From the NCBI RefSeq assembly GCF_018130065.1, contig NZ_JAFCME010000013.1:62001-126000 (forward strand): a stretch of 64,000 nt of DNA, in the 5' to 3' direction. The position numbers were made by a program, and so were the translations under genes. Shown here in pieces: positions 1-64,000 of the stretch (within the stretch, counting starts at the first letter, position 1; every line of letters starts with the position of its first letter). The stretch comes from Bradyrhizobium sp. AUGA SZCCT0158. Lineage in GTDB: Bacteria > Pseudomonadota > Alphaproteobacteria > Rhizobiales > Xanthobacteraceae. The notes beneath the pieces were generated by a model that saw nothing but the letters and a program-made list of their open reading frames with translations, was not told the origin of the DNA and made no database searches.

Positions 1-170
1 TCGGCGTCGGCTACTTCACCTGGGAAGCCTACTCACTGGTGGACTATCCCGCGATCGTGCTCGGCATGATCACGATCGGTGTCCTTGGACTGGCGTGCAG
101 CGGCATCATCCGGATGGTTGGCGTCCTCCTGATGCCCTGGCTCGCATTCGCACCCGGAGGCCGGCGATGA
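1..170 (+). CDS. ABC transporter permease, C-terminal end (taurine/sulfonate/nitrate type)
   Basis: Only the last 55 codons are present; the gene starts before the window and its codons run from base 3. The residues are hydrophobic, with a last membrane segment (IVLGMITIGVLGLACSGI) and a short arginine-containing tail, as in TauC/SsuC-type inner-membrane permeases. The stop overlaps the start of the downstream ATPase in an ATGA arrangement (167-170), so the two are translationally coupled. Sulfate ester or sulfonate as substrate is inferred from the sulfatase and its activating enzyme that follow. Family assignment is moderate because so little is visible. Confidence 0.7.
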   Translation, partial: GVGYFTWEAYSLVDYPAIVLGMITIGVLGLACSGIIRMVGVLLMPWLAFAPGGRR

Positions 171-1045
171 GCATGACCATGACTGAAGCCGAAACCCACA
201 AGGGCTTCATCGACGTTCGCGATATGGGCGTGACGTTCGGTGCCAACGACAACAAGGTCGTCGCCGTCGATAATGTCTCGCTCAACGTGCAGCCGGGCGA
301 GTTCGTCTCGCTGATCGGGCCTTCCGGCTGCGGCAAGTCCACCTTGCTCAGCATCGTCGCCGGCTTCGTCAAGCCGACCCGCGGCGAGGCGTTGCTCGAT
401 GGCAAGGCGATCACCAAGCCCGGTTCAGACCGCGGCGTCGTGTTCCAGCAATACTCGCTGTTTCCGTGGCTGTCGGTCCGCAAGAATGTCGAGTTCGGCC
501 TCAAGATGGCCGGGGTGGAGCAAAGCAAGCGCAACACCACGGCGCGGGCGCTGCTCGATCTGGCCGGGCTGCTCTCGTTCGAAAACCATTATCCGGACCA
601 GCTGTCCGGCGGCATGAAGCAGCGTATCGGCATCGTCCGCGCGCTGGCGACCAGCCCGCAGGTTCTGCTGATGGACGAGCCGTTCGGCGCACTCGACACG
701 CAGACGCGGGTCGTGATGCAGGAGATCCTCACCAACATCTGGCAGCAGTTCCGCATCTCGGTGCTGTTCATCACGCACGACATCGAGGAATCGATTTTCC
801 TCTCCGACCGCATCTACGTCATGACCGCGCGGCCGGGCCGCATCAAGGCTGTCATCAAGGTGCCGCTGCCGCGGCCACGAACGGCCGAGATGACCGACAC
901 GCCGGAGTTCATGAACCTGGTTCAGGAGCTCAAGGGCCTGATCCGCGAAGAGTCGCTCGCCGCTATGGCGCCGGAGATCAAGGATCGAGGCCTATCTGGC
1001 TTTGGAATGAAAGTGGGACCGAAAGGAGTAGGCGAAATCTTCTGA
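167..1045 (+). CDS. ABC transporter ATP-binding protein (TauB/SsuB/NrtD family)
   Basis: The ATPase subunit of an importer, about 292 aa. Visible motifs are Walker A GPSGCGKST (about residues 51-59), Q-loop FQQYSLFPW, signature LSGGMKQR (about 146-153), Walker B VLLMDEPFGALD and the switch histidine in FITHDIEES. The ATG at 167 was chosen over an in-frame ATG at 95 because GGAGG lies at 156-160 and the start overlaps the stop of the permease. The protein is longer than a minimal SsuB at the C-terminus. Subfamily pattern and the downstream sulfatase suggest aliphatic or aromatic sulfate-ester uptake; the substrate is not shown directly. Confidence 0.93.
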   Translation: MSMTMTEAETHKGFIDVRDMGVTFGANDNKVVAVDNVSLNVQPGEFVSLIGPSGCGKSTLLSIVAGFVKPTRGEALLDGKAITKPGSDRGVVFQQYSLFPWLSVRKNVEFGLKMAGVEQSKRNTTARALLDLAGLLSFENHYPDQLSGGMKQRIGIVRALATSPQVLLMDEPFGALDTQTRVVMQEILTNIWQQFRISVLFITHDIEESIFLSDRIYVMTARPGRIKAVIKVPLPRPRTAEMTDTPEFMNLVQELKGLIREESLAAMAPEIKDRGLSGFGMKVGPKGVGEIF

Positions 1046-1174
1046 AGTAACTTGAACGTCGCGGCCTGACAGGCGCGAACCCTAAAAATCGATCACAGCA
1101 ATCAAGCACGGCCGCAAACAGGCGCGCGCGTCAACGATGACTCACGCCTGGCGTCCATCAAATCGGAGCATTCA

Positions 1175-2542
1175 ATGGCAAAGAAACCAAACATTCTGTT
1201 TTTCCATGTCGACAATCTGGGCATGGGCGAACTCGGTTGCTACGGCGGCGGCATTCTGCGCGGCGCCGATACCAAGCGCATGGATCAGTTCGCAAAGGAA
1301 GGCGCGAAGCTGACGCACTACGTCGTCGAGCCGCAGTGCACGCCGACGCGTTCGGCGCTGATGACCGGCCGTTTCCCGATCCGCTCGGGCAACCACACCA
1401 TCGCGCTCGGCGGCAATGGCGGCGGCATCGTCAAGTGGGAACGCACCATCGGCACCATCCTGTCGGATGCCGGCTATGCGACCTCGATCTACGGCAAATG
1501 GCACATCGGCGCCGAGGACGGCCGCTTCCCGACCGACCACGGCTTTGACGAATGGTACGGCCCGTTGCGCACCTATGACGAATGCATGTGGCTGACCGAC
1601 CCGCATTATGTCGCGGAGCGCGACGGCTTCTCGCACATGCATGAAGGCGTCAAGGGCAAGGGTGCCTGGCCGCTGCTCGACGAGCAGCTCACCATGGACA
1701 CCAAGAAGACCTGCGACCTCGAGTACCAGAAGCGTGCCATCAAGTTCATGGAAAAGTCCGTCAAGGCGGACAAGCCGTTCTACTGCTACTTCAACCACTC
1801 GCTGATGCACTTCCCGATGAGCCCGCGCGACGAATTCGTCGGCAAGAGCACCAATGGCGACTGGGGCGATTGCCTGCTGATGCTGGACCATGATTTCGGC
1901 GTGCTGCTCGACAAGCTCGACGAACTCGGCGTTCGCGACAACACCATCGTCGTGATGTGCGGTGACAACGGCGCCGAGGACCATCTCGCCGGCCGCGGCA
2001 CCGGCGGCTTCTTCGACGGCTCGTACTTCAGTTCGGCGGAAGGCGGCATTCGTACGCCGCTGTTGATCCGCTGGCCGGGCCACATCAAGCCGGGCACCGA
2101 AAGCAACGAGATGGTTCATGTCACCGACATGTTCACGACGCTGCTGTCCATGACCGGCTGCGAGGCACCCAAGGATCGGCTGATCGACGGCGTCGACCAG
2201 AGCGAGTTCTTCCTCGGCAAGAAGGAAACGTCGAACCGCGAGTCCTGCATCGTCTGGCTCAAGGACGAACTGCACGCCGTGAAGTGGAAGGACTTCAAGA
2301 TCAACTTCAAGCGGCAGCAGCACTTCCATGATCCGGAGCTGGCGCTCGGATTTGCCCGCATCACGCATCTGAAGGAAGACCCGAAGGAGCGTGACGCCGT
2401 CAACCAGCGCTACGTTCGCTGGTGGGTGATGCAGCACGCACAGCGCATCATCCGCGACTTCGAGGAGAGCGCCAAGAAGGAGGAGCTGATTCCGCCAGGC
2501 GCGGCTCTCGATTTCGTGCCGAAGCAGCGCCAGAAGGCTTGA
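1175..2542 (+). CDS. Formylglycine-dependent sulfatase (arylsulfatase family)
   Basis: A 455-aa alkaline-phosphatase-fold sulfatase that hydrolyses sulfate esters. The N-terminal PNILFFHVDN opens the fold. CTPTR at residues 55-59 is the sulfatase signature, in which Cys55 is oxidised to formylglycine. GKWHIG and the metal-site motif CGDNGAEDH follow. The first metal-site pair reads D13-N14 where most arylsulfatases have Asp-Asp. No signal peptide is visible, so the enzyme is probably cytoplasmic, fitting uptake by the preceding ABC transporter. The formylglycine-generating enzyme starts 5 bp downstream, so enzyme and activator are co-made. Confidence 0.93.
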   Translation: MAKKPNILFFHVDNLGMGELGCYGGGILRGADTKRMDQFAKEGAKLTHYVVEPQCTPTRSALMTGRFPIRSGNHTIALGGNGGGIVKWERTIGTILSDAGYATSIYGKWHIGAEDGRFPTDHGFDEWYGPLRTYDECMWLTDPHYVAERDGFSHMHEGVKGKGAWPLLDEQLTMDTKKTCDLEYQKRAIKFMEKSVKADKPFYCYFNHSLMHFPMSPRDEFVGKSTNGDWGDCLLMLDHDFGVLLDKLDELGVRDNTIVVMCGDNGAEDHLAGRGTGGFFDGSYFSSAEGGIRTPLLIRWPGHIKPGTESNEMVHVTDMFTTLLSMTGCEAPKDRLIDGVDQSEFFLGKKETSNRESCIVWLKDELHAVKWKDFKINFKRQQHFHDPELALGFARITHLKEDPKERDAVNQRYVRWWVMQHAQRIIRDFEESAKKEELIPPGAALDFVPKQRQKA

Positions 2543-2547
2543 GGACG

Positions 2548-3555
2548 ATGTCTGCACCGACGATAGCGGCCGACGTCGCGCAGGGTGCAGCCGGCAATCG
2601 CCGGGGAGCGGGCTGTTGCTCGCTCCCTGGCCAACCAAACACGGGCGTAACGCCTGACACAATCAACCGCGATTCCATGATCTGGATCCCGGGCGGCTCT
2701 TTCCTGATGGGCTCCAACAGCTTCTATCGGGAAGAACGCCCGGTGCGTCCCGCTTCCGTCGATGGCTTCTGGATTGACACCTATCCCGTCACCAATGCCG
2801 AGTTTCAAAAATTCGTCGAAGCGACCGGATACGTCACCTATTCCGAACGCCCGCCGAACCCTTCGATGTATCCCGACGCCGATCCGCAAATGCTGGTGCC
2901 GGGCTCGCTGGTGTTCAAGAAGCCCGATCGTCCGGTTAACCTGCGCAACAACCTCGCCTGGTGGGAATACAAACCCGGGGCCGACTGGCGGCATCCGCAG
3001 GGGCCGGAGAGTTCGATCGCAGGCTGCGAAAATCATCCGGTCGTGCATGTCGCCTATGAAGATGCGTTCGCTTATGCGGCGTGGGCCGGCAAGGAGCTTC
3101 CGACCGAGGCGGAGTGGGAATTCGCCGCGCGCGGCGGTCTGGAAGGCAAGGTCTATCCCTGGGGCGATGCCTCCAATCCGGACGGGCAGTTCATGGCCAA
3201 TACCTGGCAGGGCCATTTCCCTTACCAGAATTCGGCCGACGACGGCTACGAGGGCACGTCGCCGGTCGATGCGTTTCCGGCCAACGGCTACGGCCTGTTT
3301 GACATGGTCGGCAACACCTGGGAGTGGACGTCGAGCCCGTATGGCGCCGAGCAGGAGCAGCAACAGCAATCGTGCTGCCATGCGAAGCCCGGTGACGACA
3401 AATCCGTGCGCCGCGTGGTGAAGGGCGGTTCGCATCTGTGCGCGCCGAATTATTGCCTGCGCTACCGGCCGTCGGCGCGCCAAGGCGAAACCGTCGATTC
3501 CTCCACCTGTCATATCGGCTTCCGCTGCGTCGTGCGTCAACCACCGGGCACCTGA
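2548..3555 (+). CDS. Formylglycine-generating enzyme (SUMF1/FGE family)
   Basis: About 335 aa. FGE converts the CxPxR cysteine of type I sulfatases to formylglycine using oxygen. FGE-sulfatase motifs are visible: IPGGSFLMGSN near the N-terminus, VDGFWIDTYPVTNAEF, LPTEAEWEFAARGG, DMVGNTWEW and GGSHLCAPNYCLRYRPSAR. The Cys-x4-Cys pair in the last motif matches the two catalytic cysteines of aerobic FGEs, so it should be active rather than a non-catalytic homologue. The start at 2548 was preferred to one at 2422 inside the sulfatase gene; GAGG precedes it. The immediately upstream sulfatase is the obvious substrate. Confidence 0.93.
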   Translation: MSAPTIAADVAQGAAGNRRGAGCCSLPGQPNTGVTPDTINRDSMIWIPGGSFLMGSNSFYREERPVRPASVDGFWIDTYPVTNAEFQKFVEATGYVTYSERPPNPSMYPDADPQMLVPGSLVFKKPDRPVNLRNNLAWWEYKPGADWRHPQGPESSIAGCENHPVVHVAYEDAFAYAAWAGKELPTEAEWEFAARGGLEGKVYPWGDASNPDGQFMANTWQGHFPYQNSADDGYEGTSPVDAFPANGYGLFDMVGNTWEWTSSPYGAEQEQQQQSCCHAKPGDDKSVRRVVKGGSHLCAPNYCLRYRPSARQGETVDSSTCHIGFRCVVRQPPGT

Positions 3556-3617
3556 CGAGAATCCCTTTCGCGACCGGCAAGGCCGGAGCACCGCCAAACA
3601 TCTTTCGGAAGTTTCCC

Positions 3618-5129
3618 ATGCAAGCCGCCAGCACCACGACCAACGCGCAACTCCAGTTTGAAGACTCGCCGTCGATCGGCGCGGTGCTTCGTGCCCCCAA
3701 TCTTTTCGTCCGCGAGTCGCTGGCCGGAATAGTCACCGCGCTGGCGCTGATACCGGAGGTGATCTCGTTCTCCTTTGTCTCCGGCGTCGATCCCAAGGTG
3801 GCGCTGGTCTCTTCCATCGTGCTGTGCCTGGTGATGTCGGCGCTCGGTGGCCGACCTGCGATGGTCACGGCGGCGGCAGGCTCGATCGCGCTGGTGATCG
3901 GTCCGATGGTGAAGGTGCATGGCGTCGGCTACATCCTGCCGACCATCCTTTTTGCCGGCATCATCCAGATCGTCTTCGGGCTTGCCGGACTGGCACGGGT
4001 GATGCGCTTCGTTCCGCGTTCGGTGATGATCGGTTTTGTGAATGCGCTCGGCATTTTGATCTTCGCCGCACAGGTGCCTCACATCTTCAATGTGCCATGG
4101 CTGGTCTATCCGCTGTTCGCGCTGACGATCGCCGTTGTCCTCATCATGCCCCGCTTCACTACGGCCGTGCCGGCGCCGCTGGTCGCCATCATCGTCGTGA
4201 GCGCGATCGTGATGGTGGGGCATCTGACCGTGCCCAATGTCGGCGGCGAGGGCGCCATGGCGCCGGGACTGCCGGGCCTTACGGTGTTTATCGTGCCACT
4301 CAACCTTCAGACGCTCAGCATCATCTGGCCGACCGCGCTCAGCGTCGCCTTTGTCGGCCTGCTGGAGACGCTGCTGACGGCCAAGCTGGTCGACGACCTG
4401 ACCGACACCCGCTCGCACAAGGGCAAGGAGTCCTGGGCGCTCGGCGTCGCCAATATCGCGGCCGGGTTCTATGGCGGCATCGGCGGATGCGCGATGATCG
4501 CCCAGACCGTGGTCAACGTGAAGATCGGGCAGGGCCGCACCAGGATATCGACGGCAGTCGCGGCACTCGTGCTGCTGGTGCTGGTCACCGCGCTGAGCGA
4601 CCTGATGGCGCAAATTCCGATGGTGGCGCTCGCCGCCGTCATGATGATCGCCGCCCTCAAGACCATCGATTGGCACAGCATCCGGCCTACGACGCTGAGG
4701 CGCATGCCGATCCCGGAAACGCTGGTGATGGTCCTGACCGTTGCCGTCACGGTTGCCACCGGCAATCTCGCGATCGGGATCGCTGTCGGGGTGTTGCTGG
4801 CGATGGTGTTGTTCGCGCGCCGGGTCGCCCATGTCATCCGGGCCGACCGCACGCTCAGCGAAGACGGCCTTTCGGTTCGCTATCACGTCCATGGGCCGCT
4901 GTTCTTCGGCAGCAGCAACGACCTCGTCGAGCGCTTCTCCTACGGCGCGGATCCCAAGCACGTCATGATCGATCTCACTTATTCCCAGATCTGGGACGCT
5001 TCGAGCGTCGCGGCGCTGGATTCGATTGAAACCAAATACCGCGACCATGGCGCGTCAGTCACGTTCGTTGGACTCGACCAGCGCAGCTCCTTGTTCCACG
5101 AGCGGCTGACCGGCCAGCTCGGCGCCTGA
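3618..5129 (+). CDS. SulP family anion permease with C-terminal STAS domain
   Basis: About 503 aa. A SulP (SLC26-like) inner-membrane protein with roughly ten to twelve hydrophobic segments through residue 400. GGIGGCAMIAQTVVNVK is the conserved SulP core motif. A STAS-like domain closes the protein (about 410-503, including HGPLFFGSSNDLVERF and VMIDLTYSQIWDASSVAALD). The ATG at 3618 is used; an in-frame start at 3438 lies inside the FGE gene. It follows FGE by 62 bp on the same strand. Likely role is sulfate movement, possibly export of sulfate released by the sulfatase; bicarbonate or another anion is possible. Confidence 0.88.
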   Translation: MQAASTTTNAQLQFEDSPSIGAVLRAPNLFVRESLAGIVTALALIPEVISFSFVSGVDPKVALVSSIVLCLVMSALGGRPAMVTAAAGSIALVIGPMVKVHGVGYILPTILFAGIIQIVFGLAGLARVMRFVPRSVMIGFVNALGILIFAAQVPHIFNVPWLVYPLFALTIAVVLIMPRFTTAVPAPLVAIIVVSAIVMVGHLTVPNVGGEGAMAPGLPGLTVFIVPLNLQTLSIIWPTALSVAFVGLLETLLTAKLVDDLTDTRSHKGKESWALGVANIAAGFYGGIGGCAMIAQTVVNVKIGQGRTRISTAVAALVLLVLVTALSDLMAQIPMVALAAVMMIAALKTIDWHSIRPTTLRRMPIPETLVMVLTVAVTVATGNLAIGIAVGVLLAMVLFARRVAHVIRADRTLSEDGLSVRYHVHGPLFFGSSNDLVERFSYGADPKHVMIDLTYSQIWDASSVAALDSIETKYRDHGASVTFVGLDQRSSLFHERLTGQLGA

Positions 5130-5161
5130 ATTTCAGAACGCGGAACGAGAAGGAGCTTCCG

Positions 5162-5302
5162 ATGGCGATCTTCCAATGGCTGTCGACATTCGTCCGCAGG
5201 ATGATGCGAAACTGGTCCGGCCGCTATCGGCCGGAGCGGCATTACATGCGCGGGGCCGGGCCGGCGTCAAAGCGAAGCGCGCGCCACGGCACAAGCTCCT
5301 GA
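5162..5302 (+). CDS. Small basic hypothetical protein (46 aa)
   Basis: Begins MAIFQWLSTFVRRMMRNWSG and ends in an Arg/Ser-rich tail. AGAAGGAGC lies 7 bp before the ATG, a strong ribosome binding site 32 bp after the SulP stop, so it may be the last gene of the sulfur operon. The N-terminal third is amphipathic and could touch the membrane. I recognise no family. The good Shine-Dalgarno and spacing argue that it is real; its short length argues for caution. Confidence 0.45.
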   Translation: MAIFQWLSTFVRRMMRNWSGRYRPERHYMRGAGPASKRSARHGTSS

Positions 5303-5451
5303 TATGCGTTGATCGCGGATCCGGCACCTTTTCCGACAGCTCGTACTCCGACCAGCCAAATCAATCGTGATTGGCCAACTCGCTGAATCCGTGCTGTGCA
5401 CGCTTGTCTCGATCAGGGATCGGGCTACGCAAAACAAGAATGGAGAAAAGG

Positions 5452-5808
5452 ATGCGCATCCTGATCGCCGCATTGGTCGTGATGACGAGTTTCCCTGTTC
5501 TCGCCGACGAAGTTGGTGAGGCGCGCAAATTGGCGGTTTCGGGGCGCGACGCCTACTGGAACTGCCTGGCCCGCGAGTATCCGCGGGAGAGCAACAAGAA
5601 CATGCCGGAACAGGAATTTGGCGCCTTGATCGCAGCCGCCTGTGCATCAGAGCGGCAGAATTTCCGGGTGGCGCTGGTCGGCTTTCTCGCGATCCAGTCC
5701 CCGGACAAGGATGCGGGCGCGAACCTGACGACGGCCAACGATGCCATCGCCTTCGCCCAGAAGGACATCGTGACGGCGTTCGCAAGGCGCAAAGCCGCGT
5801 CGAAGTAG
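5452..5808 (+). CDS. Small secreted hypothetical protein (118 aa)
   Basis: A signal peptide (MRILIAALVVMTSFPVLA) precedes a mature part beginning DEVGEARKL. The mature region is helical and has two cysteines (in YWNCLAREYP and AAACASERQ) that could pair in the periplasm. The ATG at 5452 was chosen because GGAGAAAAGG sits just upstream and the hydrophobic signal then begins at residue 3; the frame is open back to 5371. Such short secreted proteins are frequent in Bradyrhizobium. No function can be assigned. Confidence 0.75.
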   Translation: MRILIAALVVMTSFPVLADEVGEARKLAVSGRDAYWNCLAREYPRESNKNMPEQEFGALIAAACASERQNFRVALVGFLAIQSPDKDAGANLTTANDAIAFAQKDIVTAFARRKAASK

Positions 5809-5889
5809 CCAAGGCGGCTTTCGCCAGCCTATTCCACCATTCCGGCCTTCCGTGATATTGATTCCCGATCAGACGGGGGATTGTCGGGT

Positions 5890-6084
5890 ATGAATTCTGA
5901 GTCGATAGCCGGTATCTTGGGTGCCATTGTCGCCTCGATCGTTTTGGTGGTTGCGATCGCCTATGGGCCGATCGGGCAGTTTGGCAAGCCGGCGCCGAAG
6001 CCCGCCGCCGTCCAGCAACCGTCCCAGATGGCGCCCGCGGCGCCCGCACCACGGGGACCGGTGATCCGGGAAGTGCCGAATTAA
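5890..6084 (+). CDS. Small single-pass membrane protein (64 aa)
   Basis: MNSESIAGILGAIVASIVL opens a single N-terminal membrane segment (about residues 6-28). A Pro/Ala-rich tail follows, ending VIREVPN, probably periplasmic or peripheral. The ATG at 5890 is used rather than a TTG at 5881. AGACGGGGGA lies upstream as a plausible ribosome binding site. No recognised domain. Confidence 0.6.
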   Translation: MNSESIAGILGAIVASIVLVVAIAYGPIGQFGKPAPKPAAVQQPSQMAPAAPAPRGPVIREVPN

Positions 6085-6344
6085 CTGACGCAGGGCGAGG
6101 GGTTAGGCCACCCCTTGCGGAAGGCCCCTGGCATCCCTATCTTGCTCGTAACGGCGACGTTGAGCCTTAAGAAGCTCCGGCGCTGGGACGACCATGAATA
6201 GTTTGGCTGCGCCGGATGTACGCGCGCCCTCTGTTCGTGGTCGTTGGCATTTTGGGGGTCTTTTTGGCCCGTTTTCCCCGTCCAGAAACCCGGTCCCGCG
6301 CCCCTGCTTTGGCGGCGGATTCGATTGCTGGCGCCGTCTTTCGT

Positions 6345-6402
6345 GGCGCTGGCGGCGCCGTTGGTGGTGCTGGCGGCGCCATTACTAGTGCTGGCGGCGT
6401 CT
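6345..6402 (+). repeat. Three imperfect 21-bp tandem units
   Basis: The 12-mer GCTGGCGGCGCC recurs at 6348, 6369 and, nearly intact, at 6390, a period of 21 bp. The block lies in the roughly 350-bp stretch (6085-6438) before the GT2 glycosyltransferase. That stretch otherwise shows no convincing gene. If the GT2 gene started at 6244 instead of 6439, the repeat would encode a hydrophobic Ala/Leu/Val segment. Confidence 0.6.
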
Positions 6403-6438
6403 TGGCATCCCCAGCGGCTGCGGATATACGCTGGCCCC

Positions 6439-7572
6439 ATGAATCAAGCCATCAAACCGGGCCCCGAAAACCCGTCGCAGGCCGCCGGTTTGCCTCAGCT
6501 TTCGGTGGTCGTCCCTACCTTTAACGAGCGCGACAACGTCACCGTCCTCTACCGGCGGCTGGACGCGACCCTCAAGGACATCCCCTGGGAAGTCGTGTTC
6601 GTCGACGACAATTCCCCTGACGGCACCTGGGAAGTGGTGCGCGGCCTGGCGCAGAAGGATCCCCGCGTCCGCTGCATCCGCCGGATCGGGCGGCGCGGCC
6701 TGTCGGGGGCGTGCATCGAGGGCATTCTCGCCGCCAGCGCGCCCTATGCGGCTGTCATCGACGCCGATCTGCAGCACGACGAGGCCCAGCTGCCGAAGAT
6801 GGTGGGCCTCTTGCAACGTGGCGAGGCCGAGCTTGTGGTCGGCAGCCGCTACGTCGAGGGCGGCAGCGCCGACAGTTTCAACAAGGGACGCGCCGGCATA
6901 AGCGCGCTCGCGACCGAAGTTGCAAGGCGCGTGCTCAAGGTCGAGATCGCCGATCCCATGAGCGGCTTCTTCATGATCCGCCGCGACCGCTTCGAGCAAC
7001 TGGCGCCACAGCTTTCGATCCAGGGCTTCAAGATCCTGCTCGATATCGTCGCGACCGCGCAGGGCAAGCTGCGCACGGTCGAGGTTCCCTTTACCTTCGG
7101 CTCGCGCCAGCACGGCGAGAGCAAGCTCGATTCGATGGTGGCGCTGGATTTCCTGGGTCTGGTGCTGGCCAAGTTCACTCACGACGTGGTCTCGCTGCGC
7201 TTTCTGTTGTTTGCGATGGTCGGCTCGATCGGCCTCATCGTGCATCTCGCGGCGCTCTTCATCGCGAACCAGCTCTTCAACATGCCGTTTGCGGAGTCGC
7301 AGGCCGTCGGCGCACTGGTGGCGATGACCAGCAATTTCATCCTGAACAATTTTCTCACCTATCGCGATCAACGCCTGAAGGGCTTTGCCATCCTGCGCGG
7401 CCTGCTGCTGTTTTACCTCGTCTGCAGCGTCGGCCTGTTCGCCAATGTCGGCGTCGCGTTCTCGGTCTACGACCAGGAGCCGATCTGGTGGCTGGCGGGA
7501 GCGGCGGGCGCGCTGATGGGCGTGGTCTGGAACTACGCGATGTCCGGACTGTTCGTCTGGCGCAAGCGATGA
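6439..7572 (+). CDS. GT2 polyprenyl-phosphate glycosyltransferase fused to GtrA-like membrane domain
   Basis: About 377 aa. The N-terminal half is a dolichol-phosphate-mannose-synthase-like GT2 domain: VVVPTFNERDNV, VFVDDNSPDGT and the DXD-containing DADLQHDE. The C-terminal part has four hydrophobic segments ending in FVWRKR, a GtrA-like domain. The protein should transfer a sugar from a nucleotide sugar to polyprenyl phosphate and may help flip it. The ATG at 6439 was chosen from homologue start position; an upstream in-frame start at 6244 would add 65 residues. The GT39 gene begins 7 bp after the stop, and the pair probably act in sequence on envelope glycan. Confidence 0.9.
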   Translation: MNQAIKPGPENPSQAAGLPQLSVVVPTFNERDNVTVLYRRLDATLKDIPWEVVFVDDNSPDGTWEVVRGLAQKDPRVRCIRRIGRRGLSGACIEGILAASAPYAAVIDADLQHDEAQLPKMVGLLQRGEAELVVGSRYVEGGSADSFNKGRAGISALATEVARRVLKVEIADPMSGFFMIRRDRFEQLAPQLSIQGFKILLDIVATAQGKLRTVEVPFTFGSRQHGESKLDSMVALDFLGLVLAKFTHDVVSLRFLLFAMVGSIGLIVHLAALFIANQLFNMPFAESQAVGALVAMTSNFILNNFLTYRDQRLKGFAILRGLLLFYLVCSVGLFANVGVAFSVYDQEPIWWLAGAAGALMGVVWNYAMSGLFVWRKR

Positions 7573-7579
7573 TCCAAAA

Positions 7580-9118
7580 ATGAATCCGAACGAGGCGCGG
7601 CTTGTCCTCAACACGGTTCTGACGATCCTGGCGCTGGTCGCGGTACGGCTGGTAGCCGCCGCCTACACGCCGATCACCTTCGACGAAGCCTATTACTGGA
7701 TGTGGTCGAAGCATCTGGCCGGCGGCTATTACGACCATCCGCCGATGGTGGCATTGGTGATCCGCCTCGGCACCATGATTGCGGGCGACACCGAACTCGG
7801 CGTCCGTCTGGTCTCGATCCTCTTGGCATTGCCGATGAGCTGGGCGGTGTACCAGACCGCGGCCGTGTTGTTCGGCGGCAGGCGGGTGGCGACGACGTCG
7901 GCGATCCTGCTCAACGTCACGCTGATGGCCGCGGTCGGCACCATGATCGTCACGCCGGATGCGCCGCTCCTGGTCGCCTCGAGCTTCGTGCTGTTTTCGC
8001 TGGCCAAGGTGCTTCAGACCGGACGCGGTACGTGGTGGCTGGCGGTCGGCCTCGCCACGGGCGCCGCGCTGTTGTCGAAATACACCGCGCTGTTCTTCGG
8101 CCCGGCGATCCTGATCTGGCTGGTGGTGGTTCCGAAACTGCGGCGCTGGCTGATCTCGCCATGGCCCTATCTCGGCGGCCTCGTCGCGCTCCTGATGTTC
8201 TCGCCGGTCATTCTGTGGAACGCCGATCATCACTGGGTGTCTTTCATCAAGCAGATGGGCCGGGCGCGGATCGAGGATTTCAGGCCGGCCTTCATCGCCG
8301 AACTGATTCCGACGCAGATCGCGTTCGCGACGCCGCTGGTATGGATTCTCGGCGCGATGGGTCTGTATGCACTGTTTCAGCGCCGCGCCGGCGCGCTGCC
8401 GGCGCGCGTGCTGGTCAGCACCATGTTCTGGACCATCGTCGCCTATTTCGTCTGGCATTCGCTGCACGCCCGCGTCGAGGCCAACTGGTTCGCGCCGGTC
8501 TATCCGGCGTTTGTGGTCGCGGCGGCGTATGCAGCCCATCTGGTGCCATGGGAAAAGCGCGAGCAGCGCACCGTCAGTTTCTGCCTGCGCTGGGCGGCGC
8601 CGACAGGCATCGTAATGTTTGCGCTGCTGATCGTGCAGGCCAACACCGGCGCGCTCTCGGGTTATCGCCGCGACGCCACCGTGCGCAGCGTAGGCGTCGG
8701 CTGGCGCGAAATCGCCAGCCAGATCGAGGCCGTGCGGGCGCGCGCGGGCGCATCCTGCGTGCTCGCGCCGGATTACGGCACCACCGGCTGGCTTGCGTTC
8801 TATCTGCCGAAGGGAACTTGCGTTGCGCAGCAAAGCCAGCGCATCCGCTGGGTCAACATGCCCGAGCCGACGGCGGCGCAGCTCGGCGGCAGGCAGCTGT
8901 ATGTTCGCGAGGCCTTGCCCGGCGTTCATCCGTTGAAGGACGAGTTCGCCCGCGTCGAAAGGGTTGGCGAGGTCACTCGCAAGCGCGGCCCGCTCGTGGT
9001 CGAGACCTACGCGCTCGATCTGCTGGAGGGACCGAAGGGGGGTGTGCTCGACCGTTCCCCGCCGCCGGAGCTGGCGTTGGAAACCAGCATTTTGCCGGCT
9101 TGGTTGCGCCGAAAATAG
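7580..9118 (+). CDS. ArnT/PMT-like membrane glycosyltransferase (GT39/GT83 type)
   Basis: A 512-aa polytopic membrane protein. After the first membrane segment come FDEAYYWMWSKHL and YYDHPPMVA, the Asp-Glu and DHPP motifs of ArnT/dolichyl-phosphate-mannose transferases that use lipid-linked sugars. About ten more hydrophobic segments follow to residue 350. The C-terminal 150 residues form a soluble, presumably periplasmic domain. It lies 7 bp behind the GT2-GtrA gene, which likely makes its polyprenyl-phosphate sugar donor. The acceptor (lipid A, hopanoid or protein) cannot be told from sequence. Confidence 0.88.
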   Translation: MNPNEARLVLNTVLTILALVAVRLVAAAYTPITFDEAYYWMWSKHLAGGYYDHPPMVALVIRLGTMIAGDTELGVRLVSILLALPMSWAVYQTAAVLFGGRRVATTSAILLNVTLMAAVGTMIVTPDAPLLVASSFVLFSLAKVLQTGRGTWWLAVGLATGAALLSKYTALFFGPAILIWLVVVPKLRRWLISPWPYLGGLVALLMFSPVILWNADHHWVSFIKQMGRARIEDFRPAFIAELIPTQIAFATPLVWILGAMGLYALFQRRAGALPARVLVSTMFWTIVAYFVWHSLHARVEANWFAPVYPAFVVAAAYAAHLVPWEKREQRTVSFCLRWAAPTGIVMFALLIVQANTGALSGYRRDATVRSVGVGWREIASQIEAVRARAGASCVLAPDYGTTGWLAFYLPKGTCVAQQSQRIRWVNMPEPTAAQLGGRQLYVREALPGVHPLKDEFARVERVGEVTRKRGPLVVETYALDLLEGPKGGVLDRSPPPELALETSILPAWLRRK

Positions 9119-9193
9119 TCCGACGGTCATGTCGGAACGGCCGCATTGGGATCGTCTTGTAGGGAACCCAGCACGCCGTCCAACCGTGAGGTC

Positions 9194-9895
9194 ATGTCCA
9201 TGTCCGGTTCCAGCCTGAAACCCGCCGCTGAACTCGCCCGCGGCAATACCGCGCGCATTCCCAACGAAAGCGCTGAATATCGCCGTGCCCGCGAGCAATT
9301 GCTCGCTGAGGAAATCGAACTCCGTCGCCACATCGAGCGCGTCGCCGAAATGCGCCGCGCATTGCCGCCCGGCGGTGAGGTGACGAAGCCCTATTCGTTC
9401 GAAGGCGAGGGCGGCCCTACCACGCTGTCGGGCCTGTTCGGCAACAAGCAGACGCTCGTGATCTACAGCTACATGTTCGGCCCGCAGCGTGAAAAGCCGT
9501 GTCCGATGTGCACCTCGTTCATGAGTACGTGGGAAGGAAAGCTGCCCGATGTCGAGCAGCGCATCGCATTCGTATTCGTGGCGCGTTCGCCGATCGCGCG
9601 ATTGGTGGAAGCCAAGAAGGCGCGCGGCTGGACGCGGCATAAAGTCTATTCCGATCCGTCCGGCGATTACACCCGCGATTACGTCAGCGCCGCAGATGCC
9701 GATATGCCCGGCTATAACGTGTTCACGCGCCGCGACGGTTCGATCCGTCATTTCTTGTCCGGCGAAATGGGGCAGGGTACCGCCGACCCCGGCCAGGATC
9801 CGCGTGGGGCACCCGACCTCGATCCGCTGTGGGCCCTTCTGGACACCACGCCTGAAGGCCGCGACAAGGACTGGTATCCAAGCTTGAGCTATTGA
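9194..9895 (+). CDS. DUF899 family thioredoxin-like protein
   Basis: About 233 aa. Early residues include RRAREQLLAEEIELRRHIE. A thioredoxin-like core follows, with LVIYSYMFGPQREKPCPMC: the CPMC pair sits where thioredoxin has CxxC. FVFVARSPIARLVEAKKARGW and a C-terminal WALLDTTPEGRDKDWYPSL are typical of DUF899. The function of this family is not established; redox or peroxide handling is a guess from the fold. Starts at 9194 and 9200 are both possible, with GTGAGG upstream. Confidence 0.85.
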   Translation: MSMSGSSLKPAAELARGNTARIPNESAEYRRAREQLLAEEIELRRHIERVAEMRRALPPGGEVTKPYSFEGEGGPTTLSGLFGNKQTLVIYSYMFGPQREKPCPMCTSFMSTWEGKLPDVEQRIAFVFVARSPIARLVEAKKARGWTRHKVYSDPSGDYTRDYVSAADADMPGYNVFTRRDGSIRHFLSGEMGQGTADPGQDPRGAPDLDPLWALLDTTPEGRDKDWYPSLSY

Positions 9896-10055
9896 AGGCT
9901 CGCTTTGCGAGCCGAAGTGAACGCGATGCTGACGGCGGGCCGCGTCCTATCAAAGCATCGCTGCCGATGAACCTAAGCGGGTTTTGGTGCGACGACCTAT
10001 GCTCGGTGTAAGGTATGGTCGGCGACGTCCGGCAACCGTGGAAGAGGAAGATGCA

Positions 10056-11357
10056 ATGCGGCTCGATCCCTATCAGGAGCGTGCAAGGGCCCTGGCGGTC
10101 GAAGCCGGGCTCGATCCCGATGCGAAGATCGATCGCCCCGGTCAGCGGCCGATCCCGGTCTGGTGCACGTTCCGCGACGCTGCCCGCAAGGCACAATTCA
10201 CGGCGCAGGCCGCGCAATACCAGAACAGCCCGCTCAAGATCTTCGGCCGGCACGAGGATGCCACGATCGCGCAGATGCGAAACTGCATGGCGGTCGGCAA
10301 TGCCGTGGCCGGTGTGATCTGCGCGGACGGTCACCTGGGATATGCCCAGCCGGTCGGCGGCGTCATCGCCTATGAAAAGCAGATCAGCATCTCCGGCGTC
10401 GGCTTCGACATCGGCTGCGGCAACATGGCGGTGCGTCTCGATACGCCGTTCAGCCGGATCGAAAGCCATGTCGGCACGATCATCAAGGACGTGCACAGGA
10501 CGATTTCCTTTGGCGTCGGGCGGACCAACGAGGAGCGCGTCGAGCACGAGCTGTTCGACGACGGCGATGCCTGGCGCGAATCCGACATGGGCGCGTATCG
10601 GCAGAAGGCGGTGTCGCAGCTCGGCACCGTCGGATCCGGCAACCACTATGTCGACCTGATGCGCGACGAAGCCGGTTTTGTCTGGATCGGCGTTCACTTC
10701 GGCAGCCGCGGTCTCGGCCACACCAGTGCGACCCGCTACCTCAAGGCTGCGGGCGGCAAGGATGGCATGAATGTGCCGCCGGCTGTTATCGACGAGGACA
10801 GCGAGATCGGGCGACGCTACATTGCGGCCATGCAACTGGCCGGGCGCTATTCCTACGCCGGCCGGGAGTGGGTGATTGAGCGCGTGCGCAAGATCATCGG
10901 CGGCAACGTCACCGACATGGTTCATAACCATCACAATTATGCCTGGCGTGAAAATCACGGAGGCAAGGATTTGTGGGTTGTGCGCAAGGGCGCGACGCCG
11001 GCCTTTCCGGGACAGCGCGGCTTCATCGGCGGATCGATGGGAGATGACGCCGTCATCGTCGAAGGCGTCGATGGCCCCGAAGCGAAGGCGTCGCTCTACT
11101 CGACGGTTCACGGCGCGGGCCGGATGTTCGGCCGCAGGGAAGCCAAGCGCAGGTTCACGCGCGTCGAGATGGATGCGTGGCTGCAGTCGCGCGGCGTGAC
11201 ATTGATCGGCGCCGATCTCGACGAAAGCCCGATGGCGTATCGAAGGTTGCCGGAGGTGCTTGCAGAGCATGCCGGCTCGATCAAGGTGCAGCACACGCTG
11301 CGTCCGTTCGCCGTCGTCATGGCGGGCGAGAACGAATTCGATCCGTTCAAGGATTGA
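10056..11357 (+). CDS. rtcB: RtcB RNA-splicing/repair ligase
   Basis: A 433-aa GTP- and Mn-dependent 3'-phosphate/5'-OH RNA ligase. Family motifs are intact: ADGHLGYAQPVGG, FDIGCGN (metal-site Cys about 121), GTVGSGNHYVDL (His about 197), VHFGSRGLGH, HNHHNYAWRE and the guanylation motif HGAGR (His about 352). The length suits a compact bacterial RtcB. GAAGAGGAAG precedes the ATG at 10056. No RtcA, archease or RtcR gene adjoins it, so this is a stand-alone copy. A slipin and two degenerate tRNA-like sequences, frequent partners of RtcB repair operons, lie 3-4 kb downstream on the same strand. Confidence 0.95.
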   Translation: MRLDPYQERARALAVEAGLDPDAKIDRPGQRPIPVWCTFRDAARKAQFTAQAAQYQNSPLKIFGRHEDATIAQMRNCMAVGNAVAGVICADGHLGYAQPVGGVIAYEKQISISGVGFDIGCGNMAVRLDTPFSRIESHVGTIIKDVHRTISFGVGRTNEERVEHELFDDGDAWRESDMGAYRQKAVSQLGTVGSGNHYVDLMRDEAGFVWIGVHFGSRGLGHTSATRYLKAAGGKDGMNVPPAVIDEDSEIGRRYIAAMQLAGRYSYAGREWVIERVRKIIGGNVTDMVHNHHNYAWRENHGGKDLWVVRKGATPAFPGQRGFIGGSMGDDAVIVEGVDGPEAKASLYSTVHGAGRMFGRREAKRRFTRVEMDAWLQSRGVTLIGADLDESPMAYRRLPEVLAEHAGSIKVQHTLRPFAVVMAGENEFDPFKD

Positions 11358-11603
11358 TTGCCAAAATGGGACACCTGGCCGACGGCCGGATGTCCCGATC
11401 GCAGGGCAACCCCGCATGTTTACGGGCTGATTTGCGCATAACTTCCAATGATTTGCGCATGCCTTAGATCTGCCCGCGTTTAATCTGCATTTAACTAAAA
11501 CTCGCCTTAATGACGCTCCGTGTCTTTGCGAGATGCTGCCTGGGAACCTTTCGGGCGCGGCACCAAACAGGGACTTAGTAGAGTTGTTCTGGACGCAAGG
11601 CGA

Positions 11604-12752
11604 ATGAGTACGAGTACCGGCGCGTTTGGCCTTGCGGCCCACAACCGCAAGAAATCTTCCCGGAAAGCCATTCCTCAGCATTTCCTCGGCGGCGTCGCGA
11701 TCGCAGCCGTGGTGCTCGGCTGCGCCTGGACCGTTTACAGCAATATTTTCGCCTCCAGCATCTATCCCTCGGTCAACAGCGCGGCGTTCGATCCGCCCGT
11801 CGTCAAAAGCTCCACGATTGTCGCGTCGCGTCCGGCGCGGCCCGCCTTCAACGACGTGTTCGCGTCGCTGCCGCAGCCAGCCCCGAAAGTTTCCGCGCCC
11901 GAGACCGTCTCTCCTTCGATTATGTTTAACGAAAGGTTTGCAGCCTCGGCGCCGCAAGGCCAGGCGTCCAGGGCGATCGAAGCCACGCAAGTGGTGGAGG
12001 TCTCGCCGCCGGTCGATGTGAAGAAGACTGAAGCGCCCAAACTTGCCGAAGCGCCGAAGCCGAAGGAAGCCGCTCCGCAGGCGCCGACCCAGGTCGCGTT
12101 GAACGTTCCGGCTCCGGCGACCAAGCAGGCTGAAGCCAAACCCGCCGCGAAGGAATCCGGGGCTTCGGTCCGCGACATGGCGCAGCGCGCCAAGGCGGCG
12201 GTGATGTCGATTGCGTCCAACGACAAGCCGAGCATGGTCGAGAAATTGTGGGGCAAGCAGCCCGCACATGGCGGGTTGTTGGCCTACGCTTCCGCCGACG
12301 CCAGCGTCACCGGAAGCATCCCCGATACCCGTTCGCAGAATCCGATGCTGGGCGGTTCGCCGCCCTACGACAAGCAGACCGCGGTCTACGACATCGCGGC
12401 GAAGAAGGTCTATCTGCCGGATGGCACCGTTCTCGAGGCGCATTCGGGCCTCGGCGCCAAGATGGACGATGTGCGCTATGCGCATGTGCGGATGCAGGGC
12501 GTGACGCCGCCGCATATCTATGACCTGAAGCCGCGCGAGGCGTTGTTCCATGGCGTGCCGGCGTTGCGACTGACGCCGATCGGCGGGCAGGACAAGATCT
12601 TCAACCGTGACGGCCTCCTGGCACACACCTACATGCTCGGCGCCCGCGGCGATTCCAATGGCTGCGTTTCCTTCAAGGACTATTACGCGTTCCTGAACGC
12701 GTACCGGAACCAGGGCATCCGGCGTCTTGCGGTGCTTGCCAGGATTCAGTGA
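11604..12752 (+). CDS. DUF2778 (Tlde1-like) L,D-transpeptidase-like protein
   Basis: About 382 aa. A basic N-terminus and one membrane segment (about residues 25-47, HFLGGVAIAAVVLGCAWTVY) are followed by a long Ala/Pro/Lys-rich linker and a C-terminal domain of about 140 residues. The domain contains TAVYDIAAKKVYLPDG, a His in HTYMLGARGDSNGCVSF and the Cys of that motif, resembling the catalytic His/Cys of DUF2778. This family includes Tlde1, a type VI effector acting on peptidoglycan; in rhizobia many copies are membrane-anchored housekeeping-type proteins. The anchor here points to periplasmic cell-wall work rather than an effector. No T6SS gene is in the window. Confidence 0.82.
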   Translation: MSTSTGAFGLAAHNRKKSSRKAIPQHFLGGVAIAAVVLGCAWTVYSNIFASSIYPSVNSAAFDPPVVKSSTIVASRPARPAFNDVFASLPQPAPKVSAPETVSPSIMFNERFAASAPQGQASRAIEATQVVEVSPPVDVKKTEAPKLAEAPKPKEAAPQAPTQVALNVPAPATKQAEAKPAAKESGASVRDMAQRAKAAVMSIASNDKPSMVEKLWGKQPAHGGLLAYASADASVTGSIPDTRSQNPMLGGSPPYDKQTAVYDIAAKKVYLPDGTVLEAHSGLGAKMDDVRYAHVRMQGVTPPHIYDLKPREALFHGVPALRLTPIGGQDKIFNRDGLLAHTYMLGARGDSNGCVSFKDYYAFLNAYRNQGIRRLAVLARIQ

Positions 12753-12990
12753 CGTCGCTCGTCGTCCCTCCGAACGCAGGGGCCCATACCCCGCAGCGAT
12801 CATTGTTGCAGAAGGTATCCAACGCTGGCGATCCTAACCGATCGGCCGTGGATGGGTCTCCGGGCGCGGCCTTAGGCCCACCGAAGAATGTGATTTTCGT
12901 AACAGTGCGACCGCCGCCGATCGATCATCGTTCCTATCACCGAGGCACTGGTGCATCGGTATCATTCAACCCAAGGTAGGAGGCGTAACT

Positions 12991-13152
12991 ATGGATGAAA
13001 TCGAAATCGCTGCGTCGGATACCGTGACTGATGCGGAACTCGATGAGGTCAATGGCGGCTTTATCTTCATATTGGTGGGTGCGGCGGCGTTCAGCACCGG
13101 CTTTTTCGCCGGCTACGGGGCGGTCAGGTTTGCACAGGACATGTCGAAATAA
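12991..13152 (+). CDS. Short peptide with double-glycine leader (53 aa)
   Basis: Begins MDEIEIAASDTVTDAELDE and continues VNGG, matching the bacteriocin-type leader pattern in which cleavage follows Gly-Gly (about residues 22-23). The following 30 residues are hydrophobic and glycine-rich (FIFILVGAAAFSTGFFAG) and end AQDMSK, so the core could insert in a membrane. AGGAGG at 12978-12983 is a strong ribosome binding site. Class II bacteriocin-like or other exported peptide are possibilities. No C39 peptidase transporter is visible in the window. Confidence 0.7.
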   Translation: MDEIEIAASDTVTDAELDEVNGGFIFILVGAAAFSTGFFAGYGAVRFAQDMSK

Positions 13153-13259
13153 CGCAGTCCGTCTGAAAGAAACGAATGGAGGCCCCGTCCCACTTGCGGG
13201 GCTTTCTGCGCTCCGGGCTACAACGTAACAGAGGCTCGTCCCTGCGATGTACAGCCTCC

Positions 13260-13454
13260 TTAGGCTGTATGTCGAAGAGAACTTCCATGATGCTTGAAGA
13301 ATAGGTCAAGCTTTACAGGTTCGCCGCTATCTCGCCAAAACAGTTTTCGATTGAGGCTGGCCGCCACCGCGAGGCGGTGGTGGCCGCCGATCAGAACATG
13401 GTCATCCGTTGCTTTGGCGATGATTTCTCCGTCTTCGTCCACGATGATTTTCAT
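13260..13454 (-). CDS. Small hypothetical protein (64 aa)
   Basis: Starts MKIIVDEDGEIIAKATDD and contains VLIGGHHRLAVAASL and FWRDSGEPVKLDLFF. GGAGG lies six bases before the ATG at 13454, which is why the shorter frame was preferred over 13478. It is read opposite to the double-glycine peptide gene upstream and in the same direction as the next one. No family recognised; the GGHHRLAVAA stretch loosely recalls nuclease/ParB-like motifs, but that is too short to rely on. Confidence 0.5.
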   Translation of the reverse strand: MKIIVDEDGEIIAKATDDHVLIGGHHRLAVAASLNRKLFWRDSGEPVKLDLFFKHHGSSLRHTA

Positions 13455-13681
13455 CTGCCGCCTCCAATCCAAGGCCACCGATCAGCGCCGCCGCGATGGT
13501 GCGCATTCTATCTAACCTCGTAAGGGCTCCGGGCGTTCCATCCCACGAAGATCACTCTTTCCGGATAACAGGCGCCACAGGTCCCCGCACAAAGCCGCGC
13601 CCCCAGGAGCCTGCTTCGGATTACGGACGAGCGCCATCGTTCGACGGTCCCGCGCCTACAGGTCGTCACAGTTCTTCTTGC

Positions 13682-13867
13682 TTAGCCCTGAGTGAGTTGC
13701 TGCATAATCTGTTGAAACATTTGGGCCGGATCGTTCTGGCCACCCGCTCCTGCTTTGATTTGGGTGAAGGCGCGCAAGGGGAGCGGGAGCCAGCCGCCAG
13801 CCACCGCATCGAGCGCTTCGGCGGATAGCTCGCGCGCGCTCTTCGCATTGATTGCATTTCCAGTCAT
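13682..13867 (-). CDS. Short peptide with double-glycine leader (61 aa)
   Basis: The leader region reads SARELSAEALDAVAGG, a clear double-glycine type ending with Gly-Gly at about residues 23-24. The core begins WLPLPLRAFTQIKAG and ends in a Gln-rich amphipathic tail (QMFQQIMQQLTQG). AAGGAG lies 7 bases upstream of the ATG at 13867; a GTG one codon earlier is less likely. Core and leader differ from the 53-aa peptide 0.5 kb away, so they are not recent duplicates. Likely exported after leader removal; product and processing enzyme unknown. Confidence 0.7.
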   Translation of the reverse strand: MTGNAINAKSARELSAEALDAVAGGWLPLPLRAFTQIKAGAGGQNDPAQMFQQIMQQLTQG

Positions 13868-14104
13868 CACAGTTCTCCTTTGATTTAGCCGGCGCGATCA
13901 TCCAACGCTGGTGCGGCCACGTTTAGCGTCAACCCTCTCGTCGCGAAGTGACGGCGACCACACCGCCGGCCGTCGCGCGCATCGACAAGGCGCGACACGA
14001 CGCGGGTAGGCTTCGCGAGTGCATCAGCGTCACGGCGCGGACAGCCGAGCGGACGGCACCACGTCATCGAAGTGCGCCGAATGGGCACGTTGGTTCGCTG
14101 AATG
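13868..14104. other. Gene-free segment upstream of the tRNA-like pair
   Basis: No reading frame with a credible ribosome binding site was found here. The sequence is GC-rich and holds a near but mis-spaced -24/-12-like match at 14083-14098. Nothing else was supported. Confidence 0.5.
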
Positions 14105-14125
14105 GCTGTGACGGGGAGTCACAGC
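14105..14125. promoter_or_regulatory. Perfect 8-bp inverted repeat, possible operator
   Basis: GCTGTGAC (14105-14112) and GTCACAGC (14118-14125) are perfect complements around GGGGA. The element lies 25 bp upstream of a plausible -35 box and about 145 bp before the first tRNA-like sequence. A dyad of this size is typical of a dimeric regulator site; the regulator is unknown. Confidence 0.45.
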
Positions 14126-14149
14126 ACATCCGAAATTTGAAAAACACGC

Positions 14150-14178
14150 TTGCAACTGAAAGATGTTTCGTTTATTAG
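14150..14178 (+). promoter_or_regulatory. Candidate sigma-70-type promoter for tRNA-like/slipin unit
   Basis: TTGCAA at 14150-14155 and TATTAG at 14173-14178 are separated by 17 bp, each matching four of six consensus bases. The local AT-rich patch stands out in GC-rich surroundings. Transcription would begin near 14185 and could run through both tRNA-like sequences into the slipin gene. Confidence 0.4.
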
Positions 14179-14269
14179 CCCGCTCCTTCGCTAGGCCATG
14201 GGTTCGGGCTCTCTGAGATCCCGACTGGCGCGAGCCGGTGTCCGGTTTCGTGTTCCGCCGAATGAAGAC

Positions 14270-14338
14270 GCGAGGTGTAGCTCATGGAGAGCATCGGGGT
14301 GATACCCGAAGGCATCGGTTCGATTCCGGTCTCTTGCA
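14270..14338 (+). ncRNA. Degenerate tRNA-like sequence 1
   Basis: A cloverleaf can be drawn. Acceptor strands at 14270-14276 and 14331-14337 give six of seven pairs including wobbles. The D stem GCTC/GAGC has a 5-nt loop. The anticodon-arm stem TCGGG/CCCGA has a 6-nt loop GTGATA instead of 7. The T arm is ATCGG-TTCGATT-CCGGT. The linker before the D arm is 3 nt instead of 2. The 3' half (ACCCGAAGG, GGTTCGATTCC, AACC) looks like a diverged elongator tRNA-Met. With the short anticodon loop it is unlikely to decode; a tRNA-like regulatory or substrate RNA, or a tRNA relic, fits better. Confidence 0.6.
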
Positions 14339-14342
14339 CAAC

Positions 14343-14414
14343 CGAAGGATAGCTCAGTGGTAGAGCAGATGACTGCTAATCATCGTGACGCGGGTTCGAA
14401 TCCCGTTCCAACGC
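14343..14414 (+). ncRNA. Degenerate tRNA-like sequence 2 (anticodon position GCT)
   Basis: D arm GCTC-AGTGGTA-GAGC, anticodon arm GATGA-CTGCTAA-TCATC, five-base variable loop and T arm GCGGG-TTCGAAT-CCCGT are all well formed. The acceptor stem (14343-14349 with 14407-14413) has two central A-A mismatches. GCT in the anticodon position would mean serine, yet the long variable arm of tRNA-Ser is absent and no CCA follows. The D arm and loop resemble tRNA-Asn (CTGTTAA), suggesting descent from tRNA-Asn. It follows tRNA-like 1 by 4 nt, so they form a tandem unit. Automated tools may call it tRNA-Ser. Confidence 0.65.
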
Positions 14415-14746
14415 TCCGGTTCAGTCTAAAAAACTGAATTTCCCATTGAAGGGGACCGGACGCGCGCTTCAGTCGCAGTCCGGCCGCATTGCCGCAAGGC
14501 TCTTCGTCCGAACCTAGACACTGTACGAACGGCTCTGCGCCGCGGTGGATACCGCTTGCGCTGACGCCGGGAATACCGTTCGAACGCCCGACCTTCGTCG
14601 GGCGATTGCGCGCGTGCGCCCGTCGTCATGCAAGCTCAAACCACGGCCCGCCGGGCTTTCAGGAAGCGCCGTTCGCGTCCTCCGTTCCTTCTCGACGAAA
14701 CCAGCTTTCCGACCTCTGGCCGGAAAGCCCATGATGGAGGCGTGCC
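14415..14746 (+). other. Structured 5' leader between tRNA-like pair and slipin gene
   Basis: No credible gene is present, but three hairpins can be drawn. TTCAGT/ACTGAA (14420-14438) lies just after the second tRNA-like. CGCCCGAC-CTTC-GTCGGGCG (14585-14604) is a perfect 8-bp stem. GCTTTCCG/CGGAAAGC (14704-14728) ends 6 bases before the GGAGG of the slipin gene. The last could influence ribosome access. No T-run follows any of them, so they are not obvious intrinsic terminators. Confidence 0.45.
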
Positions 14747-15898
14747 ATGAACTGGCATTTCCTGATGACGCATGTGACGGTGAAGGATGGTGAGCGCGCG
14801 TTGCTGACGCGGAACGGCAGGCTCGAGCGCGTGCTTGGTCCCGGCCGGCATCGGCTGTTCGATCCGCGCAACGAACTGACGGCAGAAGTATTCAAGGTGG
14901 TTCGCGCCGAATTTCCGGCGGAGCGTTACCTGGTGCTGAAGGCTGCGCGGCCTGATCTGGCGGCCGAGCTGTTCGAGCTTGTCGAGACCAAGGCAGACGA
15001 AGTTGCCATCGTCAACCTCGACGGCCGTCCGATGCAGCTGATGACGCCCTGGCAGGCGCGCGTCTACTGGAAGGTCGCGACATCGGTCGATGTCGAACGC
15101 ATCGACCTGACCGGCGATGTCAGGGTGACGGCGCGTCATCTGGCGATGATTGATCGTAACCGTTCGGTGGTCGTGACGGAGGCCGTGGTCGAGAACCACG
15201 AAGCCGGTCTGCTCTATGTCGAGGGCCGGCTGGTGGAGCGGCTTGCGCCCGGCCGGCACGCGTTCTGGATCGTCGGCCGCAAGGTCGAGGTCAAGCGTCT
15301 CGATCTGCGGCCCCAGGCGGTCGAGATCACCGCGCAGGAAATGCTGACCAGGGACCGCATCGCGCTGCGGGTGACCCTGACGGCGTTTCGCCGGATCGTC
15401 GATCCCGAGCGGGTCGTCGCCGTGGTGCCTGACGTGGATGCGTGGCTGTACCGGCTGGTGCAGTTCGCGATCCGCGAAGCGGTTGCAGGCCGCACGCTCG
15501 ACGAGGTGCTGTCGGCAAAGGCAGCGCTCGATGCGGAGCTTCGCGACTATGTCCGCGCGCGTATCGCAGACAGCGGTGTCGAGGTGACCGAGCTCGGCGT
15601 CAAGGACGTGATCCTGCCCGGCGAGATCCGTGAGCTGGTGAACAAGGTGGTGGAGGCGGAGCGGGTGGCGAAGGCCAATTTGATCCGCCGGCAGGAAGAG
15701 ACCGCGGCGACGCGGTCGCTTCTGAACACCGCCAAGCTGATGGAAGAGAACCCGCTGCTGCTGCGGCTCAAGGAACTGGAGTCCCTCGAGCGGCTGGTGG
15801 AGAAGGTCGGCCGCATCGACCTCCACGCGGGTGACGGGCAGGGCTTTGATGCCCTGCTCACCAAGCTGGTTCGCCTGAAGCCCGCGGAAAGCGCGTAA
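14747..15898 (+). CDS. Slipin / SPFH (Band 7) family protein
   Basis: 383 aa. The SPFH core is evident from about residue 120 on: MLTRDRIALRVTLTAFRRI, YRLVQFAIREAVAGRTLDE and DSGVEVTELGVKDVILPGEI, then a charged helical region (VVEAERVAKANLIRRQEE) likely to form a coiled coil. Unlike stomatin-type slipins it has no N-terminal membrane hairpin. Its N-terminal 120 residues repeat a motif (NGRLERVLGPGRHRLFDP, then EGRLVERLAPGRHAFWIV). GGAGG sits 7 bases before the ATG. Slipins are known companions of RtcB in bacterial RNA-repair operons; the two tRNA-like sequences directly upstream support that class here. Its biochemical role is unknown. Confidence 0.85.
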   Translation: MNWHFLMTHVTVKDGERALLTRNGRLERVLGPGRHRLFDPRNELTAEVFKVVRAEFPAERYLVLKAARPDLAAELFELVETKADEVAIVNLDGRPMQLMTPWQARVYWKVATSVDVERIDLTGDVRVTARHLAMIDRNRSVVVTEAVVENHEAGLLYVEGRLVERLAPGRHAFWIVGRKVEVKRLDLRPQAVEITAQEMLTRDRIALRVTLTAFRRIVDPERVVAVVPDVDAWLYRLVQFAIREAVAGRTLDEVLSAKAALDAELRDYVRARIADSGVEVTELGVKDVILPGEIRELVNKVVEAERVAKANLIRRQEETAATRSLLNTAKLMEENPLLLRLKELESLERLVEKVGRIDLHAGDGQGFDALLTKLVRLKPAESA

Positions 15899-15904
15899 GT
15901 AAAG

Positions 15905-15928
15905 AAGGGTCGCCTACGGGCGGCCCTT
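15905..15928 (+). terminator. Hairpin after slipin gene
   Basis: AAGGGTCGCC and GGCGGCCCTT form a 10-bp stem (one G-T pair) around a TACG loop, 7 bases after the slipin stop. No T-run follows, so it may stabilise or end the message in a factor-assisted way. Confidence 0.55.
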
Positions 15929-15981
15929 CGCCTGCGGGGCGGGCGGGGTAGGCCGTCAGTTGTGCGCTATTCGTAAACTCG

Positions 15982-16266
15982 TCAGGCCGCCGAGCGTGGC
16001 ACGATTTTCTTGTAGCTGTGAGTCTTCTCGGCCTTGGAAAGATCGTATGCCGCTTGCAGGTTCAGCCAAAAGCGGGGGTCGGTACGAAAATAACGCCCGA
16101 GCCTGATCGCGGTGTCAGCCGTGACATCGCGCGTGCCGCGCATGATCTCTGTCAGGCGGTTGGCCGGAACATCCAGCTCCTTCGCCAAGGCTCGTGCAGA
16201 GAGACCCAGTGGCACCAGATATTCTTCTTTCAACACTTCGCCTGGATGGGTTCGTAACCGCGCCAT
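15982..16266 (-). CDS. higA: HigA-family antitoxin (XRE helix-turn-helix)
   Basis: 94 aa. Starts MARLRTHPGEVLKEEYLVPL, the classical HigA/VapI opening, then a helix-turn-helix (LSARALAKELDVPANRLTEI) and RLGRYFRTDPRFWLNLQ. HigA binds HigB toxin and represses its own operon. GGAGA precedes the ATG. The partner toxin gene immediately upstream on this strand (16276-16554) is broken, so this antitoxin appears to be an orphan. It could still act as a DNA-binding repressor or neutralise a HigB made elsewhere. Confidence 0.92.
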   Translation of the reverse strand: MARLRTHPGEVLKEEYLVPLGLSARALAKELDVPANRLTEIMRGTRDVTADTAIRLGRYFRTDPRFWLNLQAAYDLSKAEKTHSYKKIVPRSAA

Positions 16267-16275
16267 CGCCGTCTC

Positions 16276-16554
16276 CTAATGATAGTCCACGATCTCCACC
16301 GCCCCGGACCGTCTGATGTCCAACGGAAGCAGACGCGTCACTGCCGGTTGATACGGATGGAATGCTGTCCGCGGCGGTCGCCTTTCAGTGCTTCCAGCCG
16401 GTTGCCCGGCGGCGAGAGCAAATCATCCAAGCGGTCGCTGCGTCCATCATATCGAGCTTGCGCAACGCGACGGCCTCGATGCTCCGCCAGCGCGCCGGAC
16501 AGGCGCCATCACGAAACAATTGTTCGGTGCCCTGTCAGCAAAGCTGCGGATCAT
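16276..16554 (-). pseudogene. higB: higB toxin pseudogene (RelE superfamily)
   Basis: Starting from the ATG at 16554 the frame gives MIRSFADRA and is lost. [15 protein letters not shown] continues in a second frame and [16 protein letters not shown] in a third. That frame hits TGA where the conserved Trp of NRQWRVCFRW belongs, and EIVDYH plus the stop lie in yet another frame. HigB features are thus all present but split by three frameshifts and one nonsense codon. Gene order higB then higA, with the stop 9 bp before higA, is the standard one. Several independent lesions make a sequencing error unlikely. Confidence 0.85.
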
Positions 16555-16629
16555 GGATAATAGTATCCGATACGTATCGCGTAACGGTCAAGAGGCATTC
16601 AGCGCGGGGCGTCCTCGGCCCCCACAAAC

Positions 16630-16658
16630 AAAAACCCCGGCATCGCTGCCGGGGTTTT
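16630..16658 (-). terminator. Rho-independent terminator of groESL
   Basis: Read on the minus strand, a GC-rich stem CCCCGGC/GCCGGGG with a six-base loop is followed by TTTTTG. It lies 33 bp beyond the groL stop. The A-run on the other side makes it potentially bidirectional. Confidence 0.88.
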
Positions 16659-16690
16659 GCATTCTTTTGACGTTCGCCTGGATGGCTGGA

Positions 16691-18367
<1,677 letters not shown>

Positions 18368-18428
18368 TCACCCTCTTCGAGGGGCGCCGCGCAGGCGCTC
18401 CTCAGGGGTGAGCGTGTGCGGACTTGGC

Positions 18429-18746
18429 TTAGGCGGCCTTCTTCTTGGTCGCGGGAACGTCGGTGAGGACGCCCATGATGTCGCTTTCCTTCATGATCAG
18501 CAGCTCCTGGCCGTCGATCTTGACCTCGGTGCCGGACCACTTGCCGAACAGGACGCGGTCGCCGACCTTGAGGTCGATCGGGATCAGCTTGCCAGCTTCG
18601 TCACGGCCACCGGGGCCCACGGCGACGATTTCGCCTTGCGAGGGCTTTTCCTTGGCACTGTCCGGAATGATGATGCCGCCAGCAGTCTTCTCTTCGGCGT
18701 CGATGCGCTTGACCACGACGCGGTCGTGAAGCGGACGGAATTTCAT
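18429..18746 (-). CDS. groS: Co-chaperonin GroES (10 kDa)
   Basis: 105 aa, starting [19 protein letters not shown], with the mobile loop [18 protein letters not shown] and [20 protein letters not shown]. It caps GroEL. AGGAGG precedes the ATG. It is the first gene of the groESL operon and lies 130 bp after a CIRCE element. The Lys/Ala-rich end (PATKKKAA) is a common rhizobial extension. Confidence 0.99.
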
Positions 18747-18876
18747 GCAGTCCTCCTAAACTTTTGCAAATGTTGTCGATTTTGGCGTCTTGGCAGTCCG
18801 AGCAGGCGAGTGCCAACCCGGCTGCGGGTGATTTAGGCCAGTCTTGTTCGGGGGACAAGGGCTTCTAGCAGAAAAA

Positions 18877-18903
18877 TTGGCACTCAAATATGACGGCTGC
18901 CAA
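18877..18903 (-). promoter_or_regulatory. CIRCE element (HrcA operator) of groESL
   Basis: TTGGCACTC, nine bases, then GGCTGCCAA matches the CIRCE layout (TTAGCACTC-N9-GAGTGCTAA) with some mismatches. It is 130 bp upstream of groES and in the right place to repress the operon through HrcA. It supports HrcA-controlled heat-shock expression. Confidence 0.88.
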
Positions 18904-19122
18904 TTTCATTCATCATGATTAATCGAGGTAAACGCCCGCCGACCCCGTATTAGCACCTGCGGTAAGCTGCTGCTAACGCATGAATTTTCAACAGTTCATT
19001 AAACATTTAGGCTTGTGATGGGTTGGTATCGTGCGTCACATTTCTCTCATGTGAGCGCATCTCCGCCGGGGTGGCTCGGTGTGGCCACCACGTGAAATGC
19101 GCTTCCGACAATGGAGGTTGGC

Positions 19123-19410
19123 ATGGTCTCGCGGGTTGGGGTTGTTTCCGACGATTTCCGGAAGCAGGTGCTGGGTTATGGACTGACGACGGCGGAAATT
19201 CTCTATCGGCTGCCGGATCATCCCTCACTGCTGCAAACCTACGTCTGGCAGAACTACGATCTGTTTCCGAAATTTCCGGCGCTGAAAGATTTTCTGGCCT
19301 TCTGGCAGGAAAAGCTCGACGGCCCGCTGTATTCGGTCACGGTCGCGCATTCCAAGCTGATCAAGCCGGCCGAGCTTCGCGCCGTGGACGGCGTGTTCAG
19401 GCTGCATTGA
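19123..19410 (+). CDS. usg: Usg family protein
   Basis: About 95 aa. DDFRKQVLGYGLTTAEILYR, HPSLLQTYVWQNYDLFP and FPALKDFLAFWQEKLDGPLY are typical of the Usg family, first noted upstream of trp genes in Caulobacter and found across alphaproteobacteria. The biochemical function is unknown. The ATG at 19123 was chosen since GGAGG at 19114-19118 is correctly spaced; an ATG at 19111 would overlap it. It stands alone here, followed by a palindromic repeat. Confidence 0.88.
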   Translation: MVSRVGVVSDDFRKQVLGYGLTTAEILYRLPDHPSLLQTYVWQNYDLFPKFPALKDFLAFWQEKLDGPLYSVTVAHSKLIKPAELRAVDGVFRLH

Positions 19411-19429
19411 GCGGAAAGGATTGTAGTTT

Positions 19430-19514
19430 GTAGGGTGGGTTAGGCGAAGCCGTAACCCACCATCATCGGTCGCTGCCTCAACGGTGGGTTACGCCTTCGG
19501 CGAACCCACCCTAC
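19430..19514. repeat. Palindromic intergenic repeat (GTAGGGTGGGTTA type)
   Basis: GTAGGGTGGGTTAGGCGAAG and its near complement at the right end fold into a long hairpin of 30 bp or more around TCATCGGTCGCTGCC. This is a well-spread alphaproteobacterial intergenic repeat type. It lies between Usg and the cupin gene. Confidence 0.8.
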
Positions 19515-19569
19515 GAAACGCATTTTGTGCTAGCCTCTCCCCACCAAACGATCAGGGGAGGCAAGAAAA

Positions 19570-20145
19570 ATGGCCAAGCAAAAAGCGACATCGAAAGCCG
19601 CAGCCAAAACCGCGGTGAAAAAGAAATGGATGGGCCTCGGCACGGCAGCCAAATCCACAGCCCGCAAGACCATCGCATCAAAAGGCCGCGTCGCCACGGC
19701 CAAATCGAAGGCGGCAGCCAAATCAGCGGCGAAGGCCGTAGCAAAGCCGAAGGCTCGGCCGAAACAGCACATCGCCATCAGCCATCACCGCGATGAGGAT
19801 TTCAAGGCCGACGGCCTGCGCACCTATGCACAGTACCGCGATCTCGGCATTGCCGCGGCGACCCATGGCCTGGCGCAGGCGCATGTGATCCGGCTGATCG
19901 GACCCTGCAACCCCGAGGAAGTTTCAAAACTGCATTATCACGACGTCGAATTCCAGATGGTCTATGTGCTCAAGGGTTGGGTGAAGACCTACATGGAAGG
20001 CCAGGGCGAGACCTTGATGAAGGAGGGCGGCTGCTGGACCCAACCGCCGCGCATCCGGCATCTGATCCTGGACTATTCGGACGACGTCGAATTGCTGGAA
20101 GTGATTTTGCCGGCAGAATTCAAGACGGTGGAATTGGGGACGTAA
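19570..20145 (+). CDS. Cupin protein with histone H1-like Lys/Ala-rich N-terminal tail
   Basis: 191 aa. Residues 1-66 are almost only Lys, Ala, Ser, Thr and Arg (SKAAAKSAAKAVAKPKARPK), like histone H1 and AlgP tails. From 67 the sequence turns into a single cupin: LHYHDVEFQMVYVLKGW holds the first metal-ligand histidines and RHLILDYSDDVELLEVILP the second motif. GGGGAGG precedes the ATG. The tail could bind DNA or RNA or polyphosphate; the cupin may sense a small molecule. The coupling is uncommon and no function is known. Confidence 0.85.
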   Translation: MAKQKATSKAAAKTAVKKKWMGLGTAAKSTARKTIASKGRVATAKSKAAAKSAAKAVAKPKARPKQHIAISHHRDEDFKADGLRTYAQYRDLGIAAATHGLAQAHVIRLIGPCNPEEVSKLHYHDVEFQMVYVLKGWVKTYMEGQGETLMKEGGCWTQPPRIRHLILDYSDDVELLEVILPAEFKTVELGT

Positions 20146-20150
20146 GACGC

Positions 20151-20250
20151 CGTCATTCCGGGGCGACGCGTAGCGTCGAACTATGGTGCGCAATTGCGCA
20201 CCTGAGAATCTCGAGATTCCGGGCTCGTGCTTGCACGCCCCGGAATGACG
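20151..20250. repeat. Palindromic repeat (CGTCATTCCGGGGCG type)
   Basis: CGTCATTCCGGGGCG at the left is mirrored by CGCCCCGGAATGACG at the right, with internal dyads GTGCGCAATTGCGCAC and GAATCTCGAGATTC. Members of the same family occur at 56220 and 61642. Confidence 0.85.
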
Positions 20251-20258
20251 AAGGGGCC

Positions 20259-21596
20259 TCACGCCCGTTTCGTTTCCGGCATCACGAACGCGATCAGGCA
20301 AAGCCCTAAACATCCGATCGCGGACAGGCCGAGGAAGGCCACGCTATGTCCGAAATGGTCGCTGACATAGCCTGCCAGGACATTGCTGCAGGAAGCGCCG
20401 ATGCCGACCGCCGTCCCCACCACGCCCTGGGCGAGGTTGAAATGGCCGCTGCCGAAGGCGATGTCGGCGACGGTCAACGGGATGAGAACGCCGAACACGG
20501 CGGCGGTAACGCCGTCAAAGAATTGCACGGCGACCAGCAGATAGGGATCGGTGACGGTTGCGAACAGCACGCCGCGGATGGCGAGCGCGGTGAAGCCGAT
20601 CAGCAGCAGCGGCCGGCGGCCCCATTGCTGGGCCTTGCGGCCGACCGATGGCGACGTCAGCGCCACGATCGCCTGGGGCAGGATGATGCACGCCGCGATC
20701 AGTACCGGCGCCCACTGGGTCGAACGAGTCGTCACGATACCGGCCATCAAGGGCAGCATCGCGGCGTTGGCGAGCTGCAGCAACATCACGGCGCCGGCAA
20801 AGATCAGCAGCGGGCGCTGGCGCAGCAGATGCAGCACGCTGGTGGCTTCGGGGTCCGGCTTGGCGCGGACGATCGCGCCATGGGCCTGTTCCGGATCGAT
20901 TTCGCGATCTTTGATCCGGGATAGCGCTATGATGGTGAAGATCACCAGAACGAAGGTGGCGAGAAACACCGAGCGGCTGGAGATGAAATAGCCGCAGGCC
21001 CCCATCAGCGCCGCGGCAACGCCGTTGCCGATTGACGCGAACCGCGCATTGCGCCCGAGCCGTTCGCCGATCGCGGCCGGTCCGACCAATCCAAGGCTGA
21101 TCGCGGCGATCGCCGGGCCGAGCACGCAACTCGCCAAGGCGTGCAATGTCGCCGCTGCCGCGATGACGGGAAAGATCGGCCATGCCGCATAGGCCAGCGC
21201 TGCGACTCCGATCGCTGCGACCGCGAAACCGGCGACCAGCCGTTCTCTCCGGGCAGCGTCGATGATGGCGCCGCCCGGCATCTGGCCGATCAGCCCGACG
21301 ATACCGCCGATCGACAGCACCAGCCCGATCTCGACCTGGGTCCATTTCTGCGTCGTGAGGTACACCGCGACGAACGGACCAAAGCCGGTCTGGACGTCGG
21401 CGAGAAAGAAGATGAACCAGTCGAGGCCGCGCTGGCTTTGCGCCGAAGGGTGCGGCTCGGGCGATGCCGGCGGCGGCGGTGACGTGTCGCCGCGTTCATC
21501 GATGGACGGCGCGCCCCGCGTCTCACCGGCAAAATCCTTGCCAAGATCTTTGGCAGAATCTTTGGGATATGGGTTCGGGCGCGCGGACAGTGGCAT
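20259..21596 (-). CDS. MFS transporter
   Basis: 445 aa. The first 55 residues are a hydrophilic Pro/Ser-rich extension, then twelve hydrophobic segments begin at LDWFIFFLADVQTGFGPFVA. VGLIGQMPGGAIIDAARRER is the loop 2-3 MFS motif. Two six-helix halves are separated by a loop with RIKDREIDPEQAH. GGAGGAG precedes the ATG at 21596. Substrate unknown; the sequence recalls bacterial drug or metabolite exporters. It ends 12 bp downstream of PRC gene coordinates, and both read leftward, so PRC and MFS are probably an operon. Confidence 0.9.
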   Translation of the reverse strand: MPLSARPNPYPKDSAKDLGKDFAGETRGAPSIDERGDTSPPPPASPEPHPSAQSQRGLDWFIFFLADVQTGFGPFVAVYLTTQKWTQVEIGLVLSIGGIVGLIGQMPGGAIIDAARRERLVAGFAVAAIGVAALAYAAWPIFPVIAAAATLHALASCVLGPAIAAISLGLVGPAAIGERLGRNARFASIGNGVAAALMGACGYFISSRSVFLATFVLVIFTIIALSRIKDREIDPEQAHGAIVRAKPDPEATSVLHLLRQRPLLIFAGAVMLLQLANAAMLPLMAGIVTTRSTQWAPVLIAACIILPQAIVALTSPSVGRKAQQWGRRPLLLIGFTALAIRGVLFATVTDPYLLVAVQFFDGVTAAVFGVLIPLTVADIAFGSGHFNLAQGVVGTAVGIGASCSNVLAGYVSDHFGHSVAFLGLSAIGCLGLCLIAFVMPETKRA

Positions 21597-21608
21597 TCTC
21601 CTCCGCGG

Positions 21609-22121
21609 TCAGTGATCGAATTGCAGGGGTTGCAGACTGCCGGTGGCGCCGAGCACCACGATCGGCGTATCTTCCTTGTATTCGGGTGCGGCCTTGACCT
21701 GTTCCAACGTCAATTCGAGCGTCATGCTTTCCTTCTTGTTGGTAACTTGTCCGAAGTGGAGTGCGTTCCAGTCGACGACGATCTTTCGGCTGCCGACGCC
21801 GAGAAAGCCGCCGAAATCGATCACCGCGGCGCGCACGGTTCCGGAGCGATCGACGATCACGTCGACGATGCGCCCCATGTTCTCGCCCGCCGTGCTGCGG
21901 ACATCGCGTCCGAGAATCCCGCGTGCGTCCGCCGCCCGGATGACCGTGACGGAAGGCGGGGGCGCCGGCTCTTTCGGCGCATCCGGCGAGGCCTTTGCCG
22001 CCGGACTTGGTGCGGCGAGAGCCGGCGGACCCTTGTCTGGTTCCTGCGCGACCGCCAGTGCGCCGAGGGATATCGCGCTCCACACCAGAACGGCTGCCGT
22101 GATTTTTTGCCCTGAACGCAT
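21609..22121 (-). CDS. PRC-barrel domain protein, secreted
   Basis: 170 aa. A signal sequence (MRSGQKITAAVLVWSAISLG) ends near AVA; a Pro/Ala-rich linker follows, then one PRC barrel (ILGRDVRSTAGENMGRIVDV, VIDFGGFLGVGSRKIVVDW). The PRC barrel is a small beta domain known from RimM and photosynthetic reaction centre H subunit; secreted single-domain versions are common in Bradyrhizobium and of unknown role. AGGAGA precedes the ATG. The MFS gene follows 12 bp later. Confidence 0.88.
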   Translation of the reverse strand: MRSGQKITAAVLVWSAISLGALAVAQEPDKGPPALAAPSPAAKASPDAPKEPAPPPSVTVIRAADARGILGRDVRSTAGENMGRIVDVIVDRSGTVRAAVIDFGGFLGVGSRKIVVDWNALHFGQVTNKKESMTLELTLEQVKAAPEYKEDTPIVVLGATGSLQPLQFDH

Positions 22122-22154
22122 GCGGTCTCCTGAACCTCTTCACGGTTGCGCAGA

Positions 22155-22186
22155 GGTGACGAACCGGCCGCAGCTGGTTCGTCACC
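22155..22186. promoter_or_regulatory. Perfect 11-bp inverted repeat
   Basis: GGTGACGAACC (22155-22165) and GGTTCGTCACC (22176-22186) are exact complements with a 10-bp spacer. The element is in the 87-bp gap between the debranching-enzyme stop and the PRC gene start. It is either a terminator stem without a T-run or an operator for the PRC-MFS genes. Confidence 0.55.
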
Positions 22187-22208
22187 ATTTCCCCAAGTAC
22201 GGTCGCGG

Positions 22209-24410
22209 TCAGCGCGACAACACGATCGAGACCTGAACCCGGCCCCGCGTTCGCATCATTTCGAGCGATACGTCGTCGCCGTGACGGCGCAGGCGAAGGT
22301 CCACGCTGGAATCGCCAAGCCGCAAGTCACGCAGCACGACCTCGTTCAGGAATTCCGGCAGACGGGGATTCCGCAGGCGGATTTCGCCGGCCCGCGCATC
22401 GAATTCCAGGCCCAGCGAAGCTTCCAGCAGCGTGAACGGCGTCGCGCTCGCCCATGCCTGCGGCGAGCATGCCACGGGATAGAGCGTCGGGCCAAACCGC
22501 CGCTCCCGATGGAAGCCGCAGAACAATTCCGGCAATCGCCGCAGGTCCATGTAACTCGCAGCGCCGAACAATCCCTTGAACAGGTGTTCGACGGAATGTT
22601 TCAGGCCGTAGCGCGCAAGGCCCAGCGCGATCAGCGCGTTGTCGTGCGGCCAGATCGAACCGTTGTGGTAGGACATCGGATTGTAGCGCGACTCGCCCAA
22701 TGCCACGGTACGAATGCCCCAGCCGGTGAAGAAGCGCGGCCGCATCAGGTCGGCGGCGACCATGCGCGCGCGGTCCTCGCCAATGATGCCCGTGAACAAG
22801 AGCTGGCCGGCATTGGATGTCCGCACCTTGCACGGCCGCTTGGCGCCGTCGAGCGCGAGCGCGTAGGTGCCCATATCAGAGCACCAGAACGCCTCCTCAA
22901 AGCGTGCGGCAAGCTCCGTTGCCTCCTCATCGAGCCTGCGCGCCTTCTCCGCAAAGCCAAGCTGGCGCGCGCAACGTGCCGCCAGCCGTTTGCCGGCGAA
23001 GACGTAACCCTGAACCTCGCACAGGGCGATGTGGCCTTCGGCCAACTGGCCATCGGCATGAAAGATCGCGTCGAAGGAATCTTTCCAGCCCTGATTGGCG
23101 AGGCCCTGGTCGGATGCGCGCTGATATTCGACAAAGCCGTCACGATCAGGGTCGCCGGGACCGTCGATCCAGGCCAGCGCGGCCTCGATCGCGGGCCACA
23201 GTTCGCGCAGCGTGTCCTCGTCGCCGGTGCGCTCGAAATAGAATCCCGCTAGCAACACGAACAGCGGCGTGGAATCGACGCTGCCGTAATATTGCGCGAA
23301 CGGCACTTCGCGCAGCGCCGCCATTTCGCCGCCGCGCATTTCATGCAGGATCTTGCCGGGTTCGGCATCGTTCAGGGCATCGACGGTCGTGGCCTGATAG
23401 GCAGCCAGCCGTTTGAGCACGCCGCAGGCCACACGCGGGTCAATCCACAGCATCTGCAGCGCGGATATCAGGCCGTCGCGGCCGAACGTGGTTGAATACC
23501 AGGGAATGCCGGCATAGGGATAGCGGCCATGCGCGGTGTCGGTCATCAGCATATTGAGATCGGCCATCGACTGGCACAGCACCTCATTGAAGATGCTGTT
23601 CGAGGTTTCGACGCTGGCGGCGCCCGCGGTCGAACGGCGCATTTCGCGGCGATGTGCGAGCAGGCCATGCATGAACGGCGCCGGCCGATGCTCCGCGGCA
23701 TAGTTGCAGGTCACCGCAACGAACACCGAGGTAAGCTGCTGCGGCTCGAGCGCGAAATGATAGCTGCCGCTGTTCACCGCCAGCAGGGTCGGGCGCGGGT
23801 CGAAATGCAGATTGGTCGTTCGCGCCTCGCCGTCGAGGCCGCGATACTCGAACCTGACATCGGCGGGGCTGAGCAGTTCGCTGGTGCCGGTGCCGCGGCG
23901 CGGGCGCCTGGCGCCGCGCACCTCGAACAGATCGGCGAAATCATTGTCGAACAGGAAGGTCAGATCGATGTGTGCGGCCCGGTCGCCATGGTTCTGGACG
24001 GCGATCCGCTGATAGGCGGTGCCGCGCCACAGGAAGATGGTGCGCACGATGTGGATCAGATCCTTCTGCAGGACGATCCGGTCGCCGTCATAGATGTCGG
24101 GATTGGTGAGGTCGATCGTCAGCGCGGAATTATCGTCGCGCAGGTTGGAGCCGAGCAGCAATGGCTGGGTCTGGTTCAGCAGGAGCTCGAGCCGCGCCAG
24201 ATAGCGGGTATCGGCATTGAACAATCCATCGGGTCCACCGGCCGAAGCACCGATGTCGCCGTGGCTGTCGAGGACGATGAACGTATCGTCATGCTTGAGG
24301 GTGCGGCGCGGCCGTGCGGCCTGGCCGGTCATGGGAATGTAGAACGGCGATTCCGTGATCTGCTCGGCGAGAGGAGTATCCGCCCGCTGGACGTTGGCTT
24401 TGGTGGCCAT
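22209..24410 (-). CDS. Amylo-alpha-1,6-glucosidase-like glycogen debranching enzyme
   Basis: 733 aa. The N-terminal domain (about 30-220; DTFIVLDSHGDIG, GPDGLFNADTRYLARLEL) matches the GDE N-terminal domain. The C-terminal part is an alpha/alpha toroid of the GH15/GH63-like class: YPYAGIPWYSTTFGRDGLIS and NQGWKDSFDAIFHADG contain candidate catalytic acids, and PMSYHNGSIWPHDNALIALG is conserved. It should cleave alpha-1,6 or related glucan or disaccharide bonds in the cytoplasm. A GT4 glycosyltransferase and an ABC exporter lie next, a setting suggesting stress-linked glucan metabolism. AGAGG precedes the ATG. Confidence 0.88.
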   Translation of the reverse strand: MATKANVQRADTPLAEQITESPFYIPMTGQAARPRRTLKHDDTFIVLDSHGDIGASAGGPDGLFNADTRYLARLELLLNQTQPLLLGSNLRDDNSALTIDLTNPDIYDGDRIVLQKDLIHIVRTIFLWRGTAYQRIAVQNHGDRAAHIDLTFLFDNDFADLFEVRGARRPRRGTGTSELLSPADVRFEYRGLDGEARTTNLHFDPRPTLLAVNSGSYHFALEPQQLTSVFVAVTCNYAAEHRPAPFMHGLLAHRREMRRSTAGAASVETSNSIFNEVLCQSMADLNMLMTDTAHGRYPYAGIPWYSTTFGRDGLISALQMLWIDPRVACGVLKRLAAYQATTVDALNDAEPGKILHEMRGGEMAALREVPFAQYYGSVDSTPLFVLLAGFYFERTGDEDTLRELWPAIEAALAWIDGPGDPDRDGFVEYQRASDQGLANQGWKDSFDAIFHADGQLAEGHIALCEVQGYVFAGKRLAARCARQLGFAEKARRLDEEATELAARFEEAFWCSDMGTYALALDGAKRPCKVRTSNAGQLLFTGIIGEDRARMVAADLMRPRFFTGWGIRTVALGESRYNPMSYHNGSIWPHDNALIALGLARYGLKHSVEHLFKGLFGAASYMDLRRLPELFCGFHRERRFGPTLYPVACSPQAWASATPFTLLEASLGLEFDARAGEIRLRNPRLPEFLNEVVLRDLRLGDSSVDLRLRRHGDDVSLEMMRTRGRVQVSIVLSR

Positions 24411-24432
24411 GCGTAACCTCTGTCCTGTAACT

Positions 24433-24540
24433 CTAGAGCCTTTTCCGTTCCGATTAAACGGAACGGGCTCTAGATTCCTGATTTGACGCGTTTCATTGAC
24501 GCCAACCGGTATCCAATTCGCTGGAAAGCACTCTGGCGGA
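24433..24540. repeat. Interspersed repeat with CGTTCCG/CGGAACG palindrome
   Basis: CTAGAGCC...CGTTCCG-ATTAAA-CGGAACG...GGCTCTAG (24433-24473) is a long dyad, followed by TTTGACGCGTTTCATTGACG and AACCGGTATCCAATTCGCTG. I recognise this pair of pieces as a repeat that recurs in Bradyrhizobium genomes. It fills the gap between the debranching enzyme and the ABC exporter. Confidence 0.7.
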
Positions 24541-24598
24541 TACCGCTCCGCACGCCGCGACGCCGATCTGACTGTGCTCTACATTCGTTTCCGCGATT

Positions 24599-26362
24599 TC
24601 AGGCTGCGTGGATCGCGAGACGGTTCATTTCCTGCGTCACGAGCTGCCGGTACGGACCGGTTTCGCGCATCAGGCGGTCCGGTGGACCATCCTCGATGAT
24701 CTTGCCTTCCCTGAGAACCACGACGCGATCGAAGTTCCGCAGCGTGGCGAGCCGGTGGGCGATCGCGATCACGGTGCGGCCGCGCATCAGGCGGCCGAGC
24801 GCCTCGCGGATCGCTTCTTCGGACTCGCCGTCAAGCGCGGCCGTCGCCTCGTCGAGCAGCAGGATCGGCGCGTCCTTCAGGAACGCGCGCGCGATTGCGA
24901 TGCGTTGCCGCTGGCCGCCGGAGAGCTTGACGCCGCGATCGCCGACCATGGTGGCAAGGCCGTCGGGCAGATTTTCGACGAAGTCACACCGCGCCGCGAT
25001 CGCCGCGCGCAGGACCTCGTCGTCGCTTGCCGTCGGACGGCCATAGCGGATGTTCTCCAGGATCGTGCGGTGGAACATCGAGATGTCCTGCGGCACGACC
25101 GAAATGGCTTCGCGGAGGCTTTGCTGGGTGACGCGCGAAATATCCTGGCCGTCGACGGTGATACTGCCATTGTCGACGTCATAGAAGCGCTGCAACAGCA
25201 CAAACAGGCTGGATTTGCCGCCGCCGGATTGGCCGACCAGGCCGACGCGCTGCCCGGGTTTGAGGTTCAGGTTGAATTTGTCGAACACCTGGACGCCGCC
25301 AGGATATCCGAACGAGATGTTCCTGAAGGTGATGGCGGCACCGCTCTTGATCAGCGGTTCGGCCTCGGGATGGTCGCGCAGTTCATGCGGCTGCAGCAGC
25401 GTTGCGATCGCCTCCGAGAGCCGGGCGGTGTGCTGGGTGACATCCACAAGTGCGACCGCCAGATCGCGGGTCGCGTGCAGGATGGAAAGACCGAGCGTGC
25501 AGACCAGCACCACGTCGCCGGTGGTGGCCTTGCCGCTCTGCCACAGCGTGACCGCCCAGTACAACAGGGCCACCGTCAGTGCCAGCGTGATCACGGCATG
25601 CGTGAGCCGAAGCTTTTCCAGATAGCGCAGGCTGCGGCCCCGTGCGGTCAATTCGCGGTCGACGGTGTTGTCGAAGCGGTTGTGCTCATGGTCGAGCCCG
25701 CAGAACGCCCGCACCAGTGGCATGTTGTTGATGACGTCGACCATTTCGCCGTCAACGGCGGCGGCCTTGTCGGCGTAGTCGTCATGTAGCGGCTTGCCCG
25801 CGGCCGCGATCCGGAACATGGCGATGAGGACCACGCTTGCGATCACGATCATGCCGGCGGCCATCGGCAGGCTGACGGTTCCGATCAGCGCGATTGCCAC
25901 AATTGTGGCGATGCAGGGCGGCAACACGTTCCATACGAACATGTTCTCCACCGTGAATACGGCATTGGAGGTGGCCGTGATCCGGCTTGTCAGCATGCCC
26001 GGGAGCCGGTCGATGAAATAGCTCGGGGCGTGTCCGGTCAAATGGCGGAACATGTCGCGGCGCAGATCGCCGGTGACGCCGACAAACGTGAAGCTCGCTG
26101 TCCAGCTCGCGATGCGCCACAGCAGGACGTCGGAACCAATCAGCGCTATGAGAAAAACGAATGCCAGCCATACACCGCCGCTATGCGCAGGTCCGGCGGC
26201 GAGGGCGTCGACCAGATACTTCACGCCGTATTGTGTGCCGACCGAGCAGGCAACGGCTGCCACCACCGTGAACAGTATCACCAGATGCGACGCGGGCCGC
26301 CGGCGCAGATAGCGCATTACAAAGGGGAATGGTCGGTTCGCGTATCCCGATAGATTGTCCAT
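24599..26362 (-). CDS. ABC exporter half-transporter (fused permease-ATPase)
   Basis: 587 aa. Six membrane segments in residues 1-320 (type IV exporter fold) are followed by an ATPase domain: Walker A GLVGQSGGGKSSL, Q-loop VPQDISMF, signature LSGGQRQRIAIA, Walker B ILLLDEATAALD and AHRLATL. It works as a homodimer or with a partner. No N-terminal C39 peptidase domain is present, so it does not process double-glycine leaders itself. Substrate (lipid, glycan or drug) unknown. Divergent from the GT4 gene across a 290-bp regulatory gap. Confidence 0.93.
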   Translation of the reverse strand: MDNLSGYANRPFPFVMRYLRRRPASHLVILFTVVAAVACSVGTQYGVKYLVDALAAGPAHSGGVWLAFVFLIALIGSDVLLWRIASWTASFTFVGVTGDLRRDMFRHLTGHAPSYFIDRLPGMLTSRITATSNAVFTVENMFVWNVLPPCIATIVAIALIGTVSLPMAAGMIVIASVVLIAMFRIAAAGKPLHDDYADKAAAVDGEMVDVINNMPLVRAFCGLDHEHNRFDNTVDRELTARGRSLRYLEKLRLTHAVITLALTVALLYWAVTLWQSGKATTGDVVLVCTLGLSILHATRDLAVALVDVTQHTARLSEAIATLLQPHELRDHPEAEPLIKSGAAITFRNISFGYPGGVQVFDKFNLNLKPGQRVGLVGQSGGGKSSLFVLLQRFYDVDNGSITVDGQDISRVTQQSLREAISVVPQDISMFHRTILENIRYGRPTASDDEVLRAAIAARCDFVENLPDGLATMVGDRGVKLSGGQRQRIAIARAFLKDAPILLLDEATAALDGESEEAIREALGRLMRGRTVIAIAHRLATLRNFDRVVVLREGKIIEDGPPDRLMRETGPYRQLVTQEMNRLAIHAA

Positions 26363-26555
26363 GTGTCTGCTAAACCTGTTGGAGATTAACGGGAAATCCT
26401 GGCGGAACCCCGACCCTGTCGACGGGCGTCATTCGAGTGGCGCGGCAACGCCTCAACTGCACAACAATTTCGCAGCAAAGGTCGTTCAAGAAGTCTGATC
26501 ACGTGTGATGGCATCAGCAAGACGACAGTGTGAGAGAAGTGAGCGCACCAATGTG

Positions 26556-26580
26556 GGAACTTCGCATCTGCGTAAACGTT
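26556..26580 (+). promoter_or_regulatory. EcfG-type general stress response promoter
   Basis: GGAAC, 16 bases, then CGTT matches the alphaproteobacterial EcfG consensus (GGAAC-N16/17-CGTT). It lies 72 bp upstream of the GT4 start and reads toward it. The boxes sit inside the palindrome GTGGGAAC/GTTCCCAC. It predicts control by the PhyR-NepR-EcfG cascade. Confidence 0.72.
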
Positions 26581-26652
26581 CCCACTCTGGCGATGCCGCG
26601 CCACGAGGGTTGAGGGCTTTCAAGGTAAAATCACGATCAGGAGGTTGTTAGG

Positions 26653-27720
26653 ATGCGCATCGCGCAGGTTGCTCCGTTGACGGAGGCTGTTCCGCCCAGG
26701 CTGTATGGCGGCACCGAACGCGTCGTCTATTGGCTGACCGAGGAACTGGTCGCTCTGGGACACGAGGTCACGCTATTCGCCAGCGGCGATTCCCGAACCT
26801 CCGGCAAACTGGATGCGACGTGGCCGAAGGCGCTGAGGCTGGACGGGTCGGTGCGGGATCCGAACGCACTTCACATGCTGATGCTCGAGCGCGTACGGCA
26901 AAAATGTGACGATGAAGAATTCGACTTTCTTCATTTCCATCTCGACTACTATCCGTTCTCGCTGTTCGCGCGGCAGCCGACGCCGTTCGTGACCACGCTT
27001 CATGGCCGGCTGGATCTTCCCGAGCATCAGCCGGTGTTCGCGACATTCTCGAAGATTCCGCTTGTTTCGATCTCAAATGCGCAGCGGCGGCCGGTGCCGA
27101 AAGCAAACTTCATCAACACCATCTACCACGGCCTGCCGGAGAAGTTGCTGACGCCCCAGGCGGTGAAGCCGAGCTATCTGGCCGTCCTCGGCCGTATCGC
27201 GCCGGAGAAGGGCGTGGACCGGGCGATCAGGATCGCGATACGCTGCGGCATCCCGCTCAAGATTGCGGCGAAGGTCGATCGCGCCGACCAGGAATATTAC
27301 GATGCGATCATCAAGCCGATGATGGATCATCCGCTGGTCGAGTTTATCGGCGAAATCGGGGACCACGAGAAAGCCGAGTTCCTGAGCGGGGCGATCGGGT
27401 TGCTGCTGCCGATCGACTGGCCGGAGCCGTTCGGCCTCGTCATGATCGAGGCCATGGCCTGCGGCACGCCCGTGATCGCCTACAACCGTGGATCGGTTCC
27501 TGAAATCATCGACGACGGAAAGACCGGCTTCATCGTCGAGGATGAAATCAGCGCGGTCGCCGATGTCGGGCGGCTGGGGGAACTGGATCGCCAGGCCATT
27601 CGCACGCATTTCGAGACGCGCTTTACGGCTCGCCGTATGGCGCTCGACTATGTCAACACCTATCAGGGCATGATCGAGGCGGTGAAGCCGCGGATGAAAC
27701 TGGTCAGCAGCGCCGAATAA
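26653..27720 (+). CDS. GT4 family glycosyltransferase
   Basis: 355 aa. GT-B fold: MRIAQVAPLTEAVPPRLYGG at the N-terminus is the typical GT4 acceptor loop; the C-terminal half contains VLGRIAPEKGVDRAI and the donor-binding EPFGLVMIEAMACGTPVIAY. Retaining transfer from a nucleotide sugar is expected. The acceptor is unknown. An EcfG-type promoter precedes it, and GGAGGTTGTTAGG is the ribosome binding site. The divergent neighbours (ABC exporter, glycogen debranching enzyme) hint at a stress-induced saccharide or glycan. Confidence 0.92.
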   Translation: MRIAQVAPLTEAVPPRLYGGTERVVYWLTEELVALGHEVTLFASGDSRTSGKLDATWPKALRLDGSVRDPNALHMLMLERVRQKCDDEEFDFLHFHLDYYPFSLFARQPTPFVTTLHGRLDLPEHQPVFATFSKIPLVSISNAQRRPVPKANFINTIYHGLPEKLLTPQAVKPSYLAVLGRIAPEKGVDRAIRIAIRCGIPLKIAAKVDRADQEYYDAIIKPMMDHPLVEFIGEIGDHEKAEFLSGAIGLLLPIDWPEPFGLVMIEAMACGTPVIAYNRGSVPEIIDDGKTGFIVEDEISAVADVGRLGELDRQAIRTHFETRFTARRMALDYVNTYQGMIEAVKPRMKLVSSAE

Positions 27721-27792
27721 CGTTGCCGGAGCAGGGCGCTCGATTCTTAAACCCGTCGATGGCGTGCGTCATCGACGGGACGCGCTCGCGCG

Positions 27793-28572
27793 TCAGGACG
27801 CGGTGTTCGATTGACCGTTCGACACCGGGTCGTCGCCGACGGCGTGCAGCACGAATGGTCTGGCGACACGCCCAGGTTCGGCGACAGGAATGGACGATCT
27901 GCGACTTGCGCGCTTTGGCCGTGGTGCGGTCTGATTTTCGGTGGAGCGAAACAACGCGTAGTCGCGGCTGAATAGCCAGCGCGATGTTTGAAAGACGCCG
28001 TGGGTGATGAACAGAGCGGCGAGCACGTCGATCGAATAGTGGTAGTGGCCGAGCAGCACGACCGCGCCGAAGAACGCGGTCAGCGCGAGAAAGAATACCC
28101 GCCATTGCAAGATGTGCCAGAACGCCAGCGCCGCCAGGAACGGCATTCCGGTGTGACCGGAAAAGAAGAGATCGCTGCCGTAAAAAATGGAGTTGAAGAA
28201 CGGCGCCGGCTGCTGCGGATCGATCGGGGACGGCGCCATGTGGGTGAGCGCCACGAATACGGCGCGGACCACCAGGAACAGCGCCGTGGCCTTCAGCGCG
28301 AACGGCAACCGGTTCGGCCGCCAGGCCAGCAGTCCCGCCGTGATGACGAAGGCCGTGAACGTACCGTAGATGAACAGAAAGCGGACGTTGTAGGGCCCGA
28401 CGCGGCTCAGCACAAAATCCGTGACGTGGTTGCTGGCATGGACCGTAGCATAGGTGACAGCGGCGAAGATCGCGATGCTGCTGGCAGAGAGGAAAGCGGC
28501 GCCCTCGCACAGCGAGCGGACATACGCGCGCGTGCCAAACAGCGTGCGGTAAAGCCGAATGGTGTGTTCCAT
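27793..28572 (-). CDS. PAP2-related, sphingomyelin-synthase-like membrane protein
   Basis: About 259 aa with six hydrophobic segments. The catalytic region reads YGSDLFFSGHTGMPFLAALA and VLLGHYHYSIDVLAALFITH: SGHT and HYHYSIDV match the SMS/PAP2_C subgroup, which transfers phospho-headgroups between lipids, rather than classical PAP2 phosphatases. A basic Arg/Lys-rich cytoplasmic tail ends the protein. GGAGGAG precedes the ATG at 28572; a longer start at 28617 is less likely. Candidate reaction: headgroup exchange on a diacylglycerol, ceramide or hopanoid-linked lipid; not shown by sequence alone. Confidence 0.8.
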   Translation of the reverse strand: MEHTIRLYRTLFGTRAYVRSLCEGAAFLSASSIAIFAAVTYATVHASNHVTDFVLSRVGPYNVRFLFIYGTFTAFVITAGLLAWRPNRLPFALKATALFLVVRAVFVALTHMAPSPIDPQQPAPFFNSIFYGSDLFFSGHTGMPFLAALAFWHILQWRVFFLALTAFFGAVVLLGHYHYSIDVLAALFITHGVFQTSRWLFSRDYALFRSTENQTAPRPKRASRRSSIPVAEPGRVARPFVLHAVGDDPVSNGQSNTAS

Positions 28573-28716
28573 GGCGCCTGCTCCTCCGTTCGCGAAATCT
28601 GCTACGGCTGGCATCACGCGGCCGCCAATTGCGGCGGCTCATCGGCGGTCTGATCGTAGGATTGGATAGCAGGCGGCTCTAAAACAAAGGCCGTCTGCCG
28701 CTGCTTGCCTACGCTG

Positions 28717-28893
28717 TTATCGGTAGCCGAATGCGACAAACCCCGGCGGAAGCGGCTGCGGATTGAGAGCGACCCGCTCGAGCGCGGAGGTAAACCGGTG
28801 CTGCAGTCCGCTGACGATGATGATGCCGCCCGCAACACGGTCGAGTTCAGCTGATGTCAATGCTTCGTCTTTGGCAGGAACTGAATGGGTCAT
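28717..28893 (-). CDS. Short peptide with double-glycine leader and NPQPLPPG motif (58 aa)
   Basis: Begins MTHSVPAKDEALTSAEL and continues DRVAGG, a double-glycine leader with its Gly-Gly near residue 23. The core IIIVSGLQHRFTSALERVAL is followed by NPQPLPPGFVAFGYR. The Pro-rich NPQPLPPG segment is unlike the two other double-glycine peptides in this window. AAGGGAA precedes the ATG at 28893, chosen over a non-ATG start at 28920. Probably exported after cleavage; target and processing enzyme unknown. A GCCGCCAATTGCGGCGG dyad lies 100 bp beyond the stop. Confidence 0.72.
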   Translation of the reverse strand: MTHSVPAKDEALTSAELDRVAGGIIIVSGLQHRFTSALERVALNPQPLPPGFVAFGYR

Positions 28894-28998
28894 GGTTGTT
28901 TCCCTTGGTGAGGCGGGCACGGCGCCGTCGCCGAGCGGACATTACCTCGCTCGCCCTGATTGGTGTGTGAGCCAAATCACTCAGGGCTGGCTCGGCCG

Positions 28999-30255
28999 CT
29001 AGCTGATCGTTCCCACGATCGCGCCCATCAGGCAGGTGGCCAGCGTGCCCGAGACGATCGACTTCAGCCCGAGCGCGTTGATCTCCTCGCGGCGCCCGGG
29101 TGCCATGGTGCCGAGGCCGCCGATCATGATGCCGAGGCTCGCGAAGTTGGCAAAGCCGCACATCGCATACAGCATGATCAGCCGCGAGCGCGGATCGAGC
29201 GCGTCGGGACCGAGCTTCGATAGATCGACATAGGCGATCAACTCGTTGAGCACCGTCTTGGTGCCCATAAGGCTTCCCGCCGTGATCGCCTGCGACCACG
29301 GCAGGCCCAACAGCCAGCATACCGGCGCCATCAGATAGCCGAGCAGCCGCTGCAGCGAAATCTTCGCGCCGCCGATCTCGGGCAACAGGCCGAGGATGGC
29401 GTTGGCGAGATAGACCAATGCCACCAGCACCAGCAGCATGGCGACGATGTTGAGCAGCAGCTCCAGTCCGGACGTGGTGCCCTTGACGATCGCATCCATG
29501 GTGCTCTTCACTTCCATGTCGGTGTCAGCAGCGGCCAGCATTCCGCCAGTCCGCTTGTCAGACGTCTCCGGCACCATGATCAGGCTGATCAGAATCGCCG
29601 CGGGTGCGCCGAGCACCGAGGCAATGACGAAATGCGCCGCCGCATCCGGGATCAATGGCGCGAGAAACGTGGCGTACAGCACCAGCACGGTACCGGCGAT
29701 CCCGGCCATGCCGCCGGTCATCACCATGAACAATTCGCTGCGGGTGAGTTGCGAAAGGTATGGGCGGATGAACAGGGGCGCCTCGACCATGCCGAGGAAG
29801 ATGTTGGCGGCGGCGGACAGCCCGACCGCGCCGCCGACGCCGAGCGTGCGTTCCAGAAGCCAGGCCATGCCGCGCACGATCGGCGGCAGCACCCGCCAGT
29901 AGAACAGCAGCGTGGTCAGCACGCTCATGACCAGGATGATCGGCAGCGCCTGAAACGCCAGGATGAAATCGGCGCCCGGCGCCTTGAGGTCGAAGGGAAG
30001 CGTGCCGCCGCCGAGATAGCCGAACACGAAGGAGGTGCCGGCGCGGGACGCTGCCGCGATGATATTGACCGCGTCATTGATGGCGCCGAACGCCTTTGCG
30101 ACCAGCGGCAGCTTGAGCAGCACCAGCGCGGTAAGCACGGTGACCGCAAGCCCGACCGCCATCTGCCGCCATGACACCGCGCGGCGGTTCTCGCCGAGCG
30201 CCCACGCGATTCCCAGCAACGCCAGCACGCCGAAAGCCGATTGCAGTTGCAGCAT
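28999..30255 (-). CDS. Concentrative nucleoside transporter (NupC/CNT family)
   Basis: 418 aa, about ten membrane segments. CNT motifs are visible: FVFGYLGGGTLPFDL, IVMSVL-type core helices, SAAANIFLGMVEAPLFIRPY, LFMVMTGGMAGIAGTVLVLY and the C-terminal GTKTVLNELIAYVDL with YAMCGFANFASLGIMIGGLG. It imports nucleosides with protons or sodium. The ATG at 30255 gives the usual family N-terminus (MLQLQSAFGVLALL); an upstream in-frame start adds an implausible Cys-rich segment. Confidence 0.95.
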   Translation of the reverse strand: MLQLQSAFGVLALLGIAWALGENRRAVSWRQMAVGLAVTVLTALVLLKLPLVAKAFGAINDAVNIIAAASRAGTSFVFGYLGGGTLPFDLKAPGADFILAFQALPIILVMSVLTTLLFYWRVLPPIVRGMAWLLERTLGVGGAVGLSAAANIFLGMVEAPLFIRPYLSQLTRSELFMVMTGGMAGIAGTVLVLYATFLAPLIPDAAAHFVIASVLGAPAAILISLIMVPETSDKRTGGMLAAADTDMEVKSTMDAIVKGTTSGLELLLNIVAMLLVLVALVYLANAILGLLPEIGGAKISLQRLLGYLMAPVCWLLGLPWSQAITAGSLMGTKTVLNELIAYVDLSKLGPDALDPRSRLIMLYAMCGFANFASLGIMIGGLGTMAPGRREEINALGLKSIVSGTLATCLMGAIVGTIS

Positions 30256-30436
30256 GATCTCGAAGTCCCCCGGTCGATTATGGCAGCGGGGGACTTGCAA
30301 GCGCAATGCCGGGCAGCCCTTCGCCGCCTGGCATTGACAGCCCGTGGGCATTGACAGGGGGATCAGGGTCGTTCACGGCGTAACCAACAACAATGCGAGC
30401 GGACGCACGCTTCGAAAAGCAGGATACCGGCCTCAA

Positions 30437-31660
30437 ATGTCTTCCCTGATGCCTGTCGGCGCCGGCGATCTGCTCAGGCATCCCTCCTTCCTGTCGTTTC
30501 TGCTGTCGCGCAGCCTGTCGCGTTTCGCCAGCCAGATCGGGGCCGTTGCCATCGGCTGGCAGGTCTATGACATGACCGGCAGCGCCTTCGATCTCGGCAT
30601 GATCGGGCTGGTTCAATTCCTCCCCACGGCGTTGTTTCTGTTCGTGGCCGGCCATGCCGCCGACCGCTACGAACGCAAACGGGTGGTGCAACTCTGCCAG
30701 ATCGCCGAGGGGCTGACGGCGCTGTTTCTGGCCTGGGGCGCCTATGCGGGCTTTCTTAGCGTCACGCAGATATTCATTGCATCCTTCGTGCTCGGTATAG
30801 CCGGCGCCTTCGAAAGCCCGGCATTGGCCGCGCTGCTGCCGCTGATCGCGCCGAAAGGCGCGCTGCAGCGTGCCACCGCGGTCTCGAGCGGCGCGGCGCA
30901 AATCGCCACCATCGCCGGTCCTGCACTCGGCGGCTTGGCCTATGCCATCGCCCCCAGCGCAGCCTTTGGGGTCATGACTGCGTTTTTCCTATTCGGGGCA
31001 GCAATCATGGGGGCGATCCGGCTGACGCAGCCGGCTGTGGTACGGGATGCCGCGACACCGGATGATATCTTTGCCGGCGTCAAATTCGTCCGCAACAACC
31101 CGGCGATTCTCGGAACGATTTCGCTTGATCTGTTCGCGGTGCTGCTCGGCGGCGCCACCGCGCTGCTGCCGATCTATGCCCGTGACATCCTGCAGACCGG
31201 CCCGCTCGGCCTCGGCATCCTGCGCGCCGCGCCCGCGATCGGCGCGCTGCTGATGACGGTGTTCCTCGCCCACCACACCATCAACCACCGCGTCGGAATA
31301 CGGATGTTTCAGGCCGTGATCGTGTTCGGCGTGGTGACGGTGGTGTTTGCGCTGTCGCACTGGATGTGGCTGTCGGTGCTGGCGCTGGTGGTGCTGGGCG
31401 CCGCCGACGTCGTGAGCGTCGTGATCCGCTTCTCGCTGGTGCAGCTCGCAACGCCCGACGACATGCGCGGCCGGGTCGGCGCGGTCAATTTCCTGTTCAT
31501 CAACGCGTCAAACCAGCTCGGTCAGTTCGAAAGCGGCGTTACCGCCGCCTTGTTCGGCGCGATGCCGGCCGCCGTGCTCGGCGGCGTCGGCACGATTGCG
31601 ATCGCGCTATTGTGGATGAAGCTGTTTCCGACGCTGCGGGATGTGGAGAAGCTGGAGTAG
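30437..31660 (+). CDS. MFS transporter (EntS-like MFS_3)
   Basis: 407 aa, twelve hydrophobic segments. After MSSLMPVGAGDLLRHPSFLS come VAIGWQVYDMTGSAFDLGMI and FVAGHAADRYERKRVVQL, the MFS_3 pattern shared with enterobactin exporter EntS. RVGAVNFLFINASNQLGQFE is a conserved late motif. It is probably an exporter; substrate unknown. It stands alone, oriented away from the divergent CNT gene, and ends just before a palindromic repeat. Confidence 0.88.
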   Translation: MSSLMPVGAGDLLRHPSFLSFLLSRSLSRFASQIGAVAIGWQVYDMTGSAFDLGMIGLVQFLPTALFLFVAGHAADRYERKRVVQLCQIAEGLTALFLAWGAYAGFLSVTQIFIASFVLGIAGAFESPALAALLPLIAPKGALQRATAVSSGAAQIATIAGPALGGLAYAIAPSAAFGVMTAFFLFGAAIMGAIRLTQPAVVRDAATPDDIFAGVKFVRNNPAILGTISLDLFAVLLGGATALLPIYARDILQTGPLGLGILRAAPAIGALLMTVFLAHHTINHRVGIRMFQAVIVFGVVTVVFALSHWMWLSVLALVVLGAADVVSVVIRFSLVQLATPDDMRGRVGAVNFLFINASNQLGQFESGVTAALFGAMPAAVLGGVGTIAIALLWMKLFPTLRDVEKLE

Positions 31661-31677
31661 GGCGACGACCCTCACCA

Positions 31678-31822
31678 CGTCGTCCCGGCCTTGAGCCGGG
31701 ACCCATACGCCGTGCATTCTCGATGAGAACGCAAATGGTAGAGGCCTCGTAACCCAATCACCGCCGCGGAGTATGGGTCCCCCGATGCGCAATTGCGCAT
31801 CTGAGCTCAAGGCCGGGACGAC
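31678..31822. repeat. Palindromic repeat (CGTCGTCCCGGCCTTGAGCC type)
   Basis: CGTCGTCCCGGCCTTGAGCC and GGGACCCATAC on the left are mirrored by GTATGGGTCCC and GCTCAAGGCCGGGACGAC on the right. An internal ATGCGCAATTGCGCAT dyad is present. A second copy of this type is at 55404-55523. Confidence 0.85.
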
Positions 31823-31836
31823 ATCGGTGGATTTGG

Positions 31837-32601
31837 CTACCCCCGCCCGACGAACGGCATCTTGGTCGCCATCACCGTCATGAACAGCACGTTGGCATCG
31901 AGCGGCAGGCCGGCCATGTAAGCCACCGCGTCGCCGACCGCTTTTGCGTCCATGCGTGGCTCGTGTTTCATCGTGCCGTCGGGCTGCATCACGCCGGGCC
32001 CGGCGACCATGCGGTCGGTCATCGGGGTTGCCGCGTTGCCGATGTCGACCTGGCCGACCGCGATGTCGTAAATGCGGCCGTCGAGGTTGGTGGCCTTGGT
32101 CAGGCCCGTGATGGCGTGCTTGGTCGAGGTGTAGGCCGACGAGAACGGCCGTGGCGCATGCGCCGAGATCGAGCCGTTGTTGATGATGCGGCCGCCGCGC
32201 GGGTTCTGGTCCTTCATGATGCGGAAGGCATGCTGGGTGCACAGGAACGGGCCGGTGAGGTTGGTGTTCACCACTGCCTGCCACTGTTCGAGGCTGAGGT
32301 CCTCAAAGTTCACCGGCGGCGCGCCCATGCCGGCGTTGTTGAAGAGCACGTCGAGCCGGCCGTAGGTTTCCTTGACCTTGTCGAACAGGGCGGCGATCGA
32401 GGCTGGGCTCGTCATGTCGGCGGAAACGCACAGGCTCTTGCCGACATTGTCGCCGAGCTTCTTGGTCTCCTCCAGCATCTCCATGCGGCGCCCGGCGAGC
32501 ACCACGGTGAAGCCGGCATTCATCAGCGCTAGCGATGCCGCGCGTCCGACGCCGGTGCCCGCGCCGGTGACGACTGCGATCTTGTTTGCTGCTTCGGCCA
32601 T
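31837..32601 (-). CDS. Short-chain dehydrogenase/reductase
   Basis: 254 aa Rossmann enzyme. [13 protein letters not shown] is the nucleotide-binding glycine motif, NNAG appears in [14 protein letters not shown], Ser in [15 protein letters not shown] and the catalytic YxxxK in [16 protein letters not shown](P)-dependent alcohol or ketone oxidoreduction is expected; substrate unknown. The ATG at 32601 is preceded by GAGGAAAC. It lies 13 bp after the Anbu gene stop in the same direction, so the two may be co-transcribed. Confidence 0.92.
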
Positions 32602-32614
32602 TGTTTCCTCGCCT

Positions 32615-33373
32615 TTACTTCTTTGTTTCTGTTTCTGATTTGTAGGGTGGTCTTGGAATATTCTGATGCGCTGCGCGCAGCGCCGCCGACCAGCGTGAAC
32701 GCAGATCGTGGAAATAGGGCTCGCCGGCCTCGATGCGGTGATTGAGATCGGCCTCGCAGGCATCCGCGCGCACCACCAATACGTCGATCGGCAGGCCGAC
32801 GCCGAGATTGGAGCGCATCGTCGAATCCATCGAGATCAGGCTGGTCTTCAGCGCCTCGTACAGTTCGACATCGTAATGCATGGCGCGGTCGAGCACCGGC
32901 TTGCCGTATTTATGCTCGCCGATCTGCAGGTACGGCGTGTCGGTCGTGCATTCGATGAAATTGCCGGCGGTGTAGACCATGAACAGCCGCATCCGCGAGC
33001 CCTTGATCTGGCCGCCGAACAGGAACGAGACGTCGAAACTGACGTCTTCGGAGCGCAGCGCGTCGCCCTCGGTGGCGTGGACGCTGCGAATGGCGCGGCC
33101 GATGCGCTGGGCGGCCTGGAACATGGTCGGCGCGTTCATCAGCGTTTCGACCTCGCCGTTGTGCGGGTCTTCGATGCCCTCGGTCAGGGTTGACAGCACC
33201 GACTGGCTGATCGCCAAATTGCCGGCGCTGGCGATCGCCATGATGCGCTCGCCCGGCTTTGAGAAAATGTGCAGCTTGCGAAAGGTCGAGACGTTGTCGA
33301 GGCCGGCATTGGTGCGGGTATCCGCGATCATGACCAGACCGTCCCGTACCAGCACTCCGCAACAATAGGTCAT
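32615..33373 (-). CDS. Anbu (proteasome-related ancestral beta-subunit) protease
   Basis: 252 aa. The Ntn-hydrolase starts [20 protein letters not shown]: Thr2 becomes the N-terminal nucleophile after Met removal, as in Anbu/Hsl[18 protein letters not shown] and [19 protein letters not shown] are the Anbu core. The family forms helical or ring assemblies and usually sits beside alpha-E, circularly permuted ATP-grasp and transglutaminase genes, in a predicted peptide-tagging system. Those three occur in this window 12 kb away (45530-48863), not adjacent. A weak ribosome binding site precedes the ATG. Confidence 0.9.
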
Positions 33374-33550
33374 TCCACGTCCCCGAAACCGTCCGAACTA
33401 CCGGCGGGGCACTAGTAGCCAATTTTTCGGGGGCATCCAACCCCAATTCCCCAGGCCGTGGCATGCGCTGGATGGGTAAAAAGACGCATTGCGCGGAATG
33501 AGGGCTCGATCGGCGCTGCGGACCGAACCCTACGACACGCCTCCGTCGTT

Positions 33551-34918
33551 CTATTTGCCACCGACAAGGAGGTTCTTGTAGATTTTCCCGTCCTTCATGA
33601 TGACGACGAAATTCTTTGCCGGGTCTTCGATCAGCTTGATGTTATCGACGGGGTTGCCATCCACCAGCAGCAGGTCGGCCAGCGCGCCTTCTTCCACTAC
33701 ACCGAGCTTGCCGGGATAAGGATTGCGAAGCCCGGACATGGCAAGCAGTTCTGCGTTTGTCGATGTCGCCATGACCAGCGCTTCAGCGGGGGTGTACCAA
33801 CGGGTAAGCGAGGCCAGAATTGCTCCTTGTTGTTGCGCCAGTTCGCGGGAGAACAGCACATCCGTGCCCCACGCCGTCTTGATCTTGTATTTCTTAGCCA
33901 TCTGATAGGCGCGGGCTATCCCGGGCCAGACCTCTTCCGCTTTGGCTCGCTGGACAGAACCCTCAGGAAGGCCCAGCCTCATCCCCTCCGGCAGTGGCTG
34001 CATGCTCAGCCAAACACCCTTGTCCGCGATCAATTTTGCGGTTGCGTCGTCCATCAGGAAACCGTGCTCGATACACCTCGCGCCGGCCGCAATAGCGCTC
34101 CGGATCGCAGTCGACGTAAAGGCGTGCGCGGCGACGTATGTCCCCCAATTTTCGGCCGCTTCGACCGCGGCGCGCATTTCGGCCTCCGTGAAGGTCTTAA
34201 CGTCGATCGGACTGAAGGGGGACGACACCCCGCCGCCCGCCGTCAACTTGACTTGTGAGGCGCCCTGCATGAGCTGTTCGCGTACGCGCACGCGCAGCTC
34301 GTCAGGGCTATCGGCAACGATGGCGCCGCCAATCTGCTCCATGCGGGTAAGCATGCCGCCGATCGTTCGCGGCAGATCAGTCAGCTGCCGGAAATCCCCA
34401 TGCCCGCTCGTGACAGTGATCATGGCGCCGGACGGATAGATACGCGGGCCCTTGACGATGCCTTCATCGATGGCGCGCTTGAGGCCGAACACCGGCCCGC
34501 CCACGTCGCGAATGGTGGTGAAGCCGCGCATCAGAGTATCTGTCGCTTCGTCGCCAGCCACCAGATTGTTGAAACCGACGTCACCGAACGCCTCTACCGG
34601 GTTCGTGCGGATCAGCATCGCGTGCCAATGCGCATCGATCAGGCCCGGCATCAGGACGCGGCCGGCACCATTGATCGTTGCGGTTTGAGCGTCGACCGCG
34701 ATCGGCGCCGTCGAAACCTTCTCTATCGTGTTGCCTCGGATCAGGACGTTGGACGGCGCTGAAACCGCGCCACTCTTTCCGTCGAAGATCCTGACGTTCT
34801 GAAATAATGCAGCTTGCTGGGCTTGCGCGGAGGGCGGGGCGGAGAAGCTCATTCCGATTGCAGCCAGAACTACCAGCACGGAACTGCCGGGGAATATTCT
34901 CAAGCAAGACATTCTCAT
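33551..34918 (-). CDS. Secreted amidohydrolase-family protein
   Basis: 455 aa. A signal peptide ending near PPSAQAQQ is followed by a metal-dependent amidohydrolase TIM barrel. GLIDAHWHAM carries the first His pair, VKLTAGGG the position of the bridging Lys, AHAFTSTAI and CIEHGF the next histidines and AWGTDVLFS the catalytic Asp. The family includes imidazolonepropionase-like and Xaa-Pro dipeptidase-like enzymes. The signal peptide implies periplasmic action on amide or peptide-like compounds. Substrate unknown. Confidence 0.88.
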   Translation of the reverse strand: MRMSCLRIFPGSSVLVVLAAIGMSFSAPPSAQAQQAALFQNVRIFDGKSGAVSAPSNVLIRGNTIEKVSTAPIAVDAQTATINGAGRVLMPGLIDAHWHAMLIRTNPVEAFGDVGFNNLVAGDEATDTLMRGFTTIRDVGGPVFGLKRAIDEGIVKGPRIYPSGAMITVTSGHGDFRQLTDLPRTIGGMLTRMEQIGGAIVADSPDELRVRVREQLMQGASQVKLTAGGGVSSPFSPIDVKTFTEAEMRAAVEAAENWGTYVAAHAFTSTAIRSAIAAGARCIEHGFLMDDATAKLIADKGVWLSMQPLPEGMRLGLPEGSVQRAKAEEVWPGIARAYQMAKKYKIKTAWGTDVLFSRELAQQQGAILASLTRWYTPAEALVMATSTNAELLAMSGLRNPYPGKLGVVEEGALADLLLVDGNPVDNIKLIEDPAKNFVVIMKDGKIYKNLLVGGK

Positions 34919-34946
34919 AGCCGTGTGCCCCCGTTATCTGATCTGG

Positions 34947-35156
34947 TTAGCGAATCTGACCGTTCTCATTGCGCCTGATGATCTTGAGAACCCAGAAGAT
35001 CACGCCGGCAATCAGGGACAGGACGCCAAGAAACGATAACGCCGTTGACTCGAGGTTCATGCCTGCGACCAGCAACACGCATCCCAGGACGATCAGAACC
35101 AGACCGCCGAGCTTTTTCGCGAGAAAAACGGACCCTTCGTCAGCACGTGCAACCAT
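34947..35156 (-). CDS. Small two-helix membrane protein (69 aa)
   Basis: MVARADEGSVFLAKKLGGLV opens the protein; two membrane segments (GLVLIVLGCVLLVAGM and FLGVLSLIAGVIFWVL) end in a basic IIRRNENGQIR tail. AAGGGAG precedes the ATG at 35156. It lies 13 bp after the HdeD stop in the same direction, so the two are probably co-transcribed. No recognised function. Confidence 0.72.
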   Translation of the reverse strand: MVARADEGSVFLAKKLGGLVLIVLGCVLLVAGMNLESTALSFLGVLSLIAGVIFWVLKIIRRNENGQIR

Positions 35157-35169
35157 AGCGACCACTCCC

Positions 35170-35733
35170 TTATGCCGTTTTCGCCGACGGCCACCACGCA
35201 TAAGCCAGCCACGCGATGCCGTGAGATATCAGATCGACGCCGAGGACAAATCCAAGCACCCAGAGACCGGTCACCGGGAATCCCGTCAGAATGACGAGGC
35301 CGGCCAGGACGCCGAAGGCGCCGGACAGCAGCATGATCCAGCCCGCATCTTTCCAGTGGCCGAAGCCCAGCAGAATTCGAACGATGCCGGATATCAGCAG
35401 CAACAGGCCGAGGACATAGGTGAGGATCAAGGCGCTGGCGACCGGCTGGCTCACCAGCACCGCGCCGAACGCGATGTACAAAATGCCGAGCAGCACCTGC
35501 CATACGAAGCCGCCCCATCCCTTGGTCCAGAACGCGTGAATCACTTCGAAGGCGCCCGCGATGATCGAGATCCAGCCGATGAACATCGTGCTGATGACGG
35601 TCACCAGAACGACGTCACCCAACACCAGGATTCCCGCGGCGATCATCACCAGTCCAAGGAGGATGCAGATCCAAAATGGTGGCGCGGACAAACCATCGGC
35701 GCGCAGTCGTGAACTACCGTCATAAGTGGTCAT
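35170..35733 (-). CDS. HdeD-family membrane protein (DUF308)
   Basis: 187 aa, six hydrophobic helices in two triplets. GILVLGDVVLVTVISTMFIG and GWISIIAGAFEVIHAF are characteristic of HdeD, the inner-membrane acid-resistance protein of enterobacteria. GAGGAGGACAAC precedes the ATG. It heads a group with a small membrane protein and, further right on the same strand, an MFS pump and a glutaminase. Envelope or acid stress defence is an inference from family and neighbours. Confidence 0.9.
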   Translation of the reverse strand: MTTYDGSSRLRADGLSAPPFWICILLGLVMIAAGILVLGDVVLVTVISTMFIGWISIIAGAFEVIHAFWTKGWGGFVWQVLLGILYIAFGAVLVSQPVASALILTYVLGLLLLISGIVRILLGFGHWKDAGWIMLLSGAFGVLAGLVILTGFPVTGLWVLGFVLGVDLISHGIAWLAYAWWPSAKTA

Positions 35734-35818
35734 GTTGTCCTCCTCGGATCGGAGCCTGTGCGATCAAATGAGCGGCGCAGCATCGGCCGCTCGGGTCTCA
35801 TCAGCATCCTGAAATCGG

Positions 35819-36142
35819 CTATATCCATCGCCAGCCGCAAACGCGGCGCCCGCGGTGCCAATAACAGACCCAACGGCGCCGGCGGTGACGGTGGATTGGG
35901 CGCCGTCGCGGCGGACGTGCCTCAGGGCGCGGGGGCGGCCGGCGGGTGGCGGCCTGAACACGTACCGTGAGATCATCCGTCTCGCCGGCAGGATCCTTGC
36001 TGCCGAGATCTTTGCCGAGGTCCTTCTGTGGCGCGAGGGGCATGGCCTCGACCACGGCCGGCAGCGAACTTGCGGCCAAACCCGCGGCTGCGGCCACACA
36101 CAAAATGCCCCGTAATACGCTGCGACGCTCGATTGCATCCAT
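35819..36142 (-). CDS. Small secreted Pro/Arg-rich protein with Tat-like signal (107 aa)
   Basis: MDAIERRSVLRGILCVAAAA is a twin-arginine-like signal followed by cleavage near VEA. The mature part contains KDLGKDLGSKDPAGETDD, a proline/arginine-rich stretch and the Trp/Cys-containing end WVCYWHRGRRVCGWRW. AGGAG precedes the ATG at 36142. Similar Arg/Trp-tailed secreted proteins recur in Bradyrhizobium; function unknown. Two cysteines in the tail could form a disulfide. Confidence 0.72.
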   Translation of the reverse strand: MDAIERRSVLRGILCVAAAAGLAASSLPAVVEAMPLAPQKDLGKDLGSKDPAGETDDLTVRVQAATRRPPPRPEARPPRRRPIHRHRRRRWVCYWHRGRRVCGWRWI

Positions 36143-36213
36143 TGGGCTCACTCCTTTGACCGGCGCCTTGTTATTTTTTCTCCGCGGAGAAACACACGTC
36201 TCGCAATCGGTGA

Positions 36214-37866
36214 TCAGGTCGATTTCGCGCCTTCGACCGCGGGGTCGTCACTTGGGATTTCTCCCGGCAGGTAATTCGGGAGCTGTCCGGCCGGAAACAC
36301 CGCGAGCAAGGCGAGGCCGGCCATGATGAGCAGGCCGATCTTCAACGCGCGCAGCCGCGCCTCCGTGTTCACGCGCACCGCTTCCTGCACCTGCTGCGGC
36401 GTGGCGGTAGTGTTCTCCATCACGGTCCGCAGGCGCTCGTTGCTGACGAACGTGATGTTGTTGAGATCGACCTGGCTCTGCAGTTCTTTCGGCAGATCCG
36501 GATTTGCGGCGATGCTGCTGACGGCGATCGTGCTCAGGAGGCCGACAAGAAGCGCGCCGGCGATGGCCGTTCCGACGGCCGCGGCAAGATTTTGCGTGGT
36601 GCCGCGCGCCGATCCGACGTCGCCTGCCAGTGCCTTGGGCGAGGCGGTGACCAATACGTTAAACAGCAGCGTGACCAGCGAACCCTGGCCGATACCGAAC
36701 AGGACGAGGCCGAACAGCACGGGAATCTCGCTCCAGTCGTTCCGCACCACGAACGCGAGCCACACCAGTGCAATCGTGCAAAGGGCGAAGCCATAGCGGC
36801 CGATCTGGCGGGGTGTCAGTTTGTCGTAGACGTTGACGATCAGCATCGCCGTGAAGAACACCGTGAGATTGAACGGCATCATCGCGATCGCGGTCGCGAG
36901 AGGGGAGCGGCCCTGTACGATTTGAATGTACAACGGCACGGAAAAGTTAAGCGCCGCCTCCAGTGCGACCACGGCAAACAGCCCGTAGACCGCCGCGCGT
37001 TCCTGCGGCGAGTCGATCACCTCGAGGGCAAGCAGCGGCGTCTTCCCGGCCGCCTGGCGCCGATGCGTCCAGATCAGAAAGGCCTGGCCGAGTACGATAC
37101 CCAGAACGATCATGACCGGCGCAGGCGAAAGGCCGAGCAGGTCGAACGGCGCATTGGATGTTGCGAGCGCCAGACCCCAGCCGTTCAGGTTATTGAAGCC
37201 GAAACTGATGAGGATGATGGCTGTTGCCGCCAGCACAACGCCTGTGACATCGATCTGCACGTCCGGCCGTCCGCGGTCGGGCCTGAGGCGGAAGCTCAAA
37301 ACGAAAACAATGGCGGAGGCGGCGATCAGGATTCCGAACGCCGGACGCCAGCCGATATATGTGCCGAGGACGCCGCCAATGATGAATGCCAGCACGCCGG
37401 CAGCGGCCCGCGCCGAACCAGGCGCACCCACGGCGGTCGCCTGCTGGCGCCCGGTATAATTCTCGGCGATCAGCGCCACCAGCGATGGCACGATCACGGC
37501 CCCTGCCGCGCCGCAAAGCGCCTGGGCCGTGATCATCAGGGGCGCGGTGGGGCTGAATGTCATCAGTATCTGCGCGGCACAGAACAGGACGACGGCGGCG
37601 CGGAAGACCTGGGCGGCGCCGAACCGCTGGGCGAGTTTCGCGCCCAGCATCACGAAGCCGGCCACCAGCATGGAGTAGGCCACGATGCCGGTCGCCACCG
37701 TCGTCGGCGGGACGCCGAAGCTCTGCACCATGCCTCCCATCGCGACCGGCAGCGAAGCGACGTTGAAGGACATGATCATCTGGCCGAACGCAATGGCGAT
37801 CATCGGCACCCATGACGCCTGCGCGTCGTCGCGGATGTCGCCGATTGAAATCGAGTGCGTTGCCAT
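36214..37866 (-). CDS. MFS transporter, DHA2 (14-helix) drug-efflux type
   Basis: 550 aa with about fourteen hydrophobic segments. MIAIAFGQMIMSFNVASLPV is helix 1, AKLAQRFGAAQVFRAAVV the loop 2-3 motif and IGWRPAFGILIAASAIVFVL the region after helix 5, as in EmrB/QacA exporters. A long soluble loop near the C-terminus (about 450-520, NPDLPKELQSQVDLNNI) is typical of this group. The substrate is unknown. The glutaminase gene ends 72 bp upstream in the same direction, so an operon is possible. Confidence 0.9.
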   Translation of the reverse strand: MATHSISIGDIRDDAQASWVPMIAIAFGQMIMSFNVASLPVAMGGMVQSFGVPPTTVATGIVAYSMLVAGFVMLGAKLAQRFGAAQVFRAAVVLFCAAQILMTFSPTAPLMITAQALCGAAGAVIVPSLVALIAENYTGRQQATAVGAPGSARAAAGVLAFIIGGVLGTYIGWRPAFGILIAASAIVFVLSFRLRPDRGRPDVQIDVTGVVLAATAIILISFGFNNLNGWGLALATSNAPFDLLGLSPAPVMIVLGIVLGQAFLIWTHRRQAAGKTPLLALEVIDSPQERAAVYGLFAVVALEAALNFSVPLYIQIVQGRSPLATAIAMMPFNLTVFFTAMLIVNVYDKLTPRQIGRYGFALCTIALVWLAFVVRNDWSEIPVLFGLVLFGIGQGSLVTLLFNVLVTASPKALAGDVGSARGTTQNLAAAVGTAIAGALLVGLLSTIAVSSIAANPDLPKELQSQVDLNNITFVSNERLRTVMENTTATPQQVQEAVRVNTEARLRALKIGLLIMAGLALLAVFPAGQLPNYLPGEIPSDDPAVEGAKST

Positions 37867-37938
37867 GGCGTCCTCCGGCTTGCTCGGTTCCGGATCGGTC
37901 GGGTCTTACGGCCCGCCCCAATCCCTTTGGCATCTGAT

Positions 37939-38937
37939 TCATTCTTCCGGTTGCGACACGAACAGATCCATTCCCAGCCGCTGTGACAGGAATTTTGCGG
38001 CGAGCTGTCCCTTGACGCTGTTGCCTGCAGCGTCGAGCGGGGGAGCAAAGGTTCCGAAGCCGCCTTTACCCGGGGAAACGGCGACGATGCCGCCACCGAT
38101 TCCGCTCTTTCCGGGCAGGCCGATGTCGTAAAGCCAATCGCCAGAAGTCTCGTACAGTCCGGCGGTGATCATCACCGCCAGCGCGTAATGGCAGACAGCA
38201 GGATCGACCACGCGTTCTCTGGTGATCGGATTGACGCCGCCGTCAGCCAGCGTCGCGCCCATGACCGCGAGGTCCCGGGCGCTGACGTTGAGCGAGCACT
38301 GCCTCGTGTAGAGGTCGGTCGCTTCCTTTGCGTCGCAATAGATCCGATCAAAACTCTGCAGCAGGCGGGCAATGCTGCGGTTGCGGAAGTTGGTATCCGA
38401 CGCCGAGGCGTAAACCTCTTTATTCAGCGGTAGCGTTCGCCCTGCGAAACGCGACAATCCGTCGTGGATGAATTGCCATCGTTCTTCCGCGGTCGAACCG
38501 GGCGCAAGGCTCGTCGTTGCAATGGCGCCCGCATTGACCATCGGGTTGGTCCGGCCGCTGCCGTGCTCGATGGCGGCGAGGGAGTTGAAAGCAAGGCCAG
38601 TGGCGTTTGCTCCAAGCTTGTCGCGCGCTTCTTCCGGTCCGATCGTCTCGCAGATCAGCGCGAACACGAACGGTTTCGACACGCTCATGATCGAGAATTC
38701 GTAGTCGGTGTCCCCGGCGGCATAGACGCGTCCGCTGGTGCCGACGACGCAGACCCCAAACAGATCACTGGGGATCCTGGCCAGCGCGGGATAGACTTGC
38801 GAGTTTTCGCCGTCGCTGTTCGATTTGAAGCGCCGCTGCGCTTCGGACACGAGTGCCTGAACCGTCTCTGGCTCAGGCAGATGCCCTGTCGAAACATATG
38901 GCCGCTCGGCTTGTTGCGTGATCGATGGCGAGTCCAT
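37939..38937 (-). CDS. glsA: Glutaminase (serine-dependent beta-lactamase fold)
   Basis: 332 aa; hydrolyses glutamine to glutamate and ammonia. The Ser-x-x-Lys motif is in FSIMSVSKPFVFAL; HGSGRTNPMVNAGAIAT and YTRQCSLNVSARDLAVMGAT are family blocks, and GLPGKSGIGGGIVAVSPGKG is the C-terminal signature. AGGAGGAG precedes the ATG at 38937. In enterobacteria an acid-induced glutaminase uses ammonia release to raise internal pH; the nearby HdeD-family gene makes that role attractive here, but no glutamate antiporter is seen. Confidence 0.95.
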   Translation of the reverse strand: MDSPSITQQAERPYVSTGHLPEPETVQALVSEAQRRFKSNSDGENSQVYPALARIPSDLFGVCVVGTSGRVYAAGDTDYEFSIMSVSKPFVFALICETIGPEEARDKLGANATGLAFNSLAAIEHGSGRTNPMVNAGAIATTSLAPGSTAEERWQFIHDGLSRFAGRTLPLNKEVYASASDTNFRNRSIARLLQSFDRIYCDAKEATDLYTRQCSLNVSARDLAVMGATLADGGVNPITRERVVDPAVCHYALAVMITAGLYETSGDWLYDIGLPGKSGIGGGIVAVSPGKGGFGTFAPPLDAAGNSVKGQLAAKFLSQRLGMDLFVSQPEE

Positions 38938-39110
38938 GGGACTCCTCCTCAATCCTGTTTATACGATCCCGCTCGTGGGTGCCGGGACGTCGGCAACGTT
39001 GGCTGCTCATTGAGCAAGCGATCACGTGGGATCTTTTCAGCTCTTCTTATTCGGCCCGACAAACAAGCGCTCGTAAGTGCACGGAGTCAAGCATACAACC
39101 TGACGCAGTA

Positions 39111-39191
39111 GTTTGCGCATCGTGTGCTTCGTCATAAAAAGTTGTAGCAAATCCGCCCAACGCGATGGCTCAAACTGCACATGCCGGGAAC
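39111..39191. repeat. Imperfect direct repeat, copy 1
   Basis: GTTTGCG, GTGTGCTT, AAAAAGTTGTAGCAAAT and AACTGCA occur in the same order and spacing as in 39706-39786, roughly three-quarters identical by eye. This copy lies upstream of the glutaminase gene; the other lies upstream of the collagen-like gene. The rest of 38938-39233 has no supported gene. Confidence 0.5.
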
Positions 39192-39233
39192 TAAGTCGCG
39201 CCACGTCCATGCCGGCGGCAGGCACCGAAGCCG

Positions 39234-39628
39234 CTAGTTTCCCTTCGGCCCGGCTGGGCCCATAGGTCCTGCGGGGCCTGGAGGACCTGCCGGACCGGGC
39301 GGCCCAGCAGGTCCGGGAAGGCCGCAGTTCTGTATCACCACGTCTCTCGTATCCGGCCCGGACGTGATCTTCACGATACAAGTAGAGGGGAATTCTGCTC
39401 CGATCCCCTGAAACCACCCGTCGATGTGCTCTCCACCTGCACCGTTTTAGTTGGGTTGATTTTGATCTCCACATTGGGTTCGCGCGGTCGCCTGACCCGT
39501 CCGGCGACAACCAACTCGCCTCGCGATATGGTGGCGGTCGTGATCAAGATTTCCGCCTGGGCATTTCCGCTCAACGTGACCAGACAAGCGGTCGAAGCAA
39601 CTGCCGTGCCGATAAGCTTTGTGCGCAT
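39234..39628 (-). pseudogene. Secreted collagen-like protein gene, frameshifted
   Basis: Starts MRTKLIGTAVASTACLVTLS with a signal peptide ending AQA, after AAGGGAGA. The frame runs through RVRRPREPNVEIKINPTK to STSTGGF, then meets a stop at 39371. In another frame, entered near 39405-39415, the protein continues GAEFPSTCIVKITSGPDTRD, then GLPGPAGPPGPAGPPGPAG and a Lys-Gly-Asn end at 39234. That Gly-Pro-Pro tail is collagen-like. The two halves join naturally, so a single-base indel or sequencing error split the gene. No slippery heptamer was seen at the junction. Confidence 0.75.
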
Positions 39629-39705
39629 AGCAAGTCTCCCTTGCCGTTTGTAATGCGGGACTTGATCACTAGCGCTCAATGTTAGCGGTGCTATCGAATG
39701 GAAGG

Positions 39706-39786
39706 GTTTGCGGCTTGTGTGCTTTGCTACAAAAGTTTGTGACAAATTACGGGATCCGGTGGCGCTAACTGCATATTCGTCGAAAC
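39706..39786. repeat. Imperfect direct repeat, copy 2
   Basis: The partner of 39111-39191, sharing TTTGCG, TTGTGTGCTT, AAAAGTTTGT, CAAAT, TGGCGCTAACTGCA and GAAAC in order. It sits 78 bp upstream of the collagen-like gene and may carry its control region. Confidence 0.5.
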
Positions 39787-39904
39787 TTAGAATGTGTGTC
39801 GCGAGGCGGAGGAGCGGCGCCGGGGGGAGCGGATGCGCGTTGGTATTCCGTCGAGAGGCTGGTAGCGTCGGTTAAGCAGCAGGCACTCCTATCGCGGATG
39901 CAAG

Positions 39905-41698
39905 ATGCGCGCTCCGATCATGACGCGGCTGACCGCGGAACCTGATTCAACTCCTTCTCAGGACGGCTCGCTGGTCGATCCGCGCCAGGGCGATATCGAG
40001 GACGACGCCTCCAGCCCCGGACAGAGATCGCTGCTTGCGATCGCCGGCAGTCTGCTGGTTGAAATCAGTCTGCCGAAACTGCTGTTCGCCTGGACCGTCT
40101 CGCTGCTGTTGCCGGCGGTGCTGCTCGGTCTCGCGCCATTGATCGCGACGGCCTGGTTCTCATCCTTATCCGAACACGTTCTGGAACTGACCGGGATAGG
40201 CGCTGCGCTGGTGCTCGTCACGGTCATCGCGCTCGGATGGTTCGGATGGCGGCCGCTATTCCGGGCCGCTGAGACGAATTTCTGGTCGCTCAATGCGCTC
40301 GCCGTCCAGCCCGGTTACGCGTTTGGCCGCGAAGCGCTGCGGCACTTGGCGGAACTGATGTTCGGCAGGAACGCCGACGCGGCGGGGCGGGCACGGTTGC
40401 GTGCGGCGAGCTCCGCCGGCGCCGGCATTATGCTCTGCCTATGTGCGGCGGCAGTCGCGATTCTCGTTTGGCCTTTCTCGCGGTGGATCGGTTCGGTGTC
40501 CGACCTTGTGCTTCTGCACCGCCTGATCGTTCCGACGTTGGCCAATGCGGTCATATTGGTATCGGGTTATCTCGCATTCGCGTCGCTGGTCTGGGGCTTT
40601 GCGGATGCCAGCATGGATCAGCCGCTGGATCTTCCCGGATTCGACGACGCGCCGTCCGGTTGCCGGACCTGGCGTGTCGCGCATCTGTCGGACCTTCACG
40701 TGATCGGCGAGCGATATGGCTTCCGCATCGAGAGCGGACGTGGCGGCCCGCGTGGTAACCAGCGCCTTGCGCGGCTGATGGTCCGTCTTGCGGCGATCCA
40801 CGCCGCTGACCCGCTCGACCTCATCCTTGTGACCGGAGACATGACCGACGCCGGCCGCGCAACGGAATGGGCCGAATTCCTCGACGTGGTGGCGCAGCAT
40901 CGTGAACTCGCGGCTCTCATGGTCATGCTGCCCGGCAATCACGATGTGAACATCGTCGACCGCGCCAATCCGGCCCGGCTCGATTTGCCGTTCAGCCCCG
41001 GCAAGCGGCTGCGACAGATGCGAACGTTGTCGGCAATCGCAGCGGTGCAGGGGGAGCGCGTGCATGTCGTCGACGACGCAGGAAAGCCGGCAGCCACCCT
41101 CAACGAGGCGCTGGCGTCGCATCGAAAGCGGATCGCCGCCTTTGCCGAACGCGGTGGCTTGCGCCGCGCCGCCGGGCTGGTCGGGCTGTTCGACGACCTG
41201 TTTCCGATGCTGTTGCCACCCGATCGGGAAGACGGATTAGGCGTCCTGATCCTGAACTCCAACGCCGATACGCATTTTTCTTTCACCAATGCGCTCGGAT
41301 TGGTTTCCGTAGAACAGATGCGCCGGCTCGCGGCGGTGCTGGGTCGTTTTCCCCGTGCGCAATGGATCGTCGCGCTGCATCATCATCTGATAGAATATCC
41401 GATGCCGGTTGCGAATTTTTCCGAACGCATTGGAACCGCGCTTGTCAATGGCAGCTGGTTCGTTCGCAAACTCAGGCCTTTCGCGAAGCGGGCCGTAGTC
41501 ATGCACGGCCATCGTCATATCGATTGGATCGGCGCCTGCGGTGCGCTGAAGATCATCTCTGCACCGTCGCCTGTCATGGGCGGCCCTGACGCCAAACCGA
41601 CGCATTTTCTGATCCATACGCTGGCCGCTGGTGCAAGCGGGCAGCTCTGTCTGCTCCCGCCGCAGCGCGTCGAGATCGCCGGCGAGACCGGCGGTTAG
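39905..41698 (+). CDS. Membrane-anchored metallophosphoesterase
   Basis: 597 aa. Four hydrophobic segments between about residues 55 and 230 anchor the protein. From about 255 a calcineurin-like domain shows all metal motifs: HLSDLHVIG, VTGDMTDAG, LPGNHDVN, ALHHHLIEYP and VMHGHRHIDW. It should cleave a phosphoester (nucleotide, lipid or protein) at the membrane. The start at 39905 or 39920 cannot be resolved. Its stop overlaps the convergent AI-2E gene stop by four bases. Confidence 0.9.
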   Translation: MRAPIMTRLTAEPDSTPSQDGSLVDPRQGDIEDDASSPGQRSLLAIAGSLLVEISLPKLLFAWTVSLLLPAVLLGLAPLIATAWFSSLSEHVLELTGIGAALVLVTVIALGWFGWRPLFRAAETNFWSLNALAVQPGYAFGREALRHLAELMFGRNADAAGRARLRAASSAGAGIMLCLCAAAVAILVWPFSRWIGSVSDLVLLHRLIVPTLANAVILVSGYLAFASLVWGFADASMDQPLDLPGFDDAPSGCRTWRVAHLSDLHVIGERYGFRIESGRGGPRGNQRLARLMVRLAAIHAADPLDLILVTGDMTDAGRATEWAEFLDVVAQHRELAALMVMLPGNHDVNIVDRANPARLDLPFSPGKRLRQMRTLSAIAAVQGERVHVVDDAGKPAATLNEALASHRKRIAAFAERGGLRRAAGLVGLFDDLFPMLLPPDREDGLGVLILNSNADTHFSFTNALGLVSVEQMRRLAAVLGRFPRAQWIVALHHHLIEYPMPVANFSERIGTALVNGSWFVRKLRPFAKRAVVMHGHRHIDWIGACGALKIISAPSPVMGGPDAKPTHFLIHTLAAGASGQLCLLPPQRVEIAGETGG

Positions 41699-42717
41699 CT
41701 TTTTTCGACACTTAATTGCTTCGATCCGCCGAGCAGATCGGCTATCCAGCGGCTTGACGGATGCTGGGCGCAGAAGGTGAGGATCGCGAGTGCGATCGGC
41801 ACGCCGATAAAGGTTCCGAACAGGCCCCACTGAAAAGTCCAGAAAAAGATCGCGAACAACACCACCAAAGGCGATATCGCAAGCATGCTGCCGGCAACGC
41901 GCGGCTCGACATAGCTGCCGACCACGAACTGGATGATGTTGAGGCACGCGAAGAGGGCAAGAACGGCTTGCCAGCTCTCAAATTGCGTCATCGCCAGCAA
42001 AGTGGGAAACAGCGTTGCGATGAAGGGGCCGATAAAGGGGATGTAGTTCAGCGCGAAGGCGATCACGCCCCACTCCAGCGCGAACGGCAATCCGGTGATC
42101 CAGGCGAACACACCCACGAGCAGGCCGGTGATGGCGCTCATCTGCGTCCGAACCAGGAGGTATTTACGGAATTTGGCCGCGGTCGCCGCGCTGCCGTCCA
42201 GCAGCACGCGCGCAACCTCGGGCTTGCCGAGCGTCTCGATCCTTCGTCTTGCATCCTCTACTTCCAGAAGTCCCAGCACGACATAGACAAGTGCGATCAC
42301 CCAGAAGCTGAGTGTGGTATTGACGCGGCCGGTGACGAACTGCGTTGTGCGCATCAGCCACGTGACGTTGAAATGCTCGGCCCACAAGCCGGCGACGGAG
42401 ACGCCATGGCCGTCGAGCCACGTCACCATGGCGCCATAAAGCGCCTGATAGCGCACCGTATCGGCCATGAGTGATCGTCCCACCCGCCCAAAGCCCCAGG
42501 CCGCGAGCGAGGCGAAAGCGAGACAGACCACGATCGTGACGACGATGGTGAGCGCCAATGCCAGCAGTTTCGGCATTTTCGCCTGCAGCCGGCTCTGCAG
42601 CGGCCAGACGATCGCGATGATGAAAAGCGCCAGCGCCAAAGGCGCGAACACTGCGGTTGCCTGCCTGACAGCAGCTGCCAGCAGCACCACTGCAATGATT
42701 CCGACCGCGAACTTCAT
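41695..42717 (-). CDS. AI-2E family (PerM/TqsA-like) transporter
   Basis: About 340 aa, seven or eight hydrophobic segments. FAPLALALFIIAIVWPLQSR and the late block NYIPFIGPFIATLFPTLLAM with VLALFACLNIIQFVVGSYVE are typical of the AI-2E transporter superfamily, which includes TqsA and sodium-proton antiporter-like proteins. The ATG at 42717 was preferred to a TTG at 42750. The true substrate cannot be told. It converges on the metallophosphoesterase gene with a four-base overlap. Confidence 0.9.
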   Translation of the reverse strand: MKFAVGIIAVVLLAAAVRQATAVFAPLALALFIIAIVWPLQSRLQAKMPKLLALALTIVVTIVVCLAFASLAAWGFGRVGRSLMADTVRYQALYGAMVTWLDGHGVSVAGLWAEHFNVTWLMRTTQFVTGRVNTTLSFWVIALVYVVLGLLEVEDARRRIETLGKPEVARVLLDGSAATAAKFRKYLLVRTQMSAITGLLVGVFAWITGLPFALEWGVIAFALNYIPFIGPFIATLFPTLLAMTQFESWQAVLALFACLNIIQFVVGSYVEPRVAGSMLAISPLVVLFAIFFWTFQWGLFGTFIGVPIALAILTFCAQHPSSRWIADLLGGSKQLSVEKS

Positions 42718-42848
42718 GCGACGCCTGCTAGGCTCATTACCGGCGGGCAACTAGTAGCGAAATTCAGAGCAGGCATCCAATCCCAATTACCAAGGGGTGG
42801 CATGCACCGGGCAAGTGAAACGACGGCCTTGAATCCGGATCGCGAAGG

Positions 42849-43661
42849 CTAGATCCGGGCGAAGATGACATGGGCCTGGATCTTGGCCGATATCTCGCCG
42901 CTGCCATGCTTGACGGCAATGACAGAGGCCGCATGGTCGGTTGCGGCTTCCAGCCGGTCCGGACCCCGCGCTTCGATCTCGTTGCGCAGCGGGGTTCCCT
43001 GGCAATAGGCCAGCGCGACATGGCGGGCAGAGGGAGCGCGGCTTTGCGCTTCCCTTGTTTCGATCGTCACGTCGGTAAAGCCGGCTTTCGCCAGATCGCT
43101 GCGGATCAGCGCGGTGTCGTGATAGCCGTGGGGCGTTCGGGCCATGAAGCGGGGAGGGTCGTTTGGAAAGAACGTCGCGAGGGCGTCGGTGACGTCGCTG
43201 GCGAAGACGTTCTCTTCGATGCGATCCCAGGCGTTGAAGAGGAAACAGCCGCCGGGCCTCAGAACCCGGCGGGCTTCGCGGTAGCCGGACGGGCGATCGG
43301 GAAGAAACATGACGCCGAACTGGCAGCAGACGAGATCGAACGCGGCGTCCTCGAACGGCAGCGCCTGCGCATCCGCCTTTTGCCAGATGATGCGGCTGTC
43401 CGCGCCTTGTCTTGATTTCGCATAATCCAGCATCGGCTGATTGAGGTCGGTGACGACGTACCTGGCATCGGGCGACAGCAGTGGCGCCAGCGCGCGCGTG
43501 ACCACGCCGCTGCCGGCAGCGGTTTCCAGCACGGACTTCGGCGCCAATGCGCTTGCGCGCCGTGAAATGTCCTGCGCGTAGCTCTCGAAGATCAACGGAA
43601 CCATATGGCGATCATAGTTTTCCGGAATCGAGCCTGCGAACAGCTTGTCGGTTTCCGACAT
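42849..43661 (-). CDS. SAM-dependent class I methyltransferase
   Basis: 270 aa. Motif I VLETAAGSGVVTRALAP binds SAM; DLNQPMLDYAKSR is motif II, QALPFEDAAFDLVCCQFGVM motif III/IV and EARRVLRPGGCFLF the post-motif. This is the UbiE/MenG-like methyltransferase_11 type. Substrate unknown. GGAGA precedes the ATG at 43661. It diverges from the peptide-binding protein gene that begins 107 bp away. Confidence 0.92.
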   Translation of the reverse strand: MSETDKLFAGSIPENYDRHMVPLIFESYAQDISRRASALAPKSVLETAAGSGVVTRALAPLLSPDARYVVTDLNQPMLDYAKSRQGADSRIIWQKADAQALPFEDAAFDLVCCQFGVMFLPDRPSGYREARRVLRPGGCFLFNAWDRIEENVFASDVTDALATFFPNDPPRFMARTPHGYHDTALIRSDLAKAGFTDVTIETREAQSRAPSARHVALAYCQGTPLRNEIEARGPDRLEAATDHAASVIAVKHGSGEISAKIQAHVIFARI

Positions 43662-43768
43662 CGCGGTCTCCTGCGTTGCGCATGGTGGTTTTGCTTGCAG
43701 TCTTGTCTCGCGGCCCTATAGATTTTGGCAGCTCTAAAGAAAAAAGAAAACATTCTGGGAGGCGGAAA

Positions 43769-45379
43769 TTGCGCGCCATTTGCTCCGGCAGGTTGAAATT
43801 CGCTTTCCCAGTGCTCTTGTGCATTGCGCTATGCGCCGCAGGTCCCGCCGCCGCGCAGAAGAAGGGCGGCACGCTCCGGCTCTATCACAACGACAATCCG
43901 CCCTCGACGTCACTGCTTGAAGAGGCGACCATCGCCTCGGTGCTGCCGTTTGCGGCGGTGTTCAACAATCTGGTCGTGTTCGATCCGGCCAAGCCGCACG
44001 AGAGCATGGAGACCGTGATCCCTGATCTGGCCGAAAGCTGGTCCTGGGACGCCACCAACACAAAACTGACCTTCAGGCTGCGGCAGGGCGTGAAGTGGCA
44101 CGACGGCCAACCTTTCACGGCGAAAGACGTGCAGTGCACATGGCGAATGCTGATCGGCAAAACCGAGACGCAGGATTTCAGGCGCAACCCGCGCAAGGTC
44201 TGGTACACCAAGCTGCAGGACGTCAGCATCAATGGCGACCATGAGGCGACGTTCGAATTGAGCGAGCCGCAGCCGAGCCTGCCGGTGCTGCTGGCGAGCG
44301 CGTTTTCAGCCGTCTATCCCTGTCACGTGCCGCAGGCGGTGATGCGAAGCAAGCCCATCGGCACCGGGCCATTCAAGTTCGTCGAATTCAAGCGCGGCGA
44401 GTCCATGCACGTCGTGCGCAATCCGGATTACTTCAAGAAGGACCGTCCCTATCTCGACGAGATCACGGTGCGCACGATCGACAACCGCGCCACGCGGATG
44501 CTGGCCTTCTCGACCGGCGACTACGACATCACCTTTCCCTCCGACGTCAGCGTTCCCCTGCTGAAGGACATCAAGGCGCGGGCACCGAACGCGATCTGCG
44601 AGATGACCGGCACCGGCACGCAAATCAATCTGCTGGTCAATCGTGTCAACCCGCCGTTCGACAATCCCGACATTCGCAAGGCGATGTCGCTGGCGCTCGA
44701 TCGCAAGGCCTTCAATACCATCCTGATGGAAGGCAACGCGCGGCTCGGCGGCGCGATGCTGGCAAAGCCCGAGGGCGAATGGGGCATGTCGCCGGAAATG
44801 GTGTCGTCGCTGATGGGTTACGGCCCTGACACCGCCAGGAACATCTCCGAAGCGCAGGCGATCATGCAGAAGCTCGGCTACAGCGACGCCAAGCCGCTGC
44901 CGATCAAGATCCAGACCCGGAACCTGCCGACCTACCGTGACCCCGCGGTCATCCTGGCCGACCAGCTCAAGAAGATTTACATAACAGGCGAACTCGACAT
45001 CCTCGATACGCCGCGATGGTATGCGCGGCTGGCGAAGAAGGATTTTACAATCGGATTGAACGTCACCGGCGTCAGCGTCGACGATCCCGACGGCAACATC
45101 GTCGAGAACTATTCATGCAAGTCCGAACGCAACTATACCCAGTACTGCAACGCCGAAGTCGACAAGCTGCTGGCGGCGCAATCGCGCGAACTCGACAAGG
45201 AGAAGCGCAGGAAGATCGTCTGGGATATCGAGCGCATCCTGGTCGACGACGCCGCGCGCCCGATCATCCTGCACTCATCGGCCGGCAATTGCTGGCAGCC
45301 GCATGTGAAGAACTTCAAGCCGCACGACAACAGCCAGTACAACAATCTGCGGTTTGAGGATGTGTGGCTGGATAAATAA
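43769..45379 (+). CDS. Peptide/oligopeptide ABC transporter substrate-binding protein
   Basis: About 536 aa, SBP family 5 (DppA/OppA). A TTG start at 43769 is chosen: GGAGGCGGAAA precedes it and it places a signal peptide (LKFAFPVLLCIALCAAGPAA) at the N-terminus. KWHDGQPFTAKDVQCTWRML and NPPFDNPDIRKAMSLALDRK are family signatures. It collects peptides or similar compounds in the periplasm. No permease or ATPase adjoins, so it is an orphan SBP here, with a palindromic repeat directly after the stop. Confidence 0.92.
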   Translation: MRAICSGRLKFAFPVLLCIALCAAGPAAAQKKGGTLRLYHNDNPPSTSLLEEATIASVLPFAAVFNNLVVFDPAKPHESMETVIPDLAESWSWDATNTKLTFRLRQGVKWHDGQPFTAKDVQCTWRMLIGKTETQDFRRNPRKVWYTKLQDVSINGDHEATFELSEPQPSLPVLLASAFSAVYPCHVPQAVMRSKPIGTGPFKFVEFKRGESMHVVRNPDYFKKDRPYLDEITVRTIDNRATRMLAFSTGDYDITFPSDVSVPLLKDIKARAPNAICEMTGTGTQINLLVNRVNPPFDNPDIRKAMSLALDRKAFNTILMEGNARLGGAMLAKPEGEWGMSPEMVSSLMGYGPDTARNISEAQAIMQKLGYSDAKPLPIKIQTRNLPTYRDPAVILADQLKKIYITGELDILDTPRWYARLAKKDFTIGLNVTGVSVDDPDGNIVENYSCKSERNYTQYCNAEVDKLLAAQSRELDKEKRRKIVWDIERILVDDAARPIILHSSAGNCWQPHVKNFKPHDNSQYNNLRFEDVWLDK

Positions 45380-45403
45380 AATATCCGGGGCGGGGACTAT
45401 CCA

Positions 45404-45513
45404 CGTCATTGCGAGCGAAGCGAAGCAATCCATCGTGCGGCAAAGCAAGTATGGATTGCTTCGTCGCAAGCGCTCCTTGCGCAAACGCTTCGCGTTTGTC
45501 GCAGGCAATGACG
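45404..45513. repeat. Palindromic repeat (CGTCATTGCGAGCGAAGCGA type)
   Basis: CGTCATTGCGAGCGAAGCGA and CAATCCAT on the left mirror ATGGATTG on the right, with GCAATGACG at the right end. A familiar Bradyrhizobium intergenic palindrome. Confidence 0.85.
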
Positions 45514-45529
45514 GTGAGGGCGTCGTTCC

Positions 45530-46366
45530 CTACGACTGGCTCTGCCATTGCCCTGATCGCCCGGCCTGCTCGACCTTGACCGCGACCGTCAGCGTCTCGT
45601 TGCCGCCGCCATAGCGGGTGCCGCGGACGGGGGCCGCTCCGAGATAATCGAGGCCGATCGCAATGCGGGCGTGGGCGTCTGTGGTGCAGATGCCGTTGGC
45701 CGCATCGAAACCGACCCAGCCCAAATCAGGCACGAAGGCCTCGGCCCAGGCGTGGCCGGCCTGCTGGTTGACGGTGCCGTCGGAGCGCAGGAAATGCCCG
45801 GAGACAAACCGTGCCGGCACGCCGCCCGAACGCGCGCAGGCGATGAAGATATGCGCGTAGTCCTGGCACACGCCGCGCTTGAGCGCGAAGGCTTCCGCCG
45901 CCGAGGTGCCGCTGTTGGTCGGGTCCTCGTCGAACGTCATGTGCTCGTTGATCTGCACCATCAGCGCATGCAGGAAGCCGAGCACATCGTCGCCGGATTC
46001 CGAACGCATCTCGCGGGCAAAGGTCGCCATCGCCGGGTTGACTTCGGTGAGCGACGTCGAGCGCAGGAACAGGCTCGGCGGGAAACGCTCGTCGGTGCCG
46101 CGCAGCACGCCGCCGGTGTCGTGGGTCTCGATCAGGCCCTCGACATTGATGGTGAGGTCGGCGAGCGGCCCGTGGGTCAGAACATGCGTGACATTGCCGA
46201 ACGCGTCCTGGTGCATGTCGAGCCGGGAATCGGTGGAGACGTCGATCTGCCACTCGGCGACGTACTGCCCGTCATGGCTGCCGGGCGTCATCCGCAGGAT
46301 CTGGATCACGCCCGAGGCGGGGGGCTCATAACGATAGCTGGTGGTGTGGGCAATTCGCAGGCGCAT
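45530..46366 (-). CDS. Transglutaminase-like cysteine peptidase (Anbu-associated type)
   Basis: 278 aa. The N-terminal beta domain MRLRIAHTTSYRYEPPASGV is the bacterial transglutaminase N region. The catalytic triad is Cys167 in RGVCQDYAHIF, His205 in AGHAWAEAFV and Asp221 in FDAANG. It is the last of a three-gene set with the alpha-E and ATP-grasp genes; this set is known to co-occur with Anbu protease. It may cut or crosslink peptide bonds made by the ATP-grasp. A palindromic repeat separates it from alpha-E. Confidence 0.92.
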   Translation of the reverse strand: MRLRIAHTTSYRYEPPASGVIQILRMTPGSHDGQYVAEWQIDVSTDSRLDMHQDAFGNVTHVLTHGPLADLTINVEGLIETHDTGGVLRGTDERFPPSLFLRSTSLTEVNPAMATFAREMRSESGDDVLGFLHALMVQINEHMTFDEDPTNSGTSAAEAFALKRGVCQDYAHIFIACARSGGVPARFVSGHFLRSDGTVNQQAGHAWAEAFVPDLGWVGFDAANGICTTDAHARIAIGLDYLGAAPVRGTRYGGGNETLTVAVKVEQAGRSGQWQSQS

Positions 46367-46400
46367 GGTGGTACCGAAAACGTAGCTGGAGTTGTTTGCT

Positions 46401-46488
46401 CGTCATGGCCGGGCTTGACCCGGCCATCCATCTTCTCAGGAGGACCATCAATTCCTGATGGATGCCCGGGTCAAGCCCGGGCATGACG
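46401..46488. repeat. Palindromic repeat (CGTCATGGCCGGGCTTGACC type)
   Basis: CGTCATGGCCGGGCTTGACC on the left and GGTCAAGCCCGGGCATGACG on the right are complementary around a core with ATCAATTCCTGATGGAT. It lies between the transglutaminase and alpha-E genes. Confidence 0.85.
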
Positions 46489-46497
46489 AACAATGTA

Positions 46498-47442
46498 TCA
46501 AATCAGATACTGCTTCGTGATGATCTCACCCAGCCTTGCGTTATCAGCAATGAATTCCTGGATGAATTCATGGACGCCATGCTGGAAGATATCGTCCATA
46601 TGGCTGTGTTCAAGCCGGTTGCGGACGCCGCGGGCGTGGCGCTGAGAGGCGCCCTGGCGGCCATAGGCGACGCCGATCTGGTCGAGGTTCCGCACCAGAT
46701 TGCTGTAGCAGCTTGCCAGCGAGCGCGGCAGCGTATCGTTGAGGATCAGCAAATCAGCGATCAGCCAGGGCTTTAGCGTCTCGCGATAGACCCAGTGATA
46801 GGCCGTCAGCGCCGACACCGAGCGCAGGATCGAGGTCCACTGATAGTAGTCGAGCGGACCGCCGACATGCTCCTCCTCGGGCAGCAGCACGTGATATTTC
46901 ACGTCGAGAATGCGGGCGGTGTTGTCGGCGCGCTCCAGATGCAGCCCGAGCCGCGAGAACCAGTAGGCGTCGTTGCGCAGCATGGTCCGGTAGGCCGAGC
47001 CGTCGAAGCGGAGCGATGTCTCCTGCACGAAGCGGAGGAATTTTGCGAGTTCCTCGCGGCTCGACGTGCCTTTGCCCCACACCTCCTGCAGCTCAATCCA
47101 GGCCGAATTGATGGTGTCCCACATCTCGCTCGTCAGCGCGGTGCGTACCGAGCGGGAGTTAAGCCGCGCTGCCTCGATGCAGTTCTTGATCGAGGAGGGG
47201 TTCGATGGTGAGAACGCCAGATATTCGACGACGTTCTGCTCGTTGGCTTCCTGATACGCCTCATAGAAGCTGGCGCTGACGCCGGCGGTCAACAGCGCCG
47301 AATCCCATTCATTGGTCTTGCCGATGTAGGCGGCGGGAAGGGCGGTCACGCGCAACGTCGCATCGATGGTGCGCGCGAGATATTCCGCGCGCTCGACATA
47401 GCGGGCCAGCCAGTACAGGTTTTCGGCGGTGCGCGACAGCAT
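46498..47442 (-). CDS. Alpha-E domain protein (DUF403)
   Basis: 314 aa, helical. MLSRTAENLYWLARYVERAE is the family N-terminus, with two Arg/Glu helices. Other blocks are SWxxFYE-like FYEAYQEANEQNVVEYLAFS and YWFSRLGLHLERADNTARIL. It starts 2 bp after the ATP-grasp stop, so the two are translationally coupled. Its role is unknown; with ATP-grasp and transglutaminase it forms the predicted Anbu-linked peptide-modification set. Confidence 0.92.
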   Translation of the reverse strand: MLSRTAENLYWLARYVERAEYLARTIDATLRVTALPAAYIGKTNEWDSALLTAGVSASFYEAYQEANEQNVVEYLAFSPSNPSSIKNCIEAARLNSRSVRTALTSEMWDTINSAWIELQEVWGKGTSSREELAKFLRFVQETSLRFDGSAYRTMLRNDAYWFSRLGLHLERADNTARILDVKYHVLLPEEEHVGGPLDYYQWTSILRSVSALTAYHWVYRETLKPWLIADLLILNDTLPRSLASCYSNLVRNLDQIGVAYGRQGASQRHARGVRNRLEHSHMDDIFQHGVHEFIQEFIADNARLGEIITKQYLI

Positions 47443-47444
47443 CT

Positions 47445-48863
47445 CTATTCGTCCAGAATCCAGGTGTCCTTGGTGCCGCCGCCCTGGCTCGAATTGACCA
47501 CGAGCGAGCCTTCCTTCAGCGCCACGCGGGTCAGCCCGCCCGGCACGATGGTGACGTGATCGCGCCCGGTCAGCACGAACGGCCTGAGATCGACATGGCG
47601 CGGCGCGAGGCCCGATGCGGTGCAGGTCGGGCAGGTCGACAGCGCCAGCGTCGGCTGCGCGATAAAACCCTCCGGCTCGCGCTTGAGCTTGTCGCGGAAC
47701 GCCTCGATGGTCGCCTTGGTGGCGGCGGGGCCGATCAGCATGCCGTAGCCGCCCGAGCCGTGCACTTCCTTGACCACGAGATCCCCGAGGTTGTCGAGCA
47801 CGTAGGCGAGGTCCTTCGGCTCGCGGCAGCGCCAGGTCGGCACGTTCTTCAGGATCGGCTCTTCGCCGAGATAGAATTTCACGATGTCCGGCATGTAGGA
47901 ATAGACCGCCTTGTCATCGGCGATGCCGGTGCCGACCGCGTTGGCCAGCGTGACGTTGCCGGCCGCATAGGCCGACATCAGCCCGGGCACGCCGAGCGCC
48001 GAATCCGGGCGGAAGGTCAGGGGATCGAGAAAGTCGTCGTCGACGCGGCGGTAGATCACGTCGACGCGTTTGAGCCCCTCGGTGGTGCGCATGAACACCT
48101 CGTCGTTCTTGACGATGAGGTCGCGGCCCTCGACCAGCTCAATGCCGAGCTTGTCGGCCAGGAACGAGTGCTCGTAGTAGGCTGAATTGTAGACGCCGGG
48201 CGTCATCAGCGCGACCACAGGCTCGGCGGAAGCGGAGAGCGGCGCCACCGAGCGCAGCGCCGACAGCAACTCGTCGGGGTATTTTTCCACCGGTGCGACG
48301 CGGTGGCGGGCGAACAGGTCCGGAAACAGCCGCATCATGATTTCGCGGTTTTCCAGCATGTAGGACACGCCGGACGGGGTGCGCGCGTTGTCTTCCAGCA
48401 CGATGAAATTGTCGGCGTCGACCCGGACGATGTCGATCCCGGCGATATGGACGTAAACGTCGTGCGGGACGTCCTGGCCGTTCATCTCGGGGCGGAAGAC
48501 CGGGTTCTGGAAGATCAGGTCGTCGGGGATGATATTGGCGCGGAGGATGTCGCGGCCGTGATAGATGTCGCGCAGGAACATGTTGAGCGCGCGGACCCGC
48601 TGCTTCAGGCCCTTCTCCAGCAGCGTCCATTCCTTGGCCGACATGATCCGGGGGATCACGTCGAACGGGATCAGCCGCTCCTGGGCCTCGGCGTCGCCAT
48701 AAACGGCAAACGTGATGCCGATCCGGCGGAACAACAGCTCCGCTTCCTGGCGGCGATATTCAAGGGCGTCCGGAGGGGTCTCCTTCAACCACCGGGAGAG
48801 TTCCTGGTAGGCGGGGCGGAGATCCCCGCCGGGACCGTTCATTTCATCAAACGCGACTGCCAT
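47445..48863 (-). CDS. Circularly permuted ATP-grasp protein (DUF404/DUF407)
   Basis: 472 aa. Sequence blocks include LRANIIPDDLIFQNPVFRPE, VYVHIAGIDIVRVDADNFIV, ENREIMMRLFPDLFARHRV and near the C-terminus VVKEVHGSGGYGMLIGP, the ATP-binding glycine loop placed late by circular permutation. ATP-grasp enzymes join carboxyl and amino groups, so a peptide-tag ligase has been proposed for this family. It is first in the ATP-grasp, alpha-E, transglutaminase set. The region upstream (48864-49197) is gene-free. Confidence 0.92.
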   Translation of the reverse strand: MAVAFDEMNGPGGDLRPAYQELSRWLKETPPDALEYRRQEAELLFRRIGITFAVYGDAEAQERLIPFDVIPRIMSAKEWTLLEKGLKQRVRALNMFLRDIYHGRDILRANIIPDDLIFQNPVFRPEMNGQDVPHDVYVHIAGIDIVRVDADNFIVLEDNARTPSGVSYMLENREIMMRLFPDLFARHRVAPVEKYPDELLSALRSVAPLSASAEPVVALMTPGVYNSAYYEHSFLADKLGIELVEGRDLIVKNDEVFMRTTEGLKRVDVIYRRVDDDFLDPLTFRPDSALGVPGLMSAYAAGNVTLANAVGTGIADDKAVYSYMPDIVKFYLGEEPILKNVPTWRCREPKDLAYVLDNLGDLVVKEVHGSGGYGMLIGPAATKATIEAFRDKLKREPEGFIAQPTLALSTCPTCTASGLAPRHVDLRPFVLTGRDHVTIVPGGLTRVALKEGSLVVNSSQGGGTKDTWILDE

Positions 48864-49197
48864 AAATCCTGACTATCTTTCGAAGCCATGCGACACAGTG
48901 CATGACTTCACGGGATGGTAGCAAGGGCCGGGCCAGCGCGATATGCATGGGCTGGGGCATTTGGTATGGGGTTGTTTCCCGTGCTGCCTGAAAAACCGGC
49001 TGCCGGGTGCTTATTTCGGCAGCAAAGCCCCGTGACTTCAATGCGTTGGATGCGCATGGCAAGCGCGCATTTTCCGGCTAAGTGGGGACCGGTTAGCCGC
49101 CCGATAATGCGCGCCACTGATAAATGGCTCGTATTCTGGTCGCAAAACCGGGTAACCACTTTTGCGGAATACGAGCGGGATAAGACGAGGATTGGAA
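48864..49197. other. Gene-free divergent region
   Basis: The 334 bp between the divergent ATP-grasp and MoCF genes. A TTGGTATGGGGTTG patch and GC-poor ATAATGCG occur, but no convincing promoter, repeat or small gene was identified. Confidence 0.4.
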
Positions 49198-49935
49198 ATG
49201 AGTGAGATCGTCACAGCGGGTATTCTGGTCATTGGTGACGAGATCCTGTCCGGCCGGACCAAGGACAAGAACATCGGCTTTATCGCCGAGTACCTGACCA
49301 ATATCGGGATCGACCTCAAGGAAGTCCGCGTCGTTGCCGACGAGGAGGCCGACATCATCGCCGCCCTTGATGCACTGCGAAAGCGCTACGATTACGTCTT
49401 CACCACCGGTGGCATCGGGCCGACCCATGACGACATCACCGCCGACAGCGTCGCCAAGGCGTTCGGCGTCGGCATCGATCATCACCCCGAGGTGGTGGCC
49501 CGATTCCGCGAGCGCTGGACCGAGCAGGATCTGAACGAGGCGCGCTTGCGCATGGCCCGCGTCCCCGACGGCGCCGAACTGATCCAGAGCGCGACCATCC
49601 TGGCGCCCGGGTTCAAGCTCGGCAATGTCATCGTGATGGCCGGCATTCCCACGATCATGCAGGCGATGATGGACATCGTCGCACCGAAGCTGAAATCGGG
49701 CGTGCGGATGCTGTCGGATTCAGTCCGGGCGAACGCGCGGGAAGGCGACATTGGCGGCCCCCTGCGGGCGATCGCCAACGCCCATCCCGACACCATCATC
49801 GGCAGTTATCCGTTCCAGGACGAAGACAAGAAGCCGAACACCAATCTGGTGGTCCGCTCGCGCGATCCGGAAAAACTCGCCGCCGCGATGGCTGCGGTGA
49901 AGGAGATGCTGGCGGGTTTGAATACGCCGCGATAG
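49198..49935 (+). CDS. CinA-like/MoCF-domain molybdopterin-binding protein
   Basis: 245 aa. [20 protein letters not shown] and [20 protein letters not shown] are the signature of the molybdopterin-binding MoCF domain found in CinA and MoaB-like proteins. Only the N-terminal domain is present; the C-terminal nicotinamide-nucleotide amidase of full CinA is missing. Single-domain versions may act on a pterin or nucleotide substrate; role uncertain. It is 5 bp ahead of the GNAT gene. Confidence 0.9.
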
Positions 49936-49940
49936 CACCG

Positions 49941-50405
49941 ATGATTTCGACCAGGCCGATCCGCGCCGACGATCTCGAACTGGTGTGCCGGCACCGCGAA
50001 CAGATGTTCCGCGAATCCGACGCGCCGGGCAGGACCGAAGCGATTTTGGAGAGTCAGACCGCGCATTTTCGACCCTGGCTGGCCAAGCACCTCGGCGACG
50101 GATCGTATTTCGGCTATATTGTCGAGGAGCACGGCAAGCCCATCGCGGGAATCGGGCTGATGGTTATCGAGTGGCCGCCGGGCCCCTCCCATCCGACGCT
50201 GGACAAGCGGGGCTATGTGCTCAATTTGTTTGTCGAGCCGTCGCATCGCAAACAAGGAATTGCCAAGGCGCTGATGGACCGGGCGGATCAGGAATTCGTC
50301 AGGCGAGGCGTGGCTTTCGCGATATTGCACGCCACCAGGATGGGACGGCCGCTGTACGCGCAACTGGGCTGGTCGGCGACCAGCGAGATGGCAAAGTCGC
50401 TATAG
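49941..50405 (+). CDS. GNAT family N-acetyltransferase
   Basis: 154 aa, GNAT fold. The acetyl-CoA-binding motif is [40 protein letters not shown] is the following region. Substrate unknown. It lies 5 bp after the MoCF-domain stop and 41 bp before the xanthine phosphoribosyltransferase start; the three likely share a transcript. Confidence 0.88.
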
Positions 50406-50446
50406 TTGAGGAGATCAAAGGTGGCCGATCGTTTTGGAGCGAAGTC

Positions 50447-50956
50447 ATGAGTGAAAAAGTCACTCCGCCGCTGGAGAAGGCCTTTCCGGTCTCGTGGGAT
50501 CAGTTTCACCGGGATTGCCGGGCGCTGACCTGGCGGCTCAATGAGGTCGGGCCGTTTCATGCCATCATTGCGATTACCCGTGGTGGGCTGGTGCCGGCCG
50601 CGATCGTGGCGCGCGAACTCGGCATTCGCATCATCGATACCGTGTGCATTGCGAGCTATGACCACACCAGGCAGGGCGACCTGAAGGCTCTCAAGGGCGT
50701 TTCGGCTGATGTGGCAAAACTCGGCGGCGGTACCGGCAAGGGGCTGTTGATCGTCGACGACCTCGTCGATACCGGCAAGACCGGGCGGCTGGTGCGCTCG
50801 ATGATGCCGGAGGCGCATTTCGCGGCTGTTTACGCCAAGCCACAGGGCAAGCCGCTGGTCGATACCTTCATTACCGAAGTGTCGCAGGACACCTGGATTC
50901 ACTTTCCCTGGGACACCGCGCTGTCGTTCCAGCCGCCGATCCGCGACGGCGCGTAG
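50447..50956 (+). CDS. gpt: Xanthine-guanine phosphoribosyltransferase
   Basis: 169 aa. [19 protein letters not shown] and [20 protein letters not shown] open the PRT fold, and [20 protein letters not shown] is the PRPP-binding motif. [16 protein letters not shown] closes it as in E. coli Gpt. It salvages xanthine and guanine. GGAGCGAAGTC precedes the ATG at 50447. Confidence 0.95.
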
Positions 50957-50961
50957 TAGGG

Positions 50962-51027
50962 AGCGAATAGCGAATGGCGAGTAGCGAATAGGGACATACC
51001 ATTCGCCATTCGCTATTCGCCATTCGC
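50962..51027. repeat. Short palindrome of GCGAATAG/GCGAATGG units
   Basis: GCGAATAGCGAATGGCGAGT on the left is mirrored by CATTCGCTATTCGCCATTCGC on the right in part, with internal short direct repeats. It lies between gpt and the next gene. Confidence 0.65.
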
Positions 51028-51036
51028 GGTCGCACA

Positions 51037-51663
51037 ATGCCGCTGCAAAACCGCGTCACGCCCTCAGGCGACATCATCGCCGATCCGCATCGCGGCCTGT
51101 TCACCGGCAATCGGGGCATCATCCATGATCCCCTGACGAAGACGCTGCTGAACAAGCGCTGGGCGAGCCCGGCGTGGATCACCTGTGTCTGCGAGTTCAG
51201 GGGATGGCGGCGCCAGGTGATGGGGGCGCGCAGCTGGACCGAACTGTTCTTCCTCGATGAAGCGACCGCGTTCGCGGCCGGCCACCGTCCCTGCTTCTTC
51301 TGCCGCCGCGATGACGCCAACCGGTTTCGTGCGGCGTGGCAAGAGGGCAATGGCGTCGCCAACGTCCTCGCGCGCGATATCGATGCCGTGCTGCATCGGG
51401 AGCGGCTGGAGAAAGGCAAGAAGCGGCTGCACGCGCTGCCGATGTCGGTTGAGAAGCTGCCTGATGGGGCGATGGTGCAGGCGGGGGCGGAGAGTTTTCT
51501 GGTCCTGCAAGGCAGGGCGCTGCAATGGTCGATGGCAGGATATCGACAGGCGGGCCATGCGATCGAGGACGCGATGCTGCTGACGCCGCCGTCGACGCTG
51601 CGTGCGATGGGTGCCGGATATCGGCCGGTGCTGCATCCCAGCGCGGGTGAATTGAAGGATTGA
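51037..51663 (+). CDS. Conserved hypothetical protein with Ada-like Cys motif
   Basis: 208 aa. Blocks are PHRGLFTGNRGIIHDPLTKT, WITCVCEFRGWRRQVMGARS and AGHRPCFFCRRDDANRFRAA. The last closely resembles the PCxxC pattern of the Ada zinc-binding domain (AGFRPCKRC-like). Whether it binds metal is untested, since the second cysteine pair of Ada is not clear. No function recognised. Start at 51037 follows a palindromic repeat directly. Confidence 0.7.
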   Translation: MPLQNRVTPSGDIIADPHRGLFTGNRGIIHDPLTKTLLNKRWASPAWITCVCEFRGWRRQVMGARSWTELFFLDEATAFAAGHRPCFFCRRDDANRFRAAWQEGNGVANVLARDIDAVLHRERLEKGKKRLHALPMSVEKLPDGAMVQAGAESFLVLQGRALQWSMAGYRQAGHAIEDAMLLTPPSTLRAMGAGYRPVLHPSAGELKD

Positions 51664-51679
51664 GCCGGACTCTATTCTT

Positions 51680-51768
51680 CGTCATGCCCGGCCTTGTGCC
51701 GGGCATCCACGCCTTACTTTGCTCATCGAAGAAAGACATGGATGGCCGGGTCAAGCCCGGCCATGACG
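51680..51768. repeat. Palindromic repeat (CGTCATGCCCGGCCTTGTGC type)
   Basis: CGTCATGCCCGGCCTTGTGC on the left mirrors GGCCGGGTCAAGCCCGGCC and ATGACG on the right. It is related to the copies at 46401 and 57243. Confidence 0.85.
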
Positions 51769-51785
51769 GTGGTTGGGACCGCTGC

Positions 51786-52808
51786 TCACCCCAATTGCTG
51801 CCGCGCCAGTTTCGCTCCGGCCCCGAGCGCCGCCAGCTTCGCCTCCGCGATATCCCGGCGCATCGGCGCCATGCCGCAATTGGTGGTCGCGACGATGTTG
51901 GCCTTCGGCACGAATTTCGACACCGCGTCGATCACCTTGACGACGTCTTCGGCGGTCTCGACCGTGTCGCTGGCGACATCGATCACGCCGGCCTGGACGA
52001 TCTTGCCGGAGAGCAGCGCCAGCAAGTCGAGCGGCACCTTGGAATTGCGGCATTCGATCGCGACCTGCTGGATCGAGCTTTTGGCGATCGCCGGGAAAAT
52101 CTCCTCGTACTGTCGCCACTCCTTGCCCAGGGTTTCCTTCCAGTCGGTGTTGGCCTTGATGCCGTAGCCGTAGCAGATGTGCACGGCGGTGGCGCAGGTC
52201 AGGCCCTGAGCGGCGCGCTCCAGCGCCTTGATGCCCCAGTCCGAAACCTCGTCCATGAACACGTTGAAGGCGGGCTCGTCGAACTGGATGATGTCGACGC
52301 CGTCGGCCTGCAACGCCCTGGCTTCCTCGTTCAGCAGTTCGGCAAAGGCGAACGCCATCTTGACGCGGTCGCCGTAATGGCCGTCCGCCACGGTGTCGAT
52401 GATGGTCATCGGGCCGGGCAAGGTGAATTTCAGCTTGCGTCCGGTATGGGCACGGGCGACGCGGGCCTCATCGGCATGGACCCGGCCCCTCAGCGTCAGC
52501 GGCGCCACCACCTGCGGCACCATCGCCTTGTAGCGGTCTTTGCGGATGCCCATCTCGACCTTATGGGCGAAATCGATGCCGTCGACTTTTTCCAGAAAGC
52601 CGTGGACGAAATGCTGGCGGGCCTGTTCGCCCTCGGTGACGATATCGACGCCGCAATCCTCCTGCAGTTTTACGGCCAGCATGGTAGCGTCGCGCTTGGC
52701 GCGGGCGAGCTCGTCGCCCTTGGATTTCCAGGGCGCCCACAGCGTGTTGGGCTCGGCCAGCCATTCCGGCTTCGGCAGCGAGCCGGCGATCGTCGTTGGA
52801 AACAGCAT
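51786..52808 (-). CDS. MetE C-terminal-like (cobalamin-independent methionine synthase family) protein
   Basis: 340 aa, the size of a MetE core-domain protein rather than full MetE (about 750). MLFPTTIAGSLPKPEWLAEP opens it, DIVTEGEQARQHFVHGFLE contains a typical Glu, DEPAFNVFMDEVSDWGIKA and CYGYGIKANTDWKETL follow, and the final TTNCGMAPM has a Cys in a metal-ligand position. Core MetE-like enzymes transfer methyl groups to thiols; substrate unknown. The ATG at 52808 was chosen from the family N-terminus. Confidence 0.85.
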   Translation of the reverse strand: MLFPTTIAGSLPKPEWLAEPNTLWAPWKSKGDELARAKRDATMLAVKLQEDCGVDIVTEGEQARQHFVHGFLEKVDGIDFAHKVEMGIRKDRYKAMVPQVVAPLTLRGRVHADEARVARAHTGRKLKFTLPGPMTIIDTVADGHYGDRVKMAFAFAELLNEEARALQADGVDIIQFDEPAFNVFMDEVSDWGIKALERAAQGLTCATAVHICYGYGIKANTDWKETLGKEWRQYEEIFPAIAKSSIQQVAIECRNSKVPLDLLALLSGKIVQAGVIDVASDTVETAEDVVKVIDAVSKFVPKANIVATTNCGMAPMRRDIAEAKLAALGAGAKLARQQLG

Positions 52809-52927
52809 GGGAGCCTCCCGGGTGGTTCTGATTGAGCGCCTGTCTGCCATGTCTTATGATCGCCGTACAGAACAACAAAGTCGTTCTCGCCGGGAATAAT
52901 CCGGCAGGTCCGGCAGCTGGGGAAACC

Positions 52928-53629
52928 ATGATCGACCTGCATTACGCGCCGACGCCCAATGGCTGGAAAATCTCGATCATGCTGGAGGAACTCGGGCTCC
53001 CCTATACCGTGATCCCGGTCAACATCCGCGCCGGCGAGCAATTCAAGCCGGAGTTCCTCGCGATCAGTCCCAACAACCGCATTCCGGCCATCGTCGACCA
53101 TGCGCCGGCCGACGGCGGCGCGCCGTTCTCGGTGTTCGAGACCGGCGCGATCCTGATCTATCTCGCGGAAAAGACCGGCCGTTTTCTCCCTGCGGACATG
53201 CGCGGCCGCTCCCACGCGGTGCAGTGGGTGATGTGGCAGATGAGTGGGCTCGGGCCGATGCTCGGCCAGCACGGCCATTTCGCGCTCTATGCGCAGGAAA
53301 AGATCCCATACGCGATCGAGCGCTACCGGGATGAGGCGGCGCGGCTGTACCGGGTACTCGATACGCAATTGGGCAAGACCGGGGCCTATATCGCGGGCGA
53401 TTATTCGATCGCCGACATCGCCTGCTTTCCCTGGACCATGACCCACAAGGCACAGGGCTTTACGCTCGACGATTATCCGAACATCAAGCGCTGGTACGCC
53501 GTCGTACGGGCCCGGCCGCAGGTGCAGGCGGGATTGGCGATCGGCAAGTTCGTGAAAGAACCGTTCGACGAGGAAGCGCGGAAGAACATGTTCGGCCAGA
53601 AGGCGAAGGAGATGGTTGGACGGAAGTAG
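52928..53629 (+). CDS. Glutathione S-transferase family (YfcG/YghU type)
   Basis: 233 aa. MIDLHYAPTPNGWKISIMLE starts the thioredoxin-like domain; NNRIPAIVDH and SVFETGAILIYLAEKTGRFL complete it, and the C-terminal helical domain has WVMWQMSGLGPMLGQHGHF and YIAGDYSIADIACFPW. The Asn in TPNGWKIS recalls Nu-class disulfide-bond oxidoreductases YfcG/YghU, which use glutathione. GGGGAAACC precedes the ATG at 52928. Confidence 0.93.
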   Translation: MIDLHYAPTPNGWKISIMLEELGLPYTVIPVNIRAGEQFKPEFLAISPNNRIPAIVDHAPADGGAPFSVFETGAILIYLAEKTGRFLPADMRGRSHAVQWVMWQMSGLGPMLGQHGHFALYAQEKIPYAIERYRDEAARLYRVLDTQLGKTGAYIAGDYSIADIACFPWTMTHKAQGFTLDDYPNIKRWYAVVRARPQVQAGLAIGKFVKEPFDEEARKNMFGQKAKEMVGRK

Positions 53630-53633
53630 ATAA

Positions 53634-53763
53634 CGTCATCCCGCGTAACGGCTTCGCCGTTATCGCTGGAGGTGCGAGCCCTTGCGAGCCTCGAAGGATG
53701 CGAAGGCACGGGCCCTCCACCCTTCGAGGCGGCCGCTGCGCGACGGCACCTCAGGGTGACGGG
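53634..53763. repeat. Intergenic repeat (CGTCATCCCG...GGTGACGGG type)
   Basis: CGTCATCCCG on the left and CAGGGTGACGGG on the right flank AACGGCTTCGCCGTT and CCTCGAAGGATGCGAAG / CCCTTCGAGG dyads. It lies between GST and the HCCA isomerase gene. Confidence 0.75.
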
Positions 53764-53805
53764 AATGTATAACGCGGCAAACACGATAAATAATAAGGAA
53801 ACGCC

Positions 53806-54426
53806 ATGATCGAATTTTTCTTCGACTGCTCCAGTCCCTGGACCTATCTCGCCTTCCACAACATCCAGCCACTTGCAAAAGAGCTCGGTGTCGAGATTTC
53901 GTGGCGGCCGATCCTGGTCGGCGGCATCTTCAACACGGTCAATCCCAGCGTTTACGCCCAGCGCGAGACGCCGGTGCCGCTGAAGGCGCGCTACATGAAA
54001 AAGGACCTTGCCGACTGGGCGCGCTCCGCGGGGCTTGCGATCAAGATGCCGCCGACGGTGTTTCCGGTGAACAGCGTCAAGGCGATGCGCGGCTGCATCT
54101 GGCTGGGCAACGAATCTGAAAAGCACATGGTGCCGTTCGCGCGCGCCGTGTTCGAGACCTATTGGGGCGGCGACAAGGATATTTCGCAGGACTCGGTATT
54201 GACGGAAGTCTGCAAGAGCGTCGGCGTCGACCACGTCAAGTTCTTTGCCGGCATTGGTGAGCAGGCAATCAAGGACCAGCTCAAGACCAACACCGACGAA
54301 GTAATGGCGCGCGGCGGCTTTGGTTCGCCGACCATCTTCGTTGGCAAATCAGACATGTACTTTGGCAACGACCGCATGCCGCTGATCCGCGAAGCCGTGC
54401 TGCGGCTGCAAGAGAAGGCTGCCTGA
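53806..54426 (+). CDS. 2-hydroxychromene-2-carboxylate isomerase family (DsbA-like)
   Basis: 206 aa, thioredoxin fold. MIEFFFDCSSPWTYLAFHNI contains the glutathione-site Ser region; IKMPPTVFPVNSVKAMRGCI and GGFGSPTIFVGKSDMYFGND are family blocks. Relatives isomerise aromatic breakdown products or act as kappa-class GSTs. It overlaps the quinone oxidoreductase start by one base and follows a GST, suggesting an aromatic or glutathione-linked detoxification unit. Confidence 0.9.
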   Translation: MIEFFFDCSSPWTYLAFHNIQPLAKELGVEISWRPILVGGIFNTVNPSVYAQRETPVPLKARYMKKDLADWARSAGLAIKMPPTVFPVNSVKAMRGCIWLGNESEKHMVPFARAVFETYWGGDKDISQDSVLTEVCKSVGVDHVKFFAGIGEQAIKDQLKTNTDEVMARGGFGSPTIFVGKSDMYFGNDRMPLIREAVLRLQEKAA

Positions 54427-55400
54427 TGCCGAAAGCCGTCGTCTGCCGCGAACTCGGCCCGCCCGAAAGCCTGCGCCTGGAAACGTTCGACTCGGCACCG
54501 TTGGCGCCGGGGCAGGTGCGTGTCGCGATCCGCGCCGCCGGGATCAATTTTCCTGATATCCTGATGGCGGCGGGTCAATACCAGCTCAAGCCGCCATTGC
54601 CGTTCACGCCCGGCGTTGAAGCCGCCGGCGATGTCGTCGAGGTGAATGATGCAACGGGTGTCAAGGTCGGTGACAAGGTGATCGTGAAGATGCGCCATGG
54701 CGCTTATTGCGACGAGGCCGTAACCACGCCTGCCCACCTGGTGCGGTTACCTTCGACCTTCGACTATGCGGAGGGCGCGACGTTCCTGGCCGGTCACGGC
54801 ACCGCCTATCATGCGCTGATCGATCGCGGGCAGGTGCAGCCGGGTGAAGTGCTGCTCGTGCATGGTGCCGGTGGCGGCGTGGGACTAGCGGCGGTCGAGA
54901 TCGGCAAGATGTTGGGGGCCACCGTGATCGCGACCGCGTCGAGTGACGAAAAACTTGCGATCGCCAAAGCGCGGGGCGCCGATCATCTGGTGCGCTACGA
55001 CCAGGAGCCGTTTCGCGACGCGGTCAAGCGCATCACCGACGGGCGCGGCGCGGATGTCGTGTTTGACCCCGTCGGCGGCGAGGTGTTCGAGAACTCGATG
55101 CGCTGCATCAACTGGGGCGCCCGGCTCTTGATCATCGGCTTTACCGGCGGCATCGGTCTTGCAAAGACCAATCTGTTGATGATCAAGGGCGCCAGCGTGC
55201 TCGGTGTGCGCGCCGGTGAAGCGGTGCGGAAAAATCCTGTTCTCGGCGAGGTCAGGATCAAGGCGCTCACGGAGTGGGCGGAAGCCGGAAAAATCCGCCC
55301 CAACATTTCGCACCGGCTGCCGCTGGAAGACTACGCGCGCGCGATGCGGCTGTTGATCGACCGCAAGGCGATCGGCCGCGTGGCGCTGACGATGGGGTGA
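54426..55400 (+). CDS. NADPH:quinone oxidoreductase-like MDR enzyme
   Basis: 324 aa. GroES-like N-terminal domain with FTPGVEAAGDVVEVND and GHGTAYHALIDRGQV, then a Rossmann domain with VHGAGGGVGLAAVEIGKMLG and FDPVGGEVFENSMRCI. No zinc ligands are apparent, as in QOR-type reductases. It should reduce quinones or alpha,beta-unsaturated carbonyls. The ATG at 54426 overlaps the stop of the HCCA isomerase gene, so the two are translationally coupled. Confidence 0.93.
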   Translation: MPKAVVCRELGPPESLRLETFDSAPLAPGQVRVAIRAAGINFPDILMAAGQYQLKPPLPFTPGVEAAGDVVEVNDATGVKVGDKVIVKMRHGAYCDEAVTTPAHLVRLPSTFDYAEGATFLAGHGTAYHALIDRGQVQPGEVLLVHGAGGGVGLAAVEIGKMLGATVIATASSDEKLAIAKARGADHLVRYDQEPFRDAVKRITDGRGADVVFDPVGGEVFENSMRCINWGARLLIIGFTGGIGLAKTNLLMIKGASVLGVRAGEAVRKNPVLGEVRIKALTEWAEAGKIRPNISHRLPLEDYARAMRLLIDRKAIGRVALTMG

Positions 55401-55403
55401 TTA

Positions 55404-55523
55404 CGTCGTCCCGGCCTTGAGCCGGGACCCATACCGCGTGATGTAGCGAGGAAGCAAAGTGGTAGACGCTCTTCGCAAAACCAAAGCCGGTGGCTATGGG
55501 TCCCGGCTCAAGGCCGGGACGAC
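55404..55523. repeat. Palindromic repeat (CGTCGTCCCGGCCTTGAGCC type)
   Basis: A second copy of the element at 31678-31822, with identical ends CGTCGTCCCGGCCTTGAGCC and GGCTCAAGGCCGGGACGACG and a different middle. Confidence 0.85.
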
Positions 55524-55544
55524 GCGAGGAGAGTTGGCTCCTTC

Positions 55545-56210
55545 TCATCCGCTCTCTTGCCTGTCGAACCTTCCATCCCTCAGAAACGCAATCGTCTGCG
55601 CAATCGCCACACGATTCCCCGGCAGCCAAGGATGCGCCGTGGCGATCACAACATGATCCGCCATCCCGTCAAGCTTGGTGTTCTCCACCGATACCCTGCC
55701 GTCATGCGGCTTCGGCAGGAACAATGAGGATGTCGGATCGATCGACTTGTTTCCCGCGATGATGCCGACGGGATAATCGACCGGCGGAAACAATGCGCCG
55801 GTTGCGGCATCGCGCCGGGTCACGAGTTGCTCGCCGGCGGGTCCAAACCAGGCGCGGTAGAGCGATACGTTCTTCAGGCGATCGGCGATCTCGCTGCCGC
55901 CATTGGGCGTGCCGAGCATCACCACGCGGCCGAGGCGCTCCGGCCGGTATCTGGAAAGGTAGACGCGGGCCAGCAGGCCGCCCATCGAATGGCCGACGAA
56001 ATGAAGTTGGCCTGCGATCCCAGCGGCTAAGTGTGTGACGGCGGGATGGATGTGCTCAGCCAGCGCTTCCAGCGCGTGATGGCGGCTGGGATAGTCGATG
56101 TTCAGCGTGGCGAAATCGGCGGCCTCGAGCGCGGTCTGCATTTTACGGAATGACAGGGCCGTCCTGCTGATGCCATGCAACAGGACGACGCAGTCTTGAA
56201 CATCCGTCAT
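55545..56210 (-). CDS. Alpha/beta hydrolase (lipase-like)
   Basis: About 221 aa. VVLLHGISRTALSFRKM has the oxyanion loop, the nucleophile elbow is FVGHSMGGLLARVYLSR with Ser in GHSMG, and DGRVSVENTKLDGMADHVVI carries candidate acid and His. Close to bacterial triacylglycerol-lipase or PGAP1-like esterases. The ATG at 56210 was chosen: an earlier in-frame ATG at 56225 and everything further upstream fall in or beside a palindromic repeat. Substrate unknown. Confidence 0.88.
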   Translation of the reverse strand: MTDVQDCVVLLHGISRTALSFRKMQTALEAADFATLNIDYPSRHHALEALAEHIHPAVTHLAAGIAGQLHFVGHSMGGLLARVYLSRYRPERLGRVVMLGTPNGGSEIADRLKNVSLYRAWFGPAGEQLVTRRDAATGALFPPVDYPVGIIAGNKSIDPTSSLFLPKPHDGRVSVENTKLDGMADHVVIATAHPWLPGNRVAIAQTIAFLRDGRFDRQESG

Positions 56211-56219
56211 TTCGCGATC

Positions 56220-56294
56220 CGTCATTCCGGGATGGTCCGAAGGACCAGACCCGGAATCTCGAGATCCCGGGTTCGCTTCGCGCCCCGGGATGAC
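56220..56294. repeat. Palindromic repeat (CGTCATTCCGGGA type)
   Basis: CGTCATTCCGGGATGGTCCG and the right end CGCCCCGGGATGACC are complementary, with GAATCTCGAGATCCC in between. It borders the hydrolase start and the enoyl-CoA hydratase stop. Confidence 0.8.
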
Positions 56295-56304
56295 CGCTGC
56301 GCGG

Positions 56305-57195
56305 TCACTTATACTCCCGCTCGTCCCACCACGGGTAATAGTCGGGCATATCAGATGAAACCTTGTTCTTGAATTGCGCCGGGCGCTTTTCCAGGAACGA
56401 GACCACGCCCTCCCTGACGTCATCGGAGCGTCCACGGGCATAAATGCCGCGGCTGTCGACCTTGTGGGCTTCCATCGGATCGTCGGCGCCCATCATGCGC
56501 CACATCATCTGGCGGATCAGCGCCACCGAGACCGGCGCGGTCTTGGCGGCGATTTCCTTGGCGAGTGCGCGGGCGGTCGGCAGCAGATCGTCCGGCGGCA
56601 CCACCTTGCTGACGAGGCGGCCGGCGAGGGCCTCCTGCGCCGGGAAGACGCGGCCGGTGTAGCACCACTCCAGTGCCTGGGCGATGCCGACGAGGCGCGG
56701 CAGGAACCAGCTCGAGGCGGCCTCCGGCACGATGCCGCGCTGGGAGAACACAAAACCGAAGCGCGCGGCTTCAGAAGCGATGCGGATATCCATCGCGAGC
56801 TGCATGGTGACGCCGATGCTGACCGCGGGACCATTCACCGCCGCGATAACGGGTTTTAGGCACTTGAAGATGCGCAGCGTCACCTGTCCGCCGCCGTCGC
56901 GCACCTGCGGATCGCTGTAATCGACCGTGCCATCCGCAAGCCGCTTCACCGGCCCGCGCCGCGCGTCGCGATCGAACGTGTTGGCGCCGGAGGAAAGGTC
57001 AGCGCCGGCGCAAAAGCCGCGGCCGGCGCCGGTGACGATGATGGCCCTGACATTGTCGTCCTTGTCGGCCGCGTCGAACGCGTCGATCAATTCCTGCTGC
57101 ATGGTGCCGTTGAAGGCGTTGAGCTTGTCGGGCCGGTTCAGGGTGATGGTGAGAATCTGCTCGGCGACCTCGTACTTGATGGTCTCATACGCCAT
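56305..57195 (-). CDS. Enoyl-CoA hydratase/isomerase
   Basis: 296 aa crotonase. Oxyanion-hole residues are in GRGFCAGADLSSGANTF and AAVNGPAVSIGVTMQLAMDI, and Glu in FSQRGIVPEAASSWFLPRLV is the catalytic acid position. It hydrates or isomerises enoyl-CoA in fatty-acid or aromatic-acid breakdown. The ATG at 57195 follows GAGAGAGGACACCCC. It is alone between repeats, so its pathway is not shown by context. Confidence 0.92.
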   Translation of the reverse strand: MAYETIKYEVAEQILTITLNRPDKLNAFNGTMQQELIDAFDAADKDDNVRAIIVTGAGRGFCAGADLSSGANTFDRDARRGPVKRLADGTVDYSDPQVRDGGGQVTLRIFKCLKPVIAAVNGPAVSIGVTMQLAMDIRIASEAARFGFVFSQRGIVPEAASSWFLPRLVGIAQALEWCYTGRVFPAQEALAGRLVSKVVPPDDLLPTARALAKEIAAKTAPVSVALIRQMMWRMMGADDPMEAHKVDSRGIYARGRSDDVREGVVSFLEKRPAQFKNKVSSDMPDYYPWWDEREYK

Positions 57196-57242
57196 GGGGT
57201 GTCCTCTCTCTAGATTGTTTTTTTCGTCTAGCTCATCCGCAT

Positions 57243-57365
57243 CGTCATGCCCGGCCATAGCCGTCTGAAGGACGGCGTCGCTTTGCTCGCCTATGTGCCG
57301 GGCATCCAAGTCTTTCCTTGGCAGTAGCCAAGACGTGGATGGCCGGGTCAAGCCCGGCCATGACG
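57243..57365. repeat. Palindromic repeat (CGTCATGCCCGGCCATAGCC type)
   Basis: CGTCATGCCCGGCC on the left mirrors GGCCGGGTCAAGCCCGGCC and ATGACG on the right, with a divergent middle. It is of the same family as 46401 and 51680. Confidence 0.85.
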
Positions 57366-57379
57366 GCATTGAGGGATAA

Positions 57380-58801
57380 TTACTTCTTCGGCGGGGCCGG
57401 CCACGGCTTTTGCGGGCCGCGCAGGCCTTCGAACGCCTTGGCCATGCCGAGCACGCCGAGATCGTCGAACCGCCGGCCCACGATCTGCACACCGATCGGA
57501 AAGCCCTTTTTGTCGTAGCCGCCATTGATCGAGATGGCCGGGTTCTCCGACATATTCCACGGCACGGTATAGGCGATGTGCTCGAACGGTTTTTCGGGAT
57601 CGTTGACCGGGGAAGCGAACTCGGCCGGGAAGTTCACCACCGGCGAAACCGGGGAGACCACATAATCGAGATCGCAGAACAGCTTTGCCGCGGCGGTGCG
57701 GATCGCCATGGTGGCGTTGAAGCCCCTGATGACATCAAGACCTGACAGCTTCGCGCCGGCCTCCGCCCATTGAAGGATGTAAGGCAGCGTCTTGCTGCGC
57801 TCCTCCGGCGTCAGCCTGGACATATCGTCCCAGCTTCGCGCGCGAAAGAAATTGTCGATCCCGTCGAGCATCTCGCGCGTCAATATGCCGTCGATTTCAG
57901 TAACGACCGCGCCGGCGGATTCGAACGCCTTGGCGGCCTTGACGGCGACCTCGCGTACTTCCTTCTCCAGCGGCAGGCCGGTGCCGGCATCGAGCATCAA
58001 CCCGATGCGCACTTTGCGCGGCGACTTGTCGAGCGCCTTCCAGGCGATTTCATGCGCGGGCAGGCTCATGCCGTCGCGCCGGTCGGGACGCGACAACACG
58101 CTCATCATCAACGCCGCATCGTCGACGATGCGGGTCATCGGCCCGGCGACGCGTCCGACATAGAAGGGATCGACCGGAACGCGTCCGAGGCTCGGCTTCA
58201 GCCCGACCAGGCCGCACCAGCAGGCCGGCAACCGCACCGAGCCGCCGATGTCAGTTCCAAGATGCAGCGGGCCGTAACCGGCAGCACCCGCAGCACCGGC
58301 GCCGGAAGAGGATCCGCCGGGGTTCTTGCTGAGGTCCCAGGGATTGCGGGTGAGGGGATGGAAACTCGAAAGGCCCGACGACAGCATGCCGTAATCCGGC
58401 ATCGTCGTTTTGGAGAAGATGATGGAGCCGGCTTCGCGTAGCCGTGCGGCGGGCGGCGCGTCCTTCGGTGAAGGCACCAGCTTGACGCTGGCGGCGCCGA
58501 GCGGCACCGGCTGGTCCTTGGTAGCGATATTGTCCTTGATGGTCACCGGCACACCGTCGAGCGTGCCGACAGGCTCGCCCTTCTGCCAGCGTTCGGTCGA
58601 TGCTTTGGCGACGGCGCGGGCGCCCTCGGGATCGAGCAGATAGAGCGCCTTGATGTGCGGCTCCCAGGCCGCGACATGATCAAGCACTTCCTCCAGCACT
58701 TCGGACGGCGAGAATTGCTTGGCGCGGTAGCCGGCGAGAAGGTCGACGGCGCTGAGATCGTGCAGCGACGTGACCTCTTCTTCTTTTTTGGTTTTATGCA
58801 T
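57380..58801 (-). CDS. Amidase signature enzyme
   Basis: 473 aa. The Ser-cisSer-Lys triad is visible: Lys in GVPVTIKDNIATK, Ser in NPGGSSSGAGAAGAAG and DIGGSVRLPACWCGLVGLKP. AS enzymes hydrolyse amides and are used for nitrile, drug or aryl-amide breakdown. The start at 58801 (MHKTKKEEEV) is used; a GTG at 58807 is possible. It is 6 bp downstream of the M20 gene, so an amide-degrading operon with M20 and M81 proteins is likely. Confidence 0.93.
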   Translation of the reverse strand: MHKTKKEEEVTSLHDLSAVDLLAGYRAKQFSPSEVLEEVLDHVAAWEPHIKALYLLDPEGARAVAKASTERWQKGEPVGTLDGVPVTIKDNIATKDQPVPLGAASVKLVPSPKDAPPAARLREAGSIIFSKTTMPDYGMLSSGLSSFHPLTRNPWDLSKNPGGSSSGAGAAGAAGYGPLHLGTDIGGSVRLPACWCGLVGLKPSLGRVPVDPFYVGRVAGPMTRIVDDAALMMSVLSRPDRRDGMSLPAHEIAWKALDKSPRKVRIGLMLDAGTGLPLEKEVREVAVKAAKAFESAGAVVTEIDGILTREMLDGIDNFFRARSWDDMSRLTPEERSKTLPYILQWAEAGAKLSGLDVIRGFNATMAIRTAAAKLFCDLDYVVSPVSPVVNFPAEFASPVNDPEKPFEHIAYTVPWNMSENPAISINGGYDKKGFPIGVQIVGRRFDDLGVLGMAKAFEGLRGPQKPWPAPPKK

Positions 58802-58807
58802 GGGCAC

Positions 58808-59971
58808 CTAACCTACTGGCATGCGGGTCTCGACGATGCGCGCGAACATGCTGGCGCCGATCGGCAGGATCTTGTCGTCGAGGACGAAACCAGGGTTGTG
58901 GACGGGCACCGAGCCTTCATGACCGACCCAGAAATAGGCGCCAGGCACCGCCTGCATCATGTCGGCGAAATCCTCGCTGCCCATCTTCGGCTCGGTGCGG
59001 GTGATCACCTTGTCCGGATCGACCACGGTACGCGCCACCGCCTCAACGATCCGCGACTGCTCTTCCTGGTTCACCAGCACGCTGAAGGTGTCGCGGATGT
59101 CGGCAGTGATCTCGCACTGGAACGCCGCGGCGATGCCGGCGCAGATCGCGCGCATGCGCTCGCGGATCAGCGCGCGCACGCCGTCATCGAAGGCGCGGAC
59201 CGTGCCGCACAGCTTGGCCTGGCCGGGAATGACGTTATAGGCCGAGCCGGCATGGATCTGCGTGATCGACAGCACCGCCGGATGATGCGGGGGAACATTG
59301 CGGCTGACGACGGTCTGCAGCGCCTGTGCCAGCGTGGTGGCGATGATCACGGCATCCTTGGAGCGCTCCGGCATCGCGCCATGGGCACCGTAGCCGTCGA
59401 TCGTGATGTCGAAGAAATCGGCGCCGGCCATCGCCGGGCCCGGCAGGATCGCGATCTCGCCATGGTTCAGATCAGGCGCGTTGTGCAGGCCGTAAACCTC
59501 GTCGCAGGGAAACTTCTGGAACAGGCCGTCCTTGATCATGGCGCGGGCGCCGCCGAGGCCTTCTTCGGCGGGCTGGAAGATGAAATGCACGGTGCCGTCG
59601 AAGTTTTTGGTCTCGGCGAGATAGCGCGCGGTGCCGAGCAGCATGGTGGTGTGCCCGTCATGGCCGCAGCCGTGGAAGCGGCCGGGAATGGTCGAGCGCC
59701 AGCGCAGATTGGTGTTCTCTTCCATCGGCAGCGCATCCATGTCGGCGCGCAGGCCGATCCTCATGCCGCTGTTGCCCTTGCCCTTGAGCACGCCGACGAC
59801 GCCGGTGCCGCCTAGGCCGCGATGCACCTCGATGCCCCATTGCGTCAGCTTGTCGGCGACGATGCCCGACGTGCGGACCTCCTCGAAGCCGATCTCGGGA
59901 TGCGCATGAAGATCGCGCCTGATCGCGGTGAGTTCTTCGGCATAGCCGTCGATGCGTTCGATGGTGGGCAT
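58808..59971 (-). CDS. M20 family amidohydrolase/peptidase
   Basis: 387 aa. RRDLHAHPEIGFEEVRTSGI, HGCGHDGHTTMLLGTARYL (metal His/Asp) and FQPAEEGLGGARAMI (Glu pair) are the hippurate hydrolase/ILL2-like M20D motifs; KMGSEDFADMMQ and late VGHEGSVPVHNPGFV complete it. It removes acyl groups from amino-acid conjugates. It is 6 bp after the M81 stop and directly before the amidase, suggesting stepwise degradation of an N-acyl amide or peptide. Confidence 0.94.
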   Translation of the reverse strand: MPTIERIDGYAEELTAIRRDLHAHPEIGFEEVRTSGIVADKLTQWGIEVHRGLGGTGVVGVLKGKGNSGMRIGLRADMDALPMEENTNLRWRSTIPGRFHGCGHDGHTTMLLGTARYLAETKNFDGTVHFIFQPAEEGLGGARAMIKDGLFQKFPCDEVYGLHNAPDLNHGEIAILPGPAMAGADFFDITIDGYGAHGAMPERSKDAVIIATTLAQALQTVVSRNVPPHHPAVLSITQIHAGSAYNVIPGQAKLCGTVRAFDDGVRALIRERMRAICAGIAAAFQCEITADIRDTFSVLVNQEEQSRIVEAVARTVVDPDKVITRTEPKMGSEDFADMMQAVPGAYFWVGHEGSVPVHNPGFVLDDKILPIGASMFARIVETRMPVG

Positions 59972-59977
59972 GTCTGT

Positions 59978-61507
59978 TTATCCGGTTACGGTTGAACGAG
60001 ATTTGGCTGGAGTCGCAAAAGCAGGGCCGTTCGGCTTGATGCGGATACCCGGACGCAGCCGCGTCCAGGGCAGGGTGGCGGTATCGGCCGGCATCGCACC
60101 GGGCGCGGCGCAGATCAGCAGTTTTTCGGCGATCGGCTCGAAATCAGCGCGGAAATGCACCGAGCTCTTGTTGACCAGGATCGCCTGTTCGGTCGGCTCG
60201 ATCCCGACATAGCGGTACATCGCCTGGTCGGCGAGTTGCGCCTTGTAGGAACTCACGACCACTCTGACATCGCCGATGCGCAGGCACGCCGACGGTCCCA
60301 TGTCCATGTCGCGGCCGCCATAATAGGGGCCGGACGCCACGAATTTGCCGTCCGACAGTTTTTCGACGACGAACGTTTCCTGATACGGCGCGTCGCCCGC
60401 GATGCCGGATTTGCCGCCGAGCGAAAGCGTCACGGTGGCGCCGACGCCCGCAGCATGCGCGGCCTTGGCTGACTCCGGATCATAGATTACGCCGGTGGCG
60501 GCGCGGGTCGCCTTGTTGCGGACCAGCGCACGCAGCATGCCTGTCGTATCGGAATCGCCGCCGGCGCCGGGATTGTCCTGGGTGTCGGCGATGACGATCG
60601 GCTTGCTGGCGCTTTTGGCCAATTCCATGGCGTGGCGCACGCCGTCGTCGGGCGAATAGATGCGGCCGTCGAAATCGTCCTCGTGACTCTCGACCAGCGC
60701 TACCAGTTTGTCGGCGGCTGCATCCGCATCGGCCTGCGTCGCGCCATAGGCGAATACGCTGGGGCCACAATCCCTGAAATCGGCGGCCGGAAAACCGGGC
60801 GCGAATGACAGCGTCGGAACTGAAGCGCTCTCCAGCGCCGCCAGCCTTTCATATATGCCTTTGGTCGGCTGGTCGCTCGTGCATTGCCAGCTGATCGGGA
60901 TCAGGAACGGCAATTGCCGGAAGGCTTTTGCGTAGCGCGCCTTTGTCTTGAGCATCAACGCCAGATGCTTTGCGCAGGCCCGGCCGGTGTCGGCCATGTC
61001 GACGTGAGGGTAGGTGCGGTAGGCGATGAGCGCATCCGCATGTTCCATCATCTGGGGCGAGACGTTGGCATGGAGGTCGAGGCTGACGACCAGCGGCAGG
61101 TCCTTGCCGATCACCTTGCGCACCCGGGCAAGCGTTTCGCCTTCGCCGTCGTCGTAATGCTCAGTGACCATGGCGCCGTGCAGGTCGAGATAGACGGCAT
61201 CGATCGGCCCCGCGCCCGCGATGCCATCGACCATTTCCTTCATGATGCGTTCGAAGGCATCTTTGGTGACATGGGCCGATGGAACAGCGGCCGCCGAGAT
61301 CGTCGGCACCAGCTCCCAGCCATTGGCCTCGGCGGCTTCGACAAAGCCGGCAAGGCCGATATTGACCTTGCGCATCACCTTGAGCACGTCGGCGCCATGC
61401 GCCATCGACGGCCATCCGCCACCATGAACGAAATCGTCATAGGTCGCCTTGGTCGGCGCGAACGTGTTGGTCTCGTGCAGAAAGGCGCCAACGGCGATGC
61501 GGGTCAT
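59978..61507 (-). CDS. M81 family metallopeptidase (MlrC-like)
   Basis: 509 aa. MTRIAVGAFLHETNTFAPTK is the family N-terminus with the His-Glu-Thr-Asn metal-site motif; AVYLDLHGAMVTEHYDDGEG and SLDLHANVSPQMMEHADALI are further MlrC blocks. MlrC degrades linear microcystin tetrapeptides; most homologues are uncharacterised and may cut other peptides. It heads an M81, M20, amidase order on this strand. The ATG at 61507 gives the canonical N-terminus; upstream in-frame sequence has no family match. Confidence 0.9.
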   Translation of the reverse strand: MTRIAVGAFLHETNTFAPTKATYDDFVHGGGWPSMAHGADVLKVMRKVNIGLAGFVEAAEANGWELVPTISAAAVPSAHVTKDAFERIMKEMVDGIAGAGPIDAVYLDLHGAMVTEHYDDGEGETLARVRKVIGKDLPLVVSLDLHANVSPQMMEHADALIAYRTYPHVDMADTGRACAKHLALMLKTKARYAKAFRQLPFLIPISWQCTSDQPTKGIYERLAALESASVPTLSFAPGFPAADFRDCGPSVFAYGATQADADAAADKLVALVESHEDDFDGRIYSPDDGVRHAMELAKSASKPIVIADTQDNPGAGGDSDTTGMLRALVRNKATRAATGVIYDPESAKAAHAAGVGATVTLSLGGKSGIAGDAPYQETFVVEKLSDGKFVASGPYYGGRDMDMGPSACLRIGDVRVVVSSYKAQLADQAMYRYVGIEPTEQAILVNKSSVHFRADFEPIAEKLLICAAPGAMPADTATLPWTRLRPGIRIKPNGPAFATPAKSRSTVTG

Positions 61508-61641
61508 CAAGTTTTCCCAACCGGTGCATTCGTGAGGGACGTTAAGCGTGTCACTGCGCCAAGCGCAAGCCGTGGAGCAATTCCGTTTTGCATGCCGCCC
61601 CATCCGCCATTGCGAGCGAGTTAAAACGCCTTAGCTTGCTC

Positions 61642-61760
61642 CGTCATTCCGGGGCGATGCGAAGCATCGAACCTCAGATGCGCAATGGCGCATTGGGGAA
61701 TCTCGAGATTCCCAGGTGCGCAAGGGCGCACCATAGTTCGCTGCGCGCCCCGGAATGACC
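61642..61760. repeat. Palindromic repeat (CGTCATTCCGGGGCG type)
   Basis: CCGTCATTCCGGGGCGATGC and CGCGCCCCGGAATGACC are complementary ends, with internal ATGCGCAATGGCGCAT and GAATCTCGAGATTC dyads as at 20151-20250. Confidence 0.85.
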
Positions 61761-61769
61761 AAACACAAC

Positions 61770-62900
61770 TTACGTCAATGTCGCCAGCAGACCCGCCATC
61801 AACCGGCCGCGCTCGGCCAGACTGTCGATCTCGATATGTTCGTTGAGCGTATGCGCGTCGGCACCGCGAACTCCCAGGCCGTCAAGGGTTGGGATACCCA
61901 TCGCGCCGGTAAAGTTGCCGTCGGAGCCGCCGCCGGCGCTGGCGTGCGAGAGTTCGAGACCAAGGCCTTGTGCAATGCCGCGCGCCTGTTCGTAGAGCGC
62001 CATCGTGCCGGCGTCGGGCTCCCACACCGGCCGGGTCACACCACGGGTGACCTTGAACGTGACGTCATTGCTGGTCCCGGAAAGCGCGAGCATCCGCTCG
62101 ACGCCGCGATCGAGATCTGCTTGCCGCTTGGCCATGCTGAGCGCCTCGCCGGTACAGGTGGTAGCGACGCAGTTCACCCACTGGCCGCCATGCACAATGC
62201 CGACCGAAAAAGTGCAATCTTCAGTCGTCATGCCGTCGATGGCGATAATCTGGCGTGCCATCTCGCGGATCGCGGAACGGCCGGATGAGAGCGTGGCGCC
62301 GGCATGGCCCGGCTTGCCGATCGCTTCGAGATTGAACCGGGCAATCGCATAACGTCCGGTGACGATGCCGTTGTTGGCGCGACCCGGCTCGGGCACCAGC
62401 ACATACTTGTTGCGGGCGGCTTCGGCCTCGATGATGTCGCGGGTCGACGGCGTGCCGACCTCTTCGTCCGGGGTGAACAGTACCGTGATCGGCAGCGGCG
62501 TCGTGAACGAGGCGCGCGCCAGTTGCCGGATCGCCTCCAGGCTGAGGTAGTTGCCGCCCTTCATGTCGAAGATGCCCGGGCCGTAGCACTTGTTGCCCTC
62601 GCGCCGCCACGCCAGCTTTTGCAGCGTGCCGACGGGATGGACGGTATCGAGATGGCCGGCGATCAGGATGCCGGGGTCGCCCTGTTTCGGGTGGGGAAAG
62701 CGCGCTCGGACGCAGCCGGCAAAGCCCTGCCGCCCGGCGATGCGTTCGATGGTCGCACCCATGATGGCCATCTCCCGCGCTGCAAGATCGAGCATGCGGT
62801 CGACCGCGCCGGCGTCCCAGGTGGGGCTTTCGCATTCGACCCAGCTCCGCAGCCCCTGCAGCATGGTCTCGGAATCAAAGGGAAGGTTGGCAGGATTCAT
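61770..62900 (-). CDS. M20 family metallopeptidase (carboxypeptidase G2-like)
   Basis: 376 aa. Motifs are ILIAGHLDTVHPVG (metal His/Asp), GIFDMKGGNYLSL, VLFTPDEEVGTPSTRDI (Glu pair) and SAGGGSDGNFTGAMGIPTLD. This is the glutamate carboxypeptidase-like M20A/ArgE-type branch, distinct from the M20D enzyme at 58808. It probably removes amino acids from peptides or conjugates such as folate-like compounds. The gene is separated from the M81 gene by a repeat. Confidence 0.93.
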   Translation of the reverse strand: MNPANLPFDSETMLQGLRSWVECESPTWDAGAVDRMLDLAAREMAIMGATIERIAGRQGFAGCVRARFPHPKQGDPGILIAGHLDTVHPVGTLQKLAWRREGNKCYGPGIFDMKGGNYLSLEAIRQLARASFTTPLPITVLFTPDEEVGTPSTRDIIEAEAARNKYVLVPEPGRANNGIVTGRYAIARFNLEAIGKPGHAGATLSSGRSAIREMARQIIAIDGMTTEDCTFSVGIVHGGQWVNCVATTCTGEALSMAKRQADLDRGVERMLALSGTSNDVTFKVTRGVTRPVWEPDAGTMALYEQARGIAQGLGLELSHASAGGGSDGNFTGAMGIPTLDGLGVRGADAHTLNEHIEIDSLAERGRLMAGLLATLT

Positions 62901-63291
62901 CTGGGTTCTCCCGGTTCGGCCGGAATGTTTGGGCTCGGTGCCGATGGGTCCGTACGAGAGGGAGCGGCGGCGATTTTGTAAAGGGAAAACATGCCGCCGT
63001 CAGACTTTCGCCGTATCGGATCGGGGGAATGGCAATTCTGGCATCATTCTTGATTGTAGATTTTTGTGGAGGCGTGTTGGCGTAGCCGGATAGGGGCCAC
63101 CCAGCGGCCAGCGCAAGCCAGATGCGGATGAGGGCTATCCCGACTTCCACCTGAACGCCGGCGTCATCCCTGTCGTCGGACCAAAAGGGTGTTGTGAAGC
63201 TCAAGATCGACCCTATAGTCCGGTCAGAAACCGGGCAGGGGGCCCGAACAAGAAAAGCGTTCGGGCGCCGAGCGACAATGGAGGTGAAGGA
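62901..63291. other. Gene-free intergenic region (391 bp)
   Basis: Divergent between the M20 gene and the following SBP gene. A CCGGTCAGAAACCGG dyad occurs near 63219-63233. No other convincing promoter or small gene was identified. Confidence 0.4.
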
Positions 63292-64000
63292 ATGAATGCG
63301 TTCAAAAAAGTAATTCTTGCTGCGACTTGCGTTGGCAGCCTGACAGCGGTGGCGTCGCCGGCGACGGCCCAAACTACCTTGCGCGTCGTCATGCACTCGG
63401 ATCTGAAGATTCTGGATCCGATCTGGACCACGGCCTACATCGTCCGTAACCACGGCTACATGATTTACGACACGCTTCTCGCCCAGGACGAGAAGGGTGA
63501 GGTAAAGCCGCAGATGGTCGAGAAGTACGAAGCCGCGGCGGACGGCAAGGGCTATACCTTCACGCTGCGCGACGGACTGCTGTGGCACGACGGCAAGCCG
63601 GTGACGTCGGAAGACTGCATCGCTTCGATCAAGCGCTGGGCGATCAAGGACTCGCTCGGTCAGAAAATGATGACCTTCGTCGACTCCATTAACGCCGTCG
63701 ATGCCAAAACTTTCACCATCAAGCTCAAGGAACCGACTGGCCTCGTTCTGCTCGGCCTGTCAAAACCATCGTCCAACGTGCCGTTCATGATGCCCAAACG
63801 CGTCGCCGAAACGGACGCCAACAAGCAGATCGAGGATTTTACGGGATCCGGCCCCTTTGTTTTGGTCAAGGATGAGTGGAAGCCCGGCGACAAGACGGTT
63901 TACGTCAAGTTCGACAAGTACAAGCCGCGCTCCGAGCCGGCCTCGGGCCTTGCCGGCGGCAAGATCGCCAAGGTCGATCGCGTCGAGTGGCGCGCCATTT
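63292..64000 (+). CDS. Peptide ABC transporter substrate-binding protein, 5' part
   Basis: Only the first 236 residues are in the window. A signal peptide (MNAFKKVILAATCVGSLTAV) ends near ATAQTT. The mature domain is SBP family 5: ILDPIWTTAYIVRNHGYMIY, LWHDGKPVTSEDCIASIKRW and DFTGSGPFVLVKDEWKPG. GGAGGTGAAGGA precedes the ATG at 63292. Likely the first gene of a dipeptide/oligopeptide uptake operon, fitting the adjacent peptide- and amide-hydrolysing genes. Confidence 0.9.
   Translation, partial: MNAFKKVILAATCVGSLTAVASPATAQTTLRVVMHSDLKILDPIWTTAYIVRNHGYMIYDTLLAQDEKGEVKPQMVEKYEAAADGKGYTFTLRDGLLWHDGKPVTSEDCIASIKRWAIKDSLGQKMMTFVDSINAVDAKTFTIKLKEPTGLVLLGLSKPSSNVPFMMPKRVAETDANKQIEDFTGSGPFVLVKDEWKPGDKTVYVKFDKYKPRSEPASGLAGGKIAKVDRVEWRAI

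Follow-up and report, generated by a model that had tools for sequence, protein, structure and literature searches.

A short open reading frame in Bradyrhizobium sp. AUGA SZCCT0158, predicted to carry a bacteriocin-type leader ending in Gly-Gly and a proline-rich NPQPLPP motif, raises three questions: whether it is a gene, which machinery would export its product, and what the motif is for. The window, i.e. the whole stretch of DNA that was analysed, is 64 kb long and belongs to a genome (G000) of 7.35 Mb in 67 contigs. Translation of the minus strand from 28893 to 28717 gives 58 residues, MTHSVPAKDEALTSAELDRVAGGIIIVSGLQHRFTSALERVALNPQPLPPGFVAFGYR; the plus-strand reading of 28717–28893 is interrupted by stops. 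Thus the predicted coordinates and length of 58 aa were correct, the gene being on the minus strand, and both named segments, ELDRVAGG and ALNPQPLPPG, are found in this product. The features of the gene are as follows.

28717..28893, minus strand: gene of the GG-leader NPQPLPP peptide, 58 aa, ATG at 28893, stop included
28900..28906, minus strand: AAGGGAA, ribosome-binding-type sequence upstream of the ATG
28825..28893, minus strand: leader, residues 1–23, ending in Gly-Gly, with L(−12), E(−8), L(−7) and V(−4)
28720..28824, minus strand: predicted mature peptide, residues 24–58 (IIIVSG...ALNPQPLPPGFVAFGYR), cysteine-free, cleavage being predicted
28744..28764, minus strand: NPQPLPP codons (20-base pattern at 28745–28764)

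The back-translation of NPQPLPP is found once within the 64-kb window; none of 100 shuffles contains it. A profile built on 11 copies retrieved 12 full-length copies from 9 of the 265 genomes of the genus, with two copies each in G000, G012 and G216; three partial profile matches (L072, L073 and L074) were left out of the 12. Scanning one genome per species (84,980 species) yielded 11 loci, nine of them with the leader; these nine come from the same genomes as the genus carriers and are counted once. A match at L007 (E = 4.8e-4) was discarded, as its frame does not contain the motif. The exact string LDRVALNPQPLPP is also present, without the leader, in unrelated longer proteins of Sphingomonas sp. 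JC676 (L048) and of a Solibacteraceae MAG (L049). The second copy in G000, on contig C29, is 69% identical to the window peptide over residues 1–56 and is flanked by genes resembling the LysR regulator and the META-domain gene of L042, an arrangement common to relatives such as L042 and L044 (Pfam was run on the L042 genes). At least four carriers (G000, G217, G218 and G012) are closely related, the transporter DNA of the others being 93–94% identical to that of the window.

NPQPLPP is invariant in all 12 copies, none has a cysteine in the core, and their C-termini are aromatic and often basic. The frame and the start region are kept throughout, and in the 11 other copies a run of purines containing AGG precedes the ATG at the same place (AAGG in ten, GGAGG in G267). 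Over the 66 pairs of copies, mean pS is 0.46 and mean pN 0.18, with pN below pS in 65 pairs. The peptide has no match in Pfam and NCBIfam at E ≤ 1, and no chain among the solved structures matches the core at E ≤ 10. Neither plasmids nor phages yielded a match to the peptide at E ≤ 1, and the GG-LNPQPLPP pattern is likewise absent from the viral contigs; an origin as a phage or plasmid gene is thus unsupported.

Counting back from Gly-Gly, L(−12), E/D(−8) and L(−7) are present in all 12 leaders, and position −4 is mostly V. The recognition sequence of ComA is given as Leu(−12)-X3-Glu(−8)-Leu(−7) (PMC6363468). The leader logo of NHLP/N11P precursors is described in PMC2887384, and by our own count the window leader has six of its eight features. 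No NCBIfam family, curated bacteriocin-leader models included, matches the peptide at E ≤ 1, and the double-glycine label therefore rests on the pattern and on the exporter. Judged by its sequence, the gene encodes a double-glycine-leader peptide, as the original prediction had it. Homologues without the leader or with a broken frame, the two outcomes named there as fatal, were not what we observed: the pattern and the frame are kept in all 12.

The exporter was sought among transporters with a Peptidase_C39 domain. G000 has four such matches in three transporters, and the window's contig has none. The Cys/His/Asp catalytic pattern is found in one of the three only, an NHLM-type transporter on contig C67 near 249 kb, which is NHLM_micro_ABC1 (TIGR03796, 1060 bits against a cut-off of 853.3). 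Beside it are NHLM ABC2 and HlyD genes (TIGR03797 and TIGR03794, both above their cut-offs), and the cluster also encodes a short GG peptide rich in glycine. In the genus, 67 of the 265 genomes have a TIGR03796 match above the cut-off, among them eight of the nine carriers of the peptide; in the ninth (G206) the match covers 531 of 710 positions, and the gene stops at the contig end. With this cut gene counted, exporter and peptide co-occur in nine of nine carriers. The hypergeometric probability for eight of nine is 8.6e-5 with relatedness ignored, a value that overstates the co-occurrence, given the close relationship of at least four carriers. The exporter is also above the cut-off in 59 genomes of the genus that do not have the peptide.

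Direct linkage was found in B. hipponense (G133; L045/L114), where the peptide gene is on the same strand as, and directly behind, ABC1, ABC2 and a TIGR03896-like protein scoring below the cut-off. Within the DNA stretches examined, this is the one copy of the 12 linked to the exporter. The surroundings of the peptide and exporter in B. hipponense also include an autotransporter with a curlin repeat (L045:7195–10180, minus strand) and small ORFs whose repeats look curlin-like by eye. Short GG ORFs are present in eight of the nine NHLM loci scanned for them (L058, L114, L117–L122 and L213, with L078–L087 and L123 left out), L121 being the exception. One of these eight belongs to the family of the window peptide and another to a second kind.

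In this second kind the motif directly follows Gly-Gly, and cleavage there would leave LNPQPLPP as the mature end. Six loci of the genus have this form, in G199, G206, G216, G012 (one intact and one broken) and G222, and a third G012 locus is another broken copy. The broken copies of G012 are at L223 and L232, and the intact one is on another contig. L(−12) and L(−7) are present in five of five second-kind leaders, and E/D(−8) in two of five. In G222 (L213) roughly 1 kb and one opposite-strand gene separate it from a partial NHLM HlyD gene; the HlyD fragment (130 residues) scores 92 bits against the TIGR03794 cut-off of 156, and the ABC1 gene is on another contig. TIGR03796 is above its cut-off in three of the five second-kind genomes; of the other two, G206 carries the truncated gene and G199 (70% complete) lacks a match above the cut-off. 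Given the partial HlyD, the ABC1 gene on a separate contig and the exporter above the cut-off in three of five genomes, the G222 linkage supports a common exporter less strongly than that in B. hipponense.

The window itself contains two further GG-leader ORFs, and the peptide gene is flanked by two identifiable genes.

28999..30351, minus strand: upstream neighbour, Na+-dependent nucleoside transporter (PF07662, PF01773, PF07670)
27793..28617, minus strand: downstream neighbour, PAP2_C protein (PF14360)
12991..13152, plus strand: GG-leader ORF (ELDEVNGG) with a hydrophobic core, possible cargo of the same exporter
13682..13870, minus strand: GG-leader ORF (ALDAVAGG) with an unrelated core, possible cargo of the same exporter

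Hence the window gene is indeed the third leader gene in 16 kb, as predicted, the cores of the other two being unrelated. A 2.1-kb query across the site of the peptide gene matched 251 of 257 genomes of the genus; among the matches listed, nearly all are to the transporter part. In G217, G218 and G012 (L237, L236 and L238, respectively) the nucleoside transporter and PAP2 genes enclose another GG-leader ORF, one that lacks NPQPLPP and has two cysteines in its core. Behind that ORF there is an imperfect copy of the transporter 3' end, 80–91% identical over 63–66 bases; no repeat of the transporter 3' end was found at the G000 site. As the GG ORF differs between the same flanks in G000 and in these three genomes, unrelated GG peptides share one site in close relatives. 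The earlier suggestion that one export machine serves a peptide family is thus largely borne out by the single intact C39 exporter, the co-occurrence and the linkage in B. hipponense and G222, and the finding that three relatives have another GG peptide at this site adds to it.

Two known classes can be compared with this family. It resembles class II bacteriocin and ComC-type GG peptides in the short leader with L(−12), E/D(−8), L(−7), mostly V(−4) and GG, and in that a C39 exporter is encoded in the same genome; it differs from them in the NPQPLPP core, in having no NCBIfam match, and in that its type of core also occurs behind Sec-like N-termini. With NHLP/N11P precursors (TIGR03793, TIGR03798; exporter TIGR03794/03796/03797; PMC2887384) it has in common the GG site and the co-occurrence of exporter and precursor, with NHLM exporter genes beside one of the 12 copies. 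Unlike these precursors, it has a 23-residue leader that is not of the nitrile-hydratase or Nif11 type and matches no NCBIfam family, one NHLP/N11P-type leader family having nearly 90 conserved residues (PMC2887384); its core contains no Cys, and maturation genes are found at one locus only. The combination of a GG peptide with a C39 exporter is known. In the open-licence PMC literature, a scope outside which most subscription papers fall, we found no description of the NPQPLPP family, of the core, of NHLM together with double-glycine peptides in Bradyrhizobium, or of nitrile hydratase leaders in that genus.

The original prediction also placed NPQPLPP in other short hypothetical proteins. The motif does recur, but it is not specific to leader peptides, since several unrelated proteins carry it, and for this reason NPQPLPP alone was rejected as a family marker. 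The corresponding DNA pattern has 125 matches in 99 of the 265 genomes of the genus, compared to 8 for the reversed control. The pattern accepts Phe as well: 12 matches encode NPQPFPP (the three inspected are permease-like by eye) and 113 the Leu form. The latter comprise 27 loci from the pattern scan, 20 covered by other searches, and 66 that were sorted by script into 33 tails of DUF2189 proteins, 13 N-termini of murein endopeptidases and 20 others, two of which are DUF2189 tails by eye. The motif is near the N-terminus in a murein endopeptidase (PF03411) and in a DUF1254 protein (PF06863); a DUF2189 membrane protein (PF09955) has it in the tail, and an HxlR-type regulator (PF01638) contains it too. 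For the DUF2189, endopeptidase and DUF1254 groups, the Pfam assignment comes from a single protein each, the remaining ones being assigned by likeness. Loci L012, L013 and L146 show the motif in a DUF2189 tail, an endopeptidase and a DUF1254 protein, and have look-alikes across the genus. In wider samples the pattern was found in 26 of 398 genomes of the phylum (8 control matches) and in 13 of 297 genomes of the order (3 in the control). Judged by eye, three of the 18 phylum-sample loci outside the window's order are in plausible long frames and 15 in short or spurious ones.

Five small proteins with a core similar to that of the window peptide have a Sec-like N-terminus (by eye) followed by IIIV[SG]G and LNPQPLPP[KR]. 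Three of them (L025, L072 and L164) form one family by likeness, and L199 belongs to another family of the order; the fifth, L073:1363–1890 (minus strand; G270), has four tandem 14-residue ALNPQPLPPK units. These proteins have the IIIV[SG]G strand and the following LNPQPLPP[KR] in common with the window peptide; they differ from it in the Sec-like N-terminus that replaces the GG leader and in having up to four tandem units (L073). The GG-family profile matches L072 at E = 1.1e-5 and L073 at 1.0e-4, with much of the score coming from the motif. Pfam assigned no family to L072, L073 and L199, and the G270 protein has no plasmid match at E ≤ 0.1. At L197, a Sec-like N-terminus is followed by three tandem motifs. 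In the host genome NP[QH]PxPP occurs at three places only, in both GG peptides and in a tail resembling that of DUF2189 proteins, and by that test the host has no Sec-type cousin.

We favor the reading, with a probability of roughly 0.58, that the product is an exported, probably unmodified peptide, a cargo of the NHLM/C39 exporter, and that its NPQPLPP segment binds a partner outside the cytoplasm. The gene, its conservation, the leader pattern, the exporter, the linkage at one locus and the sharing of the motif are what the DNA itself provides for this reading. Recognition of GG leaders, their cleavage and export by C39-type exporters are established for such systems. In the host, the NHLM-type exporter of contig C67 (HlyD, ABC1 with the peptidase, and ABC2) would recognise the 23-residue leader and cut after Gly-Gly, and a 35-residue, cysteine-free and probably unmodified peptide would leave the cell. 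The peptide genes would then be dispersed, exchangeable cargo of one exporter. We infer cleavage, export and the unmodified state of the peptide, as well as its binding role: outside, the rigid LNPQPLPP segment would most likely be a ligand for some conserved partner, extracellular or in the envelope, as the motif is invariant and used behind several kinds of export signal, and the same segment with a similar IIIV[SG]G strand is found in small Sec-like proteins. The presence of the motif in DUF2189 tails and in the HxlR-type regulator, which are not obviously exported, speaks against a purely extracytoplasmic role.

A broader version of the docking idea, which we regard as speculative and rather unlikely, sees in LNPQPLPP a docking motif that proteins of this bacterial order would carry as a portable module outside the cytoplasm, with one envelope partner reading all carriers and the GG peptides as the diffusible form. 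Its carriers might comprise the N-termini of the endopeptidases and DUF1254 proteins, the Sec-type repeat proteins and the two C39-exported GG kinds.

The main rival of the docking ligand is a bacteriocin-like peptide, also exported via C39, with membrane-active hydrophobic and aromatic ends and NPQPLPP as a rigid hinge between them; we consider it a possible explanation, though on balance not the expected one. It would agree with the patchy distribution (9 of 265 genomes), the different GG ORF at the same transporter/PAP2 site in G217, G218 and G012, the intact and broken second-kind copies in G012, and the aromatic, often basic C-termini. However, toxins of this sort change fast, whereas the motif is invariant in 12 of 12 copies and the gene is under purifying selection; proteins with Sec-like N-termini have a similar core, and no immunity gene was recognised among the two flanking genes.

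The B. hipponense locus suggests another alternative, that the peptide is a RiPP precursor whose core is chemically modified before export. There the peptide gene lies at one end of a cluster (L114, L115) encoding two radical-SAM proteins (Pfam above cut-off; B12-binding and TIGR03975 below cut-off), a Trp_DMAT-type prenyltransferase, split LanB-type N and C proteins and YcaO. Such maturation genes are beside one of the 12 copies. The window gene has a PAP2 protein and a nucleoside transporter as neighbours and no maturation enzyme, and we recognised no maturation genes among those listed near the other copies (mostly by eye, with two contigs of just 7.1 and 3.7 kb); family searches for neighbours covered the window, L042 and L045. 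In G182 (L121) a cluster looks similar (by N-terminal likeness only), but the peptide is about 1.9 Mb away from the exporter. A shared maturation enzyme is thus not supported, and since no maturation genes were recognised at the window and most loci and the core is cysteine-free in all copies, we consider the peptide probably unmodified and a RiPP precursor improbable. We give equally little credence to an exported intercellular signal: GG peptides elsewhere include cell-to-cell signals (PMC7018657), but the flanking genes here encode a transporter and a PAP2 protein and no receptor, and few species have the peptide. That the frame is no gene, or a decayed one, is hardly credible, for although the peptide has no Pfam or NCBIfam match and its frame has a weak codon-usage score (1.7, with the start taken at GTG 28920), below that of the overlapping plus-strand frame 28705–28854 (4.5), so that conservation and not codon bias makes the case for the gene, this reading is contradicted by the frame, start region and substitution pattern conserved in 12 copies.

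The occurrence of a similar core behind two export signals is unusual and suggests that function resides in the core and not in the route. Which cargo an NHLM exporter accepts could be tested with this exporter and its peptides, which are exchanged at one site. If NPQPLPP is a docking motif, its partner would explain why this string recurs in many proteins.
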